Positions 1-64,000 of a DNA stretch of 64,000 bases are shown here, one piece after another. The translations under genes were made by a program, and so were the position numbers. Position 1 is the first letter of the stretch. Each line of letters opens with the position of its first letter. Origin of the DNA: Methylocystis sp. (lineage in GTDB: Bacteria > Pseudomonadota > Alphaproteobacteria > Rhizobiales > Beijerinckiaceae); NCBI GenBank assembly GCA_024506175.1, contig JAMBEQ010000266.1, positions 1-64,000 on the forward strand. Reading direction: 5' to 3'. A model generated the notes under the pieces. That model was given only the letters and a program-made list of their open reading frames with translations. It searched no databases and was not told the DNA's origin.

Positions 1-2
1 CC

Positions 3-1778
3 ATGACGACGAACTTCGACACGAAGCAGGTCATCGAACAGATCGGGCGTGACATCGAGACGTGCGCGGAGAACGCGAAGCGCGCCGCGCTCCGCTCCGA
101 AGACGACGCCGCGATGCGACTCACCGAGTCGATGAAGTGGCTCGGGCGCATCCCTTCGCTCGAAGCTCTGCGTGCAGGCTGCAAGGGGCTCCGCTTCGAG
201 TGCGCCAGCGAGCGGATCGACGCCGAGCGCGCGAAGATCATGAAGGGCGAGGGCGCGTACGTGCACCCGTTCGCGCTGAACGCCATCTACGGCAAGACGG
301 CGAAGCAGGTGCTCATCCCGCCGAACGCCGGCAAGTCGACGCTCGGGCTCATGCGCGCCTACGAGCGGGCTCTCGCGGGCGAGCGCGTGTTCGTCGCGTC
401 CCCCGAGGGCGACGTCGTCATGCGCCCCGCGTCGGGCAAGGAGGAGCACGAAGGCCGCGAGCTGATCGCCGGCATCGACATCGCGGCGGGCTCGGACGAG
501 AGCGCGCTCGTCGTCGCTGAGCGCGAGCCGACCGGCAAGATCCGCATCGTGCAGGCGTTCTGCGACTTCGACCCGGACCGCATCGCGAAGCTGTTCCGCG
601 AGGAGCTGCTCAAGTCGACGAAGAAGAGCGAGCGCGCGATCGAGGTCGGCTCGGCCGAACACAAGCGCGGGATCTACATCGACGAGGCGCAGGGCTTCGT
701 GCTCGACGAGAAGATCCAGCTCAAGACGCGCGGACCGCTCGACGCGCCGCTCATGCCGAAGCCCGCGAAGACGTACTTCAAGCCGTACGTGAACAACGAC
801 ATGGGCACGACGTGGATCATCGAGTACCTCGAAAACGGCACTCCACTGCGCGCCGTGCAGATCGACGCCGGGCTGATGCGCGAGTTCGTCCACAACATGC
901 AGAGGCGCAACCGCCCGAAGCCCGGCGAGGATGCCGTGCGCGTCGAGAACTACCGCGAGCTGTTCGACTCGAACCCCGACTACGTGTGGAAGCTCCGCGC
1001 GGACACGCGACCCGTGGTGATGCCGCACGCGAAGATCCCGAGCGGTGCGCCGAACCAGGACGAGGGCCATGCGAAGAAGCTCGGGCACGCGTGCCTGAGC
1101 AGCGAGTGCTGCGGGCCCGAGTGCCCGATGTTCGTCTACTGGATGAAGGACTTGCTGCCGATCGCCGACTCGTCGCAGCTCGACATCGTCGGGGCGTTCT
1201 TCGGGCTGAAGCGCGCCGAGAACTTGAACAAGCTGCAGAAGGAGCCCGAGGCCGACGTCGACTTTCGCGCGCGCATCGAGACCGCGTTCGCCGTCTACGA
1301 AGAGCTGCTCAAGCGCTGCGCGATGACGTGCCCGGGCGGCAGCGAGCGCAAGGGCTGCGAGTGCTCGAAGCCGACCGACTGTCCCTACGCCAAGTCGTCG
1401 AGCTACGGACGGCACGAAGTGATGGCGCTGCAGGCGGGCGCGCTGAGCGGTCCGATTCACCTGCACGGTCAGGCAGCGATGGATCTCGCGAAGATCAGCA
1501 TGCTGATCTTCGACGACGTGCCGGAGCCTGAGATCGACACCTCGAAGAGCAGCGTCGCGCTCAAGATGCTCAGCGACGCCGAGGTCGCATGCGCGCCGAA
1601 GGTCGTGCCGTACAAGCAGCCGCGCACGCAGGCGCGCTACCCGTCGAAGTGCCCGCTTTGCCCCGAGCAGGTCATCGTGGGCGACACGATCGAGATGGTC
1701 GAAGGCGGGCAGTGGGCTCACCGCGTCTGCGCTGATCGTCAGCGCGATGCCGCGAAGCTCACGCGTCGCGGCATGTAG
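3..1778 (+). CDS. Hypothetical phage protein with C-terminal Cys-rich zinc-binding-like segments; carries a DPDRIAxLFR motif also found at the tape measure C-terminus
   Basis: 591-aa ORF; CPLCPEQV...HRVC and CPGGSERKGCECSKPTDCPY clusters; no family recognised. Confidence 0.65.
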   Translation: MTTNFDTKQVIEQIGRDIETCAENAKRAALRSEDDAAMRLTESMKWLGRIPSLEALRAGCKGLRFECASERIDAERAKIMKGEGAYVHPFALNAIYGKTAKQVLIPPNAGKSTLGLMRAYERALAGERVFVASPEGDVVMRPASGKEEHEGRELIAGIDIAAGSDESALVVAEREPTGKIRIVQAFCDFDPDRIAKLFREELLKSTKKSERAIEVGSAEHKRGIYIDEAQGFVLDEKIQLKTRGPLDAPLMPKPAKTYFKPYVNNDMGTTWIIEYLENGTPLRAVQIDAGLMREFVHNMQRRNRPKPGEDAVRVENYRELFDSNPDYVWKLRADTRPVVMPHAKIPSGAPNQDEGHAKKLGHACLSSECCGPECPMFVYWMKDLLPIADSSQLDIVGAFFGLKRAENLNKLQKEPEADVDFRARIETAFAVYEELLKRCAMTCPGGSERKGCECSKPTDCPYAKSSSYGRHEVMALQAGALSGPIHLHGQAAMDLAKISMLIFDDVPEPEIDTSKSSVALKMLSDAEVACAPKVVPYKQPRTQARYPSKCPLCPEQVIVGDTIEMVEGGQWAHRVCADRQRDAAKLTRRGM

Positions 1779-1785
1779 TTGGGCC

Positions 1786-2325
1786 ATGGGCGAACAGAAG
1801 CGCAAGCGCGAATACTGGCTGCGAAACCTCAAGGTGCCGACTTCACCGACCGACGAGCTGCCTCCGGTGGGCGCGTTCGGGCACCGCGAGGAGCTGACGC
1901 GCACGCGCTTCTACAGCGAGGTCATCGCGCACTACACGGACAAGGAGCAGCACGAACTGCTCGTCACCTTCGCGCGCGAGAAGCGCATGCCGTTCATGTC
2001 CTTCGGCGACCAGCTCGAAGCGATGGCGCGGCACCTTCACGACGGAAAGCCTGTCGAGACGCTCCTCAACGCTGCGAAGAAGCCTCAGCATCAGCTCGAA
2101 GCCGAGTTCAAGCTCGTCGAGATCGTGCGCGAGGGCACGAAGCGCTACGGGACGGGGCATAAGGCGGTGCCGTACATCTGCGAAGGGCTCCACCAGCTCT
2201 TCCCGAAGGCGACGCGCGAGCAGATCGAGATGGGCTTCAAGGCGGGCATCACCGAGGTCGGCTTCAACACGAGCCGCGTCATCGAGACGATGCTCACCGT
2301 GCTCGGGCAGGAGCCGAACGCGTGA
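1786..2325 (+). CDS. Hypothetical protein
   Basis: In-frame ATG at 1786 just after the upstream stop; ORF to 2325. Confidence 0.65.
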   Translation: MGEQKRKREYWLRNLKVPTSPTDELPPVGAFGHREELTRTRFYSEVIAHYTDKEQHELLVTFAREKRMPFMSFGDQLEAMARHLHDGKPVETLLNAAKKPQHQLEAEFKLVEIVREGTKRYGTGHKAVPYICEGLHQLFPKATREQIEMGFKAGITEVGFNTSRVIETMLTVLGQEPNA

Positions 2326-2588
2326 AGTTCCTCGTCACCTGGTCGAAGCTCCGCGACCCGAGCACGATGGCGGTCACCCATCTCGGCGACGCTGAGGTCG
2401 AAGCGGGCAGCCATCGCGGCGCGTGCGAGCAGGTCGTCGGCAAGATGCTCGAAGCGAAGGCCGAGTACGTGCAGGCGCAGACGGTCACGCTCAAGACGAT
2501 CCAGCGCGAGCTGATGCGCCTACGCGGGCCGAACGTGTGGTTCCGGCTCGAAGATGAGCACCTCGTGCACGTGCCTCCGCAGTCATGA
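2322..2588 (+). CDS. Hypothetical protein
   Basis: Start overlaps the upstream stop. Confidence 0.6.
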   Translation: MKFLVTWSKLRDPSTMAVTHLGDAEVEAGSHRGACEQVVGKMLEAKAEYVQAQTVTLKTIQRELMRLRGPNVWFRLEDEHLVHVPPQS

Positions 2589-2803
2589 AGTGGCCGCTGC
2601 TCGAAGGTGAGGAGCCGCAGCTCCACACGCACGCGACCGACTGCTTGCCGGACGAGCATCCATTCGCGCACGAGACGGTCGAGTGCACGGGCTGCGGGAC
2701 GATGCTCCACGCGTTCAACAACGAATGCATGCGCGCGTGGGTCGAGTTCCACGACGGCGGGATGTGCCTCCGCTGCGCGCTCCCGCGTTTGGAGAGTATG
2801 TGA
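2585..2803 (+). CDS. Small zinc-binding (RING-like Cys/His) protein
   Basis: CTGCGTMLHAFNNECMRAW...GGMCLRCA; start overlaps the upstream stop. Confidence 0.55.
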   Translation: MKWPLLEGEEPQLHTHATDCLPDEHPFAHETVECTGCGTMLHAFNNECMRAWVEFHDGGMCLRCALPRLESM

Positions 2804-3036
2804 CGAACGAGCAGCTCGAAGCCGCGTTCAAGGCGCGCACTCCGATTCGGTGCCGCAAGATGCTCGGCTTCATCGTGGGCATCAAGAAGACGGCGACGCG
2901 CGAGCGCGTGATCCGTCTCGAAGCCGAGGTCGTGCTCGACGCGGGCACGAAGGCGCACGATCGCGGAGGCGTATACGAGTACCTCCCGCATTCGGTCACG
3001 CTCCGCGTCTCTCCGCGCGAGGTCGAGCCGGCGTGA
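2800..3036 (+). CDS. Hypothetical protein
   Basis: GTG start in an ATGTGA overlap with the upstream stop. Confidence 0.55.
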   Translation: MTNEQLEAAFKARTPIRCRKMLGFIVGIKKTATRERVIRLEAEVVLDAGTKAHDRGGVYEYLPHSVTLRVSPREVEPA

Positions 3037-3290
3037 TGACGCCACGACAGCGGAAGGTTCGGAACACGCTCGAACGCGAGTACCTCGCCGACCTTCATCG
3101 CAGGCGTCTGCGTGCGCCGTGCTCGAAGTGCGGAGCGAGATCGGGCAAACCGTGCGTCTTCACGGACGGGCCGCGCAGGGGTTCGCATATGGCTGGCACA
3201 CACGCCGACCGAGACACCGAAGCGAACCGACGCGGCTACGTGAAGGGCCCGCGATACTGGCGGTCGCGGAAGGGATGGCGGTATCGTTGA
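3036..3290 (+). CDS. Small phage zinc-ribbon protein (CSKCGARSGKPC...HMAGTHADRD)
   Basis: ATG at 3036; CxxC-x5-C...H pattern common in small phage proteins. Confidence 0.6.
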   Translation: MTPRQRKVRNTLEREYLADLHRRRLRAPCSKCGARSGKPCVFTDGPRRGSHMAGTHADRDTEANRRGYVKGPRYWRSRKGWRYR

Positions 3291-3397
3291 CGAGCGCGAC
3301 GGCGCCGCGCTCCACTGACGGAGTGCCTGCGACCGGAGATAAGGCCACCGATCGCACGCGGTGTCGTCGCGTAGCTTCTCGTGATAGCGTCTGGCTC

Positions 3398-3571
3398 ATG
3401 ATTCCCCGCGCGCTCAAGCTCGGTTGGCTCGTCTGGATCGCTGCGTGGCTCTTCTGCGTGACGCGCGTGCTCATCGCGTGCACCGAGCCGAAGAACCCGG
3501 TGCCATGCGACCCGAACGCATCGTGGCCGGACCCGTGCGCAGCCGCTCCGCTCGACGCAGGGAAGGGCTGA
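3398..3571 (+). CDS. Small membrane/secreted protein
   Basis: N-terminal hydrophobic helix; TAGCGT box 7 nt before ATG. Confidence 0.5.
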   Translation: MIPRALKLGWLVWIAAWLFCVTRVLIACTEPKNPVPCDPNASWPDPCAAAPLDAGKG

Positions 3572-3577
3572 GCCGCC

Positions 3578-3979
3578 GTGCTCGTGCCGAAGACGACCTC
3601 GATGCAGCCGAAGCGCCGCGAGATGTGGCGCGGCGACACGTTCTCCTTCGACCTCGATCCCATCATCGACCCGAAGACGAACATCCCGAGGAACCTCACG
3701 GGCTGCAAGCTCTGGTTCACGGCGAAGGGCAACGTCGCTCTGAACGACAACCAGGCGAGCATCGCGCTCGACACGGCTTCGCTCGGCGGCGTCACCATCG
3801 TCGATCCCGTGCGCGCGCTCGTGACGGTCACCGTGCCTCCGATCGCGACGCGTGCGCTGCCGGACGGGCCCGTCGTGCTCGTCTACGACGTGCAGCTCAT
3901 GCTCACGAACGGCACGATCCTCACCGTCGAGGCCGGTTCGATCATCGTCTTTCCCGACGTCACGCGCGCGATCGCGTAA
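3578..3979 (+). CDS. Hypothetical beta-rich, BppU N-terminus-like protein
   Basis: MWRGDTFSFDL...DLTGCKLWFTAKG pattern; GTG start. Confidence 0.5.
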   Translation: MLVPKTTSMQPKRREMWRGDTFSFDLDPIIDPKTNIPRNLTGCKLWFTAKGNVALNDNQASIALDTASLGGVTIVDPVRALVTVTVPPIATRALPDGPVVLVYDVQLMLTNGTILTVEAGSIIVFPDVTRAIA

Positions 3980-3990
3980 GGAGCACGGTC

Positions 3991-4347
3991 ATGGCGAGCA
4001 GCAGCGGTCTCAAGGAGTGGGCGGACGTCAGGGCGCCGAAGGACATCGCGCTCGAACACGACTACATGCGCACGAAGGCGACGGAGGCGAGCTGGAACGC
4101 GAACGACGCGAGCATCCGCGCGAACGCGACCGGCTACCACGCCGATCGCGCCGAGACGACGAAGCTCCACGAAGAGGCGCGCAACGCTCACGCCGACGCG
4201 GCGAAGCAGTGGAAGGCGGTCGGCGGGCCCGATGGGCACGAGATGGCCGAGAAGCACGAAGCCGCCGCGAGCGAGCACCACGACAAGCACAACGCCTCGA
4301 AGGCCGGACCGCGCAACCCCAAGGGTCACTTCACCGGAGGCGGCTGA
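3991..4347 (+). CDS. Ala/Lys/His-rich hypothetical protein
   Basis: ATG at 3991 after GGAG; composition. Confidence 0.55.
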   Translation: MASSSGLKEWADVRAPKDIALEHDYMRTKATEASWNANDASIRANATGYHADRAETTKLHEEARNAHADAAKQWKAVGGPDGHEMAEKHEAAASEHHDKHNASKAGPRNPKGHFTGGG

Positions 4348-4865
4348 TGGCGAGCGAGCTGAAGACGTGGGCGAACGACAAGGACGCGCGCAAGGCTGCC
4401 GCGAAGGAAGCGAAGGCTGCCGCGAAGAAGGAATCGGCGGCGCAGTTCAAGGAGCTGAGCAAGAAGGCCGACGTCGCGCAGAAGAAGGCGGACAGCAGCG
4501 CGAAGCCCGAGGACCACGAAGCCGCGCGCGTCGCGCACAAGGAAGCGTTCGACCACGCGTCGAGCCACTACCTGCGTTTCGGCGGGCTCTCGATGCACGA
4601 CAAGGGCGAGACGCACCGGCAGAAGGCGCTCACCGCGGCGATGCGGCGCGACGACCTCAAGACGCGCGGCAAGGACGCCATCGAACCGAAGGGACAGCTT
4701 TCGGCGAATACCTCGACGGCGACGCAGGGCGGGCTCTTCACGAGCGAGGGCAAGGCGGCGGTCGGCAACTACACGAAGCCGGCGGGCACGCAGCTCGGGC
4801 TCTTCCCGGGCGGAGCTGCGGACGATCAGCCACGCGACGAGCAGGGACGCTTCGCCTCGAAGTAG
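4347..4865 (+). CDS. Ala/Lys-rich basic hypothetical protein
   Basis: TGATG overlap with the upstream gene; KAAAKEAKAAAKKE tract; C-terminal RDEQGRFASK. Confidence 0.55.
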   Translation: MASELKTWANDKDARKAAAKEAKAAAKKESAAQFKELSKKADVAQKKADSSAKPEDHEAARVAHKEAFDHASSHYLRFGGLSMHDKGETHRQKALTAAMRRDDLKTRGKDAIEPKGQLSANTSTATQGGLFTSEGKAAVGNYTKPAGTQLGLFPGGAADDQPRDEQGRFASK

Positions 4866-4882
4866 CGGCATAGGGCGAGCGC

Positions 4883-5173
4883 ATGAACGACAAGCCGCCG
4901 CTCGCCGACGACTTCATCCGCATCTCGCGCGCGCTCGAAGTGGCGCTCCGGAACGAGCGCGAGATGCACGAGACGCTCAAGGCCGCGCAGGGGCGAGGCA
5001 CGCAGCTCCTCGAACGCGCGCGCGAGGCCGAGCGCAGGATCGGCGAGGCGCGACGGCAGCTCTACGAGATCAAGTTCCAGATCGACCAGGGAGCGGACGC
5101 GCACGCTCTCGACGCGCTGGTCTCGCGACTTCTCGATGTGCTACGCGACGACGATGGCGTTCACGCGGGCTGA
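4883..5173 (+). CDS. Coiled-coil hypothetical protein
   Basis: ORF; TAGGGC box 6 nt before ATG. Confidence 0.55.
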   Translation: MNDKPPLADDFIRISRALEVALRNEREMHETLKAAQGRGTQLLERAREAERRIGEARRQLYEIKFQIDQGADAHALDALVSRLLDVLRDDDGVHAG

Positions 5174-5705
5174 GATCCTCGAAGACATCGAGGAGTGCTC
5201 TCGCCTCGTCGAGCAGTGTCATAACATGCTCATCTCGCTCAGCGTGGAACGCGAGCGCAGGCTCGCGCGAAACCGCGAAGCCGAGCACGAGGCGCGTATC
5301 AAGCACCGGCTGCAGTTCCCGCCGCTCGGCGTGTCGAAGACGACATGCCCGACGTGTGGTGGCGAGGTCGAGCATCGCGCGGGCTTGACGAAGCCCGTGC
5401 ACCTCGGCAAACCCATTGCGGGGCAGAGGCTCTGCGGCATGAGGAGCAGGGACATGATCGTCAAGGTCGAAGTGCACGGCGCGAATGCGCAGATCAGCAA
5501 CGAAGACGGTTCGGTGTCGATGACGATGGCGGTGACGATGCCGCTGCTCGCGCGCATGAACGGAGCGAAGCGCGCCTTCTTCCTCGCGACGTTCGAGCAC
5601 GGTGGCGGAAAGAAGGACTGGCGCGACGGCAAGGGCGAGCAGGAGTATCCGAACCCCGTCGAGATCGTCGACATCGGCGATCGCGTGAAGGATCAGGCTT
5701 GGTGA
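5154..5705 (+). CDS. Hypothetical protein with a CxxC zinc pair
   Basis: ATG at 5154; TTCPTCGGEVEH. Confidence 0.55.
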   Translation: MAFTRAEILEDIEECSRLVEQCHNMLISLSVERERRLARNREAEHEARIKHRLQFPPLGVSKTTCPTCGGEVEHRAGLTKPVHLGKPIAGQRLCGMRSRDMIVKVEVHGANAQISNEDGSVSMTMAVTMPLLARMNGAKRAFFLATFEHGGGKKDWRDGKGEQEYPNPVEIVDIGDRVKDQAW

Positions 5706-6379
5706 TGTGCCAGTACACGCAGAGCTACGCGAGCGCAGCACGCGCGGTGCTCCTCTCGACGGAGAACCTTCGCCACGCGTATTCGTGGCGACACCACCGG
5801 CTCGGCATGCTGCAGGGCGAGATCAACGACGAGCTTCGGATCCACATCTGGCATCCCGCGCTCGTCGTGCCGTGGGCGAACCCGCTCCGCGCGGTGCACG
5901 ATCACCGCTTCGACCTCGTGAGCTACATCGCGGTCGGCGTGCTCGGCGACCAGCCCTACGACGTGCGTGAAGATGACGGCTGGGTCGATGTCGACGAGCA
6001 GCAGCACCGCGGTTGGAAGCTCACGAGCATGTACGCCATCGCGCACGCGAAGGTGCAGACGGAGACGCAGAGCGACGTGAAGAAGCTCGGGCGCGTCTGG
6101 GCGCGACCGCACAAGGCGCGCGAGCTGACGCGCGGCGACGTCTACAGCATCCAGCGGCGCGCGTTCCACACGACGCTCGTGAGCGGGCTCGCGATCACGG
6201 TCGTGCATCGGTCGAACTTCGACAACGACCCGGCGCGCATCCTCGGCTCGGGCGACGAGAGCGGGATCATCAAGCCGGACGGCACGCCGTTCGTCACCAT
6301 CAAGGGCGTCTACGAGACCGTGATGAGCGAAGCCGAAGAGGCAGTCGGATACCTGCGCGCGCAGTACCCGCGCAGCTAG
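5705..6379 (+). CDS. Putative cupin-like protein
   Basis: VHDHRFDLVSYIAVGVL and RRAFHTTLVSGLAITVVH histidine motifs; ATG in an overlap. Confidence 0.5.
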   Translation: MCQYTQSYASAARAVLLSTENLRHAYSWRHHRLGMLQGEINDELRIHIWHPALVVPWANPLRAVHDHRFDLVSYIAVGVLGDQPYDVREDDGWVDVDEQQHRGWKLTSMYAIAHAKVQTETQSDVKKLGRVWARPHKARELTRGDVYSIQRRAFHTTLVSGLAITVVHRSNFDNDPARILGSGDESGIIKPDGTPFVTIKGVYETVMSEAEEAVGYLRAQYPRS

Positions 6380-6432
6380 GTGCGGAAAAGCACCACGCGC
6401 GGGAGCGGGCGCGCGCTGATAGAGCTTCGAGC

Positions 6433-6603
6433 ATGATCGTCATCTACCTCGCTCCGCTCGTGATGCTCATCGGGCTCGTGCTCTTCTTCACGAGCCGGAC
6501 GAACGGCGACCTCAAGGAGATCGGCCGCATCATGTTCGCCTTCGGGCTGCTCGCGACGCTCCTCGCGCTCTCCGCGCACCCGGCGGCGCTGCGGCTTCCC
6601 TAG
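6433..6603 (+). CDS. Small two-helix membrane protein
   Basis: MIVIYLAPLVMLIGLVLFF...IGRIMFAFGLLATLLAL; resembles a common small phage membrane protein; TAGAGC box before ATG. Confidence 0.55.
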   Translation: MIVIYLAPLVMLIGLVLFFTSRTNGDLKEIGRIMFAFGLLATLLALSAHPAALRLP

Positions 6604-6629
6604 ACACCATCTGCGGCGCCTGATACTTC
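6601..6629 (+). promoter_or_regulatory. Promoter TAGACA-N17-TACTTC, 7 nt before ATG 6637
   Basis: -35/-10 spacing. Confidence 0.5.
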
Positions 6630-6636
6630 GTGGGGC

Positions 6637-7752
6637 ATGGCGAAGTTCTACCTGCTCACGACGATGGCGTTTGCCGGCTCGAAGCTCTTCGCCGGGCAGC
6701 TCATCGACGACAACCAGTACGACACGACGAAGATGACCGCCGCGGGCGCGATCCTCGTCGTGCCGAACGCGGGGCTCGACGCTGCCGCTGCGCTCTGCGC
6801 GCAAGCCAAGCTCGCCGGAGCGAGCGAGGCGACGCTCGACGCGATCATGCGCGGAGGCTTCGAGCAGCAGCCGAACAACGGCGTCGGTCCGATCTTCTAC
6901 GGCGGCGGCGACGACGGCGACTTCGTCGCGGACGGGACGGCGACCGACCCGAACCTCACGCTCGCGGGCTCGACGTACACGCTGAACAACGACTGCTTCT
7001 ACCGGCACCTCACGGTCAACGCCGGCATCACCATCAAGACGAACGGCTTCCGGCTCTTCTGCTCGGGCACGCTGCTCAACAACGGCACGATCTCCTGCAA
7101 GGGCAACGACGCAAGCGGAGCGACGGCGGGCGCGATCACGCATGCGGGCGCGCTCGGCACCGGGCTCGCGGGCGGAGCGGGGCACACGGGCTCGGGCACG
7201 GGCTCGGCGGGCTCGAACCAGTCGGCGGCGCTCACCGACGTCAACGCGGCGGGCGGAGCTGGCGGAGCTGGCGGCGCGAACGCGGGCGGAGCTGGCGGCA
7301 CCTACTCGGGCACGGCGGTCAACGGCGGCGGGCATTACCTCGTGCCCATGACGACGGGCTGCATGCTCGGGCAGACGTCGGGCGGAAACCAGGCGACCGT
7401 CAACATCATCGGCGGCGGAGCGGGCGGCGGAGGAGGCGGCTCGGACAACGCGGGCGCGACCGGCGGCGGAGGCGGCTCGGGCGGAGGCGTCATGGTCCTC
7501 GCCGCGTTCAACCTCGTGAACAACGGCGTCATCACCGCGGACGGAGGCAAGGGAGCCGACGCGAGCGGCACGACGGGCAACGCGGGTGGAGGCGGCGGAG
7601 GCGGTGGCGGGCAGATCCTCAGCCTCTCGCGCTACCGCTCGGGCACGGGCACGATGACGGCGAACGGCGGGCTCGGCGGCGCTGCGTTCGGTGCGAGCGG
7701 CCACGCGGGCGCAGCGGGCAACCCCGGGCTCGTGCATCAGCACGCCGCTTGA
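6637..7752 (+). CDS. Glycine-rich tail fibre/adhesin-like protein
   Basis: Gly-rich GGAGGAGG tracts; N-terminus shared with the next ORF. Confidence 0.65.
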   Translation: MAKFYLLTTMAFAGSKLFAGQLIDDNQYDTTKMTAAGAILVVPNAGLDAAAALCAQAKLAGASEATLDAIMRGGFEQQPNNGVGPIFYGGGDDGDFVADGTATDPNLTLAGSTYTLNNDCFYRHLTVNAGITIKTNGFRLFCSGTLLNNGTISCKGNDASGATAGAITHAGALGTGLAGGAGHTGSGTGSAGSNQSAALTDVNAAGGAGGAGGANAGGAGGTYSGTAVNGGGHYLVPMTTGCMLGQTSGGNQATVNIIGGGAGGGGGGSDNAGATGGGGGSGGGVMVLAAFNLVNNGVITADGGKGADASGTTGNAGGGGGGGGGQILSLSRYRSGTGTMTANGGLGGAAFGASGHAGAAGNPGLVHQHAA

Positions 7753-7778
7753 CGGCGATTCACCGAGCCTGATACGCG
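7749..7778 (+). promoter_or_regulatory. Promoter TTGACG-N18-TACGCG upstream of 7800
   Basis: -35/-10 spacing. Confidence 0.5.
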
Positions 7779-7799
7779 TTTCCGTACGAGGTCACCGCC

Positions 7800-8492
7800 A
7801 TGGCGAAGTTCTACGTGGTCAACACCATCACGATCGGCACGCAGAAGTTCTTCGCCGGTCAGCTCATCGACGACTCGCTCATCGACACGACGAACTTCGC
7901 CGCTGCCGGGCTCCTGCTCTGGCCCGACGACTCGCTCGGGGCGCACGTCGTCTCGGACGCAGGCGCTCGCGCGCAGGCGGCGCGGCTCCGCGGCGCGAAC
8001 GAAGCCGAGCTGGACAGCATCATGCAGACGGCGGTGCAGAGCGTCCAGAAGAGCGAGGACACCGCGCAGGACGCGAGCGGCGTCAGTGCGGCGACGGCGC
8101 TCGCCGCGATCCTCGTGCACCTGACGATCGACGTCCCGCTCGCGACGCTGCAGGCGAAGACGAGCGGCACCGCGTTCAACATCGGCGCGGCGCTCCCCGC
8201 GAACGCGCGCGTGCTCGCGACCGAAACCGAGGTCGTGCAGGCGCTCGCGGGCGGCACGACGAGCGCGGCGACGGCGAAGCTCGGCTCGGCGACCGACTCG
8301 GGCGACGATTCGCTCATGGGCGCGGTCGACGTCTTCACGGCGACGGGCATCCTCAGCAAAGCGGGCTCGGACCCGTACCAGTCGCGCGGCGCGCAGCAGC
8401 TCAAGATGAAGGTCACGCTCACGGGTGACGTGATGGCGAACCTCACCGCCGGGCACCTGAAGCAGCACGTCTACTACAGCGTGCTCGCGTAG
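7800..8492 (+). CDS. Structural/fibre-associated protein with the MAKFYxxNTxxxGxQKFFAGQLIDD N-terminal module
   Basis: N-terminus homologous to 6637-7752. Confidence 0.6.
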   Translation: MAKFYVVNTITIGTQKFFAGQLIDDSLIDTTNFAAAGLLLWPDDSLGAHVVSDAGARAQAARLRGANEAELDSIMQTAVQSVQKSEDTAQDASGVSAATALAAILVHLTIDVPLATLQAKTSGTAFNIGAALPANARVLATETEVVQALAGGTTSAATAKLGSATDSGDDSLMGAVDVFTATGILSKAGSDPYQSRGAQQLKMKVTLTGDVMANLTAGHLKQHVYYSVLA

Positions 8493-8545
8493 CGCGCGCT
8501 TTCCCCCTAGCGCACCTGCCGCACTTCTGACATCTTCTGCGAGGG

Positions 8546-9031
8546 ATGGCAGCAGCGGTGTCGGTGGGCGGGGCGTCGGGCTCCGGGCTTCTCGATTGGG
8601 CGCACGCCAGCGAGACGGCCGAGAAGCGTGCGAGCTGGCGGCTCAAGTCGCTCCTCAAGGGCGAACGCGACGGGACGGTCAGGCACCCGTTCCCCGTCAC
8701 CGACCGAGAGCAGTACCTCAAAGACATCAAGGGCAAGAACATCCCGAAGCGCGTCGACGAAGCTCCGATCGAGAGCGTTCCGCTCGCCGAGCTTCACGGC
8801 ATCCAGCGCTCGGTCAACGTCGAGCGGCTCGCGCAGCACCTCGAAGACGAGGATCTCGTGCCCGAGGGCAAGCGCTCGCCGAACGCCGGCATGCTCGTCG
8901 ACCTCCCCGTCGTCGTGAAGATGAACGGCAAGGACTACCTGCACGACGGGCATCACCGCGCCACGGCGGCATGGGTGCGGGGCGAGCGCGCGATTGGCGC
9001 GCGCGTTGTGGATCTCGACAAGCAGGGGTGA
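8546..9031 (+). CDS. ParB-like nuclease-domain protein
   Basis: VVVKMNGKDYLHDGHHRATAAWVRGERAIGARVVDL. Confidence 0.65.
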   Translation: MAAAVSVGGASGSGLLDWAHASETAEKRASWRLKSLLKGERDGTVRHPFPVTDREQYLKDIKGKNIPKRVDEAPIESVPLAELHGIQRSVNVERLAQHLEDEDLVPEGKRSPNAGMLVDLPVVVKMNGKDYLHDGHHRATAAWVRGERAIGARVVDLDKQG

Positions 9032-9035
9032 ACCG

Positions 9036-9398
9036 ATGGCTGATCCGGAGACGAGGGAAGCGTACGAGGAGCGGTTCGCGGCGAACCAACGCGTGTCGGG
9101 GCAGTTCATCGACACGCGCACGCACTTCCCGTGTCCGTTCTGCGCCGCGCCTGACTGGTTCGCGCCGCGCATCATCGAACTCGAAACGAAGGGTCAGGGC
9201 GAGCACATCTGCAGCGAGTGCGGGCGCGGCGCGCGCTTCGTCTTCGATCGCGACGGAGCGAACGTGACGATTCGCATGGTGCAGACGCGCGGCGACGATC
9301 CGCCCGAGTACCTTCGCGGCATGATCTCGCGCGACGAGAGCACCGCGCCGATCATCGGCGGCGTCACCGGGCTCTTGCCGAAGGAGCCGAAGCGATGA
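9036..9398 (+). CDS. Zinc-ribbon hypothetical protein
   Basis: CPFCAAPDWF...CSECGRGARF. Confidence 0.6.
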   Translation: MADPETREAYEERFAANQRVSGQFIDTRTHFPCPFCAAPDWFAPRIIELETKGQGEHICSECGRGARFVFDRDGANVTIRMVQTRGDDPPEYLRGMISRDESTAPIIGGVTGLLPKEPKR

Positions 9399-9883
9399 GC
9401 GAGAGAAAGAGCTGGCACGCGTACTTCATCGGGATCGCGCACGAGGTCGCGTCGCGATCGACGTGCGACCGCAAGCACGTCGGCTGCGTGCTCGTACTCG
9501 ACAAGCGGATCATCTCGACGGGCTACAACGGCAGCATCCCGGGCGCGGACCACTGCGACGTCGTCGGGCACGACCTCGTGCAGTCGGTCGGCAAGGATGG
9601 CAAGCTCGCGCCGAACTGCGTGCGCACCGTCCACGCCGAAGTGAACGCCGTCGCGCAGGCTGCGCGCTCGGGCATCGCCACGCGCGGATCGATCGCGTAC
9701 ACGAACACGTTCCCGTGCTGGCCCTGCTTCAAGGTGCTCGCGAGCGCGGGCGTCGCGCTCATCGTCTACGACGACACCTACCGACCCGACGAGCGCGTCA
9801 TCGCGGCAGCGAAGAAGGCGAACATGCTGCTCCTCGGACCCGACGACTGGAACAAGCAGAGCGACGCGCCCGCGGGCGTGTGA
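9395..9883 (+). CDS. Deoxycytidylate (dCMP) deaminase-like protein
   Basis: CDRKHVGCVLV, TGYNGSIPGADHCD, HAEVNAV, NTFPCWPCFK zinc-deaminase motifs. Confidence 0.85.
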   Translation: MSERKSWHAYFIGIAHEVASRSTCDRKHVGCVLVLDKRIISTGYNGSIPGADHCDVVGHDLVQSVGKDGKLAPNCVRTVHAEVNAVAQAARSGIATRGSIAYTNTFPCWPCFKVLASAGVALIVYDDTYRPDERVIAAAKKANMLLLGPDDWNKQSDAPAGV

Positions 9884-9895
9884 TACAGGGCAGCG

Positions 9896-10423
9896 ATGGG
9901 TCACGGACGCCACATCAAGATCGTGGGCTACGGAGCGACGTCGCTCCTCGGGTCGGTCGACGTCGTGCGCGACTTCCTCATCTCGCTCGTGCACAAGCTC
10001 GGGATGCGCCCGCTCGGGCTTCCGCAGATGCACGACGTCGCGATCGACCTCTCGAAGATGAATGTCGAGCCGTTCGAGGACGAGGGCGGTGTCACCGGCA
10101 CTGTCGTGCTCTCGACGAGCCACTGCTCGATCCACACGTGGCCGGCGCGAGAGAAGCCGCTCTTCGTGCTCGACGTCTACTCGTGCCGCGACTTCAACGC
10201 CGTCGAGGTTGCCGACCACGCGAGCGAGCGGCTCGGTGCGTTCGCCTACCACGCGACCGATCTCTCGCTCTCGCTTCGCGCGCCCGACGACGTCGGCGCT
10301 CCGATCGCGTGGGGCATCATCTCGACCGAGGAGCCGCTCGGCAGGCCACCGACGAAGACGAACCCCTTCCCGCCCCCGAGCACCGAGGACGAACTCGATC
10401 TCGACGAGTTCACGAAGGACTGA
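9896..10423 (+). CDS. speD-like: S-adenosylmethionine decarboxylase proenzyme-like (SpeD family)
   Basis: STSHCSIHTWP...LDVYSC, matching the SpeD self-cleavage and catalytic Cys motifs. Confidence 0.8.
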   Translation: MGHGRHIKIVGYGATSLLGSVDVVRDFLISLVHKLGMRPLGLPQMHDVAIDLSKMNVEPFEDEGGVTGTVVLSTSHCSIHTWPAREKPLFVLDVYSCRDFNAVEVADHASERLGAFAYHATDLSLSLRAPDDVGAPIAWGIISTEEPLGRPPTKTNPFPPPSTEDELDLDEFTKD

Positions 10424-10441
10424 GTCAAGACGTCTTTACTG
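10422..10441. promoter_or_regulatory. Dyad site GAGTCAAGACGTCTTTACTG
   Basis: Near-palindromic copy of CAGTCAAGACGTCTTGACTG. Confidence 0.7.
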
Positions 10442-10464
10442 CCCGAGGCGGCATCGGATCGGGC

Positions 10465-10875
10465 ATGTGGATCTTCCTGAAGCACGGGTTCATCTCGGTC
10501 GTCGTCAATCGCAGCGACCCCACGCATCTGGTCGTGCGCGCGCGGACGCGGAGGCCGCTCGAATACATCCGCCGCGCGATCATGGATCGAGGCGGCGACA
10601 CCGTCGCGCTCCGCATCGTCGAGACGCCGGCAGCCGACTACCACTACCGCATCGAGCTGAATCGGGACGAGTTCGCGAAGGCGCTCACTGGCTACATCTG
10701 GGATTGCCTCACCTACCCCAACTTCAAGGGCGAGGTCGACGCGCAAGCGGACCGAAACCCGCGAGACGCCGGGCAAACCAAGCGCTACGCGGCGCTCCTG
10801 CACCGCGTGTGGTTCGATGTGCACTCGGCGCTCGACGAGCGCATGCGTGGGAAAAAAGTCTTGAGCACTCCTTGA
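10465..10875 (+). CDS. MWIF...-type conserved hypothetical protein
   Basis: MWIFLKHGFISVVV...VRAR...DYHYRIELNRDEFAKAL...YPNFK...YAALLHRVWFDVH. Confidence 0.65.
   Translation: MWIFLKHGFISVVVNRSDPTHLVVRARTRRPLEYIRRAIMDRGGDTVALRIVETPAADYHYRIELNRDEFAKALTGYIWDCLTYPNFKGEVDAQADRNPRDAGQTKRYAALLHRVWFDVHSALDERMRGKKVLSTP
10849..10870 (+). promoter_or_regulatory. Degenerate copy GGGAAAAAAGTCTTGAGCACTC
   Basis: Similarity to the 11718 and 13105 elements. Confidence 0.45.
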
Positions 10876-10906
10876 CGCCGCGCGCGGAGGCGCAATCCTC
10901 GTCAGC

Positions 10907-11545
10907 ATGGGACGAGGAACGATCGGGGTCATCATCGCGGGCGCGCTGGCGCTCATGGGCTGCGCAGGCGCCGTGCAGCCGAAGAACGACGTCGTGCGGC
11001 TCGACGAGGCTCCCGCGCAGGCGCCTGCTCCCACGCGTCCAGCTCGCGCGGAGGCGCACCCGCTGCTCGTCAGTCGGAGCATCACCGTCACGCTCGACGA
11101 GCAGATCACGGGCAAGGACGCTCTCGCGATCTTCCGGGCGCTCGCCGAGTGGGAGGCGCGCGCGGGCCTGCACTTCGAGGTGCGGAGCGGCGACGTCGCG
11201 CGCGAGCCCGAGCCGGGCGAGTTCGTCGTGCGATGGGGCGGCGGGCCGAACGCACCGGGCTACGCGGCGTGGGGCGCGGCGCGCGTCGGCGACGAGGTCG
11301 AGCGCAAGGCGATCGTGTGGCTGCAGACGGACGCGCTTTGGTGCGACGGCACGAGCCAACCGACCGTCGAGGACGGCGACTGCGACTTCGACTGGCTGCG
11401 GCGGATCGCGCTGCACGAGTTCGGGCACGCGCTCGGGCTCGATCACTCGACCGACCCGAACGACATCATGTGGCCGAGCGCGGACGCCGAGCACCTCACG
11501 GACAACGACGTCGCGCGCGAGCTGGCGTACGTTCCGCCGACCTAG
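10907..11545 (+). CDS. Matrixin-like zinc metalloprotease, predicted lipoprotein
   Basis: HEFGHALGLDHS zinc motif, DIMWPSA Met-turn, N-terminal lipobox LMGC. Confidence 0.8.
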   Translation: MGRGTIGVIIAGALALMGCAGAVQPKNDVVRLDEAPAQAPAPTRPARAEAHPLLVSRSITVTLDEQITGKDALAIFRALAEWEARAGLHFEVRSGDVAREPEPGEFVVRWGGGPNAPGYAAWGAARVGDEVERKAIVWLQTDALWCDGTSQPTVEDGDCDFDWLRRIALHEFGHALGLDHSTDPNDIMWPSADAEHLTDNDVARELAYVPPT

Positions 11546-11587
11546 CTGTCAGAACCGGGCGCTCGCGCGCGTCTGGTAGGGCATGAA

Positions 11588-11716
11588 GTGGCGAAGGCGC
11601 CCGCGGGACGACAGAATACGCGGCATCGGTCCACGGCGGTGAGGGCAGAGGTCGCGCTAGGGCTGTTCGTGGCGTTCGTGCTCGTTACCGCCGCTCTTCT
11701 CACGACTTGCGGATAG
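11588..11716 (+). CDS. Possible 42-aa membrane peptide
   Basis: GTG ORF ending AEVALGLFVAFVLVTAALLTTCG; below the track length cutoff. Confidence 0.3.
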   Translation: MAKAPAGRQNTRHRSTAVRAEVALGLFVAFVLVTAALLTTCG

Positions 11717-11717
11717 T

Positions 11718-11758
11718 CGAAAAAAAGTCTTGCGCATTCGGATCGACGGAGCTACCTT
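11718..11758 (+). promoter_or_regulatory. Promoter: CGAAAAAAAGTCTTGCGCA element with TTGCGC-N17-TACCTT
   Basis: Repeat plus -35/-10 spacing. Confidence 0.65.
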
Positions 11759-11803
11759 GTGATCGTGGTCGCGAGGAGCGGCCCGACGCGAGGAGCGACG
11801 ACC

Positions 11804-12073
11804 ATGGCGAAGGCGAGCAAGAAGACGACGAAGACGACGAAGACGGCGGATCGCGTGACGTTCGAGTTCGCGACCACGGGCCGCGACGGCGCGTGGAACT
11901 TCATGAAGCTCTGCGACGGCGTGAAGATCGCGGCGGGCTACCCGACGCTCCGCGCGCCGTACACGGTCACGGTGCTCGTCTCGACGTGGTGCGAGCGCGA
12001 GGTCGTCGATGCGTTCGCGGTCGGCACGGGCGGCGTCTGCGTCGGCTACGAGTTCGGAAAGGCGGTGGCGTGA
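11804..12073 (+). CDS. Hypothetical protein
   Basis: ATG after GGAGCGACGACC; alternative GTG at 11759 or 11765. Confidence 0.55.
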   Translation: MAKASKKTTKTTKTADRVTFEFATTGRDGAWNFMKLCDGVKIAAGYPTLRAPYTVTVLVSTWCEREVVDAFAVGTGGVCVGYEFGKAVA

Positions 12074-12501
12074 TGGGCGCCACGACGACGATCCACGTGC
12101 TCTACAGACAGCGCGCGATCCAGGGGCTTCTTCGGAGCGACGCGGGCTACAAGCACGTCGCGAGCGTCTTCAGCACGGACGCGGACGAGGCGTGCACGTG
12201 CGTCGACGACGTCTGGCGCATGATGAACACCGTCGACGGCTCGGCGATCGAGATCCCGCGCCAGATCCGCAACCGCTCGATGATGGTCGGCGACATCGCG
12301 ATCGTCGAGCAGAGCGGCACGCGCCGCGTCTTCGAGTGCGCGGCATGCGGCTGGGAAGAGCTGAGCGACGCGCGCGCCCGCTCGATGATCGCGCGCATCT
12401 CGCTCATCGCTCCGCACTTCGACGTGCACGGCGTCGAGGAGACGGCGGGCGCGCGGCTCTCGCGCATGATCGACGCGAACCTCGCGGAGCGCGGCCAATG
12501 A
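12073..12501 (+). CDS. Hypothetical protein
   Basis: TGATG overlap; CAACGW. Confidence 0.55.
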   Translation: MGATTTIHVLYRQRAIQGLLRSDAGYKHVASVFSTDADEACTCVDDVWRMMNTVDGSAIEIPRQIRNRSMMVGDIAIVEQSGTRRVFECAACGWEELSDARARSMIARISLIAPHFDVHGVEETAGARLSRMIDANLAERGQ

Positions 12502-13082
12502 GCGCGCGCGATCAGCTCTTCGGGCTCAGCGTCGCGCCGATGGGCGTCACCGAGATCGACCTCGGTGGCCGCATCGCGAGCATCCAGTGGCGCCCGTGGG
12601 GCAGCTCCTACGGCTCGCGCACGCGCGATTGGACGCCCGAGCTGGGCAAGGCGGCGAAGGCGCGCGCCGTCGAAGCCGAGCGCATCATCAAGCGCTGCTC
12701 GGTCGCAGTGCTCGACGAGTGGCTCGCCGTCCACGGGCAGCCGAAGCCGTTCCCGTTCCGCGGTCGCGGAGGCGTCAAGCGCGCGTACGTGTGCGCGACC
12801 ATGATCGCGCTCCACGATGCGTGGTTCCCGCGCGAGTTCGTCAACGCCGCGCCGAACTGGTTCCGCTGCTCGTGCGGGCACGAGGGCCCGGCGGTGCTCG
12901 ACGGCGTCGTCGTGCGCTGCGGGAACCCGAGCTGCACCAAGCCGAGCTACGCGCTCACGCTCGCCGATCTTCCCGACTGCGACTGCGGCACCGGCAAGAT
13001 CGACCCGAGCTGCGGCGCGAGCCTCTGCCGGGCCTGCTTCGAGAGCTGCGAACCCGCGTCTGCAGCGGGTTTCGACGGCTGA
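12498..13082 (+). CDS. Hypothetical zinc-binding protein
   Basis: ATGA overlap; FRCSCGHEG...CGNPSC...CDCGTGK...CRACFESC. Confidence 0.6.
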   Translation: MSARDQLFGLSVAPMGVTEIDLGGRIASIQWRPWGSSYGSRTRDWTPELGKAAKARAVEAERIIKRCSVAVLDEWLAVHGQPKPFPFRGRGGVKRAYVCATMIALHDAWFPREFVNAAPNWFRCSCGHEGPAVLDGVVVRCGNPSCTKPSYALTLADLPDCDCGTGKIDPSCGASLCRACFESCEPASAAGFDG

Positions 13083-13104
13083 CGCAGAGCGTCGGTCGAT
13101 TCCT

Positions 13105-13145
13105 CGAAAAAAAGTCTTGCGCACTGACCGGGCGCGAGCTACTGT
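13105..13145 (+). promoter_or_regulatory. Promoter: CGAAAAAAAGTCTTGCGCA element with TTGCGC-N17-TACTGT
   Basis: Repeat plus -35/-10 spacing. Confidence 0.65.
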
Positions 13146-13190
13146 CTCATTGTGGCCGGGAGGACCGGGCACGAAGCGGAGGACGCGGAC

Positions 13191-13334
13191 ATGAAGACGG
13201 GCTGGCTGCGGTACGAGGTTCTGAGCGCGACGGGCGAGTTCCTCGCCGTCTACCACTGCGGCGACCGCGACCTCGCGGATGCGTACGCGGCGCAGGTCGG
13301 CGGCACGGTCGTCGACCTCTGGGGGTCGAAGTGA
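13191..13334 (+). CDS. Small hypothetical protein
   Basis: ATG after GGAGG; alternative leaderless GTG at 13152. Confidence 0.5.
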   Translation: MKTGWLRYEVLSATGEFLAVYHCGDRDLADAYAAQVGGTVVDLWGSK

Positions 13335-13456
13335 GCCGCGTCGTCGTTCTCCCGAGCCCGGCGGGCTCCGGGCTCGCGGTGTTCTTCGACGTGCGCGGGC
13401 TCGTCGAGGCGATCGCGGTGAAGGAGCAGAAGGCGAAGAAGGGCGGTGCACGATGA
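13331..13456 (+). CDS. Small hypothetical protein
   Basis: GTGA overlap. Confidence 0.45.
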   Translation: MSRVVVLPSPAGSGLAVFFDVRGLVEAIAVKEQKAKKGGAR

Positions 13457-13632
13457 GCGGCTGGTACGAGTACGCCGACGAGATGGCCGCGCGCGAGACG
13501 CGCGGGCAGCGGCAGGTCACCTTCGCCGAGTGGTCGGCGGACGCGGCGCGCGCCGCGGAGGCGCGGGACGAGGCAGAGCGGCGCCGCTTCGCGGCATCGG
13601 AGGAGGACGGCGATGTCGACATCAGCTTCTAG
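13453..13632 (+). CDS. Small hypothetical protein
   Basis: ATGA overlap. Confidence 0.5.
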   Translation: MSGWYEYADEMAARETRGQRQVTFAEWSADAARAAEARDEAERRRFAASEEDGDVDISF

Positions 13633-13813
13633 TACGCGCGCGGTGCTCGTCGAGCGGCTGCGCAAGGCGGTGTTCTCCGCCGCGACGCTCATCCAGAACG
13701 ACGAAGAGGTCGGCGAGGAGACGGGCGACTTCGTCGAGAGCGATCTCCGCATCGCGACCGAGGCGCTCGCCGAGCTGGCGCGCTACGACGCGATCCACGG
13801 GGCGCGGCGATGA
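13613..13813 (+). CDS. Small hypothetical protein
   Basis: Overlapping start. Confidence 0.5.
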   Translation: MSTSASSTRAVLVERLRKAVFSAATLIQNDEEVGEETGDFVESDLRIATEALAELARYDAIHGARR

Positions 13814-14052
13814 CCGAGCCGCTCAAGGAGGCGAAGGACGTGCAGCACGCGGGCGAGATCCGCCCGCTCGAACGGCGTCCGCTCGAAGCGCTCGTCATCT
13901 TCGAGCAGTGGCGCCACTCGCGCCCGCGCAGCGAGTGGATTCCGCTCCGCATGCGCTACGAGCACCACCGCGCGTCGCATGGCGTGCGTGAGGCGATCCA
14001 GTGCGTGATCGACGAGCTGTCGGCGAGCGACGACGAGGAAGCGAAGCGATGA
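13810..14052 (+). CDS. Small hypothetical protein
   Basis: ATGA overlap. Confidence 0.5.
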   Translation: MTEPLKEAKDVQHAGEIRPLERRPLEALVIFEQWRHSRPRSEWIPLRMRYEHHRASHGVREAIQCVIDELSASDDEEAKR

Positions 14053-14282
14053 CGACGAACGGGCGCCCACGCGCCGTCGAAGATGTCGAGCAGTTCTGGA
14101 TCGAGCCTCCGCTGTTCCGCTCGTCGCGCTGCGAGTGGTGGGTCAAGAAGATCGAGGCGGGCTGGCGACCGAACAGGCGCATCAGCATGATGGGCTACTA
14201 CGAGAGTGCGCGCTTCTTCGGCGTCTTCATCTGGGAGTACCTGCACGTGATCGCACCGATGTTGGAAGCGAGGAGAGTATGA
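14049..14282 (+). CDS. Small hypothetical protein
   Basis: ATGA overlap. Confidence 0.5.
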   Translation: MTTNGRPRAVEDVEQFWIEPPLFRSSRCEWWVKKIEAGWRPNRRISMMGYYESARFFGVFIWEYLHVIAPMLEARRV

Positions 14283-14662
14283 GCGTCACGTTCTACGGCA
14301 AGAGCGGCTCGGGCACGATGACGACCTATCTGCACCTCGGCTACGAGCACCCCGCGCACCTCAACTTCAACAACGGCAACGCGCGCGCGGTGCTCGGGTT
14401 GCTCGGGCTCCCGAACGACGAGTGCCTCATGGGCGAGTGCACGATGCCCGAGGCGCGTCGTGCGATCATGCAGGCGAAGGCGCGCTTCGAGCGGCGTGCT
14501 CCCGAGCACACGCGTGAGAGCTACGAGGAGAAGCGACCGGGGCGCGCTCGCGTCATCAGCGGCGGGCTCGACGAGGAAGGGCTTCGCTCGCGCATCGAGC
14601 GCTTCGAGGAGTTCGTCGACACGATGGCGCGCATGGGCGCGGAGACGCTCTACTGGTCATGA
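14279..14662 (+). CDS. Hypothetical protein
   Basis: ATGA overlap. Confidence 0.55.
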   Translation: MSVTFYGKSGSGTMTTYLHLGYEHPAHLNFNNGNARAVLGLLGLPNDECLMGECTMPEARRAIMQAKARFERRAPEHTRESYEEKRPGRARVISGGLDEEGLRSRIERFEEFVDTMARMGAETLYWS

Positions 14663-15105
14663 GCACCGAGCCGAAGAAGTGGACGAAGAAGGACATCGCG
14701 ACGCTCTGCGGGCAGCTCGACACGCACTGGCTCAAGCTGCGTTTCGGACTGAACGCCTCGGAAGAGATCGAGGTCGCGAAGGCGATGCGCTCCGAAGGCG
14801 AGAAGGCGCGGCGTGAGATCGTGCTCGCCGGGCTTCGCGCGTGGCGTGAGCTGCTCGCGCAGCGGTACAACGAGCAGGTGCAGACGATCGGAAACCAGAT
14901 CGTGCGCTTCACCGAGTGGGGCAAAGGCGACGCATCGGCGGAAGATGATCAGGGAGAGATCGTGGGTGACACGATCGTGCGGCGCTTCACGAAGCTCGCG
15001 GGCGAGACGGACAAGGCGCACCGAGCAGCCGAAGCGCTCGTGCTCCGCGTCCACCACGAAGGGCTGCCGCCCGAGGTCGTGAGCTACGACCCGACGAGCC
15101 GCTAG
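14659..15105 (+). CDS. Hypothetical protein
   Basis: ATGA overlap. Confidence 0.55.
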   Translation: MSTEPKKWTKKDIATLCGQLDTHWLKLRFGLNASEEIEVAKAMRSEGEKARREIVLAGLRAWRELLAQRYNEQVQTIGNQIVRFTEWGKGDASAEDDQGEIVGDTIVRRFTKLAGETDKAHRAAEALVLRVHHEGLPPEVVSYDPTSR

Positions 15106-15138
15106 CGGAGCTGCCAGCGCTCGCGTACGCTCGCGCGT

Positions 15139-15840
15139 ATGACGGTCGCCGCGCTCATCAAGTACGACCAGGGCACGTCGCACCCGCCCGCGGGCCAAGC
15201 GCTCATCGGTACGCTCGGCACGCCCGTCACGGCGTCGAACGGCAACAACGCCGATGTCGAGCGCTGGGTGTACGCGTGGATCGCGACGCCGACCGGCTCG
15301 GCGATCTTGCCGGGCGTCATCTCTGACGGGCTCCTGCCAACGACGACGTTCACGCCCGACCTCACGGGCACGTACGTGCTCGCGCTCGACGTCTACGACC
15401 AGTTCGGCAACGTCTCGCACGACGTCCGTTGCTTCGCGGTCGAAGAGGCGAGCGGGCTCGTCATCCCGAACTTCGACGCCGACGCGGGCTCGATGAACTT
15501 CGGCGGGCAGAAGTTCGGATGGCACCCGTACATCGAGGCGCACCTCAAGGCGCTCAATCCGGCGACGGTCACGATCCCGGCGCTCAACATCGACTGGCAG
15601 GCGTCGAGCTACTTCAAGAAGACGCTCGGCGCGGGCGCGAACGCGATCACCTTCTCGAACGTCTTCGACAAGCCGATTATGGTGGCGCTCACGGGCGCGG
15701 GCTCGACGGTGACGTGGCCGGGCACGGTGAAGTGGCTCGGCGGCACCGTGCCGACGCAGACGGCGAGCGGCACCGACGTCTACACGTTCGTCTCGATCGG
15801 CGGGACGGTCTACGGCACGGTCATCCAGAACTTCCTGTAG
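15139..15840 (+). CDS. Fibre/adhesin-associated beta-rich protein (PKD-like segment)
   Basis: TTTFTPDLTGTYVLALDVYDQFGNVSHDV; TACGCT box 7 nt before ATG. Confidence 0.5.
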   Translation: MTVAALIKYDQGTSHPPAGQALIGTLGTPVTASNGNNADVERWVYAWIATPTGSAILPGVISDGLLPTTTFTPDLTGTYVLALDVYDQFGNVSHDVRCFAVEEASGLVIPNFDADAGSMNFGGQKFGWHPYIEAHLKALNPATVTIPALNIDWQASSYFKKTLGAGANAITFSNVFDKPIMVALTGAGSTVTWPGTVKWLGGTVPTQTASGTDVYTFVSIGGTVYGTVIQNFL

Positions 15841-15844
15841 CCCG

Positions 15845-18079
15845 ATGCGGATTCCGTTTTCGTTCTGGTCGTCGGGAAGCTCGCCACCGAGCGTCGCGTC
15901 GATCTCGCCGGAAGGCGGACCGACGACGGGTGGCACCGCGGTCACGATCACGGGTACGCACTTCACGGGGCAGACGAGTGCGAAGGTCGGCGGCGTCGCG
16001 CTCACGAGCTTCGTCGTCGTCAACGACACGACGATCACGGGCGTCACGGGCGCGGGTATGCCCGCGGGCTTCGGAGATGTGCAGGTCGGCACGAGCGGCG
16101 TGCCGTCGACCATCCTGAAGTATGCATTCTGCACGCTCAATCTCACCGGGTGGTGGCGTGGCGACACATACAACCAGGGGCTCGGGCAGTGGAACGGAGC
16201 GCCGTCTGGCGGCAACTCCGGCCTTACGTCGCACCGGGTCTCGGCTTCGTCGGGTGTGGCTGGCTTCGGGCCTCCGCTCAACGGACAGCCCGTCCTCAAC
16301 ATCCTGACGACGAATGGGTTCGCTTCGACGAACACGCCGCCGCCGGACGCGTCAGCGTTCGTCGACTACGCGGCGTGGTCCTTCTGGGCGCTCATCGACA
16401 CGTCGTCGATCACGACCGACTCCTCGCCGAACGTCCTCTCGAACAACTGCGTCATTCGCTGCGGCGGCGACGGGTTCTTCATCGGGCTCGCGCAGACGGG
16501 ACCGTCGCTCATTCCGGCGCAGATCATCAACAACACGCCGACGATCAAGAGCGTGGCCGCTTCGGGCGTGAGCCTGAGCAACTGGCACCTCCTTCAATGT
16601 CGATACGACGGCACGAATCTCTGGGCTCGGGTCGACGGAGGAGTGTGGCAGCAAGTCGCCTCACCGCAGATCGAGGCCGGTGCACTCAACGGCGCGCAGC
16701 TCGTTATCGGAGACGCGAACTACTCGGGCCTCACGGCGCAGGTCGCGACGAGCCAGCAGTCGTTCTCCGATGACCAGTTCGATCAGCTCGTCGGCTACGT
16801 CAACCAGAAGTACGGGCTGAGCATCGCGCTTCCGCCGAGTGTTTCGTCGATCACGCCGAATCTCGCGCGCGCTTCGGGCGGGCAGAGCGCGGTCATCGCG
16901 GGCGTGAACCTCTATCTGCCGACCGCGGTGAAGTTTGTGAACGGCGGGACCACAGTGAATGCGCCGTCGTTCACGCCTGTTGATCCGTCGACGATCGACG
17001 TCACGCTGCCGGCGCTCGCGTCGGGCACGTGGGATGTGGTCGTCGTCTGCCCGGGCGGTACTGCGACGGGCGCGGGCCTGCTCACGACGACGACCGTGCC
17101 GATCACGTACTCGATCTCTCCGACGAGCGGATCGGACGCGGGCGGTACGGGCGTGACGCTCACGGGTGCGAACTACACGGGCACGGTCTCAGGCGACATC
17201 GGAGGCAACGCGCTCACGGGCATCTCGGTCGGCAGCGACACATCACTCACCGCGACGACGGGAGCGTCGGGCTCGGACGGCTCGAAGCCGATTCATATCA
17301 CGAACGGAGCAGGCACCGGCACGGGGCCGGCGACGTTCACGTACAACCCGAGCTTCGACCCGTCGACGCTCACCGCGACCGAGCTGCTCAAGGCATCCTT
17401 CACTGCGCTGCCGTGGATCGGTACGGCGAGCGCTGGTACTTCGGGCAGCGAAGAGCAGGCAACGAAGAGCGGGAACAACCCGACCGCGGGTGCGGCAGTC
17501 AACGGCTTCACTCCGGCGGTCTACGACGGGACCGGCGGCAGTCAGCAGAACAGCGAAGCGGCGACGAACCCCGGGGGGTCGAGCATCGACATCGCGTCGA
17601 TCATCTCGGCGACGGCCTACACCGTGATGTTCATGGTCTACGTCGACTCCGCGGCGGCGTACGTCTCGGGGACGACCTATCAGAACGCGACGATCCTCGC
17701 GGGCGACGCGCGCTTCGGGATCTACTTCGCGACGGTCGCGGGCGCCGGCCAGGTCGGCGTCTACCACTACAACGGCTCGTTCCCCGACGTGAAGGTGCCG
17801 CTCTCGTTCGGCGCGTGGCACTTCGTCTGCGTCCGCTGGGACTCGACGTCGGGCAACGTCCAGATCGACGTCGACTCGACGCCGGGCACCCCGACCGCGC
17901 TCGCGTCATTCGCGGCGCTCTCCGGTGTGCCGGCGACGACTGGCTTCCACGCGTTCAACTCCGGCACCTCGTACAAGTTCCGGCTCATGGAACGTGTCAT
18001 CCTGCAGTCGAAGGTCTCGGACTCGACGCGCGACAGCTACAAGGGCTACCTGAACGGCAAGTTCGGCATGAGCTTCTGA
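15845..18079 (+). CDS. Large adhesin/tail fibre with IPT/TIG-like repeats and LamG/concanavalin-like segments
   Basis: PSVASISPEGGPTTGGTAVTITGTHF, PSVSSITPNLARASGGQSAVIAGVNL, ITYSISPTSGSDAGGTGVTLTGANY repeats. Confidence 0.75.
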   Translation: MRIPFSFWSSGSSPPSVASISPEGGPTTGGTAVTITGTHFTGQTSAKVGGVALTSFVVVNDTTITGVTGAGMPAGFGDVQVGTSGVPSTILKYAFCTLNLTGWWRGDTYNQGLGQWNGAPSGGNSGLTSHRVSASSGVAGFGPPLNGQPVLNILTTNGFASTNTPPPDASAFVDYAAWSFWALIDTSSITTDSSPNVLSNNCVIRCGGDGFFIGLAQTGPSLIPAQIINNTPTIKSVAASGVSLSNWHLLQCRYDGTNLWARVDGGVWQQVASPQIEAGALNGAQLVIGDANYSGLTAQVATSQQSFSDDQFDQLVGYVNQKYGLSIALPPSVSSITPNLARASGGQSAVIAGVNLYLPTAVKFVNGGTTVNAPSFTPVDPSTIDVTLPALASGTWDVVVVCPGGTATGAGLLTTTTVPITYSISPTSGSDAGGTGVTLTGANYTGTVSGDIGGNALTGISVGSDTSLTATTGASGSDGSKPIHITNGAGTGTGPATFTYNPSFDPSTLTATELLKASFTALPWIGTASAGTSGSEEQATKSGNNPTAGAAVNGFTPAVYDGTGGSQQNSEAATNPGGSSIDIASIISATAYTVMFMVYVDSAAAYVSGTTYQNATILAGDARFGIYFATVAGAGQVGVYHYNGSFPDVKVPLSFGAWHFVCVRWDSTSGNVQIDVDSTPGTPTALASFAALSGVPATTGFHAFNSGTSYKFRLMERVILQSKVSDSTRDSYKGYLNGKFGMSF

Positions 18080-18097
18080 GCGTGATAGCTTCTCGGC

Positions 18098-19018
18098 ATG
18101 GTCGACTCGAAGCCCGCGCCCGCGCACGACGACGAAGTTCCCGCAGCACCCGAGAGCGGAGTGCAGCTCAAGGCACTCGGCTGGAAGCGCGACACCGATG
18201 AGTCACTGCCCGCGGGCGTGAAGGCGGACAAGAGCGCGCGCATGATGCTCGGCGCTCCGATCGCGCTCCCAAGCGAGTCGCTGCAGCTCCTCGGCTTCAT
18301 CTTCCGCATCTACAACCAGGGGCAGACGTCGAGCTGCGTCGGCTGGGCGATCAAGCAGGCGTGTCAGATCCGCGCGCGCGTGATGGCGGCGACGGCCGAA
18401 GCGGCGGCTGCAGTCGAAGAGCTGAGCGCGATGGGCATCTACGACTTCGCGCGCATGCGCGAGAAGCAGCGCACGGGCGACGCGATCGCCGACGTCGGTT
18501 GCTTCCCGCGCGACGCGATGTACGCGCTCAGCGAGGACGGGATTCCGCCCGAGAGCGTCTGGCCGTTCGATCCCGCGAAGATCAACGATGAGCCCCCGTG
18601 GGACGTCGACGCGGCGGCGAGCGCGCACCGCATCACCGAGTTCTACCGCATCGACAGCGACGGCGACGCGCGCGTGCACGACATCATGAACGCGATCGCG
18701 CAGGGCTACCCGGTCGTGTTCGGCACGTTCGTCGATACCGCGTACATGATGTACTCGGGCGGCGTCGTCATGTCGGTCAACCTGAACGACTCGCAGGGCG
18801 GCGGGCACATGCAGACGATCGTGGGCTACACGACGCAGGCGGACGGCTCGATCGTCTTCACCGTGCTCAACCAGTGGGACGCGTCGTGGGGCGAGAACGG
18901 GCTCGCGCGCGTGCATCAGAACGTGATCCTCGACGACGCGTCGAGCGACTTCTACGTCGTGCAGCTCACCAAGGGCACCGGCAAGCGCGCGGGCGAGCCC
19001 GCGAAGAAGGCAGCGTGA
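18098..19018 (+). CDS. Papain-like (C1 family) cysteine protease
   Basis: QGQTSSCVGWA, GGHMQTIVGY, NQWDASWGENGLARV catalytic Q/C/H/N motifs. Confidence 0.8.
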   Translation: MVDSKPAPAHDDEVPAAPESGVQLKALGWKRDTDESLPAGVKADKSARMMLGAPIALPSESLQLLGFIFRIYNQGQTSSCVGWAIKQACQIRARVMAATAEAAAAVEELSAMGIYDFARMREKQRTGDAIADVGCFPRDAMYALSEDGIPPESVWPFDPAKINDEPPWDVDAAASAHRITEFYRIDSDGDARVHDIMNAIAQGYPVVFGTFVDTAYMMYSGGVVMSVNLNDSQGGGHMQTIVGYTTQADGSIVFTVLNQWDASWGENGLARVHQNVILDDASSDFYVVQLTKGTGKRAGEPAKKAA

Positions 19019-19383
19019 AGATCATGAGGCACCTCGTCAGCGCACTCCTCGCCGTGCTCGTCGCGTTCGCGCTCGTCGCGTGTCCCAAGACGAACCCACC
19101 GCCCGAGCCTCCGCACGACGTCGTCGTCGCCGACGCGCTTCCGCTCGACGACGCGGGCGACCCCGAGCTGGATGCGGCGGTGTTCCCGACGTGCGTGCTC
19201 GCGTGCCGGCGGCTCGCGTCGCTCGGCTGTCCCGAGGCGAACCCGACGCCGAACGGGCTCTCCTGCTACTACGTCTGCGCGAAGGCGGAGGCGAGCGGCA
19301 AGTTCACGCTGCACCCCGACTGCGTCGCGAACGCGGCGAGCCAGGACACGCTGCGCACGCAGTGCAACGTGCGCTGCCAATGA
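19015..19383 (+). CDS. Predicted lipoprotein, Cys-rich
   Basis: Signal peptide with LVAC lipobox; GTG start overlaps the upstream stop. Confidence 0.55.
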   Translation: MKIMRHLVSALLAVLVAFALVACPKTNPPPEPPHDVVVADALPLDDAGDPELDAAVFPTCVLACRRLASLGCPEANPTPNGLSCYYVCAKAEASGKFTLHPDCVANAASQDTLRTQCNVRCQ

Positions 19384-19640
19384 AGGACGACGAGCAGCTC
19401 GCGCGCGACGCGGGCCTACGCGCGCAGGCGGCGAAGAAGCCACTACCCGTCATGCAGAAGCCGAAGGGCAAGCAATTCCTCTGCGTCGACTGCAAGCACG
19501 TGAGCGAAGACGGCAAGCACTGCGACGCGGAAGGCTTCATCAACGCGAGCGTGCCCGAGATCGGCAAGCCGAAGGGCTCGAACGCGCTGCCGTTCGCGGC
19601 TGACGACATGTGCTCGAACTGGTTCGAGCCGAAGCAGTAG
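19380..19640 (+). CDS. Small Cys-containing hypothetical protein
   Basis: FLCVDCKHVSEDGKHC. Confidence 0.55.
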   Translation: MKDDEQLARDAGLRAQAAKKPLPVMQKPKGKQFLCVDCKHVSEDGKHCDAEGFINASVPEIGKPKGSNALPFAADDMCSNWFEPKQ

Positions 19641-19650
19641 GAGGCGAGCG

Positions 19651-20511
19651 ATGTTGCAAGGTGTCGACCTCAGCGCGATGCAGGGCCCAAACGTTCCGTT
19701 CGCGGACATGAAGGCGAAGGGCATCTGCTTCGCGTTCCTCCGCTGCCACGTCGGCAACAACAAGGCGCGCGACGCGCTCTTCACGCTCTACGCGCGGCTC
19801 GCGAGCGCGGCGGGCATCGTCACCGCTCCGTACTTCTTCCCGTTCCCGCTCCCGCACCTCGATCCGATCGAGCAGGTCAACCTCTTCGTCGGCAGCGCCG
19901 ACCTCGGCTACGGCGTCGTGCTCGGCACGCGCGACGGCGACATGCCGCCCGCCTACGATCTCGAATGGCCTCCGCCCGAGGAGTGGGCGCAGCGCGGCTG
20001 CACGGCGGACTCGATCGTCGACTTCGCGCTCGCGCAGCTCGCCGAGCTGACGAAGCGCTTCAACAAGCTCACGATCGTCTACAGCTACCCGTGGTTCCTC
20101 AAGGCGCTCAGCTCGGCGAAGAACTTCTCGAAGCTCATGGCGTACCCGCTCTGGATCGCAGGCGGCGCCGGCTACCTCTCGCGCACGACGGCGCCTGCCG
20201 ATCCCGAGAAGCCGCCGATCGTTCCCGGTTGGGGCTCGGCGTGGCTCTTCTGGCAGTGGAACGGCAACGGCGGCGCGGTGCTGCCGAACGGCGTCGACGC
20301 CGACTTCGACGCGTTCAACGGCGACGCGGCGGCGCTCGCGGCGCTCTGCTCGGGCACGTACGTCGAGAGCGAGGCGATTCCGCCGACCGAGCCCGCGCCC
20401 GATGGGTCGGAGGCGGTCATGCACGCGCTCGCGAGCGACCTCATCGTCGAGGACGAGCTGCACGCCTACCGGCAGGATCGCGCGCAGCAGATGATCGACG
20501 CCGCAGCATGA
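19651..20511 (+). CDS. GH25-like lysozyme / endolysin
   Basis: GVDLSAMQG N-terminus, YDLEWP catalytic strand, WLFWQWNGNGG...VDADFDAFNGD C-terminus. Confidence 0.75.
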   Translation: MLQGVDLSAMQGPNVPFADMKAKGICFAFLRCHVGNNKARDALFTLYARLASAAGIVTAPYFFPFPLPHLDPIEQVNLFVGSADLGYGVVLGTRDGDMPPAYDLEWPPPEEWAQRGCTADSIVDFALAQLAELTKRFNKLTIVYSYPWFLKALSSAKNFSKLMAYPLWIAGGAGYLSRTTAPADPEKPPIVPGWGSAWLFWQWNGNGGAVLPNGVDADFDAFNGDAAALAALCSGTYVESEAIPPTEPAPDGSEAVMHALASDLIVEDELHAYRQDRAQQMIDAAA

Positions 20512-20699
20512 ACGGCGTGCGGCCACCGCGCTGCGCGAATTGGGCGGACAAGAAGAAGACGGTGCGCTGCGGTTGCGATCGCGACGCGCACCACGCCGAG
20601 CGCGTCAGTTCGCCGGACGGGATCCCGCGCGTCGAGTACCTCGGCTGCCTGAATCACTTCTGCAACTGCAAGCGCTACATCCCCGAAGGCGGCATCTGA
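20508..20699 (+). CDS. Small Cys-rich protein
   Basis: ATGA overlap; Cys pattern. Confidence 0.5.
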   Translation: MNGVRPPRCANWADKKKTVRCGCDRDAHHAERVSSPDGIPRVEYLGCLNHFCNCKRYIPEGGI

Positions 20700-20714
20700 T
20701 AGCGTCGCGCCATC

Positions 20715-21221
20715 ATGCAGACGCTCATCTTCTCGCTCTTTGTCACGCTCCTCGCGTTTTTCACGCAGCTCGTGCCGAGCGAGACACCGCTCTACCGGCA
20801 CGGCGTGCTCGCAACGGCGACGGCGATCGCGATCGCCGAAGAGGATCCGCTTTTCATCGGCGACGACGACCGCACGAAGACGGCGGCACTCGTCGCGGCG
20901 GTCGAGTTCCGCGAGTCGACGCTTCGCGCGGACGCGCGCGGCGACCATGTGAAGGACAAGCCGACGAGCTTCTGCGCGATGCAGATCCACGTGTCGAGTG
21001 GCGGCTCGGAGGCGCTCAACGACGACCCGGTGCTCTGCGTGAAGACGGGCATCCGCCTGCTCCGGCAGTCGATGCGAGCCGACCGACGCTATCCGATTGC
21101 GTTCTACGCGCGCGGGTCGCGCGGGCTCGAAGGCGGCGAGAAGCGCGAAGAGGCGCGGCGAATCTCGGATGATCGGATGGCGATCGCGAAGCGGCTCGCA
21201 GCTCGCGTGACGACCCCATAG
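20715..21221 (+). CDS. Membrane-anchored SLT/lysozyme-like protein
   Basis: N-terminal TM; AAVEFRESTLRADARGD...SFCAMQIH. Confidence 0.55.
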   Translation: MQTLIFSLFVTLLAFFTQLVPSETPLYRHGVLATATAIAIAEEDPLFIGDDDRTKTAALVAAVEFRESTLRADARGDHVKDKPTSFCAMQIHVSSGGSEALNDDPVLCVKTGIRLLRQSMRADRRYPIAFYARGSRGLEGGEKREEARRISDDRMAIAKRLAARVTTP

Positions 21222-21260
21222 CAACCGCGCTAGAGTCGGGTGCGGAGGCGCGCACTCGAC

Positions 21261-21830
21261 ATGAACCCCGTCAAGCACCACATCGTCGTCTGGGATCCGA
21301 AAGGCGAGTTCTGGGAGGGCTCCGTAGTCGAGGCTTCCTACGCGCCGTCTCTTCGCGCGCGCGGCTGCGCGCTCCTTCCGTGCTCCCCCGATCTCTTCCG
21401 GCGCGGCGCCGGCTACGCGAAGCGTTCGTGGGGCGCGGGCTTCCCGCTCGATCGTGCGTCGCCGAAGATGCACGCACCGCTCTCGCTGCTCATCTTCCGC
21501 GACCACAACACCGTGCACTGGACGGCGCGGCTTCTCTCGGATGGCAAGTTCGACGAGGCGGCGAAGGACAAGAGCTTCCGCCCGGGCGGCTCACTCCGCT
21601 TCGTCGGTGACGGTCGCGAGGCGACGCACCACATGATGCTCTCGCCGGAGACGCCCCCGATCGACGTGCGCGAGCTGGGCGAGAAGGATGCGTTCGGCGG
21701 CTGGACGGTCAGCGGTCGTGCGCGCATGAACCCGCAGCTCGACGGGCACTTCGGCTTCGCGCTCTACGGCATGGGCGAGGGGCTGCGCGTCGCGTGGGTC
21801 GCGATGACGTCGACGACCGAGAAGCTCTGA
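21261..21830 (+). CDS. Hypothetical protein
   Basis: ORF with GGAGG upstream of ATG 21261. Confidence 0.6.
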   Translation: MNPVKHHIVVWDPKGEFWEGSVVEASYAPSLRARGCALLPCSPDLFRRGAGYAKRSWGAGFPLDRASPKMHAPLSLLIFRDHNTVHWTARLLSDGKFDEAAKDKSFRPGGSLRFVGDGREATHHMMLSPETPPIDVRELGEKDAFGGWTVSGRARMNPQLDGHFGFALYGMGEGLRVAWVAMTSTTEKL

Positions 21831-21847
21831 TCGAAAGGACCACGACG

Positions 21848-22291
21848 ATGCGGGCATTCACCAAGTTCACGCGCAACAAGGGCACGAGCAACACGCTCGG
21901 CACGGACGCCGATCCGAACTCGACGGCGCCGGTACCGAACGCCGACAACGTCGTGCGCGTCCAGAGCGCGTCGTCGTGGTCGAGCGGGCTGAAGAGGCTC
22001 GGGCTCGGGCTTTCGGCGAGCACGGGTTCGAGCGACCTCAGCGTCGAGCTTTGGGTCAAGGACGATCTCACGGGCAAGTGGTACCTCGCGCAGCCGTCGA
22101 TGACGCTCACGCACGAGGCGATCACCTACTCGACGCTCATCCCCGCGCCGACGAACTGCGCGCTCCGCAACCCGACGACGGGCGACATCACGCGCGACGA
22201 CTTCGTCGAGGTCTACGTGCGCCTGATCGATCCGGGCGCGGCGGCGAACGCCGACTACACGTGCACGGTCATCGGCGACTACGTGAACTGA
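21848..22291 (+). CDS. Hypothetical virion-like protein
   Basis: ATG 21848; beta-rich. Confidence 0.55.
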   Translation: MRAFTKFTRNKGTSNTLGTDADPNSTAPVPNADNVVRVQSASSWSSGLKRLGLGLSASTGSSDLSVELWVKDDLTGKWYLAQPSMTLTHEAITYSTLIPAPTNCALRNPTTGDITRDDFVEVYVRLIDPGAAANADYTCTVIGDYVN

Positions 22292-22298
22292 GGATCGC

Positions 22299-22610
22299 GT
22301 GTTCAAAGCGTCGGTCCACATCGCGCGCACCGTGCTCGCCAACGCTCTGCGGATGGCGAGCGATCGTCTTCGGCCGAAGGAGGAGCGTTCCGCGCAGCTC
22401 GATGCGCTCATCGCGGAAGAGAAGGCGGAGATGGCGAAGCTGACGCGTGACGACGTCAAGCTCTCTCCGAAGGCGAAGGAGATGATCGCCGAAGGCATCG
22501 CGGCGGCGACCGACGAGGACATCGAGCGCGCGACGAAGCCCGAGAAGATCGGACCGCTGCCGGGTAGCCTCGCGTGGCGCGCGCAGCAGAAGCAGGGAGC
22601 GACTCGATGA
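22299..22610 (+). CDS. Hypothetical protein
   Basis: GTG start; overlaps the portal start. Confidence 0.55.
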   Translation: MFKASVHIARTVLANALRMASDRLRPKEERSAQLDALIAEEKAEMAKLTRDDVKLSPKAKEMIAEGIAAATDEDIERATKPEKIGPLPGSLAWRAQQKQGATR

Positions 22611-24631
22611 ACACGGGCAGCATGGTGCGCGTCATCTCGGGCAAGAACGCGCTCAGCTTCACGAGCTTCGGCGCCGACGCCGAGAAGACGTTCGGCAACG
22701 GCATGCGGTGCCATCCGCTGCTTCGTTCCGAGCGCTTCTTCGAGCTGGATCGGAGGCAGAGCTACTACGAGTGCACGAACCACGACACGAAGCTCTACGA
22801 CTTCGACGGGCGCGTCATCTCGAACCCGCGCGCAGCGATCCCGCTCATCTCGGGCGAGAAGGCTCCGTTCTACGTCCCGCTCAAGATGCGAAGGCCGTCG
22901 AGTCCGATGCGGCTCGCGAAGGTCATCACCGACAGCTTCACGAACCTGCTCTTCGGCGAGGACCGCTTTCCGATCTTCCGCTGCGAGGCGGACGCCGACA
23001 CCGAAGACTTCGTGAACACGATCGTCAAGGTCGGCGAGCTGCCCACGAAGATGATCCAGCTCCGCAACATGGGCGGATCGATGGGCTCGGTCGGCATGTC
23101 GTGGTCGTGGAAGGACGGGCGCCCGAACTTCGCCATCCACAACGCCAAGCACCTCTTCGTGCACGGCTGGGCGGACCGCGATCGACTCCTGCCGCGGCAC
23201 GTGAGCGAAGTCTATCTCTACTCGGACAAGGACTTCTGGAACGGCAAGGAGTTCACGACGCAGTGGTGGTGGCACCGCCGCGACTGGACGCCGAACGCGG
23301 ACATCGTCTTCAAGCCGTGTCCGTTCGAGGAGAAGATCGAGCCGTTCTGGGTGCCCGACGTCGAGAAGAGCTACGTGCACAACGACGGCGTCACGCACTT
23401 CGAGTGGTTCCAAAACCTGCCGTGCGAGGAGCCCGAGGGCATCCCCGACTACGACGGGCTCTACGACGTCTTCGAGTCGCTCGACTTGCTCATGAGCGTC
23501 GTCACGCGCGGCGCGACGCTCAACCTCGATCCGACGCTCATCCTCAAGATGGACGCGGCTCAGGTCGCGAAGATGGGCATCAAGAAGGGAAGCGACAACG
23601 CGCTCGTCGTCGGCACCGAAGGCGACGCGTCGTATATGGAACTTCAAGGCGAGGGCATCAAGGCGGGCCTCGATCTCGTCAATGCAAAGAGGCGCTTCGC
23701 GCTCGAAACCGCGCAGTGCGTGGTGCCCGATCCGAACGAGGTCGCCGCGACGGGCGTGTCGAGCGTCGCCATCAAGGCGATGTACGCGCCGATGGTCGGT
23801 AAGACGAACGTGCTCCGCGAGCAGTACGGGCGCGGGATGAAGCACGTGCTCGAAGTGATGACGGAGGTTGCGCGCTCGAACCTCTCGACGCCGATGTTCG
23901 AGCGGCAGTTCGACGACGACGGCAACGAGCTGAAGGACGACGAGGGGCGCCCGGTGCTCGTGCCGGTGCAGATCACGCTCAAGCTCCCGCCGAAGGTCGA
24001 GAAGCTCGACGTGCCGAAGCCGAAGCCTCCGCCGCCGAAGCCTCCGATGAATCCGATGCTGCCGCCGGATCATCCGATGCAGCCGAAGCCCGACGAGGAA
24101 GAGGACGAGAGCAGCAGCAACGACGAGGACACGACGATCGATCCCGAGGACGATCCGAAGGGAGCGGCCGAGCAGGCGAAGGACAAGGCCGAAGCGCAGA
24201 AGCCGATCGTCAAGACGACCGAGCGTACGCCGGGCAAGGGCGAAGAGGTCGACCCGAAGTGGGGCGCGTACTTCCAAGCGACGCCCGACGATCTCGGCAA
24301 GGCGGCGACGGCGCTGCAGGCGGCGAACGGTGGCAAGGCGTTCGTCTCGCAACAGACGAGCACCGAGTGGATGGCGCAGTTCATGGGCGTCGATCCCAAC
24401 GAGGAGTGGAAGCGCGTCAACTCGATGTCGCAGCAAGATCAGCAGCACGAGAAGGACATGGCGAACCCGCCGACCATCGGCGGAGCCGTGCAGCATCCGC
24501 ATCAGCTCCCGCCGGGCGCGAAGCCGAAGGGACCGCCGGGCGCTCCGGGCGCTCCTCCGGGCGCGGGCGGCGCTCCCCCGATGCCGAAGCCGGGCGGACC
24601 GTTCGGCAAGCCGCCGGACCAGGATGGCTAA
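22607..24631 (+). CDS. Portal protein
   Basis: Portal-like architecture and position; LYDVFESLDLLMSVVTRGATLNLDP...ALETAQCVVPDPNEVA. Confidence 0.8.
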   Translation: MNTGSMVRVISGKNALSFTSFGADAEKTFGNGMRCHPLLRSERFFELDRRQSYYECTNHDTKLYDFDGRVISNPRAAIPLISGEKAPFYVPLKMRRPSSPMRLAKVITDSFTNLLFGEDRFPIFRCEADADTEDFVNTIVKVGELPTKMIQLRNMGGSMGSVGMSWSWKDGRPNFAIHNAKHLFVHGWADRDRLLPRHVSEVYLYSDKDFWNGKEFTTQWWWHRRDWTPNADIVFKPCPFEEKIEPFWVPDVEKSYVHNDGVTHFEWFQNLPCEEPEGIPDYDGLYDVFESLDLLMSVVTRGATLNLDPTLILKMDAAQVAKMGIKKGSDNALVVGTEGDASYMELQGEGIKAGLDLVNAKRRFALETAQCVVPDPNEVAATGVSSVAIKAMYAPMVGKTNVLREQYGRGMKHVLEVMTEVARSNLSTPMFERQFDDDGNELKDDEGRPVLVPVQITLKLPPKVEKLDVPKPKPPPPKPPMNPMLPPDHPMQPKPDEEEDESSSNDEDTTIDPEDDPKGAAEQAKDKAEAQKPIVKTTERTPGKGEEVDPKWGAYFQATPDDLGKAATALQAANGGKAFVSQQTSTEWMAQFMGVDPNEEWKRVNSMSQQDQQHEKDMANPPTIGGAVQHPHQLPPGAKPKGPPGAPGAPPGAGGAPPMPKPGGPFGKPPDQDG

Positions 24632-24800
24632 GCATCAGTACGTGTCGACGGCGTGCCTGCACGACCGGCATCGTGAGTGCCGGCGCACGTGCAAGTTCTG
24701 CGGAACGGGCTGCCTCTGCAAGTGCCACGCGAAGCCGGCGGCTAAGTCGAACGTGATCCACCTCGACACGCGCCGCATGAGGAAGCGGCGCGGACGATGA
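24624..24800 (+). CDS. Small Cys/His zinc-finger protein
   Basis: CLHDRHRECRRTCKFCGTGCLCKCH. Confidence 0.6.
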   Translation: MAKHQYVSTACLHDRHRECRRTCKFCGTGCLCKCHAKPAAKSNVIHLDTRRMRKRRGR

Positions 24801-27800
24801 AGAGCAAGCCGAACCTCCAAGACTTGCGCGACATCCTCAGCGAGAATCGCGCGCAGGCGCTCGCGTACGCGAACCAGGTCGGGACGGGCAACGTGCGCGA
24901 GCTGCTCAAGCTCGCCGAAGCGGACCTGCTCAAGCGCATCGACCGGCTCGGCGTCACGGGTACGTTCACCGAGGCGCACCTGCGCACGATGCTCTCGCAG
25001 GTCAGGCTCGTCACGCAGCAGCTCGTCGACGGCATCTCGACGACGCTCGCCGACGAGAGCGGCACCGTCGCGGAGATGGCGGCGAACGGCACCATCGAAT
25101 ACATGACGCAGGCCGATGAGCTGTTTCGCGGCGTCGGGCAGCAGCCGCTTGCGCTCCGCGAAGCGAGCGTGCTCGACAGCGCGAAGATGGGCGCGAAGGC
25201 GTCGATGCTCCGGCGCATCGCGCTCGCGGGCACCGCGGACGATCCGACCGCCGATCCGACCGCGCACCCCGCGCAGCTCGGCGTGATGCAGCGCTACGGG
25301 CTCAACACGATCGGCGAGTTCGAGAAGATTCTTCGCGTGGGCGTGCTCACGCGCAAGGACATCACCGAGGTCGCGGGCGATCTCACCGAGGCGTCACCGT
25401 TCCTGCGGGGCAAGCCGGCGTTCTGGGCGGAGCGCATCGCGCGTACCGAGATGATGGGCGCGTACAACCGCGCGAGCTGGGAGAGCCAGCGCGAGATCAA
25501 CGATCAAGTCGGCGGCGACATGGTCAAGATCCTCAGCGCGACGTTCGACACGCGCACGGCGGCGGACAGCTACGCGGTGCACGGGCAGATCCGCCGACCC
25601 GACGAGGCGTTCGAGACGTGGTACGGGTTCATGCAACACCCGCCCGCGCGCCCGAACGATCGCGAGGTCGTCGTTCCGCATCGCATCGCGTGGCCGATCC
25701 CGAAGTACCTCGCGTGGAAGACGGAGGACGAGATCGCCGCGCGTTGGAAGTACGACGGGCGCAAGGACGAGATGCCCGAGCGTCCGCTCATGACGACGGT
25801 GGATCTCGGCGAGTTCGGCAAGGAGCCCGAGAAGGAAGAGGAGAGCGCGGCGCCCGAAGAGGTCGAGCCGGGCCCGGCGATCCGCGACGTCATCGCGAAA
25901 GGGCAGATGGCTGAAGCGATCGGCGACGACATGATGCAGGACGTCGGCTTCGCTCCGGGCGAGGCGCCCGACCTCGGCACCGACTTCGATGAGGCGCAGC
26001 AGCTCGCCGACCAGCAAGCGGCCGAAGAGGCGCTCAAGGCGAAGGCGGCAGAGCTGCTCGGGTCGTTCCCCGACGATCCGACGCGGCCCGGGCGGGTGCT
26101 TCATGGGATGCCGTTCGCGAACTCGATGTTCTGGGAGGGCTGGACGTCTGCCGAGCAGGATCTCATCTCGTCGCTCTCGGACGAGCTGATCGAGAAGGAT
26201 GCGACGAAGGAGGTCGACACCGACGAGGTCATCATGAAGGGCCCGTCGATCAACAAGCAGGGCGTCGCGTACGGCATCGAGGACAACATGAAGCCCGGGA
26301 TGGCGATGACGCCCGTGCTCATCCAGAAGGACGGGCTGCTCTACGCGTACTCGGCTCCCGCGGATGTCGTCGGCAAGAAGGCGCTCGGCATCGAGAAGCT
26401 CGACGCGCACGTCGTGAACCTCGACGATCCGGACATCGCGAAAAAGTTCCCGAGCCTGCTCGGACCACCACCGCCGAAGGTGCTGACGGCGGACGAGATC
26501 ATGGCGACGAAGACGGGTGCGCAGAAGGGCTCGAACACGGGCGGCTTCTACAAGGGCGCAGACGGCGTCGAGCGTTACGTCAAGGAGTACAGCGATCCGG
26601 CGCAGGCGCACTGCGAAAACATCGCGAACGCGATCTACCGAAAGCTCGGGCTCGAAGCTCCCGACTCGATGACGTTCGAGAAGGGCGGCAAGACGCTCTA
26701 CGCGCACGCGACGGTGAAGGGCGACACATACGCGTCGACCTCGGACACCGTCACGCGGAAGGACGCGGCGAAGGAGATCCTCAAGGGCTTCGCGGCCGAC
26801 GTCTTCCTCGGCAACCGCGACGTCATCGGCATGAGCAAGGACAACATCTTGCTCACCGACACGGGCGTGCGCCGACTCGACAACGGCGGCTCGCTCCTCA
26901 TGCGCGCGCAGGCGGGACGAAAGCCCGTCTCGGATCTTCATCAGCTCCGCGAGTGGGACGGCTTCTTCAACGGCAGCGTGAACACCTACGCGAGCGTGCT
27001 CGACGAGGCGGGCGTGAAGACGCACGCCGACATGAAGAAGCAGCTCGTCAAGGGCATCAAGGACATCCTGAAGCTCCGCGACGACGAGGGCGGCTTCTAC
27101 AAGCTCGTCGACAAGCTCGCGCCGACGATGGCCGACAAGGATCGTCGCGACGTCGCCGAGATGCTCGAAACGCGCGCGACGCTCCTCGAAGAGAAGCTCA
27201 AGATCCTCAACAAGCGCGTCGTGAAGCCGAAGCCGAAGCCGATCGCGCTCGAACCCGGCAAGTGGGGCCCGACTGCGACGACGACGTTCGAGGAGCTGCT
27301 CAAGCAGCCGAAGAAGCCCGAGCCGGCGAACTCGCCGACGCGCACGCCGAACGGCAAGAGCGTCGCGCAGTACCTCGACGACGCGCGGCGCGCGGTCAGC
27401 AATCTGAACGGAAACCAGCGGCAAGCGATCCGAACCTTCACGGGCAGCGAGTACGGGCGCATCCGCAGCGCGGGACGCATGACGCGCGAGGAGTATGAGC
27501 GCTCGGGCGGCTACGACTACGATCGCTATCGAGCGATGGCGGAGCACGTCGAGACCGGCTTTGACGCGGTGCCCGAAGATCAGCGCGTGCAGGGCATCGT
27601 CTACCGCGGCATGCTCGTGCCGCGCGCGGTTGCGAACACGATGCTCGCGCAGAACGATCGGCCGCACCTGCCGGGTCTCGGGGCGATGTTCTCTACGGCG
27701 CGCGACACGAGCCCGGCGAAGGGCTTCCTCAACAACGGCACGGGCGACACGCACGTCTTCATGGTCATCAAGCAGCGTCGCGGCGTCGCGATCGAGACGA

Positions 27801-28003
27801 TCAGCGGCATCGACACCGAGCATGAGGTGCTGATGAGCGGACGCACGCGTTGCCGGTTGACGGATCACTACATCGTCGAGGACATGGACGGGAATCGAAA
27901 CGTGCTCGTCCTTCATCTCGAAGAGGTGCTCGACGACGCCGACCTCACGGGCACCGCGAAGCCGAAGCGCACGCGCAAGAAGAAGGAACCGCCGACGCCA
28001 TGA
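24797..28003 (+). CDS. MuF-like head protein fused to a kinase-like (HipA-like) segment and a C-terminal ADP-ribosyltransferase
   Basis: FWAERIARTEMMGAYNRAS MuF segment; GGFYKGADGVERYVKEY / FLGNRDVIGMSKDNILL...RRLDNGGSLL kinase-like motifs; YRGM, MFSTARDTSPAKGF, DTEHEVLM R-S-E ART motifs. Confidence 0.75.
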   Translation: MKSKPNLQDLRDILSENRAQALAYANQVGTGNVRELLKLAEADLLKRIDRLGVTGTFTEAHLRTMLSQVRLVTQQLVDGISTTLADESGTVAEMAANGTIEYMTQADELFRGVGQQPLALREASVLDSAKMGAKASMLRRIALAGTADDPTADPTAHPAQLGVMQRYGLNTIGEFEKILRVGVLTRKDITEVAGDLTEASPFLRGKPAFWAERIARTEMMGAYNRASWESQREINDQVGGDMVKILSATFDTRTAADSYAVHGQIRRPDEAFETWYGFMQHPPARPNDREVVVPHRIAWPIPKYLAWKTEDEIAARWKYDGRKDEMPERPLMTTVDLGEFGKEPEKEEESAAPEEVEPGPAIRDVIAKGQMAEAIGDDMMQDVGFAPGEAPDLGTDFDEAQQLADQQAAEEALKAKAAELLGSFPDDPTRPGRVLHGMPFANSMFWEGWTSAEQDLISSLSDELIEKDATKEVDTDEVIMKGPSINKQGVAYGIEDNMKPGMAMTPVLIQKDGLLYAYSAPADVVGKKALGIEKLDAHVVNLDDPDIAKKFPSLLGPPPPKVLTADEIMATKTGAQKGSNTGGFYKGADGVERYVKEYSDPAQAHCENIANAIYRKLGLEAPDSMTFEKGGKTLYAHATVKGDTYASTSDTVTRKDAAKEILKGFAADVFLGNRDVIGMSKDNILLTDTGVRRLDNGGSLLMRAQAGRKPVSDLHQLREWDGFFNGSVNTYASVLDEAGVKTHADMKKQLVKGIKDILKLRDDEGGFYKLVDKLAPTMADKDRRDVAEMLETRATLLEEKLKILNKRVVKPKPKPIALEPGKWGPTATTTFEELLKQPKKPEPANSPTRTPNGKSVAQYLDDARRAVSNLNGNQRQAIRTFTGSEYGRIRSAGRMTREEYERSGGYDYDRYRAMAEHVETGFDAVPEDQRVQGIVYRGMLVPRAVANTMLAQNDRPHLPGLGAMFSTARDTSPAKGFLNNGTGDTHVFMVIKQRRGVAIETISGIDTEHEVLMSGRTRCRLTDHYIVEDMDGNRNVLVLHLEEVLDDADLTGTAKPKRTRKKKEPPTP

Positions 28004-28389
28004 AACCGAACCCGCTCGCCGCGCTCGACATCCCCGCGAACTGGCCGAAGACGGGCACGCTCCCGAACGGCAAGAAGATCGATCTCAAGGAAGCGTGGCA
28101 GACGATGAGCCACGCGGGCATCGCGATGATCGCGGTCGACGTCCCGGGCCAGGGCTCAGCGCATCCGTGGCGGAACGTCGACGGGCTCGACGACTTCGAG
28201 CTGGATCCGGACGTCGAGGGATCGCTCTCGCGCGAGGAGCTGGAATCGAACGGCGTCTTCGATTCGACGCTCGAAGGCTGGGCGCGCGATGAGCATGGGA
28301 TTCGGCTCGATCTCTCGAAGGACGACGCCGACACGCGCGCGATCCGAGGCGACGCGTACCGGCGCTACCTCGCCGAAACGGAGTGGTGA
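28000..28389 (+). CDS. Hypothetical protein
   Basis: ATG overlaps the upstream stop. Confidence 0.55.
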   Translation: MKPNPLAALDIPANWPKTGTLPNGKKIDLKEAWQTMSHAGIAMIAVDVPGQGSAHPWRNVDGLDDFELDPDVEGSLSREELESNGVFDSTLEGWARDEHGIRLDLSKDDADTRAIRGDAYRRYLAETEW

Positions 28390-28395
28390 GGGCGT

Positions 28396-28415
28396 CAGTA
28401 AAGACGTGTTGACTG
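28396..28415. promoter_or_regulatory. Dyad site CAGTAAAGACGTGTTGACTG
   Basis: Same family; upstream of TTGACG-N18-TACCTC. Confidence 0.7.
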
Positions 28416-28436
28416 CGCGCTCGCGCGCGCGTTCGT

Positions 28437-28466
28437 TTGACGAGCGCTGCCATCGGCTGATACCTC
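28437..28466 (+). promoter_or_regulatory. Promoter TTGACG-N18-TACCTC upstream of 28488
   Basis: -35/-10 spacing. Confidence 0.5.
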
Positions 28467-28487
28467 TTCGTGTGCAAGAGGTGCCCC

Positions 28488-28709
28488 GTGGCGTTCAAGA
28501 ACCTCCGCTCTCCGGCGACGAACACGAACGAGAGTCCGGCCGAGCAAAAGCTCGGTCAGCCCCCCATCGTGAACAACCTCGCCGAGAACGAGGAGCGCGG
28601 CGACACGAAGCTCGATGGTGAGCAGCCGATCAAGTGGCCGGACGTTCCGGCGGCTGACCCGCAGAGCAAGGCTCCGGACCACAAGCCGATGCGGCTGAAG
28701 GGAGACTGA
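28488..28709 (+). CDS. Small hypothetical head-region protein
   Basis: GTG start after AAGAGG; DTKLDGEQP motif. Confidence 0.5.
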   Translation: MAFKNLRSPATNTNESPAEQKLGQPPIVNNLAENEERGDTKLDGEQPIKWPDVPAADPQSKAPDHKPMRLKGD

Positions 28710-28712
28710 GTC

Positions 28713-29039
28713 ATGGCGAAGAGCGGAGACGGCGGCACGGTGGATCAGCTCCCGTTCGCGACGGCGGACGGCAAGACGAAGGCGGTCAGCGGCGGCTCTT
28801 CCGGCGCGCACGACTTCATCACCGACCCGAAGGACGGTGCACCGAAGACGGGCGGCGGCTTCGACGTGACGCAGCAGAATCGCCCGCAGCAGACGGGCTC
28901 CGACCCGGTCAACAAGGAGGACGCCATCGACGGCGGCAAGGTCGAGTTCCCGACCTTCCCCGATCCCGCGTCCACCAAGGGCACCGGCTCGATCGACGGC
29001 GGCTCGGGCCACAAGCCGTTCAAGGTGAAGGGCGGCTGA
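28713..29039 (+). CDS. Hypothetical head-region protein, low complexity
   Basis: ORF in a collinear head module. Confidence 0.55.
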   Translation: MAKSGDGGTVDQLPFATADGKTKAVSGGSSGAHDFITDPKDGAPKTGGGFDVTQQNRPQQTGSDPVNKEDAIDGGKVEFPTFPDPASTKGTGSIDGGSGHKPFKVKGG

Positions 29040-29040
29040 C

Positions 29041-29436
29041 GTGCAAGCGACGGTCACGGGCGAGCTGAGGGTTGCTCCCGCGACGGTGACGGACACGACG
29101 ATCCCGAGTGGGACGTCGCTGCTCGATTACACGTTCGCGAAGGACTACGCAGTGCAGACGGGCCTCATGGTTCGGCAGCTCCTCGATCCGACCAGCTTCG
29201 TCACGCTCGACGGGACCGGCGCGACCAGCGCGGTGACGCGCGGAGAGCTTCTCGTTCTCCGCGCTACCGCCCCGACCGTCCTCCGCATGACGCAGAACGG
29301 GCTCAGCGCGCAGACGATCAACATCCCGGGCAATGGGGCGGCGGTCGTTATCCCCTTCGATCCTGCTTTCCAGCTCACGCTTCTCGAAGCCAAGGGCAAC
29401 GGCAAGCTCGAATACTTCGTGGCCGGACCGCAGTAA
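29041..29436 (+). CDS. Hypothetical head-region protein
   Basis: GTG start; beta-rich. Confidence 0.55.
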   Translation: MQATVTGELRVAPATVTDTTIPSGTSLLDYTFAKDYAVQTGLMVRQLLDPTSFVTLDGTGATSAVTRGELLVLRATAPTVLRMTQNGLSAQTINIPGNGAAVVIPFDPAFQLTLLEAKGNGKLEYFVAGPQ

Positions 29437-29497
29437 CAAGATCCCGCGCGGGGGTTGCCGCGCTTCGACAACGAACCTCGCAGACGGAGAAACGAAC

Positions 29498-30208
29498 ATG
29501 ACGATCACGACTTCCCCCACGGGCGTCAAGACGACGCTCGACAACGGCAACCCGAACTCGCTGCCGTCGCTTCTGCAGCTCGTGCGCGTGGGCTCGCTCC
29601 TGCGCGCGTCGAAGACGCAGAAGATGGGCATGGTCCCGGCGGCGGATCCGTACCAGCTCGCGACGCTGCAGTCGCTCGGGCTCACGGAAGACGCGAAGGC
29701 GGCGACCATTCTCCGCGCCTACGCGCGTTCGACGAGCGGCGCGGGCACGCTCGGCGAGCTGGCTGTGCAGGCGTACGGTGCGACCCCGGCGGATGGGCAG
29801 ATCGCCGTCGCTCCGAACGGCGACATCGTCGTGCTCGCGTCGAGCGCGTACACCGCGATCGACGTCTACTACGATCCGATGCAGTACGACGTGCAGGAGT
29901 TCACGCTCCCCGTCGTGACGGGCGTGCTCACGCTCCCGACGAAGCTCGCGGGCAAGGTGGTCGCTCTCCTCGAAGCCGAGGTGCTCACCGGCACCGTGAC
30001 GGGCAAGAAGATCGTGCTCGTCCCGGCGAGCGGCCTGCCGGCGACGACGAAGGCGCAGCTCAACGTCGCGAAGACGGCCGTGTCGTTCAACAACGCGACC
30101 GACGCGCCGACGACCGCGCGCGTGAAGCTCGCCGTCGCGCTCGAAGTGGCGCGCACGGACGGTCTCGACACCGACACGCTCCTCACGGGCGCGGCGAACA
30201 CTCCCTGA
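29498..30208 (+). CDS. Putative head decoration/fibre protein
   Basis: Position before scaffold and capsid; beta-rich. Confidence 0.5.
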   Translation: MTITTSPTGVKTTLDNGNPNSLPSLLQLVRVGSLLRASKTQKMGMVPAADPYQLATLQSLGLTEDAKAATILRAYARSTSGAGTLGELAVQAYGATPADGQIAVAPNGDIVVLASSAYTAIDVYYDPMQYDVQEFTLPVVTGVLTLPTKLAGKVVALLEAEVLTGTVTGKKIVLVPASGLPATTKAQLNVAKTAVSFNNATDAPTTARVKLAVALEVARTDGLDTDTLLTGAANTP

Positions 30209-30234
30209 TCGCGTGAGCTGAGCGGAGGAAGAAC

Positions 30235-31110
30235 ATGACCACCGAGGCGCAGAACAAGGACACCACGGGCACGCAGGAGTCGACGTCCACGACTCCCGCG
30301 GGGGGAGCGCCCGCGGCGCAGCAGACGACGACGAAGAACGACAAGCAGCAGCAGACGGCGCCGACCACGACGGCGGCGCCGAGCGGCGGCGGCACGAGCG
30401 AGAAGAAGCCGAAGGTCATCTCGGGCGACGACGACGAGATTCCCGAGGGCGAGGATCTCTTGCAGATGTCGCCGCGCGCGCTCAATGCACGCATCGCGCG
30501 CGCGTCGCGCAAGGCGCTCAAGGATGCCTTCGGCACCGACGACGTCGACTCGATCAAGAAGATGATCGACAAGGCGCAGAAGGCGGCGGCGAAGGAGGAA
30601 GAGGAGCGCAAGAAGAGCCTCACCGAAGCCGAGCGGCTGAAGGAGGAGCGCGACGCTGCCATCCGCGAACGCGACGAGGCGCGCACGCAGCTCACCGCCG
30701 CCGAGCGCGGTCGCATCGTCGAGCGGCAGGACTCGCGCATCACGCGCATCGCCGAGAAGTATCTCGACCCCGACTACATCGAGAGCGAGATGCCCCGGCT
30801 CGCGGCCGATCTCCGCAAGGCGTTCAAGGAGAAGGATCCGAAGCTCCTCAAGGACGAGGGCGCGTGGCTCGAAAAGTGGTTCGAGAAGCGCGTCGCGGCC
30901 AAGCCGAAGCTCGGCAAGGACTACGACTCGAAGCGCGAAGAGACGACGCAGCCCGATCCGAAGAAGGTCGCTCTGAACAACGGCGCGCGCACCGACGATC
31001 GCCACACGGCGGACAAGAGCGTGAGCGGCGCGCAGAAGACGGCGGCTCCGGGCAAGCCGAACTCGATGTCGTACAAGGAGATCAACCAGAGCGGCTACGC
31101 GTGGAAGTAG
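30235..31110 (+). CDS. Scaffolding-like protein
   Basis: Acidic/coiled-coil protein directly upstream of the capsid gene. Confidence 0.65.
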   Translation: MTTEAQNKDTTGTQESTSTTPAGGAPAAQQTTTKNDKQQQTAPTTTAAPSGGGTSEKKPKVISGDDDEIPEGEDLLQMSPRALNARIARASRKALKDAFGTDDVDSIKKMIDKAQKAAAKEEEERKKSLTEAERLKEERDAAIRERDEARTQLTAAERGRIVERQDSRITRIAEKYLDPDYIESEMPRLAADLRKAFKEKDPKLLKDEGAWLEKWFEKRVAAKPKLGKDYDSKREETTQPDPKKVALNNGARTDDRHTADKSVSGAQKTAAPGKPNSMSYKEINQSGYAWK

Positions 31111-31268
31111 CGGAGCTGCTCAAGACGAGTTAGAAGTACGTCAGACATAGCGGTCGATAAGGGCCCCACCTACGCGGCACACCGGCGGATACAGGTGGAA
31201 CCGGGGAACGAAACGACTCGCGAAGCACTGACCCACGACGGTCAACGTTTCACGAGGAGACAATTCCT

Positions 31269-32669
31269 ATGGCAGGTTCCAATCTCGTTCTGGGCATCCC
31301 GCCCGCGGTGCTCGATCTCAACCAGAAGGGGCTCATCGAGCGCGCCTTCCACGACGGGCTCTTCCCGAACCTCGCGTACCGCGCAGAGGCTCTCGCGGAG
31401 GAGTGGCCGGCGAACACCGGAACCGAGATGTTCATGTCTCGGCCGGGCCTGCTCACGCCGATCGTGCAGCCGCTCACGCCGGGCGCCGATCCGTCGCCGC
31501 AGGCGGTGCCGTTCGAGCAGTGGAGCGCGCAGCTTCAGCAGTTCAGCGGCGCGGTCGACACGCACATCCCGACGTCGACGACCGCGAGCGCGAACCTCTT
31601 CCTGCGCAACATCCATCAGCTCGGACTGCAGGCCGGGCAGAGCATCAACCGCATCGCGCGCGACCAGCTCTTCCAGAAGTACCTGGAAGGGCAGACGGTG
31701 CTCACGGCGGCGACGCAGACGACCGACACGCAGCTCTCGGTCGCGTCGCTCTCGGGCTTCGTCGAGGTCATCGTGCCGGGCACGAACGTCAAGCCGCAGC
31801 CGGTCTCGTCGGCGAACCCGCTGACGGTCAAGCTCGGGGCGACGGGCTCGGTGACGGTCTCGGTCGTCGGCTTCCAGCCGAACGATCCGCAAGTGCCGCT
31901 CGGTCCGGGCATCCTGCTCCTCAGCGGGCAGGTCGGCTCGGTCATCGCGACGCGCTCGCTCGTCAAGAGCATCTACGCGCCGCGCATCATCCGCTCCGGC
32001 GGCGGCGCGACGGTCGACGGCATCACGTCGTCGAACACGGTGGCGCTGCAGGACGTCATCAACGCGGTCGCGCAGCTCCGGCGCGCGAACGTGCAGCCGC
32101 ACCCGGACGGCTTCTACCACGCGCACATCTCGCCGGTCGCGAACAGCCAGTTCTTCGCGGATCCCGTGTTCCAGCGGCTCAACCAGTCGCTCCCCGAGCA
32201 CGTGATCTACAAGGAAGGCTTCATCGGCACGATCTCGGGCGTCATGTTCTTCATGAACAACGAGGCGCCGGAGAGCACGAACTCGGGCACGCTCATCGCG
32301 ACGGGCAACAACGCCAAGTTCGCGAGCGAGCTGCTCGCCGATGCGGTCAACGAGTCGAGCATCAACATCGGGCGCATCATCGTCACCGGGCGCGGCTCGG
32401 TCTACGAGAAGTACCTGAACGAAGATGCGTTCGTCACCGAGGCCGGGCTCAACGGCAAGGTCGGCGAGTTCGACGTCGTGAACAACAACGTCGCCATCCT
32501 CACCGAGCGCATCCGGCTCGTGCTGCGCGCGCCGCTCGACCGTCTGCAGCAGGTCGTCTCGGCCGCGTGGTCGATCAGCACCTCGTTCCCGGTGCCGAGC
32601 GACATCACCGCGCCGAGCGGGCAGGAGCGCTACAAGCGCGCCATCGTCATCGAGCACGCGCTCGGCTGA
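31269..32669 (+). CDS. Major capsid protein
   Basis: Position between scaffold and neck genes; length; HK97-type sequence character; strong GGAG SD. Confidence 0.75.
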   Translation: MAGSNLVLGIPPAVLDLNQKGLIERAFHDGLFPNLAYRAEALAEEWPANTGTEMFMSRPGLLTPIVQPLTPGADPSPQAVPFEQWSAQLQQFSGAVDTHIPTSTTASANLFLRNIHQLGLQAGQSINRIARDQLFQKYLEGQTVLTAATQTTDTQLSVASLSGFVEVIVPGTNVKPQPVSSANPLTVKLGATGSVTVSVVGFQPNDPQVPLGPGILLLSGQVGSVIATRSLVKSIYAPRIIRSGGGATVDGITSSNTVALQDVINAVAQLRRANVQPHPDGFYHAHISPVANSQFFADPVFQRLNQSLPEHVIYKEGFIGTISGVMFFMNNEAPESTNSGTLIATGNNAKFASELLADAVNESSINIGRIIVTGRGSVYEKYLNEDAFVTEAGLNGKVGEFDVVNNNVAILTERIRLVLRAPLDRLQQVVSAAWSISTSFPVPSDITAPSGQERYKRAIVIEHALG

Positions 32670-32675
32670 TCACGG

Positions 32676-32751
32676 GGGTCGAGCGGGAGCGCATCGGGCT
32701 TTCTCCTTTCCTCCCACCGGAACGCGGACACTCAGCGCTCACGCTCGACCC
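32676..32751 (+). repeat. Inverted repeat GGGTCGAGCG...CGCTCGACCC downstream of the capsid gene
   Basis: 10-bp perfect arms at 32676-32685 and 32742-32751. Confidence 0.6.
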
Positions 32752-32756
32752 TTCGT

Positions 32757-32795
32757 GACTGCCCCGCTGCTCGATTACTCGGGCGCGGGGCAGTC
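32757..32795 (+). terminator. Stem-loop, candidate terminator or processing element
   Basis: GACTGCCCCGC / GCGGGGCAGTC, 11-bp perfect stem, 17-nt loop; no clear U-tract. Confidence 0.45.
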
Positions 32796-32847
32796 GCGTA
32801 TCAAGGACAGCGCACGGCGCGACGTGCGCACGCATCGGAGGCAGAAC

Positions 32848-33189
32848 ATGGGTCGGAAGGTGAATCAGGAAGTGGAAGAGACGGAGCAGCCGGAGACGAG
32901 CGAGGCGGAACCGTCCGCGCCGATGCTCGAAGGCGGCGCGCTCGGCGTGACGGACACGAAGAAGCTCGACGGCGAGCAGCCGCAAACGAAGGTCTTCGAG
33001 CCGCCGAAGCGCAACGCGTTCCGCGTCGGCGGCTACCAGCCGATGCGCATCAACACGCCGTACGGCATCACGCACCTGCACCCGGGGCAGGTCGTCGACG
33101 ATCAGAACTACGACATCGAGAAGCTGAAGCAGCTCGGCATCCCGCTCACCGCGGTCGTCGAGCCGAAGCCCGTCGACGCGGCGAAGTAG
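32848..33189 (+). CDS. Hypothetical head-region protein with a GQVVDDxxYD module
   Basis: ATG after GGAGG. Confidence 0.55.
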   Translation: MGRKVNQEVEETEQPETSEAEPSAPMLEGGALGVTDTKKLDGEQPQTKVFEPPKRNAFRVGGYQPMRINTPYGITHLHPGQVVDDQNYDIEKLKQLGIPLTAVVEPKPVDAAK

Positions 33190-33193
33190 GGGC

Positions 33194-33213
33194 CAGTCAA
33201 CACGTCTTTACTG
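33194..33213. promoter_or_regulatory. Dyad site CAGTCAACACGTCTTTACTG
   Basis: Same family, intergenic. Confidence 0.7.
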
Positions 33214-33226
33214 AGAGGTCGTCTGC

Positions 33227-33634
33227 ATGCTCACCGATGACGAGATCGTCAAAGCACGGCACCACATGGGCTATCCCAACGTGTCGGCGGTCGCGACGTA
33301 CTCGCTCGGCATCCCGGCGGCGATGCAGACGACCTTCATGATCGAGGGCGCGCTCGTGCGCGTGCTCTTCAGCGCAGAGAAGAAGTTCCGCGAGCTGCTC
33401 GACAAGCTCGATCGCGCTGAGTGCAAGGTCGAAGAGGTGCTCGACGCCGTCGTGCTCTCGAAGGCCGAAGACGTCGAGTACAACCAGGACGCGCTGAAGA
33501 AGGTCGCGACCGTCTACAAGCTCTGGCAGCAGTCGATGGCGAACATGCTCGGCATCGTGCCGAACCCGTTCGACCAGCGCGAGTGGCTCGGGCTCGGCGA
33601 AGGCGGCGGAGTCAACGTGCCCGTCGTGGGCTGA
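33227..33634 (+). CDS. Putative head-tail connector protein
   Basis: Position; alpha-helical. Confidence 0.5.
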   Translation: MLTDDEIVKARHHMGYPNVSAVATYSLGIPAAMQTTFMIEGALVRVLFSAEKKFRELLDKLDRAECKVEEVLDAVVLSKAEDVEYNQDALKKVATVYKLWQQSMANMLGIVPNPFDQREWLGLGEGGGVNVPVVG

Positions 33635-33648
33635 AGGGAGATCCGGTC

Positions 33649-33966
33649 ATGAAGATGCGAACGATCACGTCGGTGCTTCTCGGGCTCGTACTCGCGTGCG
33701 TGCTCTTCGTCGCAGCGTCCGTCATCGAGGCGTGTGCGGCGTTTCAGAAGGCGGTGCCGTTCCTTCCTCCGCCAGACGACACGGCGTGCGTCATCACCGA
33801 GGTCGAGAAGGGCATCGAGGATCCGGCGCAGGTCGTGAAGGATTGCAACCTCCTGAATTGGGCGCTCGACGACGTCATCAAGATGATCACGGGCGCGAAG
33901 AAGGCGAAGGCGGCGCGGCTCGCGGGGCTCGCGAGCGACGGAGGCCCGCCCGACGCGGGGAAGTGA
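33649..33966 (+). CDS. Small membrane/lipoprotein-like protein
   Basis: N-terminal hydrophobic segment LLGLVLACVLFVAASVIEAC. Confidence 0.5.
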   Translation: MKMRTITSVLLGLVLACVLFVAASVIEACAAFQKAVPFLPPPDDTACVITEVEKGIEDPAQVVKDCNLLNWALDDVIKMITGAKKAKAARLAGLASDGGPPDAGK

Positions 33967-33969
33967 CGC

Positions 33970-34632
33970 GTGAGCGGGTGCGGTTGCGCGCAGCCGTGCG
34001 AATGCACGGGACAGCCCGTCGACGAGACGGAGCCTGTTCCCGTCGACGGCAAGGTGTGCGCGCCCGCACCGTGCACCGATGATCCGGGCTCGACGGCGAG
34101 CGACCCGTTCCCGCGCCTCACGCCCGGGCAGGCGCGCGTCAGCGTCGCGAACCGCACTGCGCGGCAGATCGACCGCGCACGGCAGCAGCTCGTCAAGCAG
34201 GGCTTCCGCCCGTACAACGTCGACCTCGTTTTCACGAAGTGGACGGGCGCGACGCGCGGCGACGGCACCGAGCAGGAGTACAAGCGCATCGCGCTCACCC
34301 CGAGCCCGAAGGTCATCGACCTCAGCGCGGTCACGCTCGGGCCCGTCGCGACGGGCGTGATGCCGATGGGCTCGATCCGGCTCGACAAGGTGAGCGCTTG
34401 CTACACGAGCGACATCCTCGAAGGCCGGCTCGATCCCGCGCACGCGGCGGGCACGCCCGAGCCGTTCGGCTTCTACTACGAGGTCTACGAGGACGGGCGC
34501 AACGGCACCGCCGAGCGCATGAAGTTCCGGCTCACGGCGAAGAACAAGAAGCCGTTCGGCTGGTCGCTGCTCCTCGAACGCATCAGCCAAGACGCCGCGC
34601 GCGACGGCACTCCCGCGGGAGCGTCGTCGTGA
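33970..34632 (+). CDS. Putative neck/head-completion protein
   Basis: Position in neck operon; GTG start; N-terminal Cys cluster. Confidence 0.45.
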   Translation: MSGCGCAQPCECTGQPVDETEPVPVDGKVCAPAPCTDDPGSTASDPFPRLTPGQARVSVANRTARQIDRARQQLVKQGFRPYNVDLVFTKWTGATRGDGTEQEYKRIALTPSPKVIDLSAVTLGPVATGVMPMGSIRLDKVSACYTSDILEGRLDPAHAAGTPEPFGFYYEVYEDGRNGTAERMKFRLTAKNKKPFGWSLLLERISQDAARDGTPAGASS

Positions 34633-35198
34633 AGGTCGACATCGCGCAGCACCCCGACCTGATGAAGTACATTCAGCTCGGGCTGAAGAAGACGATCGGC
34701 ATTGCGCTCGTCAGCAGCGCGCAGCGCATCGTGCAGCTCATCAACGTCGAGATCATCCCGAGCTTCGATCACCCGCCCGTCGATCGTGGGACGTACCGCG
34801 CGGGCTGGCGCGTCGAGGCGAAGCCGAACGTCGTGCACATCGTGAACACGGTGAAGCACTCCCCGTTCATCGAGTTCGGCGTGCGCGCGAGCAACGTGAA
34901 GCCCGGGCGTGCGATGGTGGGCGCGCTCACGCAGTGGGTGCGGAGGAAGGGCATCGGCGGCGGCGTGTCGAAGACGGGCAAGCCCACCAAGCCGAGCCTC
35001 GATCAAGCGGCGTCGACCGCGTGGGCGATCGCGAAGTCGATGGCGGGCTACCAGGCGAAGATCGGCTGGGTGCCGGGCACCGGCATCTTCAAGGGCAACA
35101 CGGCGCCGGGCGGCTTCCGCGTGCTCGAACGCGCGATGACGAAGTTCACGACGTTCTTCGAGGAAGAGTTCAAGTCGGCGCTCAAGAAGGTGAAGTGA
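34629..35198 (+). CDS. Putative neck (HK97 gp10-like) protein
   Basis: YRAGWRVE...VKHSPFIEFGVRASNVKPGRAM pattern; GTGA overlap. Confidence 0.6.
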   Translation: MKVDIAQHPDLMKYIQLGLKKTIGIALVSSAQRIVQLINVEIIPSFDHPPVDRGTYRAGWRVEAKPNVVHIVNTVKHSPFIEFGVRASNVKPGRAMVGALTQWVRRKGIGGGVSKTGKPTKPSLDQAASTAWAIAKSMAGYQAKIGWVPGTGIFKGNTAPGGFRVLERAMTKFTTFFEEEFKSALKKVK

Positions 35199-35992
35199 TG
35201 GCGTTCTCCGATCTCATCCGGTCGCTGCTCGTCGGCACCCCGTGGGGCGAGACGTTCCCGCCGCGTCCCGCTCCGCCACCGCCCGCGCGAGACGGGCGCA
35301 CCGCGGCGCTCGAAACGCTCCGCCTCTTCCTTTCGGAGCTGACGTTCTACCGGCGCGGCGACAAGAACGCGACGCTCATCCCCTTCTCGGTCGACATCGA
35401 TCGCATCTTCGTCGAGTGGCCGGATCACGAGGAGCAGAACGGCAAGGAGATGCCGCGCGTCGCGCTCATCAGCGGCGGTCCGGTCGACTACCAATCTGTC
35501 GGGCTCGGGTCGTGGATCGACGAGCGCACGATCGATCAATTCGGGCGCAACACAGCGATCCAGGTGCAGAGTCAGTACGTCGAGACGATCTTCGTCGACA
35601 TGATCTGCGCGACGAAGCAGGAGCGGCGCGCGATGCTCAACGGCATCGTCACCGCGCTCAACCCGACCGAGCTGATGTACGGCATCCGCTTCAAGATGCC
35701 GGACTACTACAACGAGGTCGTCACCTTCGCCGTCGAGAAGGCGACGATCAACGAGGACGAGGACAGCACGAAGGGAAGGCGCACCGCGCGCATCGAGCTG
35801 ACGATGTACTTCCACCAAGTCGCGCTCGTGAACGCCGAGCCGCTCCGTCCCGCGGTCACGGTGCTCACCGACTTCGATCCCGACGCGCCGGACGGCGAAG
35901 CCGTGCTCTACGTGCCCGAGGGCGAAGAGGATCTAAACGCGGCGGACATCGCAGCCGCGAGCATCACGCCGACGTCGAACGAGGCGCCGTGA
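35198..35992 (+). CDS. Putative tail terminator/completion protein
   Basis: Position before the sheath; ATG overlap. Confidence 0.5.
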   Translation: MAFSDLIRSLLVGTPWGETFPPRPAPPPPARDGRTAALETLRLFLSELTFYRRGDKNATLIPFSVDIDRIFVEWPDHEEQNGKEMPRVALISGGPVDYQSVGLGSWIDERTIDQFGRNTAIQVQSQYVETIFVDMICATKQERRAMLNGIVTALNPTELMYGIRFKMPDYYNEVVTFAVEKATINEDEDSTKGRRTARIELTMYFHQVALVNAEPLRPAVTVLTDFDPDAPDGEAVLYVPEGEEDLNAADIAAASITPTSNEAP

Positions 35993-36061
35993 TGCACTGC
36001 TCGACAGAGACCGTCACCACGTGAGAGCATCTGCCCCACACCGACCCGAGGAGCCAGGACC

Positions 36062-38587
36062 ATGAGCGTGTTCGTTAGGCGTTTTCTGAGTGACCCGGGC
36101 GAGGACGTCCTTCTTGAGATCGAGAGCGTCAACATCCTCGATCTCGATCCGCCGGCTTCGATCGCGGGCGTCGGCACCGGCACGGTGTGCATCGTCGGCG
36201 AGTTCGAGAACGGACCGTTCGAGACGGTCACCGAGGTCGCCGACGCGAACGACATGGTCGCGACGTTCGGCTCGCTCGGCTACACGTACAACGGCGTCGT
36301 CGCGAACAATCCCTGCGCGCGCTCGCGCAAGAGCGACGCCGCACCCGTCGCGGAGTTCTGGAACGGCAACGGCTTCGTCCAGCTCTCCGGCAAGCTCTTC
36401 TCGCGTCTGCTCATCTGCCGCGTCGACACCTCGGTCGGCATCGTGCAGTTCAACCGGCAGGCGTTCCTCGTCGGCGCGGGCGGCTTCAGCTTCCCGCTCT
36501 CGCCGGGCCAGATCCTCTCGCTCGACGACGGCTCGGGACCGACGAGCGCGACGTTCAACGCCACGGCGGCGATCGTCACGGGCTCGGGCGGCACCTTCCC
36601 GACGACGTTCGCGGGCGGCGAGACGCTCACCATCGGCTTCGACGCGCAGCCGAACTTCACGGTCACCTTCCTCGCTGCGGACCAGTCGGCGGCGCAGGTT
36701 GCGACGCGCATCAACCAGTACGCGGGCTTCACGCTCTGCGACACGACCGGCGGCAACATCCGCCTGACGAGCGTGCAGCTCGGCACGGGCGCGCAGATCC
36801 GCGTCGTCTCGGGCTCGTCGGGCGTGCTCACGAAGCTCGGGCTCGTCGCGGGCACGACGTTCGGCGGCGGCAACGTCGCGAACATCGCGGCGGTCACCCC
36901 TGCCGAGGTGAAGGCGATCGTCGAGGCAGCGGTCTCGGGCACGAGCGTACGCGTGCAGCCCGATGGGCACCTGCGCATCTCGAAGGTCTTCTCGGCGGTC
37001 GGCGACTACATCGCGGTCGGCAGCGCGACGACGGCGACGGCGCTCGGCTTCACCTTCGGGATGATGGCGAGCAACGACGGCATCGCGCGCCTGCGCTCGG
37101 GCGCGGAGACGTTCCCGACGACGTTCGCGGGCGGCGAGACGCTCACGCTCGGCGTCGACAACCAGCCGAACGTCACGGTCACCTTCCAGGCAGGCGACCA
37201 GTCGCAGGCGCAGGTCATCTCGCGCATCAACGCGGCGATGGGCTTCACGTGCGCGAGCGTCATCGACGCGACGCACACGATGCTGCAGGGGCAGGCGAAC
37301 GGCGGCGAGATCCGTGTCATCGGCGGCACGACGCTCGCGCTGACGCAGCTCGGGCTCGTCGCCGCGACGATCATCGACGCCGCTCCGATCACCGCGGGCA
37401 CCATCCCCGCGGGCACGGTCGTGCGCGACACGGGCTCGACGAAGCTCTTCGTCACGATGCAGGACATCGCGGTCACGACGGCGAGCGGCGGGCCCTACTC
37501 GGTCAAGGTGCGGCACGCGACCGACGACGGCACGGGCGTCAGCGCGAGCGCGGCGACGATCACGGTCGTCGATCAGCCGATCGCGTTCGCGAGCTTCGCG
37601 GTGACGAACCCCGCGCTCATCAACGCGGCGCTCACCGAGAGCCAGATCGACGCGATGTACACCGAGGCGCTCGGCTCCACGGTCGACATCAACACGGTCG
37701 CCAAAGAGATCAACATCATCTACTCGGCGAGGCAGTCGAACACGATCAGGAAGCAGCTCCGCTCGAACGTGCTCGACGCGAGCGCGAACGGCTGCTTCGG
37801 ACGCATGTGCATCCTGCGCACACCGATGAACACGCCGAAGACGATCGCGCTCTCGACGACGGCCGAGCCGGGCGTCGGCGCGTACCGCGACCAGCGCGTG
37901 ATCTACACGTACCCGAACGTGAACACGTTCGTTCCGCTCATCGCGCGCCGCGGAGCGCTCGCGGGCGGCGCGGGCTTCACCGACGACGGCAACATCGACG
38001 TCGGAGCTGACGGCTTCCTCGCGACGTGCATGAGCCAGCTCGCGCCCGAGGAGAACCCGGGTCAGGAGACGACGTTCACGAGCAACGCGAACGGCATCGA
38101 GACGGGCGCGAACGTCCAGGGCTTCAAGATCAACGACTACAAGGCGTTCAAGGCTGCCGGCATCTGCGCGCCGCGCATGAGCGACGGCGTGCTCATCTAC
38201 CAGTCGGGCGTCACGAGCGTCGATCCGCTCGTCAACCCGGAGCTGGTCAACATCGCGCGTCGGCGCATGGCCGACTTCATCCAAGACAGCATCGCGCAGC
38301 GCGCGAAGAGCTACGGCAAGAAGCTCTCGACGTTCGCGCGTCGCAAGGCGCTCGCGGGCGAGATCCGCATGTTCCTCCGCGACCTGCTCTCGCCGAACAA
38401 GCCGGAGAATCAGCGCATCGACGGCTTCACCGTCGACACGAAGGTCAACACGCAGACGTCGCTCGGCAAGGGCATCTTCCGCGTGAAGATCATCGTGCGC
38501 ACGCTCGCCTCGCTCGACTCGATCGTGCTCGACACGACGATCGGTAATCAGGTCACGGTCGACGAGGTGCTGCCGCAAGCGGCGTAA
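36062..38587 (+). CDS. Contractile tail sheath protein
   Basis: Size, position before the tube, and C-terminal MRMFLRDLLSPNKPENQRIDGFTVDTKVNTQTSLGKGIFRVKIIVRTLASLDSIVL. Confidence 0.8.
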   Translation: MSVFVRRFLSDPGEDVLLEIESVNILDLDPPASIAGVGTGTVCIVGEFENGPFETVTEVADANDMVATFGSLGYTYNGVVANNPCARSRKSDAAPVAEFWNGNGFVQLSGKLFSRLLICRVDTSVGIVQFNRQAFLVGAGGFSFPLSPGQILSLDDGSGPTSATFNATAAIVTGSGGTFPTTFAGGETLTIGFDAQPNFTVTFLAADQSAAQVATRINQYAGFTLCDTTGGNIRLTSVQLGTGAQIRVVSGSSGVLTKLGLVAGTTFGGGNVANIAAVTPAEVKAIVEAAVSGTSVRVQPDGHLRISKVFSAVGDYIAVGSATTATALGFTFGMMASNDGIARLRSGAETFPTTFAGGETLTLGVDNQPNVTVTFQAGDQSQAQVISRINAAMGFTCASVIDATHTMLQGQANGGEIRVIGGTTLALTQLGLVAATIIDAAPITAGTIPAGTVVRDTGSTKLFVTMQDIAVTTASGGPYSVKVRHATDDGTGVSASAATITVVDQPIAFASFAVTNPALINAALTESQIDAMYTEALGSTVDINTVAKEINIIYSARQSNTIRKQLRSNVLDASANGCFGRMCILRTPMNTPKTIALSTTAEPGVGAYRDQRVIYTYPNVNTFVPLIARRGALAGGAGFTDDGNIDVGADGFLATCMSQLAPEENPGQETTFTSNANGIETGANVQGFKINDYKAFKAAGICAPRMSDGVLIYQSGVTSVDPLVNPELVNIARRRMADFIQDSIAQRAKSYGKKLSTFARRKALAGEIRMFLRDLLSPNKPENQRIDGFTVDTKVNTQTSLGKGIFRVKIIVRTLASLDSIVLDTTIGNQVTVDEVLPQAA

Positions 38588-38597
38588 CGGCTTCGGT

Positions 38598-38613
38598 CCG
38601 TCAGTTCTGACGG
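38598..38613 (+). repeat. Stem-loop between sheath and tube genes
   Basis: CCGTCAG TT CTGACGG. Confidence 0.5.
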
Positions 38614-38631
38614 CACGCAAGGAGGAAGACA

Positions 38632-39066
38632 GTGGCGGACCAGAGGGTAAAGGGACAAGAAGTGAACGTCCTCTTCGTGCGCGCGAGCGTGCTCGAACAG
38701 TCGCTCACGAACGTGCAGGATGCATCCTTCGAGGTCGAGTTCGAGGTCATCACGAAGAAGTACCTCGGCAACAAGAGCGACACGAAGGACGACATCTACA
38801 ACGGCATCAAGGGCGACTACACGCTGCACCTGCACAACCAGGAATGGTTCGACTACCTCGCGGCGATCAAGGACCGCGCGCAGCGTCGCACGCCGGACGT
38901 CGTCTTCAACATCACGGCGGTGCTCGCGTTCCCGAACGGGCAGACGCCGAGCATCCTCGTGCCGGACATCAAGTTCAGCGGCGTCCCGATCAAGATGGGC
39001 TCGCGAAACGAGTACGTCGAGATCAAGCACGCGTGGGAGGCCGAAGACTTCGACGTGCAGAAGTAG
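38632..39066 (+). CDS. Tail tube protein
   Basis: Follows the sheath; FEVEFEVITKKYLGNKSDTKDDIYNGIKGDYTLHLHNQEWFDYLAAIKDRAQR. Confidence 0.75.
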   Translation: MADQRVKGQEVNVLFVRASVLEQSLTNVQDASFEVEFEVITKKYLGNKSDTKDDIYNGIKGDYTLHLHNQEWFDYLAAIKDRAQRRTPDVVFNITAVLAFPNGQTPSILVPDIKFSGVPIKMGSRNEYVEIKHAWEAEDFDVQK

Positions 39067-39083
39067 ACGAAGGAGGCGCGCAC

Positions 39084-39121
39084 GAGCGCGCTCGCGGGCG
39101 TCCCCATCTGCGAGCGCGCTC
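39084..39121 (+). terminator. Stem-loop, candidate terminator after the tube gene
   Basis: GAGCGCGCTCGC / GCGAGCGCGCTC, 12-bp perfect stem. Confidence 0.5.
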
Positions 39122-39263
39122 TTACGGGCGCCGATGAGCGAAGCACCTCGGCGAATCTCGCGGGACGGCGGGCGGCGACGAGTGCACCACGGGTTCGCGC
39201 CTCCTCACGGTGCTTGCTTCGCTCTTCGGTCGTCCACCACACCGAACCGAGAAGAGGCGCATC

Positions 39264-39845
39264 ATGGCGAAGCCGAGGACGACTGCCGAGGAGCAGATGG
39301 CGGCGCGGCACAAGAAGCCGCAGAGCATCGAGGATCTCGCACCGAGCGAGGAGCCGACCGCAGAGGAGATCGAGGCGCTCGAAGAGCAGGAGCGCAGCGA
39401 CCCGCGCGCGAAGCTGCAGGCGGCAGCGGCACGGCCGCGGAGCGCCGAGCTGGCCGGCGACAAGCTGCCCGATTGGGTGAAGATGCCCGATCTCACGATC
39501 CCGAAGGGCGTCGAGGTCGCGTTCATGCGCTTCACCGATCGCTTCGACAACGAGCGGCAGATCATCATCTGGGAGCTGAGCGTTCGCGACGAGCGGCTCG
39601 CGCGCGGGCGCACGATGGGCGACTTCGACCGGCTCGCGGACGAGAGCGCGAAGCAGATGATCCGCGCCATCGACGGCGAGAAGGTGGACGAGGGCAACCC
39701 GCTCATCCTCGAACGCTTCTGGGATGATCTCCGCGCGAAGGACCGCGCCGTCGTCAAGGCGTGGTTCCACAAGGCGCACACGCTGAGCGACGTGGAGCGT
39801 GTCGATTTTTTCAAGAATCGCGTCGCGTCCAGGCGCGCGGTCTAG
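39264..39845 (+). CDS. Tail assembly chaperone, zero-frame product
   Basis: Position between tube and tape measure; overlapping -1 ORF. Confidence 0.7.
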   Translation: MAKPRTTAEEQMAARHKKPQSIEDLAPSEEPTAEEIEALEEQERSDPRAKLQAAAARPRSAELAGDKLPDWVKMPDLTIPKGVEVAFMRFTDRFDNERQIIIWELSVRDERLARGRTMGDFDRLADESAKQMIRAIDGEKVDEGNPLILERFWDDLRAKDRAVVKAWFHKAHTLSDVERVDFFKNRVASRRAV

Positions 39846-40168
39846 CCCACGACCGAGACGGGCATCCGTTCGACTGCGAAGTCTTGCGGGTCGTGCGGCG
39901 GCTCACGAAGAGCAGGCAGACGACCCGCATCGACTACGGGAGCGAGAGCGACTGGATCGATCTCCTCTCTCCGTTCCTCACCCCGCGCGCGACCATGCTC
40001 ACCGACGAGGAGTGCGAGAAGCTCCGGCGCTCGCAGTTCGCCTACCTCGCGCGGTACGCACCGGGCGCGCGCGTGGGCGAGCACACGTCCGTTTACGAGC
40101 TTCGCGCGTGGGTCGCGTCGGTCAGTGATATCGTGCGTGAAGAGCAGGCAACAGCGGAAGGCGGGTAG
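39264..40168 (+). CDS. Tail assembly chaperone, -1 frameshift fusion product (slip at 39806-39812)
   Basis: T TTT TTC slippery heptamer in frame; -1 frame open to 40168. Confidence 0.7.
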
Positions 40169-40171
40169 CAC

Positions 40172-41998
40172 GTGGCGAACGACAACGAAGTGAGGATCTC
40201 GCTCGTCGTCGACGACAAGTCGAGCGAGACGCTCAACAAGGTCAAGCACGGGCTCGAAGAGGTCGCGAAGGGGCACGAGCACGCGAGCCACGAAGCAGCC
40301 GAGCACGCCAAGCACGCCGCGGAGGCGCACGGCGGCGGCGAGCACGGCGAGGGCTTCTTCGGCACGCTCAAGCATCACCTCATGGCGGGCATCGGCATGG
40401 GCGTCGGCGCGAAGCTCGCCGAAGGCATCGCCGAAGGGATTCACGAGATCCCACACATGCTCGTCGAGAGCTTCGACGAGGGCGTCAAGGCGATCGAGGC
40501 TCAGCGGTCGATCGCCGGCACGCTCACGCTCTCGGGCGCGAAGGGCTCCTACGATCAGGTGCTCGACGACGCGAAGCTCTACAAGGAGAGCCTGCAGGAC
40601 ATCGCCATCGAGAGCGGCAACACCGAAGACACGCTCCGCGGCGTCTTCGAGGGCATCGCGGCGCGCTCGAACAAGTCGAGCGTCGAGGTCGAAGAGCTGA
40701 CGGAGAAGATCGCCTACGCGGGCAAGGCGATCCGCGGCGGGCCCGAGGCGATCTCGCAGGGCTTCGAGATGCTCACGATGGGCGTCGTGCGCGCGCGAAA
40801 CCCGATCGTGCAGATGATCACGCAGGCGCATCTGCTCGAAGGCAACGCGAAGGCGGTCGCGAAGCAGATGATGAAGATGACCCCCGAGGAGCAGATCAAG
40901 CTCGGGGAAAAAGCCATCACGTCGATGGCCGACAAGATGAAGGACGTGACGCCGACGTTCACGCAGCTCAAGCAGAGCTTCGAGGGCATGAAGGAGTTCG
41001 CGTTCGAGTCGCTCGGCGAGCCGCTCGTCGAAGAGGTCGTGCCGCACCTGAACGACCTCAAGAAGTATCTCCTGCTCCACAAGAACGAGATCGCCGCGTA
41101 CGCGCATCAAGTCGCCGAGTCGATGATCGAGTACGGCAAGGAAGCCGTCAGCTACCTCACCGAGCTGAAGGACATCGCGAGCGGCTCGAAGATGCCGAGC
41201 CCCGAAGAGCTGGATCTCACCAAGCCCGGCGACGTCGTGAAGGGAGCGACGGCGTTCTTCAAGGAGGGACTCGACGGGCTCTCGATGGCGATGCGCGACA
41301 CGAAGACGGCGATGCTCGCGCAGTGGGGCCCGACCTCGACGATCGGCGGCGCCATCTTCGAGGGCAAGCGGCAGGTCGACGTCAACGCGGCGACCGAGAA
41401 CGCGAAGTACGCCTACGACCCGCAGTTCGCGAAGGCGACGCAGGAGAACCTCGACGCGTGGAAGCGTTGGAACGACTACCTCGTCGCGAACGGCGGGCAC
41501 ATCAGCGCGGAGCAGCAGAAGGCGTTCGACGACGTGCAGGCGCAGTTCATCGCGGCCGAGCAGATGGGCCAGAACCTCGCCGACCAGGCGAGCAAGGGCA
41601 ACGTCGAGAACCTCGCGATGGCGTACAACGAGGCCGCGAAGAAGCACAACATGGGGCTTCAGCAGTACATCACGCACCTCATCGGCGGATCCGAGGAGCT
41701 AGAGAAGAAGCTCGTCGAGAGCGGGATGAACATCGAGGGCGGCTACAGCGAGTTCATCCGCATCATGAAGGCGAGCGGCTTCGGCGAGCAGGCCGACAAG
41801 CTCGCCAAGATGAAGAAGGAGTCGGGCGCGAAGGAGAGCGCGCCCGTCACGAACTTCAACGGCGGGCAGACGTTCCAGATCAAGCAGGACTTCCGCGACC
41901 AGGATCCGGACCGCATCGCGGTGCTCTTCCGGCAGGACATCCTCAAGGCCGCGAAGAGCCGCGTGCAGAGCAACCGCGCGACCGTTTTCGGCTTCTAG
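40172..41998 (+). CDS. Tape measure protein
   Basis: 608-aa helical protein directly after the frameshifted chaperone; C-terminal DFRDQDPDRIAVLFRQDILKAAKSRVQS. Confidence 0.75.
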   Translation: MANDNEVRISLVVDDKSSETLNKVKHGLEEVAKGHEHASHEAAEHAKHAAEAHGGGEHGEGFFGTLKHHLMAGIGMGVGAKLAEGIAEGIHEIPHMLVESFDEGVKAIEAQRSIAGTLTLSGAKGSYDQVLDDAKLYKESLQDIAIESGNTEDTLRGVFEGIAARSNKSSVEVEELTEKIAYAGKAIRGGPEAISQGFEMLTMGVVRARNPIVQMITQAHLLEGNAKAVAKQMMKMTPEEQIKLGEKAITSMADKMKDVTPTFTQLKQSFEGMKEFAFESLGEPLVEEVVPHLNDLKKYLLLHKNEIAAYAHQVAESMIEYGKEAVSYLTELKDIASGSKMPSPEELDLTKPGDVVKGATAFFKEGLDGLSMAMRDTKTAMLAQWGPTSTIGGAIFEGKRQVDVNAATENAKYAYDPQFAKATQENLDAWKRWNDYLVANGGHISAEQQKAFDDVQAQFIAAEQMGQNLADQASKGNVENLAMAYNEAAKKHNMGLQQYITHLIGGSEELEKKLVESGMNIEGGYSEFIRIMKASGFGEQADKLAKMKKESGAKESAPVTNFNGGQTFQIKQDFRDQDPDRIAVLFRQDILKAAKSRVQSNRATVFGF

Positions 41999-42062
41999 TG
42001 GACGCGCACCTAGCTCGGGTGCGATATTCCTTCTCGTCTCACCCCACCGAAGGAGCGACGTG

Positions 42063-42317
42063 ATGGCTTTCCCCCCGAAGAACCCGAAGGACGCGCGCGC
42101 TGCGATGGCGAGCGAGATGAGCGCGTCCGGATCGAGCGAGTCCGAGAGCGAGTCGAGCGCGTCGCCGGAGCCGAGCGCCTCGGGCACGTCGGAGAGCGAG
42201 AGCGAGTCGAGCGCGTCGGCATCGGGAGCGTCGGCGAGCCCGAGCCCGCCTCCGCCGAAGAAGAAGGGCGCGTCGCCGAACCCGCTGCAGGAGTGGGCGA
42301 AGGCGTACAAGAAGTAA
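42063..42317 (+). CDS. Ser/Glu-rich low-complexity protein
   Basis: SGSSESESESSASPEPSASGTSESESESSAS. Confidence 0.5.
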   Translation: MAFPPKNPKDARAAMASEMSASGSSESESESSASPEPSASGTSESESESSASASGASASPSPPPPKKKGASPNPLQEWAKAYKK

Positions 42318-42326
42318 CGGGGCCCC

Positions 42327-43637
42327 ATGCCGGTCAGCGGACTGAGCGGCGCGGGCTCGCTCGAAGCGCAGCTCCGCTACAGCTCGACGATCACGATCGA
42401 GGAGCTGACCGGCACGGGCGAGGGCCAGCCGCGCAAGATGATTCTGCGCGGGCCTTCGATGCCGTTCATGGGCGCCGAGTGGGGCGCGGGCAACAACGTC
42501 GTCACGACGTTCTACCCGGGCAATCCGGTCGGCTCGCAGCAGATGCTCGGGCCGAAGGAGATGCCGTCGAACTGGCAGGGTGAGTGGAACCGCACGCTGC
42601 TCGGCAAGACGCCCGTGCAGTTCACCGACGAGACGGGCACCGACTTCCTCATCACGCGCCCCGACCTCGTCTGGGACGTGCTCGAAGACATCTTCCGACG
42701 CGGCGCGCTCCTCCGCGTGACGTGGTCGACGCACGGCGCGGAGCTGGTCGGCGACTTCGATCAGACGCTTCGCGTGATCAACAGCGACCGCGTGCGCGAG
42801 GGACGCGCGAAGGAGTGGAAGTTCAACCCGGACCGCCACACGGACATCAAGTGGCAGGTGAGCTTCGACTGGCTTTCGCGCGGCGGCGAGCAGATGCGCA
42901 TCGCCGACGTGCGCGAGGATAGCGACCTCGCGGCGAGCGCGAACACGCTCGCGAACTCGATCGCGCTGACGAGCTTCCTCGCCGAGCTGAAAGCGAAGAG
43001 CATCATCTCCGACGTGCGGCTCTCGGCGACGCACATCACGCTCGGGCAGCTCGAAGCGCTCGCGGACGCGCCGAACCTCGCCGTCACGCAGCTCACGCGC
43101 GACCTGCAAGCGTCGGTCAACGACGTCAAGCGCGTCGCCGACCTCGGGCAGAAGATCGGCAACATCCCCGACGACGTGCGCCGCACGATCGTCGACTTCG
43201 CGCGCAACACGCAGGCGATCTGCAAGCAGTACGAGGGAAGCACGACGCGCACGCCGAGCGAGGCGATGAGCAAGGACATGAAGGTCAGCTCGGTGATGCG
43301 CGCGTGGGGCTACAGCTCCCGTATCACCGACAGCGTGCGCATCAACGCGCGTGAGGCGCAGGCGATCGTCGACAAGAACAAGCGCGCCGTCGTCGACGCG
43401 GCTGGGCAGGGCAAGGTCGTCGCACGCGACACGTCGAGCACGCGCGCGGGCGAGGTCATCGCGACCTACGTGACGAAGGCGGGTGACACCCCGCAGTTCG
43501 TCTCGATGAAGTTCTACGGCACGCCGGACAACGCGATCGACATCCTCTTCATGAACCGTCTGCCGTGGCACACGCCCGTCTTCCCGATGGGCAGCGTGCT
43601 CATCATCCCGAAGCCGTCGACGACGCGCACCCCGTGA
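42327..43637 (+). CDS. Baseplate hub/LysM-like tail protein
   Basis: C-terminal GEVIATYVTKAGDTPQFVSMKFYGTPDNAIDILFMNRLPWHTPVFPMGSVLIIPKP. Confidence 0.7.
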   Translation: MPVSGLSGAGSLEAQLRYSSTITIEELTGTGEGQPRKMILRGPSMPFMGAEWGAGNNVVTTFYPGNPVGSQQMLGPKEMPSNWQGEWNRTLLGKTPVQFTDETGTDFLITRPDLVWDVLEDIFRRGALLRVTWSTHGAELVGDFDQTLRVINSDRVREGRAKEWKFNPDRHTDIKWQVSFDWLSRGGEQMRIADVREDSDLAASANTLANSIALTSFLAELKAKSIISDVRLSATHITLGQLEALADAPNLAVTQLTRDLQASVNDVKRVADLGQKIGNIPDDVRRTIVDFARNTQAICKQYEGSTTRTPSEAMSKDMKVSSVMRAWGYSSRITDSVRINAREAQAIVDKNKRAVVDAAGQGKVVARDTSSTRAGEVIATYVTKAGDTPQFVSMKFYGTPDNAIDILFMNRLPWHTPVFPMGSVLIIPKPSTTRTP

Positions 43638-43657
43638 AGGTGGGTTAGGATTCGGAC

Positions 43658-52170: not shown

Positions 52171-53781
52171 ATGCGACAGCTCGTCATCAACACGCAGGAG
52201 CGCGCGATCTCGACGGACATCAACCGTCTGCAGCTCTTCAAAGAGAAGAACCTCTCGGAGCTGTTTCGCTTCTGGCTCGACGCGATCGGCAGCGACGACG
52301 ACACCACGGGCGTCATCACCGAGCCGAACACGATCGAGACGCCGCTCCGCGCCGAGATCATCAACGGGCTCATGGTGACGCCCGCAGTCGGCACGACGGA
52401 CATCACGATCACGCCCGGGCTCGCGTTCGTCATGAACCCGGACGCGGCGCCGGATCTGTCGAACTACAAGTACGTCGCTGACGCGGGCATCCCGTCGCCG
52501 GGCACGCTCTCGATCGCGGCGGGCTCGGGCGGCGCGACGCGCATCGACGTCATCGAGTGCCAGATCAACTCGATCGACACCATCGTCACCGACAACCGCG
52601 ACATCTTCAACGCGACGACGGGCCTCTTCGGTGTCGCGACGGTCACGAAGGAGCGCGAGCGCCGGCTCACCTACCGCGTGCGGCAGGGCACGCCGGGCGC
52701 GGGCATGCCGGCGAACCAGGCCGGCTGGCTTCCGCTCTGCGTCGCGAGCGTGCCGAGCACCTCGGTGAACAACGACACCGTGACGTTCTGGGACGTGCGC
52801 CCGCTCATCGCGGACCGGCTCTTCGGCGCGTTCAACAACGCGCGCCTCTGGTCGCCGTTCGAGCAGCTCAACTACACGATCGACAGCGAGACGACGCCGG
52901 GCTCGGCGATCATGAACGGGCAGGTCAAGGTCGGTCTCGGCGCGCGGCGGCTCGGCGGCTACATGCGCCGCGGCACGCCGGGCACCGACGCGAACAACGT
53001 CGATCTCCTCGCGGCGGCGAACCTCGATCCCGCGTGGGTCGCTCCCGTGCAGGGGCGCTTCTTCTACGTCTACCTCATGACGCCGTTCGGGCTGCCGCGC
53101 TGGGCTCGGTACACGGACGCGACGAGCGGGTCGCGCCTGCCGCGCGCACCGCGCGGGCTTCTCGTGTCGAGCAACATCGCGCCGACGCACATGACGGGGC
53201 AACCTTCGGCGGGCGTCGGGCTCCCGGCATCGACCGGGCTCGGCGGCACGCACACGACGGGCATCTGCATCGCCGCGCCGGTCATCACGGCGGTCGGACC
53301 GCTCAAGGCGAGCGGCATCGGCGAAGGGCTCGTGCACTGGCTCGGCTCGAACGGCGGAGCCGCGGGCGCTGTCATCAAGACGCCGAGCAGCTCGACGAGC
53401 GCGCACTTCGACTTCACGATGACGCCGGGCACCGACTTCCCGGCGAACGCGAAGGCGGTCTACGTCGCGTTCCAGAACCTTCCGACGATGGCGGCGGGCG
53501 CGTCGTGGACGCTCGCCGACAGCGCGATTCAGACGCTTCTCCCGGGCGGGACGAACCCGGTGCACTCGCAGCCGCACGACGGCGTCGTTCCGGTCACGAA
53601 CACGCTCGGTGGCAGCACGACGATCGGCCTCTCGACGTCGGTGGCGCGCGTGCCGGTGCCGAACGTCTTCCCGGGCGCGGGCGCGGCGTGGACGCTGCGT
53701 TGGTTCATCAACTCCTTCGTCAACCTCGTCGGCGCGACGACGCCGAACCCGCAAGCCATCATCTGCGGCTGGGAGTTCTGA
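52171..53781 (+). CDS. Tail fibre-like protein
   Basis: Position after baseplate wedge proteins; beta-rich 536 aa. Confidence 0.55.
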   Translation: MRQLVINTQERAISTDINRLQLFKEKNLSELFRFWLDAIGSDDDTTGVITEPNTIETPLRAEIINGLMVTPAVGTTDITITPGLAFVMNPDAAPDLSNYKYVADAGIPSPGTLSIAAGSGGATRIDVIECQINSIDTIVTDNRDIFNATTGLFGVATVTKERERRLTYRVRQGTPGAGMPANQAGWLPLCVASVPSTSVNNDTVTFWDVRPLIADRLFGAFNNARLWSPFEQLNYTIDSETTPGSAIMNGQVKVGLGARRLGGYMRRGTPGTDANNVDLLAAANLDPAWVAPVQGRFFYVYLMTPFGLPRWARYTDATSGSRLPRAPRGLLVSSNIAPTHMTGQPSAGVGLPASTGLGGTHTTGICIAAPVITAVGPLKASGIGEGLVHWLGSNGGAAGAVIKTPSSSTSAHFDFTMTPGTDFPANAKAVYVAFQNLPTMAAGASWTLADSAIQTLLPGGTNPVHSQPHDGVVPVTNTLGGSTTIGLSTSVARVPVPNVFPGAGAAWTLRWFINSFVNLVGATTPNPQAIICGWEF

Positions 53782-53792
53782 GGAGCAGCACC

Positions 53793-54386
53793 ATGGGACC
53801 GGGCGACTACCTCGCAGCAGTTGGCGCGGCGTTCGGCGCTCTCGGCGCGATCATCGCGGCGCTCCTCAAGTACGCCGTCGACAAGCGCGACAAGGAGATC
53901 GACGACGACGTCGCCGAAGCGAAGAAGGCGGCGACCGAGAAGATCACCAAGCTCGAAGACGAGCACAAGGCGACGGCGAAGAAGCTCGAAGACGAGATCC
54001 GAAAGCTCGCCGACGAGAACAAGCACATCCTGCTTCGTCACTCCGACGATGCGCGCGAGTTCGAGCGCAAGCTGCACGCGGCCGAGATCGCGCACATCAA
54101 GCTCGAAGGCGAGATGAAGACGATCACGAAGACGAACGAGGCGATCGAAAAGGATCTTGCCGAGATCGCGCGCGGGATGGTGCCGCGCAAGGAGTGGGAA
54201 GAGCGGATGGATCGCTTCGAGGACACCATCTCGAAGCTCGACTCGAAGCTCGACAACTACGCGCGCGTCTCGCGGTGGAGCCCGCCGAGCGGAATGCCTG
54301 CCGTGCGCACGCCTCCGCTCCCGCGTGAAGAGGACGACATGCGCACATACAAGCCGCCGCGCGAACGTGGAGATCGCGACCGATGA
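53793..54386 (+). CDS. N-terminally membrane-anchored coiled-coil protein (lysis-associated candidate)
   Basis: YLAAVGAAFGALGAIIAALLKY TM followed by a long coiled coil. Confidence 0.5.
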   Translation: MGPGDYLAAVGAAFGALGAIIAALLKYAVDKRDKEIDDDVAEAKKAATEKITKLEDEHKATAKKLEDEIRKLADENKHILLRHSDDAREFERKLHAAEIAHIKLEGEMKTITKTNEAIEKDLAEIARGMVPRKEWEERMDRFEDTISKLDSKLDNYARVSRWSPPSGMPAVRTPPLPREEDDMRTYKPPRERGDRDR

Positions 54387-54730
54387 GCCGAGCAAGCGGA
54401 GAGCAAGAGCGAGTCATGCCGACCGAGCCCGAGAACGAGAACGAGCCCGGCAACGTCCCGACGCAGGAGCGAGCGCGCGAGCGTGATCCAGTGTGGATCA
54501 CGCTCGGCAACATGGGTACGACGGTCGGCGAGCACGGCCAGCGCATCGAGCGCATCGAGAACAAGGTCGACGTCGCGCACGATCTCGCGAAGGCGGCGGC
54601 GTCGAAGGTCGACGAGAAGGTCGCGCGCGAGGTCGCGTTCAGCGAGAGCTTCAGCCGGCTCACCATCGCGATCGTGCTGCTCCTCGTCTTGAACCTCGCC
54701 GTCATCGTGATGATGCTCGCGCGCCGGTAG
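54383..54730 (+). CDS. C-terminally anchored XhlA-like protein
   Basis: Coiled coil followed by LTIAIVLLLVLNLAVIVMMLARR. Confidence 0.5.
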   Translation: MSRASGEQERVMPTEPENENEPGNVPTQERARERDPVWITLGNMGTTVGEHGQRIERIENKVDVAHDLAKAAASKVDEKVAREVAFSESFSRLTIAIVLLLVLNLAVIVMMLARR

Positions 54731-54756
54731 CTTCAGGAAGGCCGATTGCTGCGCCG

Positions 54757-55098
54757 CTACGGGGTCGCACAGGCGTTTTCGCGGTGCGGTGGTACTCCCG
54801 GGCATTCCCGAGCTGGGCGGAGGAAGTTGGGATGGATCTCCTTCCCGCGTTTCCAGAACGGCGGAGCGGTCCTCTGCACGAGCACGCACACGGGCGCGAT
54901 GCCTGCGACGAAGCCGAGCGTCATCCCTTCGTAGCGCTTTCGCCAGCGGATCACGCGCACGATGCGGAACGTCTCTCTCCGGAAGACGACGAGCGCGTTC
55001 GGCTTCAGCCACTCGGGCAGCGCGTAGCCGTGACGATCGTACTCGCGCACGAGCGCGAGGAACCGATCGCGATCCACGACGAGCGCGCCGAGCGTCAC
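54757..55098 (-). CDS. Hypothetical protein
   Basis: Minus ORF with GTG start; ALVVFRRETFRIVRVIRWRKRYEGMTLGFV. Confidence 0.45.
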   Translation of the reverse strand: MTLGALVVDRDRFLALVREYDRHGYALPEWLKPNALVVFRRETFRIVRVIRWRKRYEGMTLGFVAGIAPVCVLVQRTAPPFWKRGKEIHPNFLRPARECPGVPPHRENACATP

Positions 55099-55136
55099 GC
55101 TTCGAGCTGATGCCGCTTCGGGATAAGCTCTCGGCC

Positions 55137-55595
55137 ATGAACATCGACATCGCAACTATCCTGCAGTGGCTTCAGCTCGTGCAGGACCACAAGTGGAATT
55201 ACCTCGGGCTCGTGATCGCGGTCACGCTCATCGGCTGGCTCACGTCGATGACGAGCGACTGGTCGAAGTTCCCGCTCACGATCCCGGGACGCTGGCAGCC
55301 TGCCGTCGCGGGCTTCCTCGGACTGCTCTACGCACCGCTCGTCGCGGGAGCTGCAGCGATGAAGGCGGGCACTCCGATCGGAGCTGCGATGCTCGGCGCG
55401 ATCGAGAGCGGCGTCTTCATGGCGGCGCTCACCGCGTTCCTCTACGACCTCGTCATTCGCGGCGTGCTCAACGGGACGGTGCCTTCGTGGCTCGCGTGGC
55501 TCTCGTTCAAGAACCAGCCCGGAGCGATCGATCTCAAGACGCGCAGCAGCAAGCCTCCGCCGAGCAACACTACCGCGGCGAAGCCGAAGGTGTGA
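55137..55595 (+). CDS. Multi-TM holin-like protein
   Basis: Several hydrophobic helices; TAAGCT box 7 nt before ATG. Confidence 0.5.
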   Translation: MNIDIATILQWLQLVQDHKWNYLGLVIAVTLIGWLTSMTSDWSKFPLTIPGRWQPAVAGFLGLLYAPLVAGAAAMKAGTPIGAAMLGAIESGVFMAALTAFLYDLVIRGVLNGTVPSWLAWLSFKNQPGAIDLKTRSSKPPPSNTTAAKPKV

Positions 55596-55993
55596 AGCAT
55601 CGAGTGCACGCGAGCGCGCCGTCGTGCGCGCTCGTCGGTGCGCGCCAGCGCACCACAAGAACGTCCTACCGGACGTTCTTCTCAATTCAACGATCGATCT
55701 CAATTACGACGAGAGATCATTCGATATGCGTCGTAATACGTCGTGGCGCGCGCGCCCGCGCACGCGCGCGTGTAATAAGTACCCCCCGTGGCCGAGCGTT
55801 CACACCGGGCTTCGTGGCAAAAGATATCGCTTTCCTCGGGTTAGCTCCTCAGTCGTGACGTCATTACTGCGATAACCCCGCGCGGCGTTTTGCCAATTAC
55901 GAATTGAGACGAAAAGTCTCGACGGTGTGCGCGGACGGAAGCTAATACGCAAAGACGATCGCCGAGCGCATCTGGCGCGGCATCGGCAGGAGC
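55596..55993. other. Non-coding, locally AT-rich intergenic region between lysis/tail and replication modules
   Basis: About 400 bp without a convincing ORF; hairpins and inverted repeats. Confidence 0.6.
55657..55680 (+). terminator. Hairpin terminator candidate
   Basis: AAGAACGTCC TACC GGACGTTCTT, 10-bp stem, followed by an AT-rich stretch. Confidence 0.65.
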
Positions 55994-57523
55994 ATGGTGG
56001 GAACAAGCCGACAGCCCGTCGAGGTCATCGTTCGCGACCGGATCTACGTCCGGATCGCGAAGGCCGAGACGAAGCTCTTCATCGAGCTGACGCGGGGCTT
56101 CGAGCACTTCAACCCCGAGCGCGCGATGAAGGAGAAGATCGGCGTCTTCTGCAAGGACGTGCCGCGCTACATCAAGACGTGGGAGCGCGCCGACGACGAG
56201 CGCGACCCGCGCTTCGAGTTCCTGACGTTCCCGCGCGGAGGCATGCGACGCGTGCGCGAAGCGCTCGACGAGGCGGGCGTGACGTGGGGACTCGAAGATC
56301 AACGCATCTACGGCGACCCGGTCGACATGCCCGAGCATCGCCGCTCGCTCTACGCGCATCAGGAAGAAGCTCTCGCCGCGATCCTCGAACGAGAGAACTG
56401 CCTGCTCCGCGCGCCGACCGGCAGCGGCAAGACGACCGTGATCCTCGCGCTCGCGGCGCGCGCGAAGGTGCCGATGCTCGTTGTCGTGCCGAACCGCGTG
56501 CTTTTCGACCAGTGGATCACGCGCGTGCACGACGAACTCGGCATCCCGATGAGCGAGATCGGCAAGGTCCGAGGCAAGACGTTCAAGCTCGCGCCCGTCA
56601 CGGTCGGCATCCAGAAGAGCGTCGCGATCCACCTCACCGAAGAAGCCGATCGCGACTACTTCGGCATCGTCGTCGCCGACGAGGTGCAGCTCTTCGCGGC
56701 GAAGACGTTCTTCGCGTGCGTCGACCCGTTCCCCGCGCGCTACCGCGTCGGCGTGAGCGCCGACCATCGCCGCAAGGATCGCAAGGAGTTTCTCATCAAG
56801 GATCTCTTCGACGACGTCGTCAAACACATCAAGCACGAGGATCTCGTCGCGAGCGGGCACGTGCTCGACGTCGAGGTGCGGGTCATCCCGACCGACTTCC
56901 GCGCCGACTGGTACGGAGCGGTCGAAGAGGAAGACGCGTCGCACGAGACGCCGAACTACGATCGCGATCGGCTGCTCCGCGAGATGGCGGCAGACGGCGC
57001 GCGCAATCGCCTCGCGATCGTCGCCGCGCGCGAGATGCTCGGCGAAGGAGAGCAGGTGCTCGTGCTCGTGTGGAACCGCGAGCACGGCATGACGATCGAG
57101 CAGGCGATCAGCGGCATGGGTTCGACGACGGGCCTCATGTTCGGAGGCGACGACTCGATCGCCGAGTTCAAGCGCACCGAAGCGGGCATCCGCGACGGCC
57201 GCATCAAGTGCGGCGTCGGCACCTACCAGGCTGTCGGGCTCGGCTTCGACATCCCGCGGCTCGGCTGCGCGGTGTGCGCCGGACCCATCGCGGGTAACGA
57301 GCAGCTCTTCAAGCAGGTGCGCGGGCGCGTGTGCCGGACGAGCACGGGCAAGAGCGGCGCGCGCCTCGTCTACCTCTGGGATCGCCACGTCTATCCCGAC
57401 CACCTCGCGAACATCGCGCGCTGGAACAAGCGCACCGTCGTGCGTTCCGAGTGGCCTGCACTCGGCGGCGGACCCGTCTGGGTGCCCGCAAAAGAGTGGA
57501 TCAAGAACAACCGAGCAGCCTGA
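55994..57523 (+). CDS. SF2 DEAD/DEAH-type helicase (UvsW/RadD-like)
   Basis: APTGSGKTTVILAL Walker A, VVADEVQLF DExx box, QVRGRVCRTSTGK motif VI. Confidence 0.85.
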   Translation: MVGTSRQPVEVIVRDRIYVRIAKAETKLFIELTRGFEHFNPERAMKEKIGVFCKDVPRYIKTWERADDERDPRFEFLTFPRGGMRRVREALDEAGVTWGLEDQRIYGDPVDMPEHRRSLYAHQEEALAAILERENCLLRAPTGSGKTTVILALAARAKVPMLVVVPNRVLFDQWITRVHDELGIPMSEIGKVRGKTFKLAPVTVGIQKSVAIHLTEEADRDYFGIVVADEVQLFAAKTFFACVDPFPARYRVGVSADHRRKDRKEFLIKDLFDDVVKHIKHEDLVASGHVLDVEVRVIPTDFRADWYGAVEEEDASHETPNYDRDRLLREMAADGARNRLAIVAAREMLGEGEQVLVLVWNREHGMTIEQAISGMGSTTGLMFGGDDSIAEFKRTEAGIRDGRIKCGVGTYQAVGLGFDIPRLGCAVCAGPIAGNEQLFKQVRGRVCRTSTGKSGARLVYLWDRHVYPDHLANIARWNKRTVVRSEWPALGGGPVWVPAKEWIKNNRAA

Positions 57524-57554
57524 CCTATCCCTAGCCTCCGCGGAGGATTCTCAC

Positions 57555-58184
57555 ATGGCACGTCGACCGAAGGTGATGACGAACGAAGCGCCCACGCAGC
57601 AGAGCGAAGAGGCGAGCGGCGATCAGCCGAAGCAGGAGAACGTCGTGACGGACTGGCCGCGCGCGCTGCTCTGTCCGTTCCCGTCGTGCGGAGCGAGGCA
57701 GCTCTCGTCGGCGGCGAAGGACATCAAGCCGGGCGTCAAGGAGTGCATCAAGTGCCGCGCGGGCCTCACTCCGATGAACCGCGCGCCCGACATCACGCCG
57801 GAGACGAAGCAGCCGACGCGCGAGCAGGCGCAGACGCAGCCCGAGCCGAGGAAGGACGAGCCGCGCCCCGGCGGAGGCTCGCGCTTCGCGCACTCCTCGG
57901 GTTCCACGCGCGACGTCGCCGCACCGAACCCCGACGACGTCGGCGAGACGGTGAGCGCGACGTGGGGCGAGGAGCTGTATAGCCCGCAGCAGTTCTGCAC
58001 GTTCCGCGTGGGATCGTTCACGCGCACGACGAAGATCCGCGAGGGCGAGACCGCGCTCGATGCGAAGCGCCGCATCTACGCCGAGATGAGGCAGATGGCG
58101 GAAGACGAGCGGCACGAGAAGATGTCGATCTACCTCGAAGCGCTCGGGCATATGTTCACCGTCATGAAGGGAGGCTCGAAGTGA
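57555..58184 (+). CDS. Hypothetical replication-region protein with a zinc-ribbon-like segment
   Basis: LLCPFPSCGARQ...KECIKCRAG; between two helicases. Confidence 0.55.
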   Translation: MARRPKVMTNEAPTQQSEEASGDQPKQENVVTDWPRALLCPFPSCGARQLSSAAKDIKPGVKECIKCRAGLTPMNRAPDITPETKQPTREQAQTQPEPRKDEPRPGGGSRFAHSSGSTRDVAAPNPDDVGETVSATWGEELYSPQQFCTFRVGSFTRTTKIREGETALDAKRRIYAEMRQMAEDERHEKMSIYLEALGHMFTVMKGGSK

Positions 58185-58726
58185 GCGCCGTCGCGACGAA
58201 GTTCCCGCGTGACGAGCGCGCGAGCGGCGTGCGCGTCAGCTCCCACGTCGCGCCGTCGACGAAGATGGTCACGAGCCTCGCCGATTGGGCGAAGACGGCG
58301 AAGAGCAAGGAAGAGCGCAAGAAGGCCGGCATCCAGAAGGCGAGCCTCGATCGCGCCGAGCGCGAGATGAACGAGATGATCGAGCGCGAGGACTACACGG
58401 GCGCGAAGCCGATGCACGTCTTCGTGCTCTACGCGATGCTGCACAAGCACGTCTACGGCGTCGAGGCGAGCGAGGCCGAGAGCCCGGGCGAGCGCAAGAA
58501 GGCGATCATGTTCATCGGCTCGACGCTGCGTTCGCGCTTCGATGGCGACGTCGCCGCGCTCATCGCGTTCGTCCGCTGGGTGTGGGCGCGCGAAGAGCGT
58601 ACCGAGAAGTGGCGTCGCGAGACGAGGCAGACGAACGGGCGTCGGCTCGGCTGCTACCTCGCGTTCTCCCCGCGCCTCTACACCGACTACAAGGTCGCGC
58701 GCGAGCGCGCTCTCGCGTCCCGCTAG
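58181..58726 (+). CDS. Hypothetical protein
   Basis: GTG overlap; helical. Confidence 0.55.
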   Translation: MSAVATKFPRDERASGVRVSSHVAPSTKMVTSLADWAKTAKSKEERKKAGIQKASLDRAEREMNEMIEREDYTGAKPMHVFVLYAMLHKHVYGVEASEAESPGERKKAIMFIGSTLRSRFDGDVAALIAFVRWVWAREERTEKWRRETRQTNGRRLGCYLAFSPRLYTDYKVARERALASR

Positions 58727-58738
58727 CCTCGTCCGAGC

Positions 58739-60292
58739 ATGGGTCGCCGAGTCATCTCGGCGGCGGATCCGAAGCGGAACGTTCCGCTCATCGATCCGTC
58801 GCGCGGAGCATCTGTCTCATCTTCGCCACTGCCGCCGCCGAAGGCAGAGAAGGTCGTGGTGCCTCACGACCCGGTGCACGAAGCGGTCGTCATCGGAGCG
58901 TGCGCGCTCGATCGGCAGATCCGCGACGTCTACGTCGTCAAGCTCTACGCCGATCACTTCCTCGCGCGCGAGCACGCGGACGCGTGGGGCGCGCTCATCG
59001 AGCTGAAGCGGCGCGGGCTCGACTACGACCCGGCGACGGTCGAGAGCATCGCGGGCGAGAAGGTCGCGCGCACGATCGAGAGCATCATCGAGAGCCGCCC
59101 CGAGGTGCCGAACAACCTCGCCTACCACGTCGACCAGCTCATGTGGGATCGGGTGAAGGCGAGCGTCATCCAGGGACCGCATCAGGCGTTCCTCGAAGTG
59201 CTCAAGGATCCGGTCGCATCGGCCGACCGCAGCAAGGTGCGGAGCCTCGCGCGGCAGCTCGCGAGCGCATTCGACGGCTACGAGGAGCGGCAGTGGATTC
59301 ACGATCCGAAGCAGCTCGTGCACGAGCAGATGCGCGAGATCGAGAAGCGCGTCGACGGACACGCGGCCTACCCGTACGGCATCGAGGGCTTGGACTACTT
59401 CAGCGATCAGCGCGACGAGGACGGGGAGCCCGCGCGGCGCATGATCCCGGGCGCAGCTCCGGGGCAGATCACGTGCATCTCGGCAGTCTCGGGCGGAGGC
59501 AAGTCGACGGTCACCGCGAACATCGCGCTCGGGCTCGCGCGGCTCGGGCGGCGCGTCTTGTGGGGCGCGTGGGAGATGAAGGGAGGGATGAACCTCGAAC
59601 TCCTCGCGTGCATCTCGCTCGGATGGTCGCGCGCCGATCTCATCAAGGGCAAAGGCCCGATCCGATCGCACGAGGGGCGCGTCGAGCTTGAGGAGCGCAT
59701 GCACGCGCTCAGCGAGTACGTCACGTTCATGAAGAACCCGTTTCGGCGTCGCATCGGCGAGAAGCCGAGCAACGAGCGGAACCTCGATCTTCTGCACGGC
59801 ATCCTCTCGGACGCGGCGTGCGACGTCTTCATCGCCGACCTCTGGAAGCGGTGCCTGCACGTCGATCAGCCGAGCGAAGAGGAAGAGGCGCTCATCCGTC
59901 AGCAGATGATGGCGGAGGATCTCGGGCAGCATCACATCTTGCTGCAGCAGCAGCGGCTCAAGGACATCGAGCAGAGGCCCGACAAGCGGCCGACGCGCGA
60001 GGGCACGAAGGGAAGCTCGGCGTGGGTCGAAGTGCCCGACACGTACATCGGCGTGCACTGGCCGGCGCTCTGGAAGAACGTGCCGCGGAACAAGATCGAG
60101 GTGCTCATCCTCAAGCAGCGTTACGGCGAGTGGCCGCTTGCGATCGAGTTCGACTGGCAGCCCGACTACGGGCGCCTCGACGGCGGCGTCTCGATCGCCT
60201 ACCAGCGACCAGGCGAGGGAAGCGAGATCGACAGCTTCTCTGCAGCGGGGGCGTTCCTCGGGCAGAAGGGCGGAAAGAAGGGAAGGCGATGA
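58739..60292 (+). CDS. dnaB-like: Replicative DnaB-like helicase
   Basis: GAAPGQITCISAVSGGGKSTVTANIALGLARLGRRVLWGAWEMKG; DVFIADLW; HHILLQQQRLKD. Confidence 0.85.
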   Translation: MGRRVISAADPKRNVPLIDPSRGASVSSSPLPPPKAEKVVVPHDPVHEAVVIGACALDRQIRDVYVVKLYADHFLAREHADAWGALIELKRRGLDYDPATVESIAGEKVARTIESIIESRPEVPNNLAYHVDQLMWDRVKASVIQGPHQAFLEVLKDPVASADRSKVRSLARQLASAFDGYEERQWIHDPKQLVHEQMREIEKRVDGHAAYPYGIEGLDYFSDQRDEDGEPARRMIPGAAPGQITCISAVSGGGKSTVTANIALGLARLGRRVLWGAWEMKGGMNLELLACISLGWSRADLIKGKGPIRSHEGRVELEERMHALSEYVTFMKNPFRRRIGEKPSNERNLDLLHGILSDAACDVFIADLWKRCLHVDQPSEEEEALIRQQMMAEDLGQHHILLQQQRLKDIEQRPDKRPTREGTKGSSAWVEVPDTYIGVHWPALWKNVPRNKIEVLILKQRYGEWPLAIEFDWQPDYGRLDGGVSIAYQRPGEGSEIDSFSAAGAFLGQKGGKKGRR

Positions 60293-61044
60293 AGAAGTTT
60301 CGGATCTACGACCAGCGCAACAAGGGCGAGCTGCTCCCGCACTTCGACCTCGTCTATCGCGATCTCGACGACGCGTCGGGCAACGTCTACGGGCTGCGTC
60401 TGAGCTTCTGCTCGCTCGCGCGCCTCACGCTCGCGAAGCTCGACGTCGACGACGATCACGTGCGCGCGACGCTCGCGCTCTACGGTCCGTACGTGGCGCT
60501 CAGCGTCGAGCCGCCCGTGCGCGTGATGCGGAAGCTCCGCGCGCTCCTCCGCATCCCGGGCTACGAGCCGCGAACGCTCGGCGTGCACTTCCACGATCTC
60601 GCCGTGTGGTGGGACGTCTGGGCGAACTCGCACCACTGGACGAGCGACACGCCGCGGTGGCGCGACGGGAGCTGGCACCCGCTCAACACGTTCTTCGGTC
60701 GCGAGAACTACGAGAGCACGCTCGTCGAGAAGGCCGATGTCATCGTGCCGATGCCCGAGAAGGGCTACGCGGGCACGGTCGAGATCCGTCGCGACACCTG
60801 GAAGCGTCCGCGCTCGCCGTTCACGCGCGTCGTTCATCGCGCGCACGTCGAGATGAAGGAGCCGATCCCGGTGCCGGGCAAGGGCGAGAACTCATGGGAC
60901 TGCGGCGAGGACGCGATCCATGGGATCACGACTCCGGCGAAGAGCATCGTCGAGGGCATCGTCGCGATCATGAACAGCGCGAAGCGCGATCGCGAGAAGC
61001 GCGCGGGCAAGAACTGGAAGCCCGAGGAGCGCGCCGCGTCGTGA
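60289..61044 (+). CDS. Hypothetical protein
   Basis: ATG overlap between DnaB-like and primase genes. Confidence 0.6.
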   Translation: MKKFRIYDQRNKGELLPHFDLVYRDLDDASGNVYGLRLSFCSLARLTLAKLDVDDDHVRATLALYGPYVALSVEPPVRVMRKLRALLRIPGYEPRTLGVHFHDLAVWWDVWANSHHWTSDTPRWRDGSWHPLNTFFGRENYESTLVEKADVIVPMPEKGYAGTVEIRRDTWKRPRSPFTRVVHRAHVEMKEPIPVPGKGENSWDCGEDAIHGITTPAKSIVEGIVAIMNSAKRDREKRAGKNWKPEERAAS

Positions 61045-61991
61045 GCAAGTCGCGCGTGCAGCTCGTGCTCGAAGCGCTCGGCATCGACGCGCAGCTTCGT
61101 GGTCGGCAGTGGTGGGCGATCTGCCCGAACCCCGATCACGAGGACCGGCATCCGAGCTGGCGCATCCGCGACGAGCCGGGCAGCCCGCGCGACGGCTACC
61201 ACGCGTGCCCGCCGTGTGGCTTCACGGGCGGCGTCATCACGCTCATCAAGAACGTGATGAACATCTCGGGCTTCGAGGCGCGCAAGGTGCTCGCGAAGAT
61301 CGAAGAGGGCGCTCCGGTCGTGATCAAGCCCGCACCGAGCGAGGTCACCGTCGTCACCAAGCCGCGTGGCTTCCGCCTCCGCGCGGGCACGAAGATCCTG
61401 CCGCTCTCGCTCTGGCCCCCGAGCGCGCGCCGCTACGCGGAGAGTCGCGGCATCACCGAAGAGCAGGTCGACAAGTGGGGCATCGGCTACTGCGACGAGG
61501 GCCCGCTCGAACACCGGATCGTGATCGTCACGCGCGACATGCACGGCGTCCCGCGCAACTACACCGCGCGCACGTACGTCGATCACCCGCGGCGCTACTT
61601 CGAGCCCGAGCCGTGGGAGAAAGCCGACCGAAACGCGATGTTCGGCGAGCAGTTATGGCCTCAGTCAAGACGTCTTGACTGCACCGCGATCGTCGTCGAG
61701 GGAGCGTTCAAAGGGCTCGCCGTCGATCGCGCGTGTCCGGAGCTGGCGATCGCCGCGACGGCGGGCTCGGCGCTCATGCCCGGCTACCTGCCGAAGCTCG
61801 TGCAGTTCGGGCGCGTGCTCGTCTCGACCGACGCGAACGAGACCGGCGATCGCATCGCTGACGAGCTGCTCTGGCTGCTCAAGAAGCACCGGAGACCGGC
61901 GCAGCGCTTCCGCCTCGACGACGACGTCGAGCACGACCATCTTTCGACGCCGGAGCTGCGGCGCATCATCCGCTCGGTGGTGGCTGCGTGA
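61041..61991 (+). CDS. DnaG-like primase (zinc + TOPRIM)
   Basis: WAICPNPDHEDRHPSWRI...HACPPCGFTGGVITLIKN; IVVEGAFKGLAVDRA...VSTDANETGDRI. Confidence 0.8.
   Translation: MSKSRVQLVLEALGIDAQLRGRQWWAICPNPDHEDRHPSWRIRDEPGSPRDGYHACPPCGFTGGVITLIKNVMNISGFEARKVLAKIEEGAPVVIKPAPSEVTVVTKPRGFRLRAGTKILPLSLWPPSARRYAESRGITEEQVDKWGIGYCDEGPLEHRIVIVTRDMHGVPRNYTARTYVDHPRRYFEPEPWEKADRNAMFGEQLWPQSRRLDCTAIVVEGAFKGLAVDRACPELAIAATAGSALMPGYLPKLVQFGRVLVSTDANETGDRIADELLWLLKKHRRPAQRFRLDDDVEHDHLSTPELRRIIRSVVAA
61662..61681. promoter_or_regulatory. Perfect dyad CAGTCAAGACGTCTTGACTG inside the primase ORF
   Basis: 20-bp perfect palindrome identical to 50191-50210. Confidence 0.75.
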
Positions 61992-62260
61992 GCGATCCGC
62001 GACGTTCCCCGTGCGCCGAGTGGCTCGGTGAGCTACTACGAACGGAGCCGGAAGAGGCGCGCAGCGTCATCGAGAAGCAGCTCGAAACCTACGGAGGCAA
62101 CGTGAGCAAGGCAGCACGAAACCTCGGCGTGTCGCGACCCTTCTTCTGGAAGTGTCTGCGCGCGCTCAACATGCGGCGGAGGCCGGCGCAGCTCCGCGAT
62201 CGCTGGCGCGAGCGGCTTCGCATCACGGGACCGGCGGCATCGGGAAGGACGGAGACGTAG
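61988..62260 (+). CDS. Fis-type HTH protein
   Basis: YGGNVSKAARNLGVSRPFFWKCLRALNM. Confidence 0.65.
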   Translation: MSDPRRSPCAEWLGELLRTEPEEARSVIEKQLETYGGNVSKAARNLGVSRPFFWKCLRALNMRRRPAQLRDRWRERLRITGPAASGRTET

Positions 62261-62263
62261 GCG

Positions 62264-62674
62264 ATGGCGACGACGAGGAAGAGCGAGCGGCAGGTCGCGA
62301 AGACGAAGCTCGGCGCGCTGAGCATCGACGACGCGAAGACGAAGCTCATGAAGGCGTTCGCGAGCAACGGCTTCGACTACATGAAGACGGCGCTCGCGCT
62401 CGGCTGCCACCACTACACGATCCGTCGCTGGGCGCGCGCGCTCGACATGACGAACATGCTCGCAGCCGCGCGGCGCAACGCCATCGACGCGGGCAAGGTG
62501 CCGAACGTCTTCGGGCGTCCGAAGAAGGAGCGGCCCGACAAGAAGACGATCGAGCGCGCGCTGCGTGCGCGCGATGGCAGCGTCGACGAGACGGCGAAGG
62601 CGCTCGGCGTCAGCTCGCCGACGCTCCGGACGTGGTGTGAGCAGCTCGCGATCGAGATCAAGGGGGCAGCATGA
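62264..62674 (+). CDS. Double HTH DNA-binding protein
   Basis: NGFDYMKTALALGCHHYTIRRWARALDM and DGSVDETAKALGVSSPTLRTWCEQL. Confidence 0.6.
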   Translation: MATTRKSERQVAKTKLGALSIDDAKTKLMKAFASNGFDYMKTALALGCHHYTIRRWARALDMTNMLAAARRNAIDAGKVPNVFGRPKKERPDKKTIERALRARDGSVDETAKALGVSSPTLRTWCEQLAIEIKGAA

Positions 62675-63123
62675 TCGACCCGAAGCAGGTGAACGCGGCG
62701 GTCGCACGCCTTCGCAGCTCGCGCGAAGAGGCGATCGTCGAGGTGCGCGCGACGTGGATGAAGCTCGAATGCGCGATCGTCGACGCGCTCGCGGGCGATG
62801 CGCTCCGCGGGCTGCCGAACCTCGGCACGTCGGCGGACCCGTTCTACGCCGCTCGGCTCACCGGACGCGGCAAGCTCGTGCCCGGCTACGAGCAGCTCGT
62901 CATCATGCGGACGGGGCGCGTCGCGATCGCGAACTTCCACGACGGCCGCGTTCGGTGGCGACTGCCGAGCTACCAGGATCTTCGCGTCGAGATGTTCGAC
63001 GTCTACCTCAAGACGCTCGCGATGGTGCTCCGCGCGCACGTCGAGCAGGCCGAGAAGACGAGCCGGACGTACGAGGCAACCGCCCGACTTGCGAGGCGAA
63101 TTGCCGACGTCGTCGGTTTTTGA
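62671..63123 (+). CDS. Hypothetical protein
   Basis: ATGA overlap. Confidence 0.6.
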   Translation: MIDPKQVNAAVARLRSSREEAIVEVRATWMKLECAIVDALAGDALRGLPNLGTSADPFYAARLTGRGKLVPGYEQLVIMRTGRVAIANFHDGRVRWRLPSYQDLRVEMFDVYLKTLAMVLRAHVEQAEKTSRTYEATARLARRIADVVGF

Positions 63124-63124
63124 T

Positions 63125-63143
63125 TGCGCAAGACTTTTTTTCG
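63125..63143 (-). promoter_or_regulatory. Inverted copy of CGAAAAAAAGTCTTGCGCA
   Basis: Exact 19-bp reverse complement. Confidence 0.65.
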
Positions 63144-63175
63144 TACTAGACAGAACCTACGGATAGCGGAAAGGC

Positions 63176-63191
63176 GGTCCTCGCGAGGACC
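63176..63191. promoter_or_regulatory. 16-bp palindrome GGTCCTCGCGAGGACC upstream of the sigma-like gene
   Basis: Perfect palindrome. Confidence 0.55.
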
Positions 63192-63208
63192 GGCGACGGT
63201 GGGAAACG

Positions 63209-63832
63209 ATGCACTTTGCAGAAGCCGCACGCGCGTGCGTCGCGGGCGAGATGACGTTTTCGTGCTTCGTCGAAGAGACGGAGCGACGCTGGCAGTGGTG
63301 GGCGAAGAGGCTCGCGCGCGCCGGCATCCCGCTCTGGCTCGACGCCGAAGACATCCGACAGGATCTCCTGCTCGAAGCGTGGCGCGCGATGAAGCGCTTC
63401 GACGGCAAGAAGGCGAAGAGCGTGACCCCGTCGCAGTTCGTCGAGGTCGCCGCGAAGAACGCCGCGAAGAAGAACGTGCACCGCGCGCGCGGCGACGACC
63501 GGCATACATGGGCGTGGGGCGCTCCGCGCTTCGACCTCGCCGCGAGCACGCTCGTGCGCGAAGGCGACGAAGACGCCGAGTTCGAGGTGCCCGTCGAGCC
63601 CGAGCAGGGACGCGCGCGCGAGCGTCGCGAGGCGGTGATGGCGCTCGCGCGGCAACAGGAGTCGCTGCGTGACTTCTTCGCCGTCCAAGCTCTCGCTGCC
63701 GCCGAAGGTGACATCGAACACGCGGCGCAGCTCTTCTACGAGGATCTCGATGCTCGGCTTCTCTGCCGCCTGCCGAGCGAGCACACGGCACGAATGGTTG
63801 TCGGGCGCGTCGCGTCCCGGCTGGCGGCGTGA
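63209..63832 (+). CDS. Sigma-70-family-like factor
   Basis: WLDAEDIRQDLLLEAWRAMKRFD...SQFVEVAAKNAAKKNVHRARG, region 2-like. Confidence 0.55.
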   Translation: MHFAEAARACVAGEMTFSCFVEETERRWQWWAKRLARAGIPLWLDAEDIRQDLLLEAWRAMKRFDGKKAKSVTPSQFVEVAAKNAAKKNVHRARGDDRHTWAWGAPRFDLAASTLVREGDEDAEFEVPVEPEQGRARERREAVMALARQQESLRDFFAVQALAAAEGDIEHAAQLFYEDLDARLLCRLPSEHTARMVVGRVASRLAA

Positions 63833-63855
63833 AAGAAGAAAGGATCGAGTGCATC

Positions 63856-64000
63856 ATGGGTAACGCAGCGAAGAAGACGAACGAGGCGCCGAAGACGATC
63901 GGGAGCGTGCAGCTCGACAAGATCGACCGCAAGGCGCTCGTGAAGTTCGCGAAGCAGCTCAAGTGCGGAACGGACAAGGACACGACCGAGGCGCTCATCA
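63856..64000 (+). CDS. Hypothetical protein, truncated by window end
   Basis: ATG 63856, open to the window edge. Confidence 0.5.
   Translation, partial: MGNAAKKTNEAPKTIGSVQLDKIDRKALVKFAKQLKCGTDKDTTEALI

What the first reader, a model, noticed from the sequence alone, without database searches (positions are those of the whole stretch)
24797..28003. Three-part head protein: MuF, kinase-like and ADP-ribosyltransferase
Directly visible: MuF-type segment (FLRGKPAFWAERIARTEMMGAYNRASWES), then a segment with phosphotransferase-like spacing (GSNTGGFYKGADGVERYVKEYSDPAQAHCENIANAIYRKLG ... AADVFLGNRDVIGMSKDNILLTDTGVRRLDNGGSLL), then an ART with R-S-E motifs (VYRGM / MFSTARDTSPAKGF / DTEHEVLM with an intact ExE). 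MuF-linked toxins and virion ARTs such as T4 Alt are established. Inference: this protein may be packaged and injected as an ART effector, with the middle domain acting as a second activity or an immunity/regulatory module.
Basis: partly seen in the sequence, partly recalled or inferred. Interest (0 to 1): 0.82.

Follow-up and report, generated by a model that had tools for sequence, protein, structure and literature searches.

The report
Phage head protein with two enzymes
A phage makes one long protein that joins a capsid part to a protein-kinase-like enzyme and an ADP-ribosyltransferase, so it probably rides in the virus head and modifies host proteins when the phage DNA enters; the kinase belongs to a large, so far unnamed family that keeps appearing next to this kind of transferase in many phages.

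Summary
ORF 24797-28003 (+) is one intact 1068-aa frame in the late operon of a myovirus, on a 103,476-bp contig with an exact 127-bp terminal repeat (a complete circular phage). Residues 1-330 are MuF. Residues 556-835 fold as a HipA/CtkA/PI3-kinase-like kinase (AlphaFold pLDDT 92; best PDB matches CtkA, VPS34, LepB, HipA), with every catalytic-type residue intact. Residues 855-1045 fold as an R-S-ExE ADP-ribosyltransferase (pLDDT 86; best match Vis). MuF-ART toxins were already known (EFV toxin, Bxa); the kinase was not catalogued in Pfam, NCBIfam or PHROGs. It is a family of hundreds of members. Searching with the kinase alone gave 125 non-redundant ORFs: 69 (76 with weaker hits) also carry the ART, 30 carry MuF, and 17 have MuF-kinase-ART, always in that order. 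One NUDIX subfamily often sits in the same protein or two genes away. In Yersinia phage fHe-Yen8-01 both the kinase-ART protein and the NUDIX protein are annotated as particle-associated. Most likely this is a virion-packaged, injected two-enzyme effector. Standalone kinases with no ART nearby speak against the kinase being merely the ART's immunity module. Packaging, injection, activity and targets are inferred, not shown.

The parts
24797..28003 (+). MuF-kinase-ART protein, 1068 aa, intact
   Evidence: only one ART, one kinase and one MuF match in the whole 103-kb contig
24797..25786 (+). MuF (head morphogenesis) region, residues ~1-330
   Evidence: PF04233 at residues 211-287 E 1.4e-6; PHROG 3517 E 1.4e-9; own MuF profile over residues ~14-313
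25787..26461 (+). linker region, residues ~331-555; residues ~480-545 may be a degenerate ParB/sulfiredoxin-like domain (unproven)
   Evidence: by-eye likeness to L012 'NGHYLAGAHLLGEKSVAAHVVD' and Gordonia phage 'DGHHR'; Pfam finds nothing in the window or L012, ParBc_2 E 0.008 only in Gordonia L008
26462..27301 (+). HipA/CtkA/PI3K-like kinase domain, residues 556-835: glycine-rich loop GSN 578-580, K596, E607, N673-x-D675, D682-N683, D695-x-G-G
   Evidence: AlphaFold pLDDT 92.3, Foldseek CtkA/VPS34/LepB/HipA, conservation
27287..28000 (+). R-S-ExE ADP-ribosyltransferase domain (modelled on residues 831-1068; R937, S966, E1008, E1010)
   Evidence: AlphaFold pLDDT 85.6, Foldseek Vis/Certhrax/C3, family profile against PDB E 1e-33, Pfam PF03496 in 50/63 relatives
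28000..28389 (+). 129-aa acidic ORF (pI 4.55) starting on an ATGA overlap with the effector stop; candidate immunity or partner protein
   Evidence: no family match; role inferred from the small-ORF rule of MuF toxins (PMC5576092)
22574..24631 (+). portal protein (SPP1 gp6-like), upstream
   Evidence: PHROG 64 E 1e-4, Pfam SPP1_portal E 2.8e-4
24624..24800 (+). 58-aa Cys/His-rich ORF between portal and effector, overlapping both
   Evidence: C-terminal part of the listed ORF 24330-24800, starting at MAKHQ
31269..32669 (+). major head protein, downstream in the same late operon
   Evidence: PHROG 1357 E 2.4e-16

Best explanation
The ORF encodes a virion-carried, multi-enzyme ('polyvalent') effector. 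The MuF part seats it in the phage head during assembly. The C-terminal part is an R-S-ExE mono-ADP-ribosyltransferase, probably acting on arginine of host proteins. The middle part is an active kinase of the HipA/CtkA/PI3-kinase fold, acting as a second effector on host proteins or on the same target pathway as the ART. Both enter the cell with the DNA and act early in infection, as T4 Alt does. Shown here: intact frame, folds, catalytic-type residues, gene context, and the recurrent kinase-ART (and NUDIX) partnership. Inferred: packaging, injection, enzymatic activity, targets, and protection of the producing cell by the coupled 129-aa acidic protein.
For: Folds: kinase pLDDT 92.3 with CtkA E 1.6e-6, TM 0.55; ART pLDDT 85.6 with Vis E 1e-10, TM 0.6-0.7. 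Kinase catalytic-type residues in 85 diverse relatives: K596 85/85, E607 84/85, N673 85/85, D675 85/85, N683 84/85, D695 85/85; ART residues in 63: R937 62/63, E1008 61/63, E1010 63/63. Association: a search with the kinase alone gave 125 non-redundant ORFs, 69 with the ART in the same ORF; only 11 further ORFs with this ART among about 14,300 others, most of them in kinase loci; 7 more found by hhalign (above 10% probability, reversed controls at most 5.3%). ART and MuF presence change at least 18 and 17 times on the kinase tree, so the pairing is lost or rebuilt repeatedly rather than inherited once. In the 17 triples, kinase and ART divergence correlate (r 0.41, 0/1000 permutations reach it), kinase and MuF do not (r 0.03). 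Head context: portal, effector, scaffold-like ORF, major head protein. Virion evidence in a relative: the fHe-Yen8-01 kinase-ART protein is annotated 'phage particle associated protein', the NUDIX gene two downstream 'particle associated protein'. Precedent: MuF-ART Bxa is an antibacterial arginine ART (PMC11699363).
Against: No virion proteomics or activity for this protein. The 'particle associated' relative lacks a detected MuF, so its packaging route may differ. The window's ART has STA where most relatives have STS (Ala in 5/63 at that position). TM-scores to solved kinases are moderate (0.5-0.57). 46 of 121 kinase ORFs in the tree show no ART, so the two activities are separable.
Confidence: 0.62

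Rival explanations
1. The kinase-fold domain is an in-cis regulator of the ART: it phosphorylates or otherwise modifies the ART and keeps it silent (or switches it on), as the kinase-fold enzyme SidJ acts on SidE ARTs in Legionella.
For: In 11 of the 17 triples the two domains are neighbours with an 18-50 residue linker; kinase and ART divergence correlate within the triples; the SidJ precedent is in the literature (PMC6858067).
Against: The kinase occurs without detectable ART, including ~240-aa standalone Rhodopseudomonas proteins with no ART in the fetched loci (up to 6 kb each side), in separate genes in Gordonia phages, and fused to NUDIX without ART. The ART can also lie N-terminal (5 ORFs) or far away (400-residue linker).
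Confidence: 0.18
2. ART, kinase and NUDIX act in sequence on one substrate: the ART attaches ADP-ribose, and the kinase (and NUDIX where present) further processes the attached ADP-ribose or the nucleotide pool, giving a compound modification or blocking its removal.
For: One NUDIX subfamily is in the same ORF in 14/125 and the same locus in 39/125 kinase ORFs (about 37 after dropping two ordinary chromosomal NUDIX genes), in several orders including MuF-NUDIX-kinase-ART and ART-kinase-NUDIX.
Against: The window phage has no NUDIX of this subfamily; no chemistry is shown; HipA/CtkA-type kinases are protein Ser/Thr kinases (own knowledge).
Confidence: 0.15
3. A structural head protein whose extra domains have lost activity or serve only in assembly.
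For: The MuF part is a head-morphogenesis protein and the gene sits in the head operon.
Against: Catalytic-type residues of both enzymes are kept across very diverged relatives, and the enzyme domains also occur without MuF in most loci.
Confidence: 0.05

Closest known systems
MuF polymorphic toxins (Jamet 2017, PMC5576092), incl. Bxa (PMC11699363) and EFV toxin
   Same: N-terminal MuF, C-terminal ART, head-operon position, small ORF directly downstream
   Different: a full kinase domain sits between MuF and ART; described MuF toxins lie in temperate phages, and the lifestyle of this phage was not determined; 'kinase' has no occurrence in either paper's held text
Polyvalent proteins (Iyer 2017, PMC5512222)
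   Same: several effector domains in one phage-carried polypeptide, ART among the commonest
   Different: their kinase is a Ser/Thr/Tyr-kinase type that has lost the C-terminal lobe; this one keeps a helical C-lobe and lacks a conserved catalytic His; HipA is not mentioned there
T4 Alt
   Same: head-packaged ART of the Alt/VIP2 R-S-E clade, the model for injection (PMC9503650)
   Different: Alt has no MuF and no kinase domain (own knowledge)
CtkA / HipA / PI3K-like kinases (CtkA 3akl, VPS34, LepB 4jw1, HipA 4pu5)
   Same: fold and spacing of catalytic-type residues (K, E, NxD...DN...DxGG)
   Different: 12-17% identity; below the HipA_C gathering score; own family not catalogued in Pfam, NCBIfam or PHROGs
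kinase-ART proteins of ~90-kb phages (fHe-Yen8-01, Jeremy, Touem01, Aeromonas ST4, Mecenats66)
   Same: same kinase family followed by the ART; NUDIX gene nearby
   Different: no MuF detected; longer, different N-terminal parts

Membership tests
MuF polymorphic toxin | N-terminal MuF domain | tested here: met
   PF04233 E 1.4e-6 (0.2 bits under the cut-off), PHROG 3517 E 1.4e-9, own profile
MuF polymorphic toxin | C-terminal enzymatic toxin domain | tested here: met
   ART fold and residues
MuF polymorphic toxin | small ORF directly downstream (presumed immunity) | tested here: met
   129 aa, pI 4.55, ATGA overlap; immunity function itself untested
MuF polymorphic toxin | encoded in a temperate phage | not tested
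   no integrase or repressor search was done; the contig is a circular phage genome
Polyvalent protein | two or more effector domains in one mobile-element polypeptide | tested here: met
   kinase plus ART
Polyvalent protein | transferred into the host with the DNA | not testable with these tools
   only indirect: MuF, head operon, 'particle associated' relative
Polyvalent-protein STY kinase of Iyer 2017 | no C-terminal lobe; insert between a conserved His and Asp | tested here: not met
   helical C-lobe in the model; no invariant or nearly invariant His in 85 relatives
R-S-E (Alt/VIP2-type) ART | ART fold with R, S(T)S and ExE | tested here: met
   R937, S966-T-A, E1008-H-E1010; Foldseek and PDB profile; third Ser of STS is Ala
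R-S-E (Alt/VIP2-type) ART | NAD-dependent transferase activity | not testable with these tools
   needs an assay
HipA family (Pfam HipA_C) | match above the curated score | tested here: not met
   window no match; 9/85 relatives at best E 0.0024
HipA/CtkA/PI3K-like kinase fold | two-lobed kinase fold with ATP Lys, helix-C Glu, catalytic Asp, metal Asn and Asp | tested here: met
   (residue roles assigned by motif alignment; model coordinates could not be measured)

The most novel reading that the evidence does not exclude
ART, this kinase and its NUDIX partner form an unrecognised phage triad, delivered by virions, that together write and shape one compound modification (for example phosphorylated or trimmed ADP-ribose) on host proteins; the window's protein carries two of the three parts on a capsid anchor.
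Probability: 0.15. Interest if true: 0.85.

Novelty: new variant of a known kind. Interest (0 to 1): 0.62.

Why it matters
MuF-linked and head-packaged ARTs are known, but an accompanying kinase family of hundreds of phage and bacterial proteins, tied again and again to this ART and to one NUDIX subfamily, appears not to have been described. It predicts that many phages deliver a phosphorylating as well as an ADP-ribosylating enzyme at the moment of infection, a question that can be tested with isolated phages that carry the pair (Pseudomonas phage Jeremy, Aeromonas phage ST4, Gordonia phages).

Tried and rejected
Viral-contig search with the full window protein: no pattern match; with the kinase alone: one relative, L012. 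PDB search with the single sequence: nothing. PDB sequence search with the kinase profile gave only weak hits (LepB, CtkA among chance ones), so the fold had to come from structure. A degenerate ParB-like domain between MuF and kinase: suggestive by eye, not supported by Pfam. Kinase as a member of the Iyer 2017 polyvalent kinases: rejected (no conserved His, C-lobe present). An immunity role for the kinase: lowered by its occurrence without ART. A NUDIX partner in this phage: not found. My first NUDIX motif was too strict (4 ORFs) and was replaced by a profile. The gene as part of the host chromosome: not supported; no relative in the 60 other genomes searched, 36 of the same genus.

Full report
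What is there. The ORF at 24797-28003 (+) is real and intact: 1068 aa from ATG to stop, with the codon-position G+C pattern of its neighbours. Upstream are a portal protein and a 58-aa Cys/His-rich ORF; downstream are a 129-aa acidic ORF whose ATG overlaps the effector's stop (ATGA), a scaffold-like ORF and the major head protein. The contig is 103,476 bp with an exact 127-bp terminal repeat, so it is a complete circular phage genome that was binned with a bacterial MAG; no relative of the kinase is in the 60 related genomes searched, 36 of them of the same genus. A tail sheath match makes it a myovirus.

MuF. Residues 211-287 match Phage_Mu_F (E 1.4e-6, 0.2 bits under the gathering score) and head-morphogenesis PHROGs (E 1.4e-9). 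An iterated profile finds the same MuF type over residues ~14-313 and over a similar full length in L013, L081 and L092.

Kinase. The middle segment had tblastn matches down to E 3e-19 in unrelated ~90-kb phages whose proteins are partly annotated 'ADP-ribosyltransferase'. An alignment of 11 and then 85 relatives shows a kinase pattern: GSNxGG loop, K596, E607, N673-x-D675, D682-N683 and D695-x-G-G, nearly all invariant. AlphaFold gave pLDDT 92.3; Foldseek ranks CtkA, VPS34, LepB and HipA. Searches of Pfam, NCBIfam and PHROGs do not name the family (HipA_C only weakly, in 9/85).

ART. The window's own ART is only marginal in Pfam, but 50 of 63 relatives match PF03496, the profile hits VIP2, iota, CDTa, Vis and C3 in the PDB, and the model (pLDDT 85.6) matches Vis and other R-S-E toxins. 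R937, S966 and E1008-H-E1010 are in place; the third letter of STS is Ala, as in 4 other relatives.

How the parts go together elsewhere. Searching with the kinase alone found 456 related stretches in viral contigs (80 kept) and 67 in bacterial genomes. Reduced at 80% identity to 125 ORFs, 69 carry the ART, 30 MuF, 17 all three; hhalign adds 7 likely ARTs above 10% probability against reversed controls of at most 5.3%. In all 17 triples the order is MuF, kinase, ART. The ART was found outside kinase ORFs in only 11 of about 14,300 other ORFs, most of them in kinase loci. On a kinase tree, ART presence changes at least 18 times and MuF 17. Kinase and ART divergence correlate in the triples (r 0.41, 0/1000 permutations) but only weakly over 65 pairs (r 0.14, p 0.011); kinase and MuF do not. 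So the enzymes travel together more than the kinase does with the anchor. Checks by Pfam on whole proteins agree (28/37 ADPrib_exo_Tox, 14/37 Phage_Mu_F, 4/37 NUDIX).

A third partner. One NUDIX subfamily is in the same ORF as the kinase in 14/125 and in the same locus in 39/125 cases (about 37 after removing two ordinary chromosomal NUDIX genes). In Yersinia phage fHe-Yen8-01 the kinase-ART protein and the NUDIX protein are both annotated as particle-associated. The window phage has no such NUDIX.

Mechanism. The best-supported reading is a virion-packaged effector with two separate enzymes, injected with the DNA. Shown: frame, folds, residues, context, partnership. Inferred: packaging, injection, activity, targets. 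The kinase also lives alone (Rhodopseudomonas, ~240 aa), in separate genes from the ART (Gordonia phages), and fused to NUDIX without ART, which argues against a pure ART-immunity role. The 129-aa acidic ORF fits the small-ORF rule of MuF toxins and most triples also have a short ORF next, though these are not homologous to it.

Against what is known. MuF toxins with ART ends are established: Jamet 2017 (PMC5576092), Bxa (PMC11699363), and the surveys PMC9503650 and PMC5512222. None of the papers I could read names a HipA/CtkA/PI3K-like kinase with them, and the polyvalent kinases of PMC5512222 are a different type. The library holds open-licence papers only, so earlier description elsewhere cannot be excluded. 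I therefore call it a new variant of a known kind.

Noticed in passing
window contig G000:C266, 1-103476: Exact 127-bp direct repeat at the two ends: a complete circular ~103-kb myovirus genome binned in a bacterial MAG.
   Followed up: yes
L002-L005, L007, L010, L035, L037, L120, L131, L136 and others: One NUDIX subfamily accompanies the kinase/ART, in the same protein in several orders (five NUDIX copies in L136) or two genes downstream.
   Followed up: partly
L101, L102, L107, L111, L115, L126, L129, L132 (Rhodopseudomonas): Kinase domains alone or with one extension, with no ART found in the fetched loci (up to 6 kb each side).
   Followed up: partly
L131, L133, L138, L143 (Pseudomonas syringae group): Bacterial-genome proteins with the order ART-kinase-NUDIX; role and secretion not studied here.
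   Followed up: no
L008 (Gordonia phage Mareelih), 4659-10191: Kinase and ART are separate genes (gp77 and gp79) right after the portal gene.
   Followed up: no
L012, 3138-5499: The closest relative (60% in the kinase) has MuF and kinase in two overlapping frames: a frame change, split genes or a sequencing error.
   Followed up: no
L081, 3692-9607: A MuF protein with two kinase copies in a row and a weak ART at the end.
   Followed up: no
window 24624-24800: 58-aa Cys/His-rich ORF overlapping both the portal stop and the effector start.
   Followed up: no
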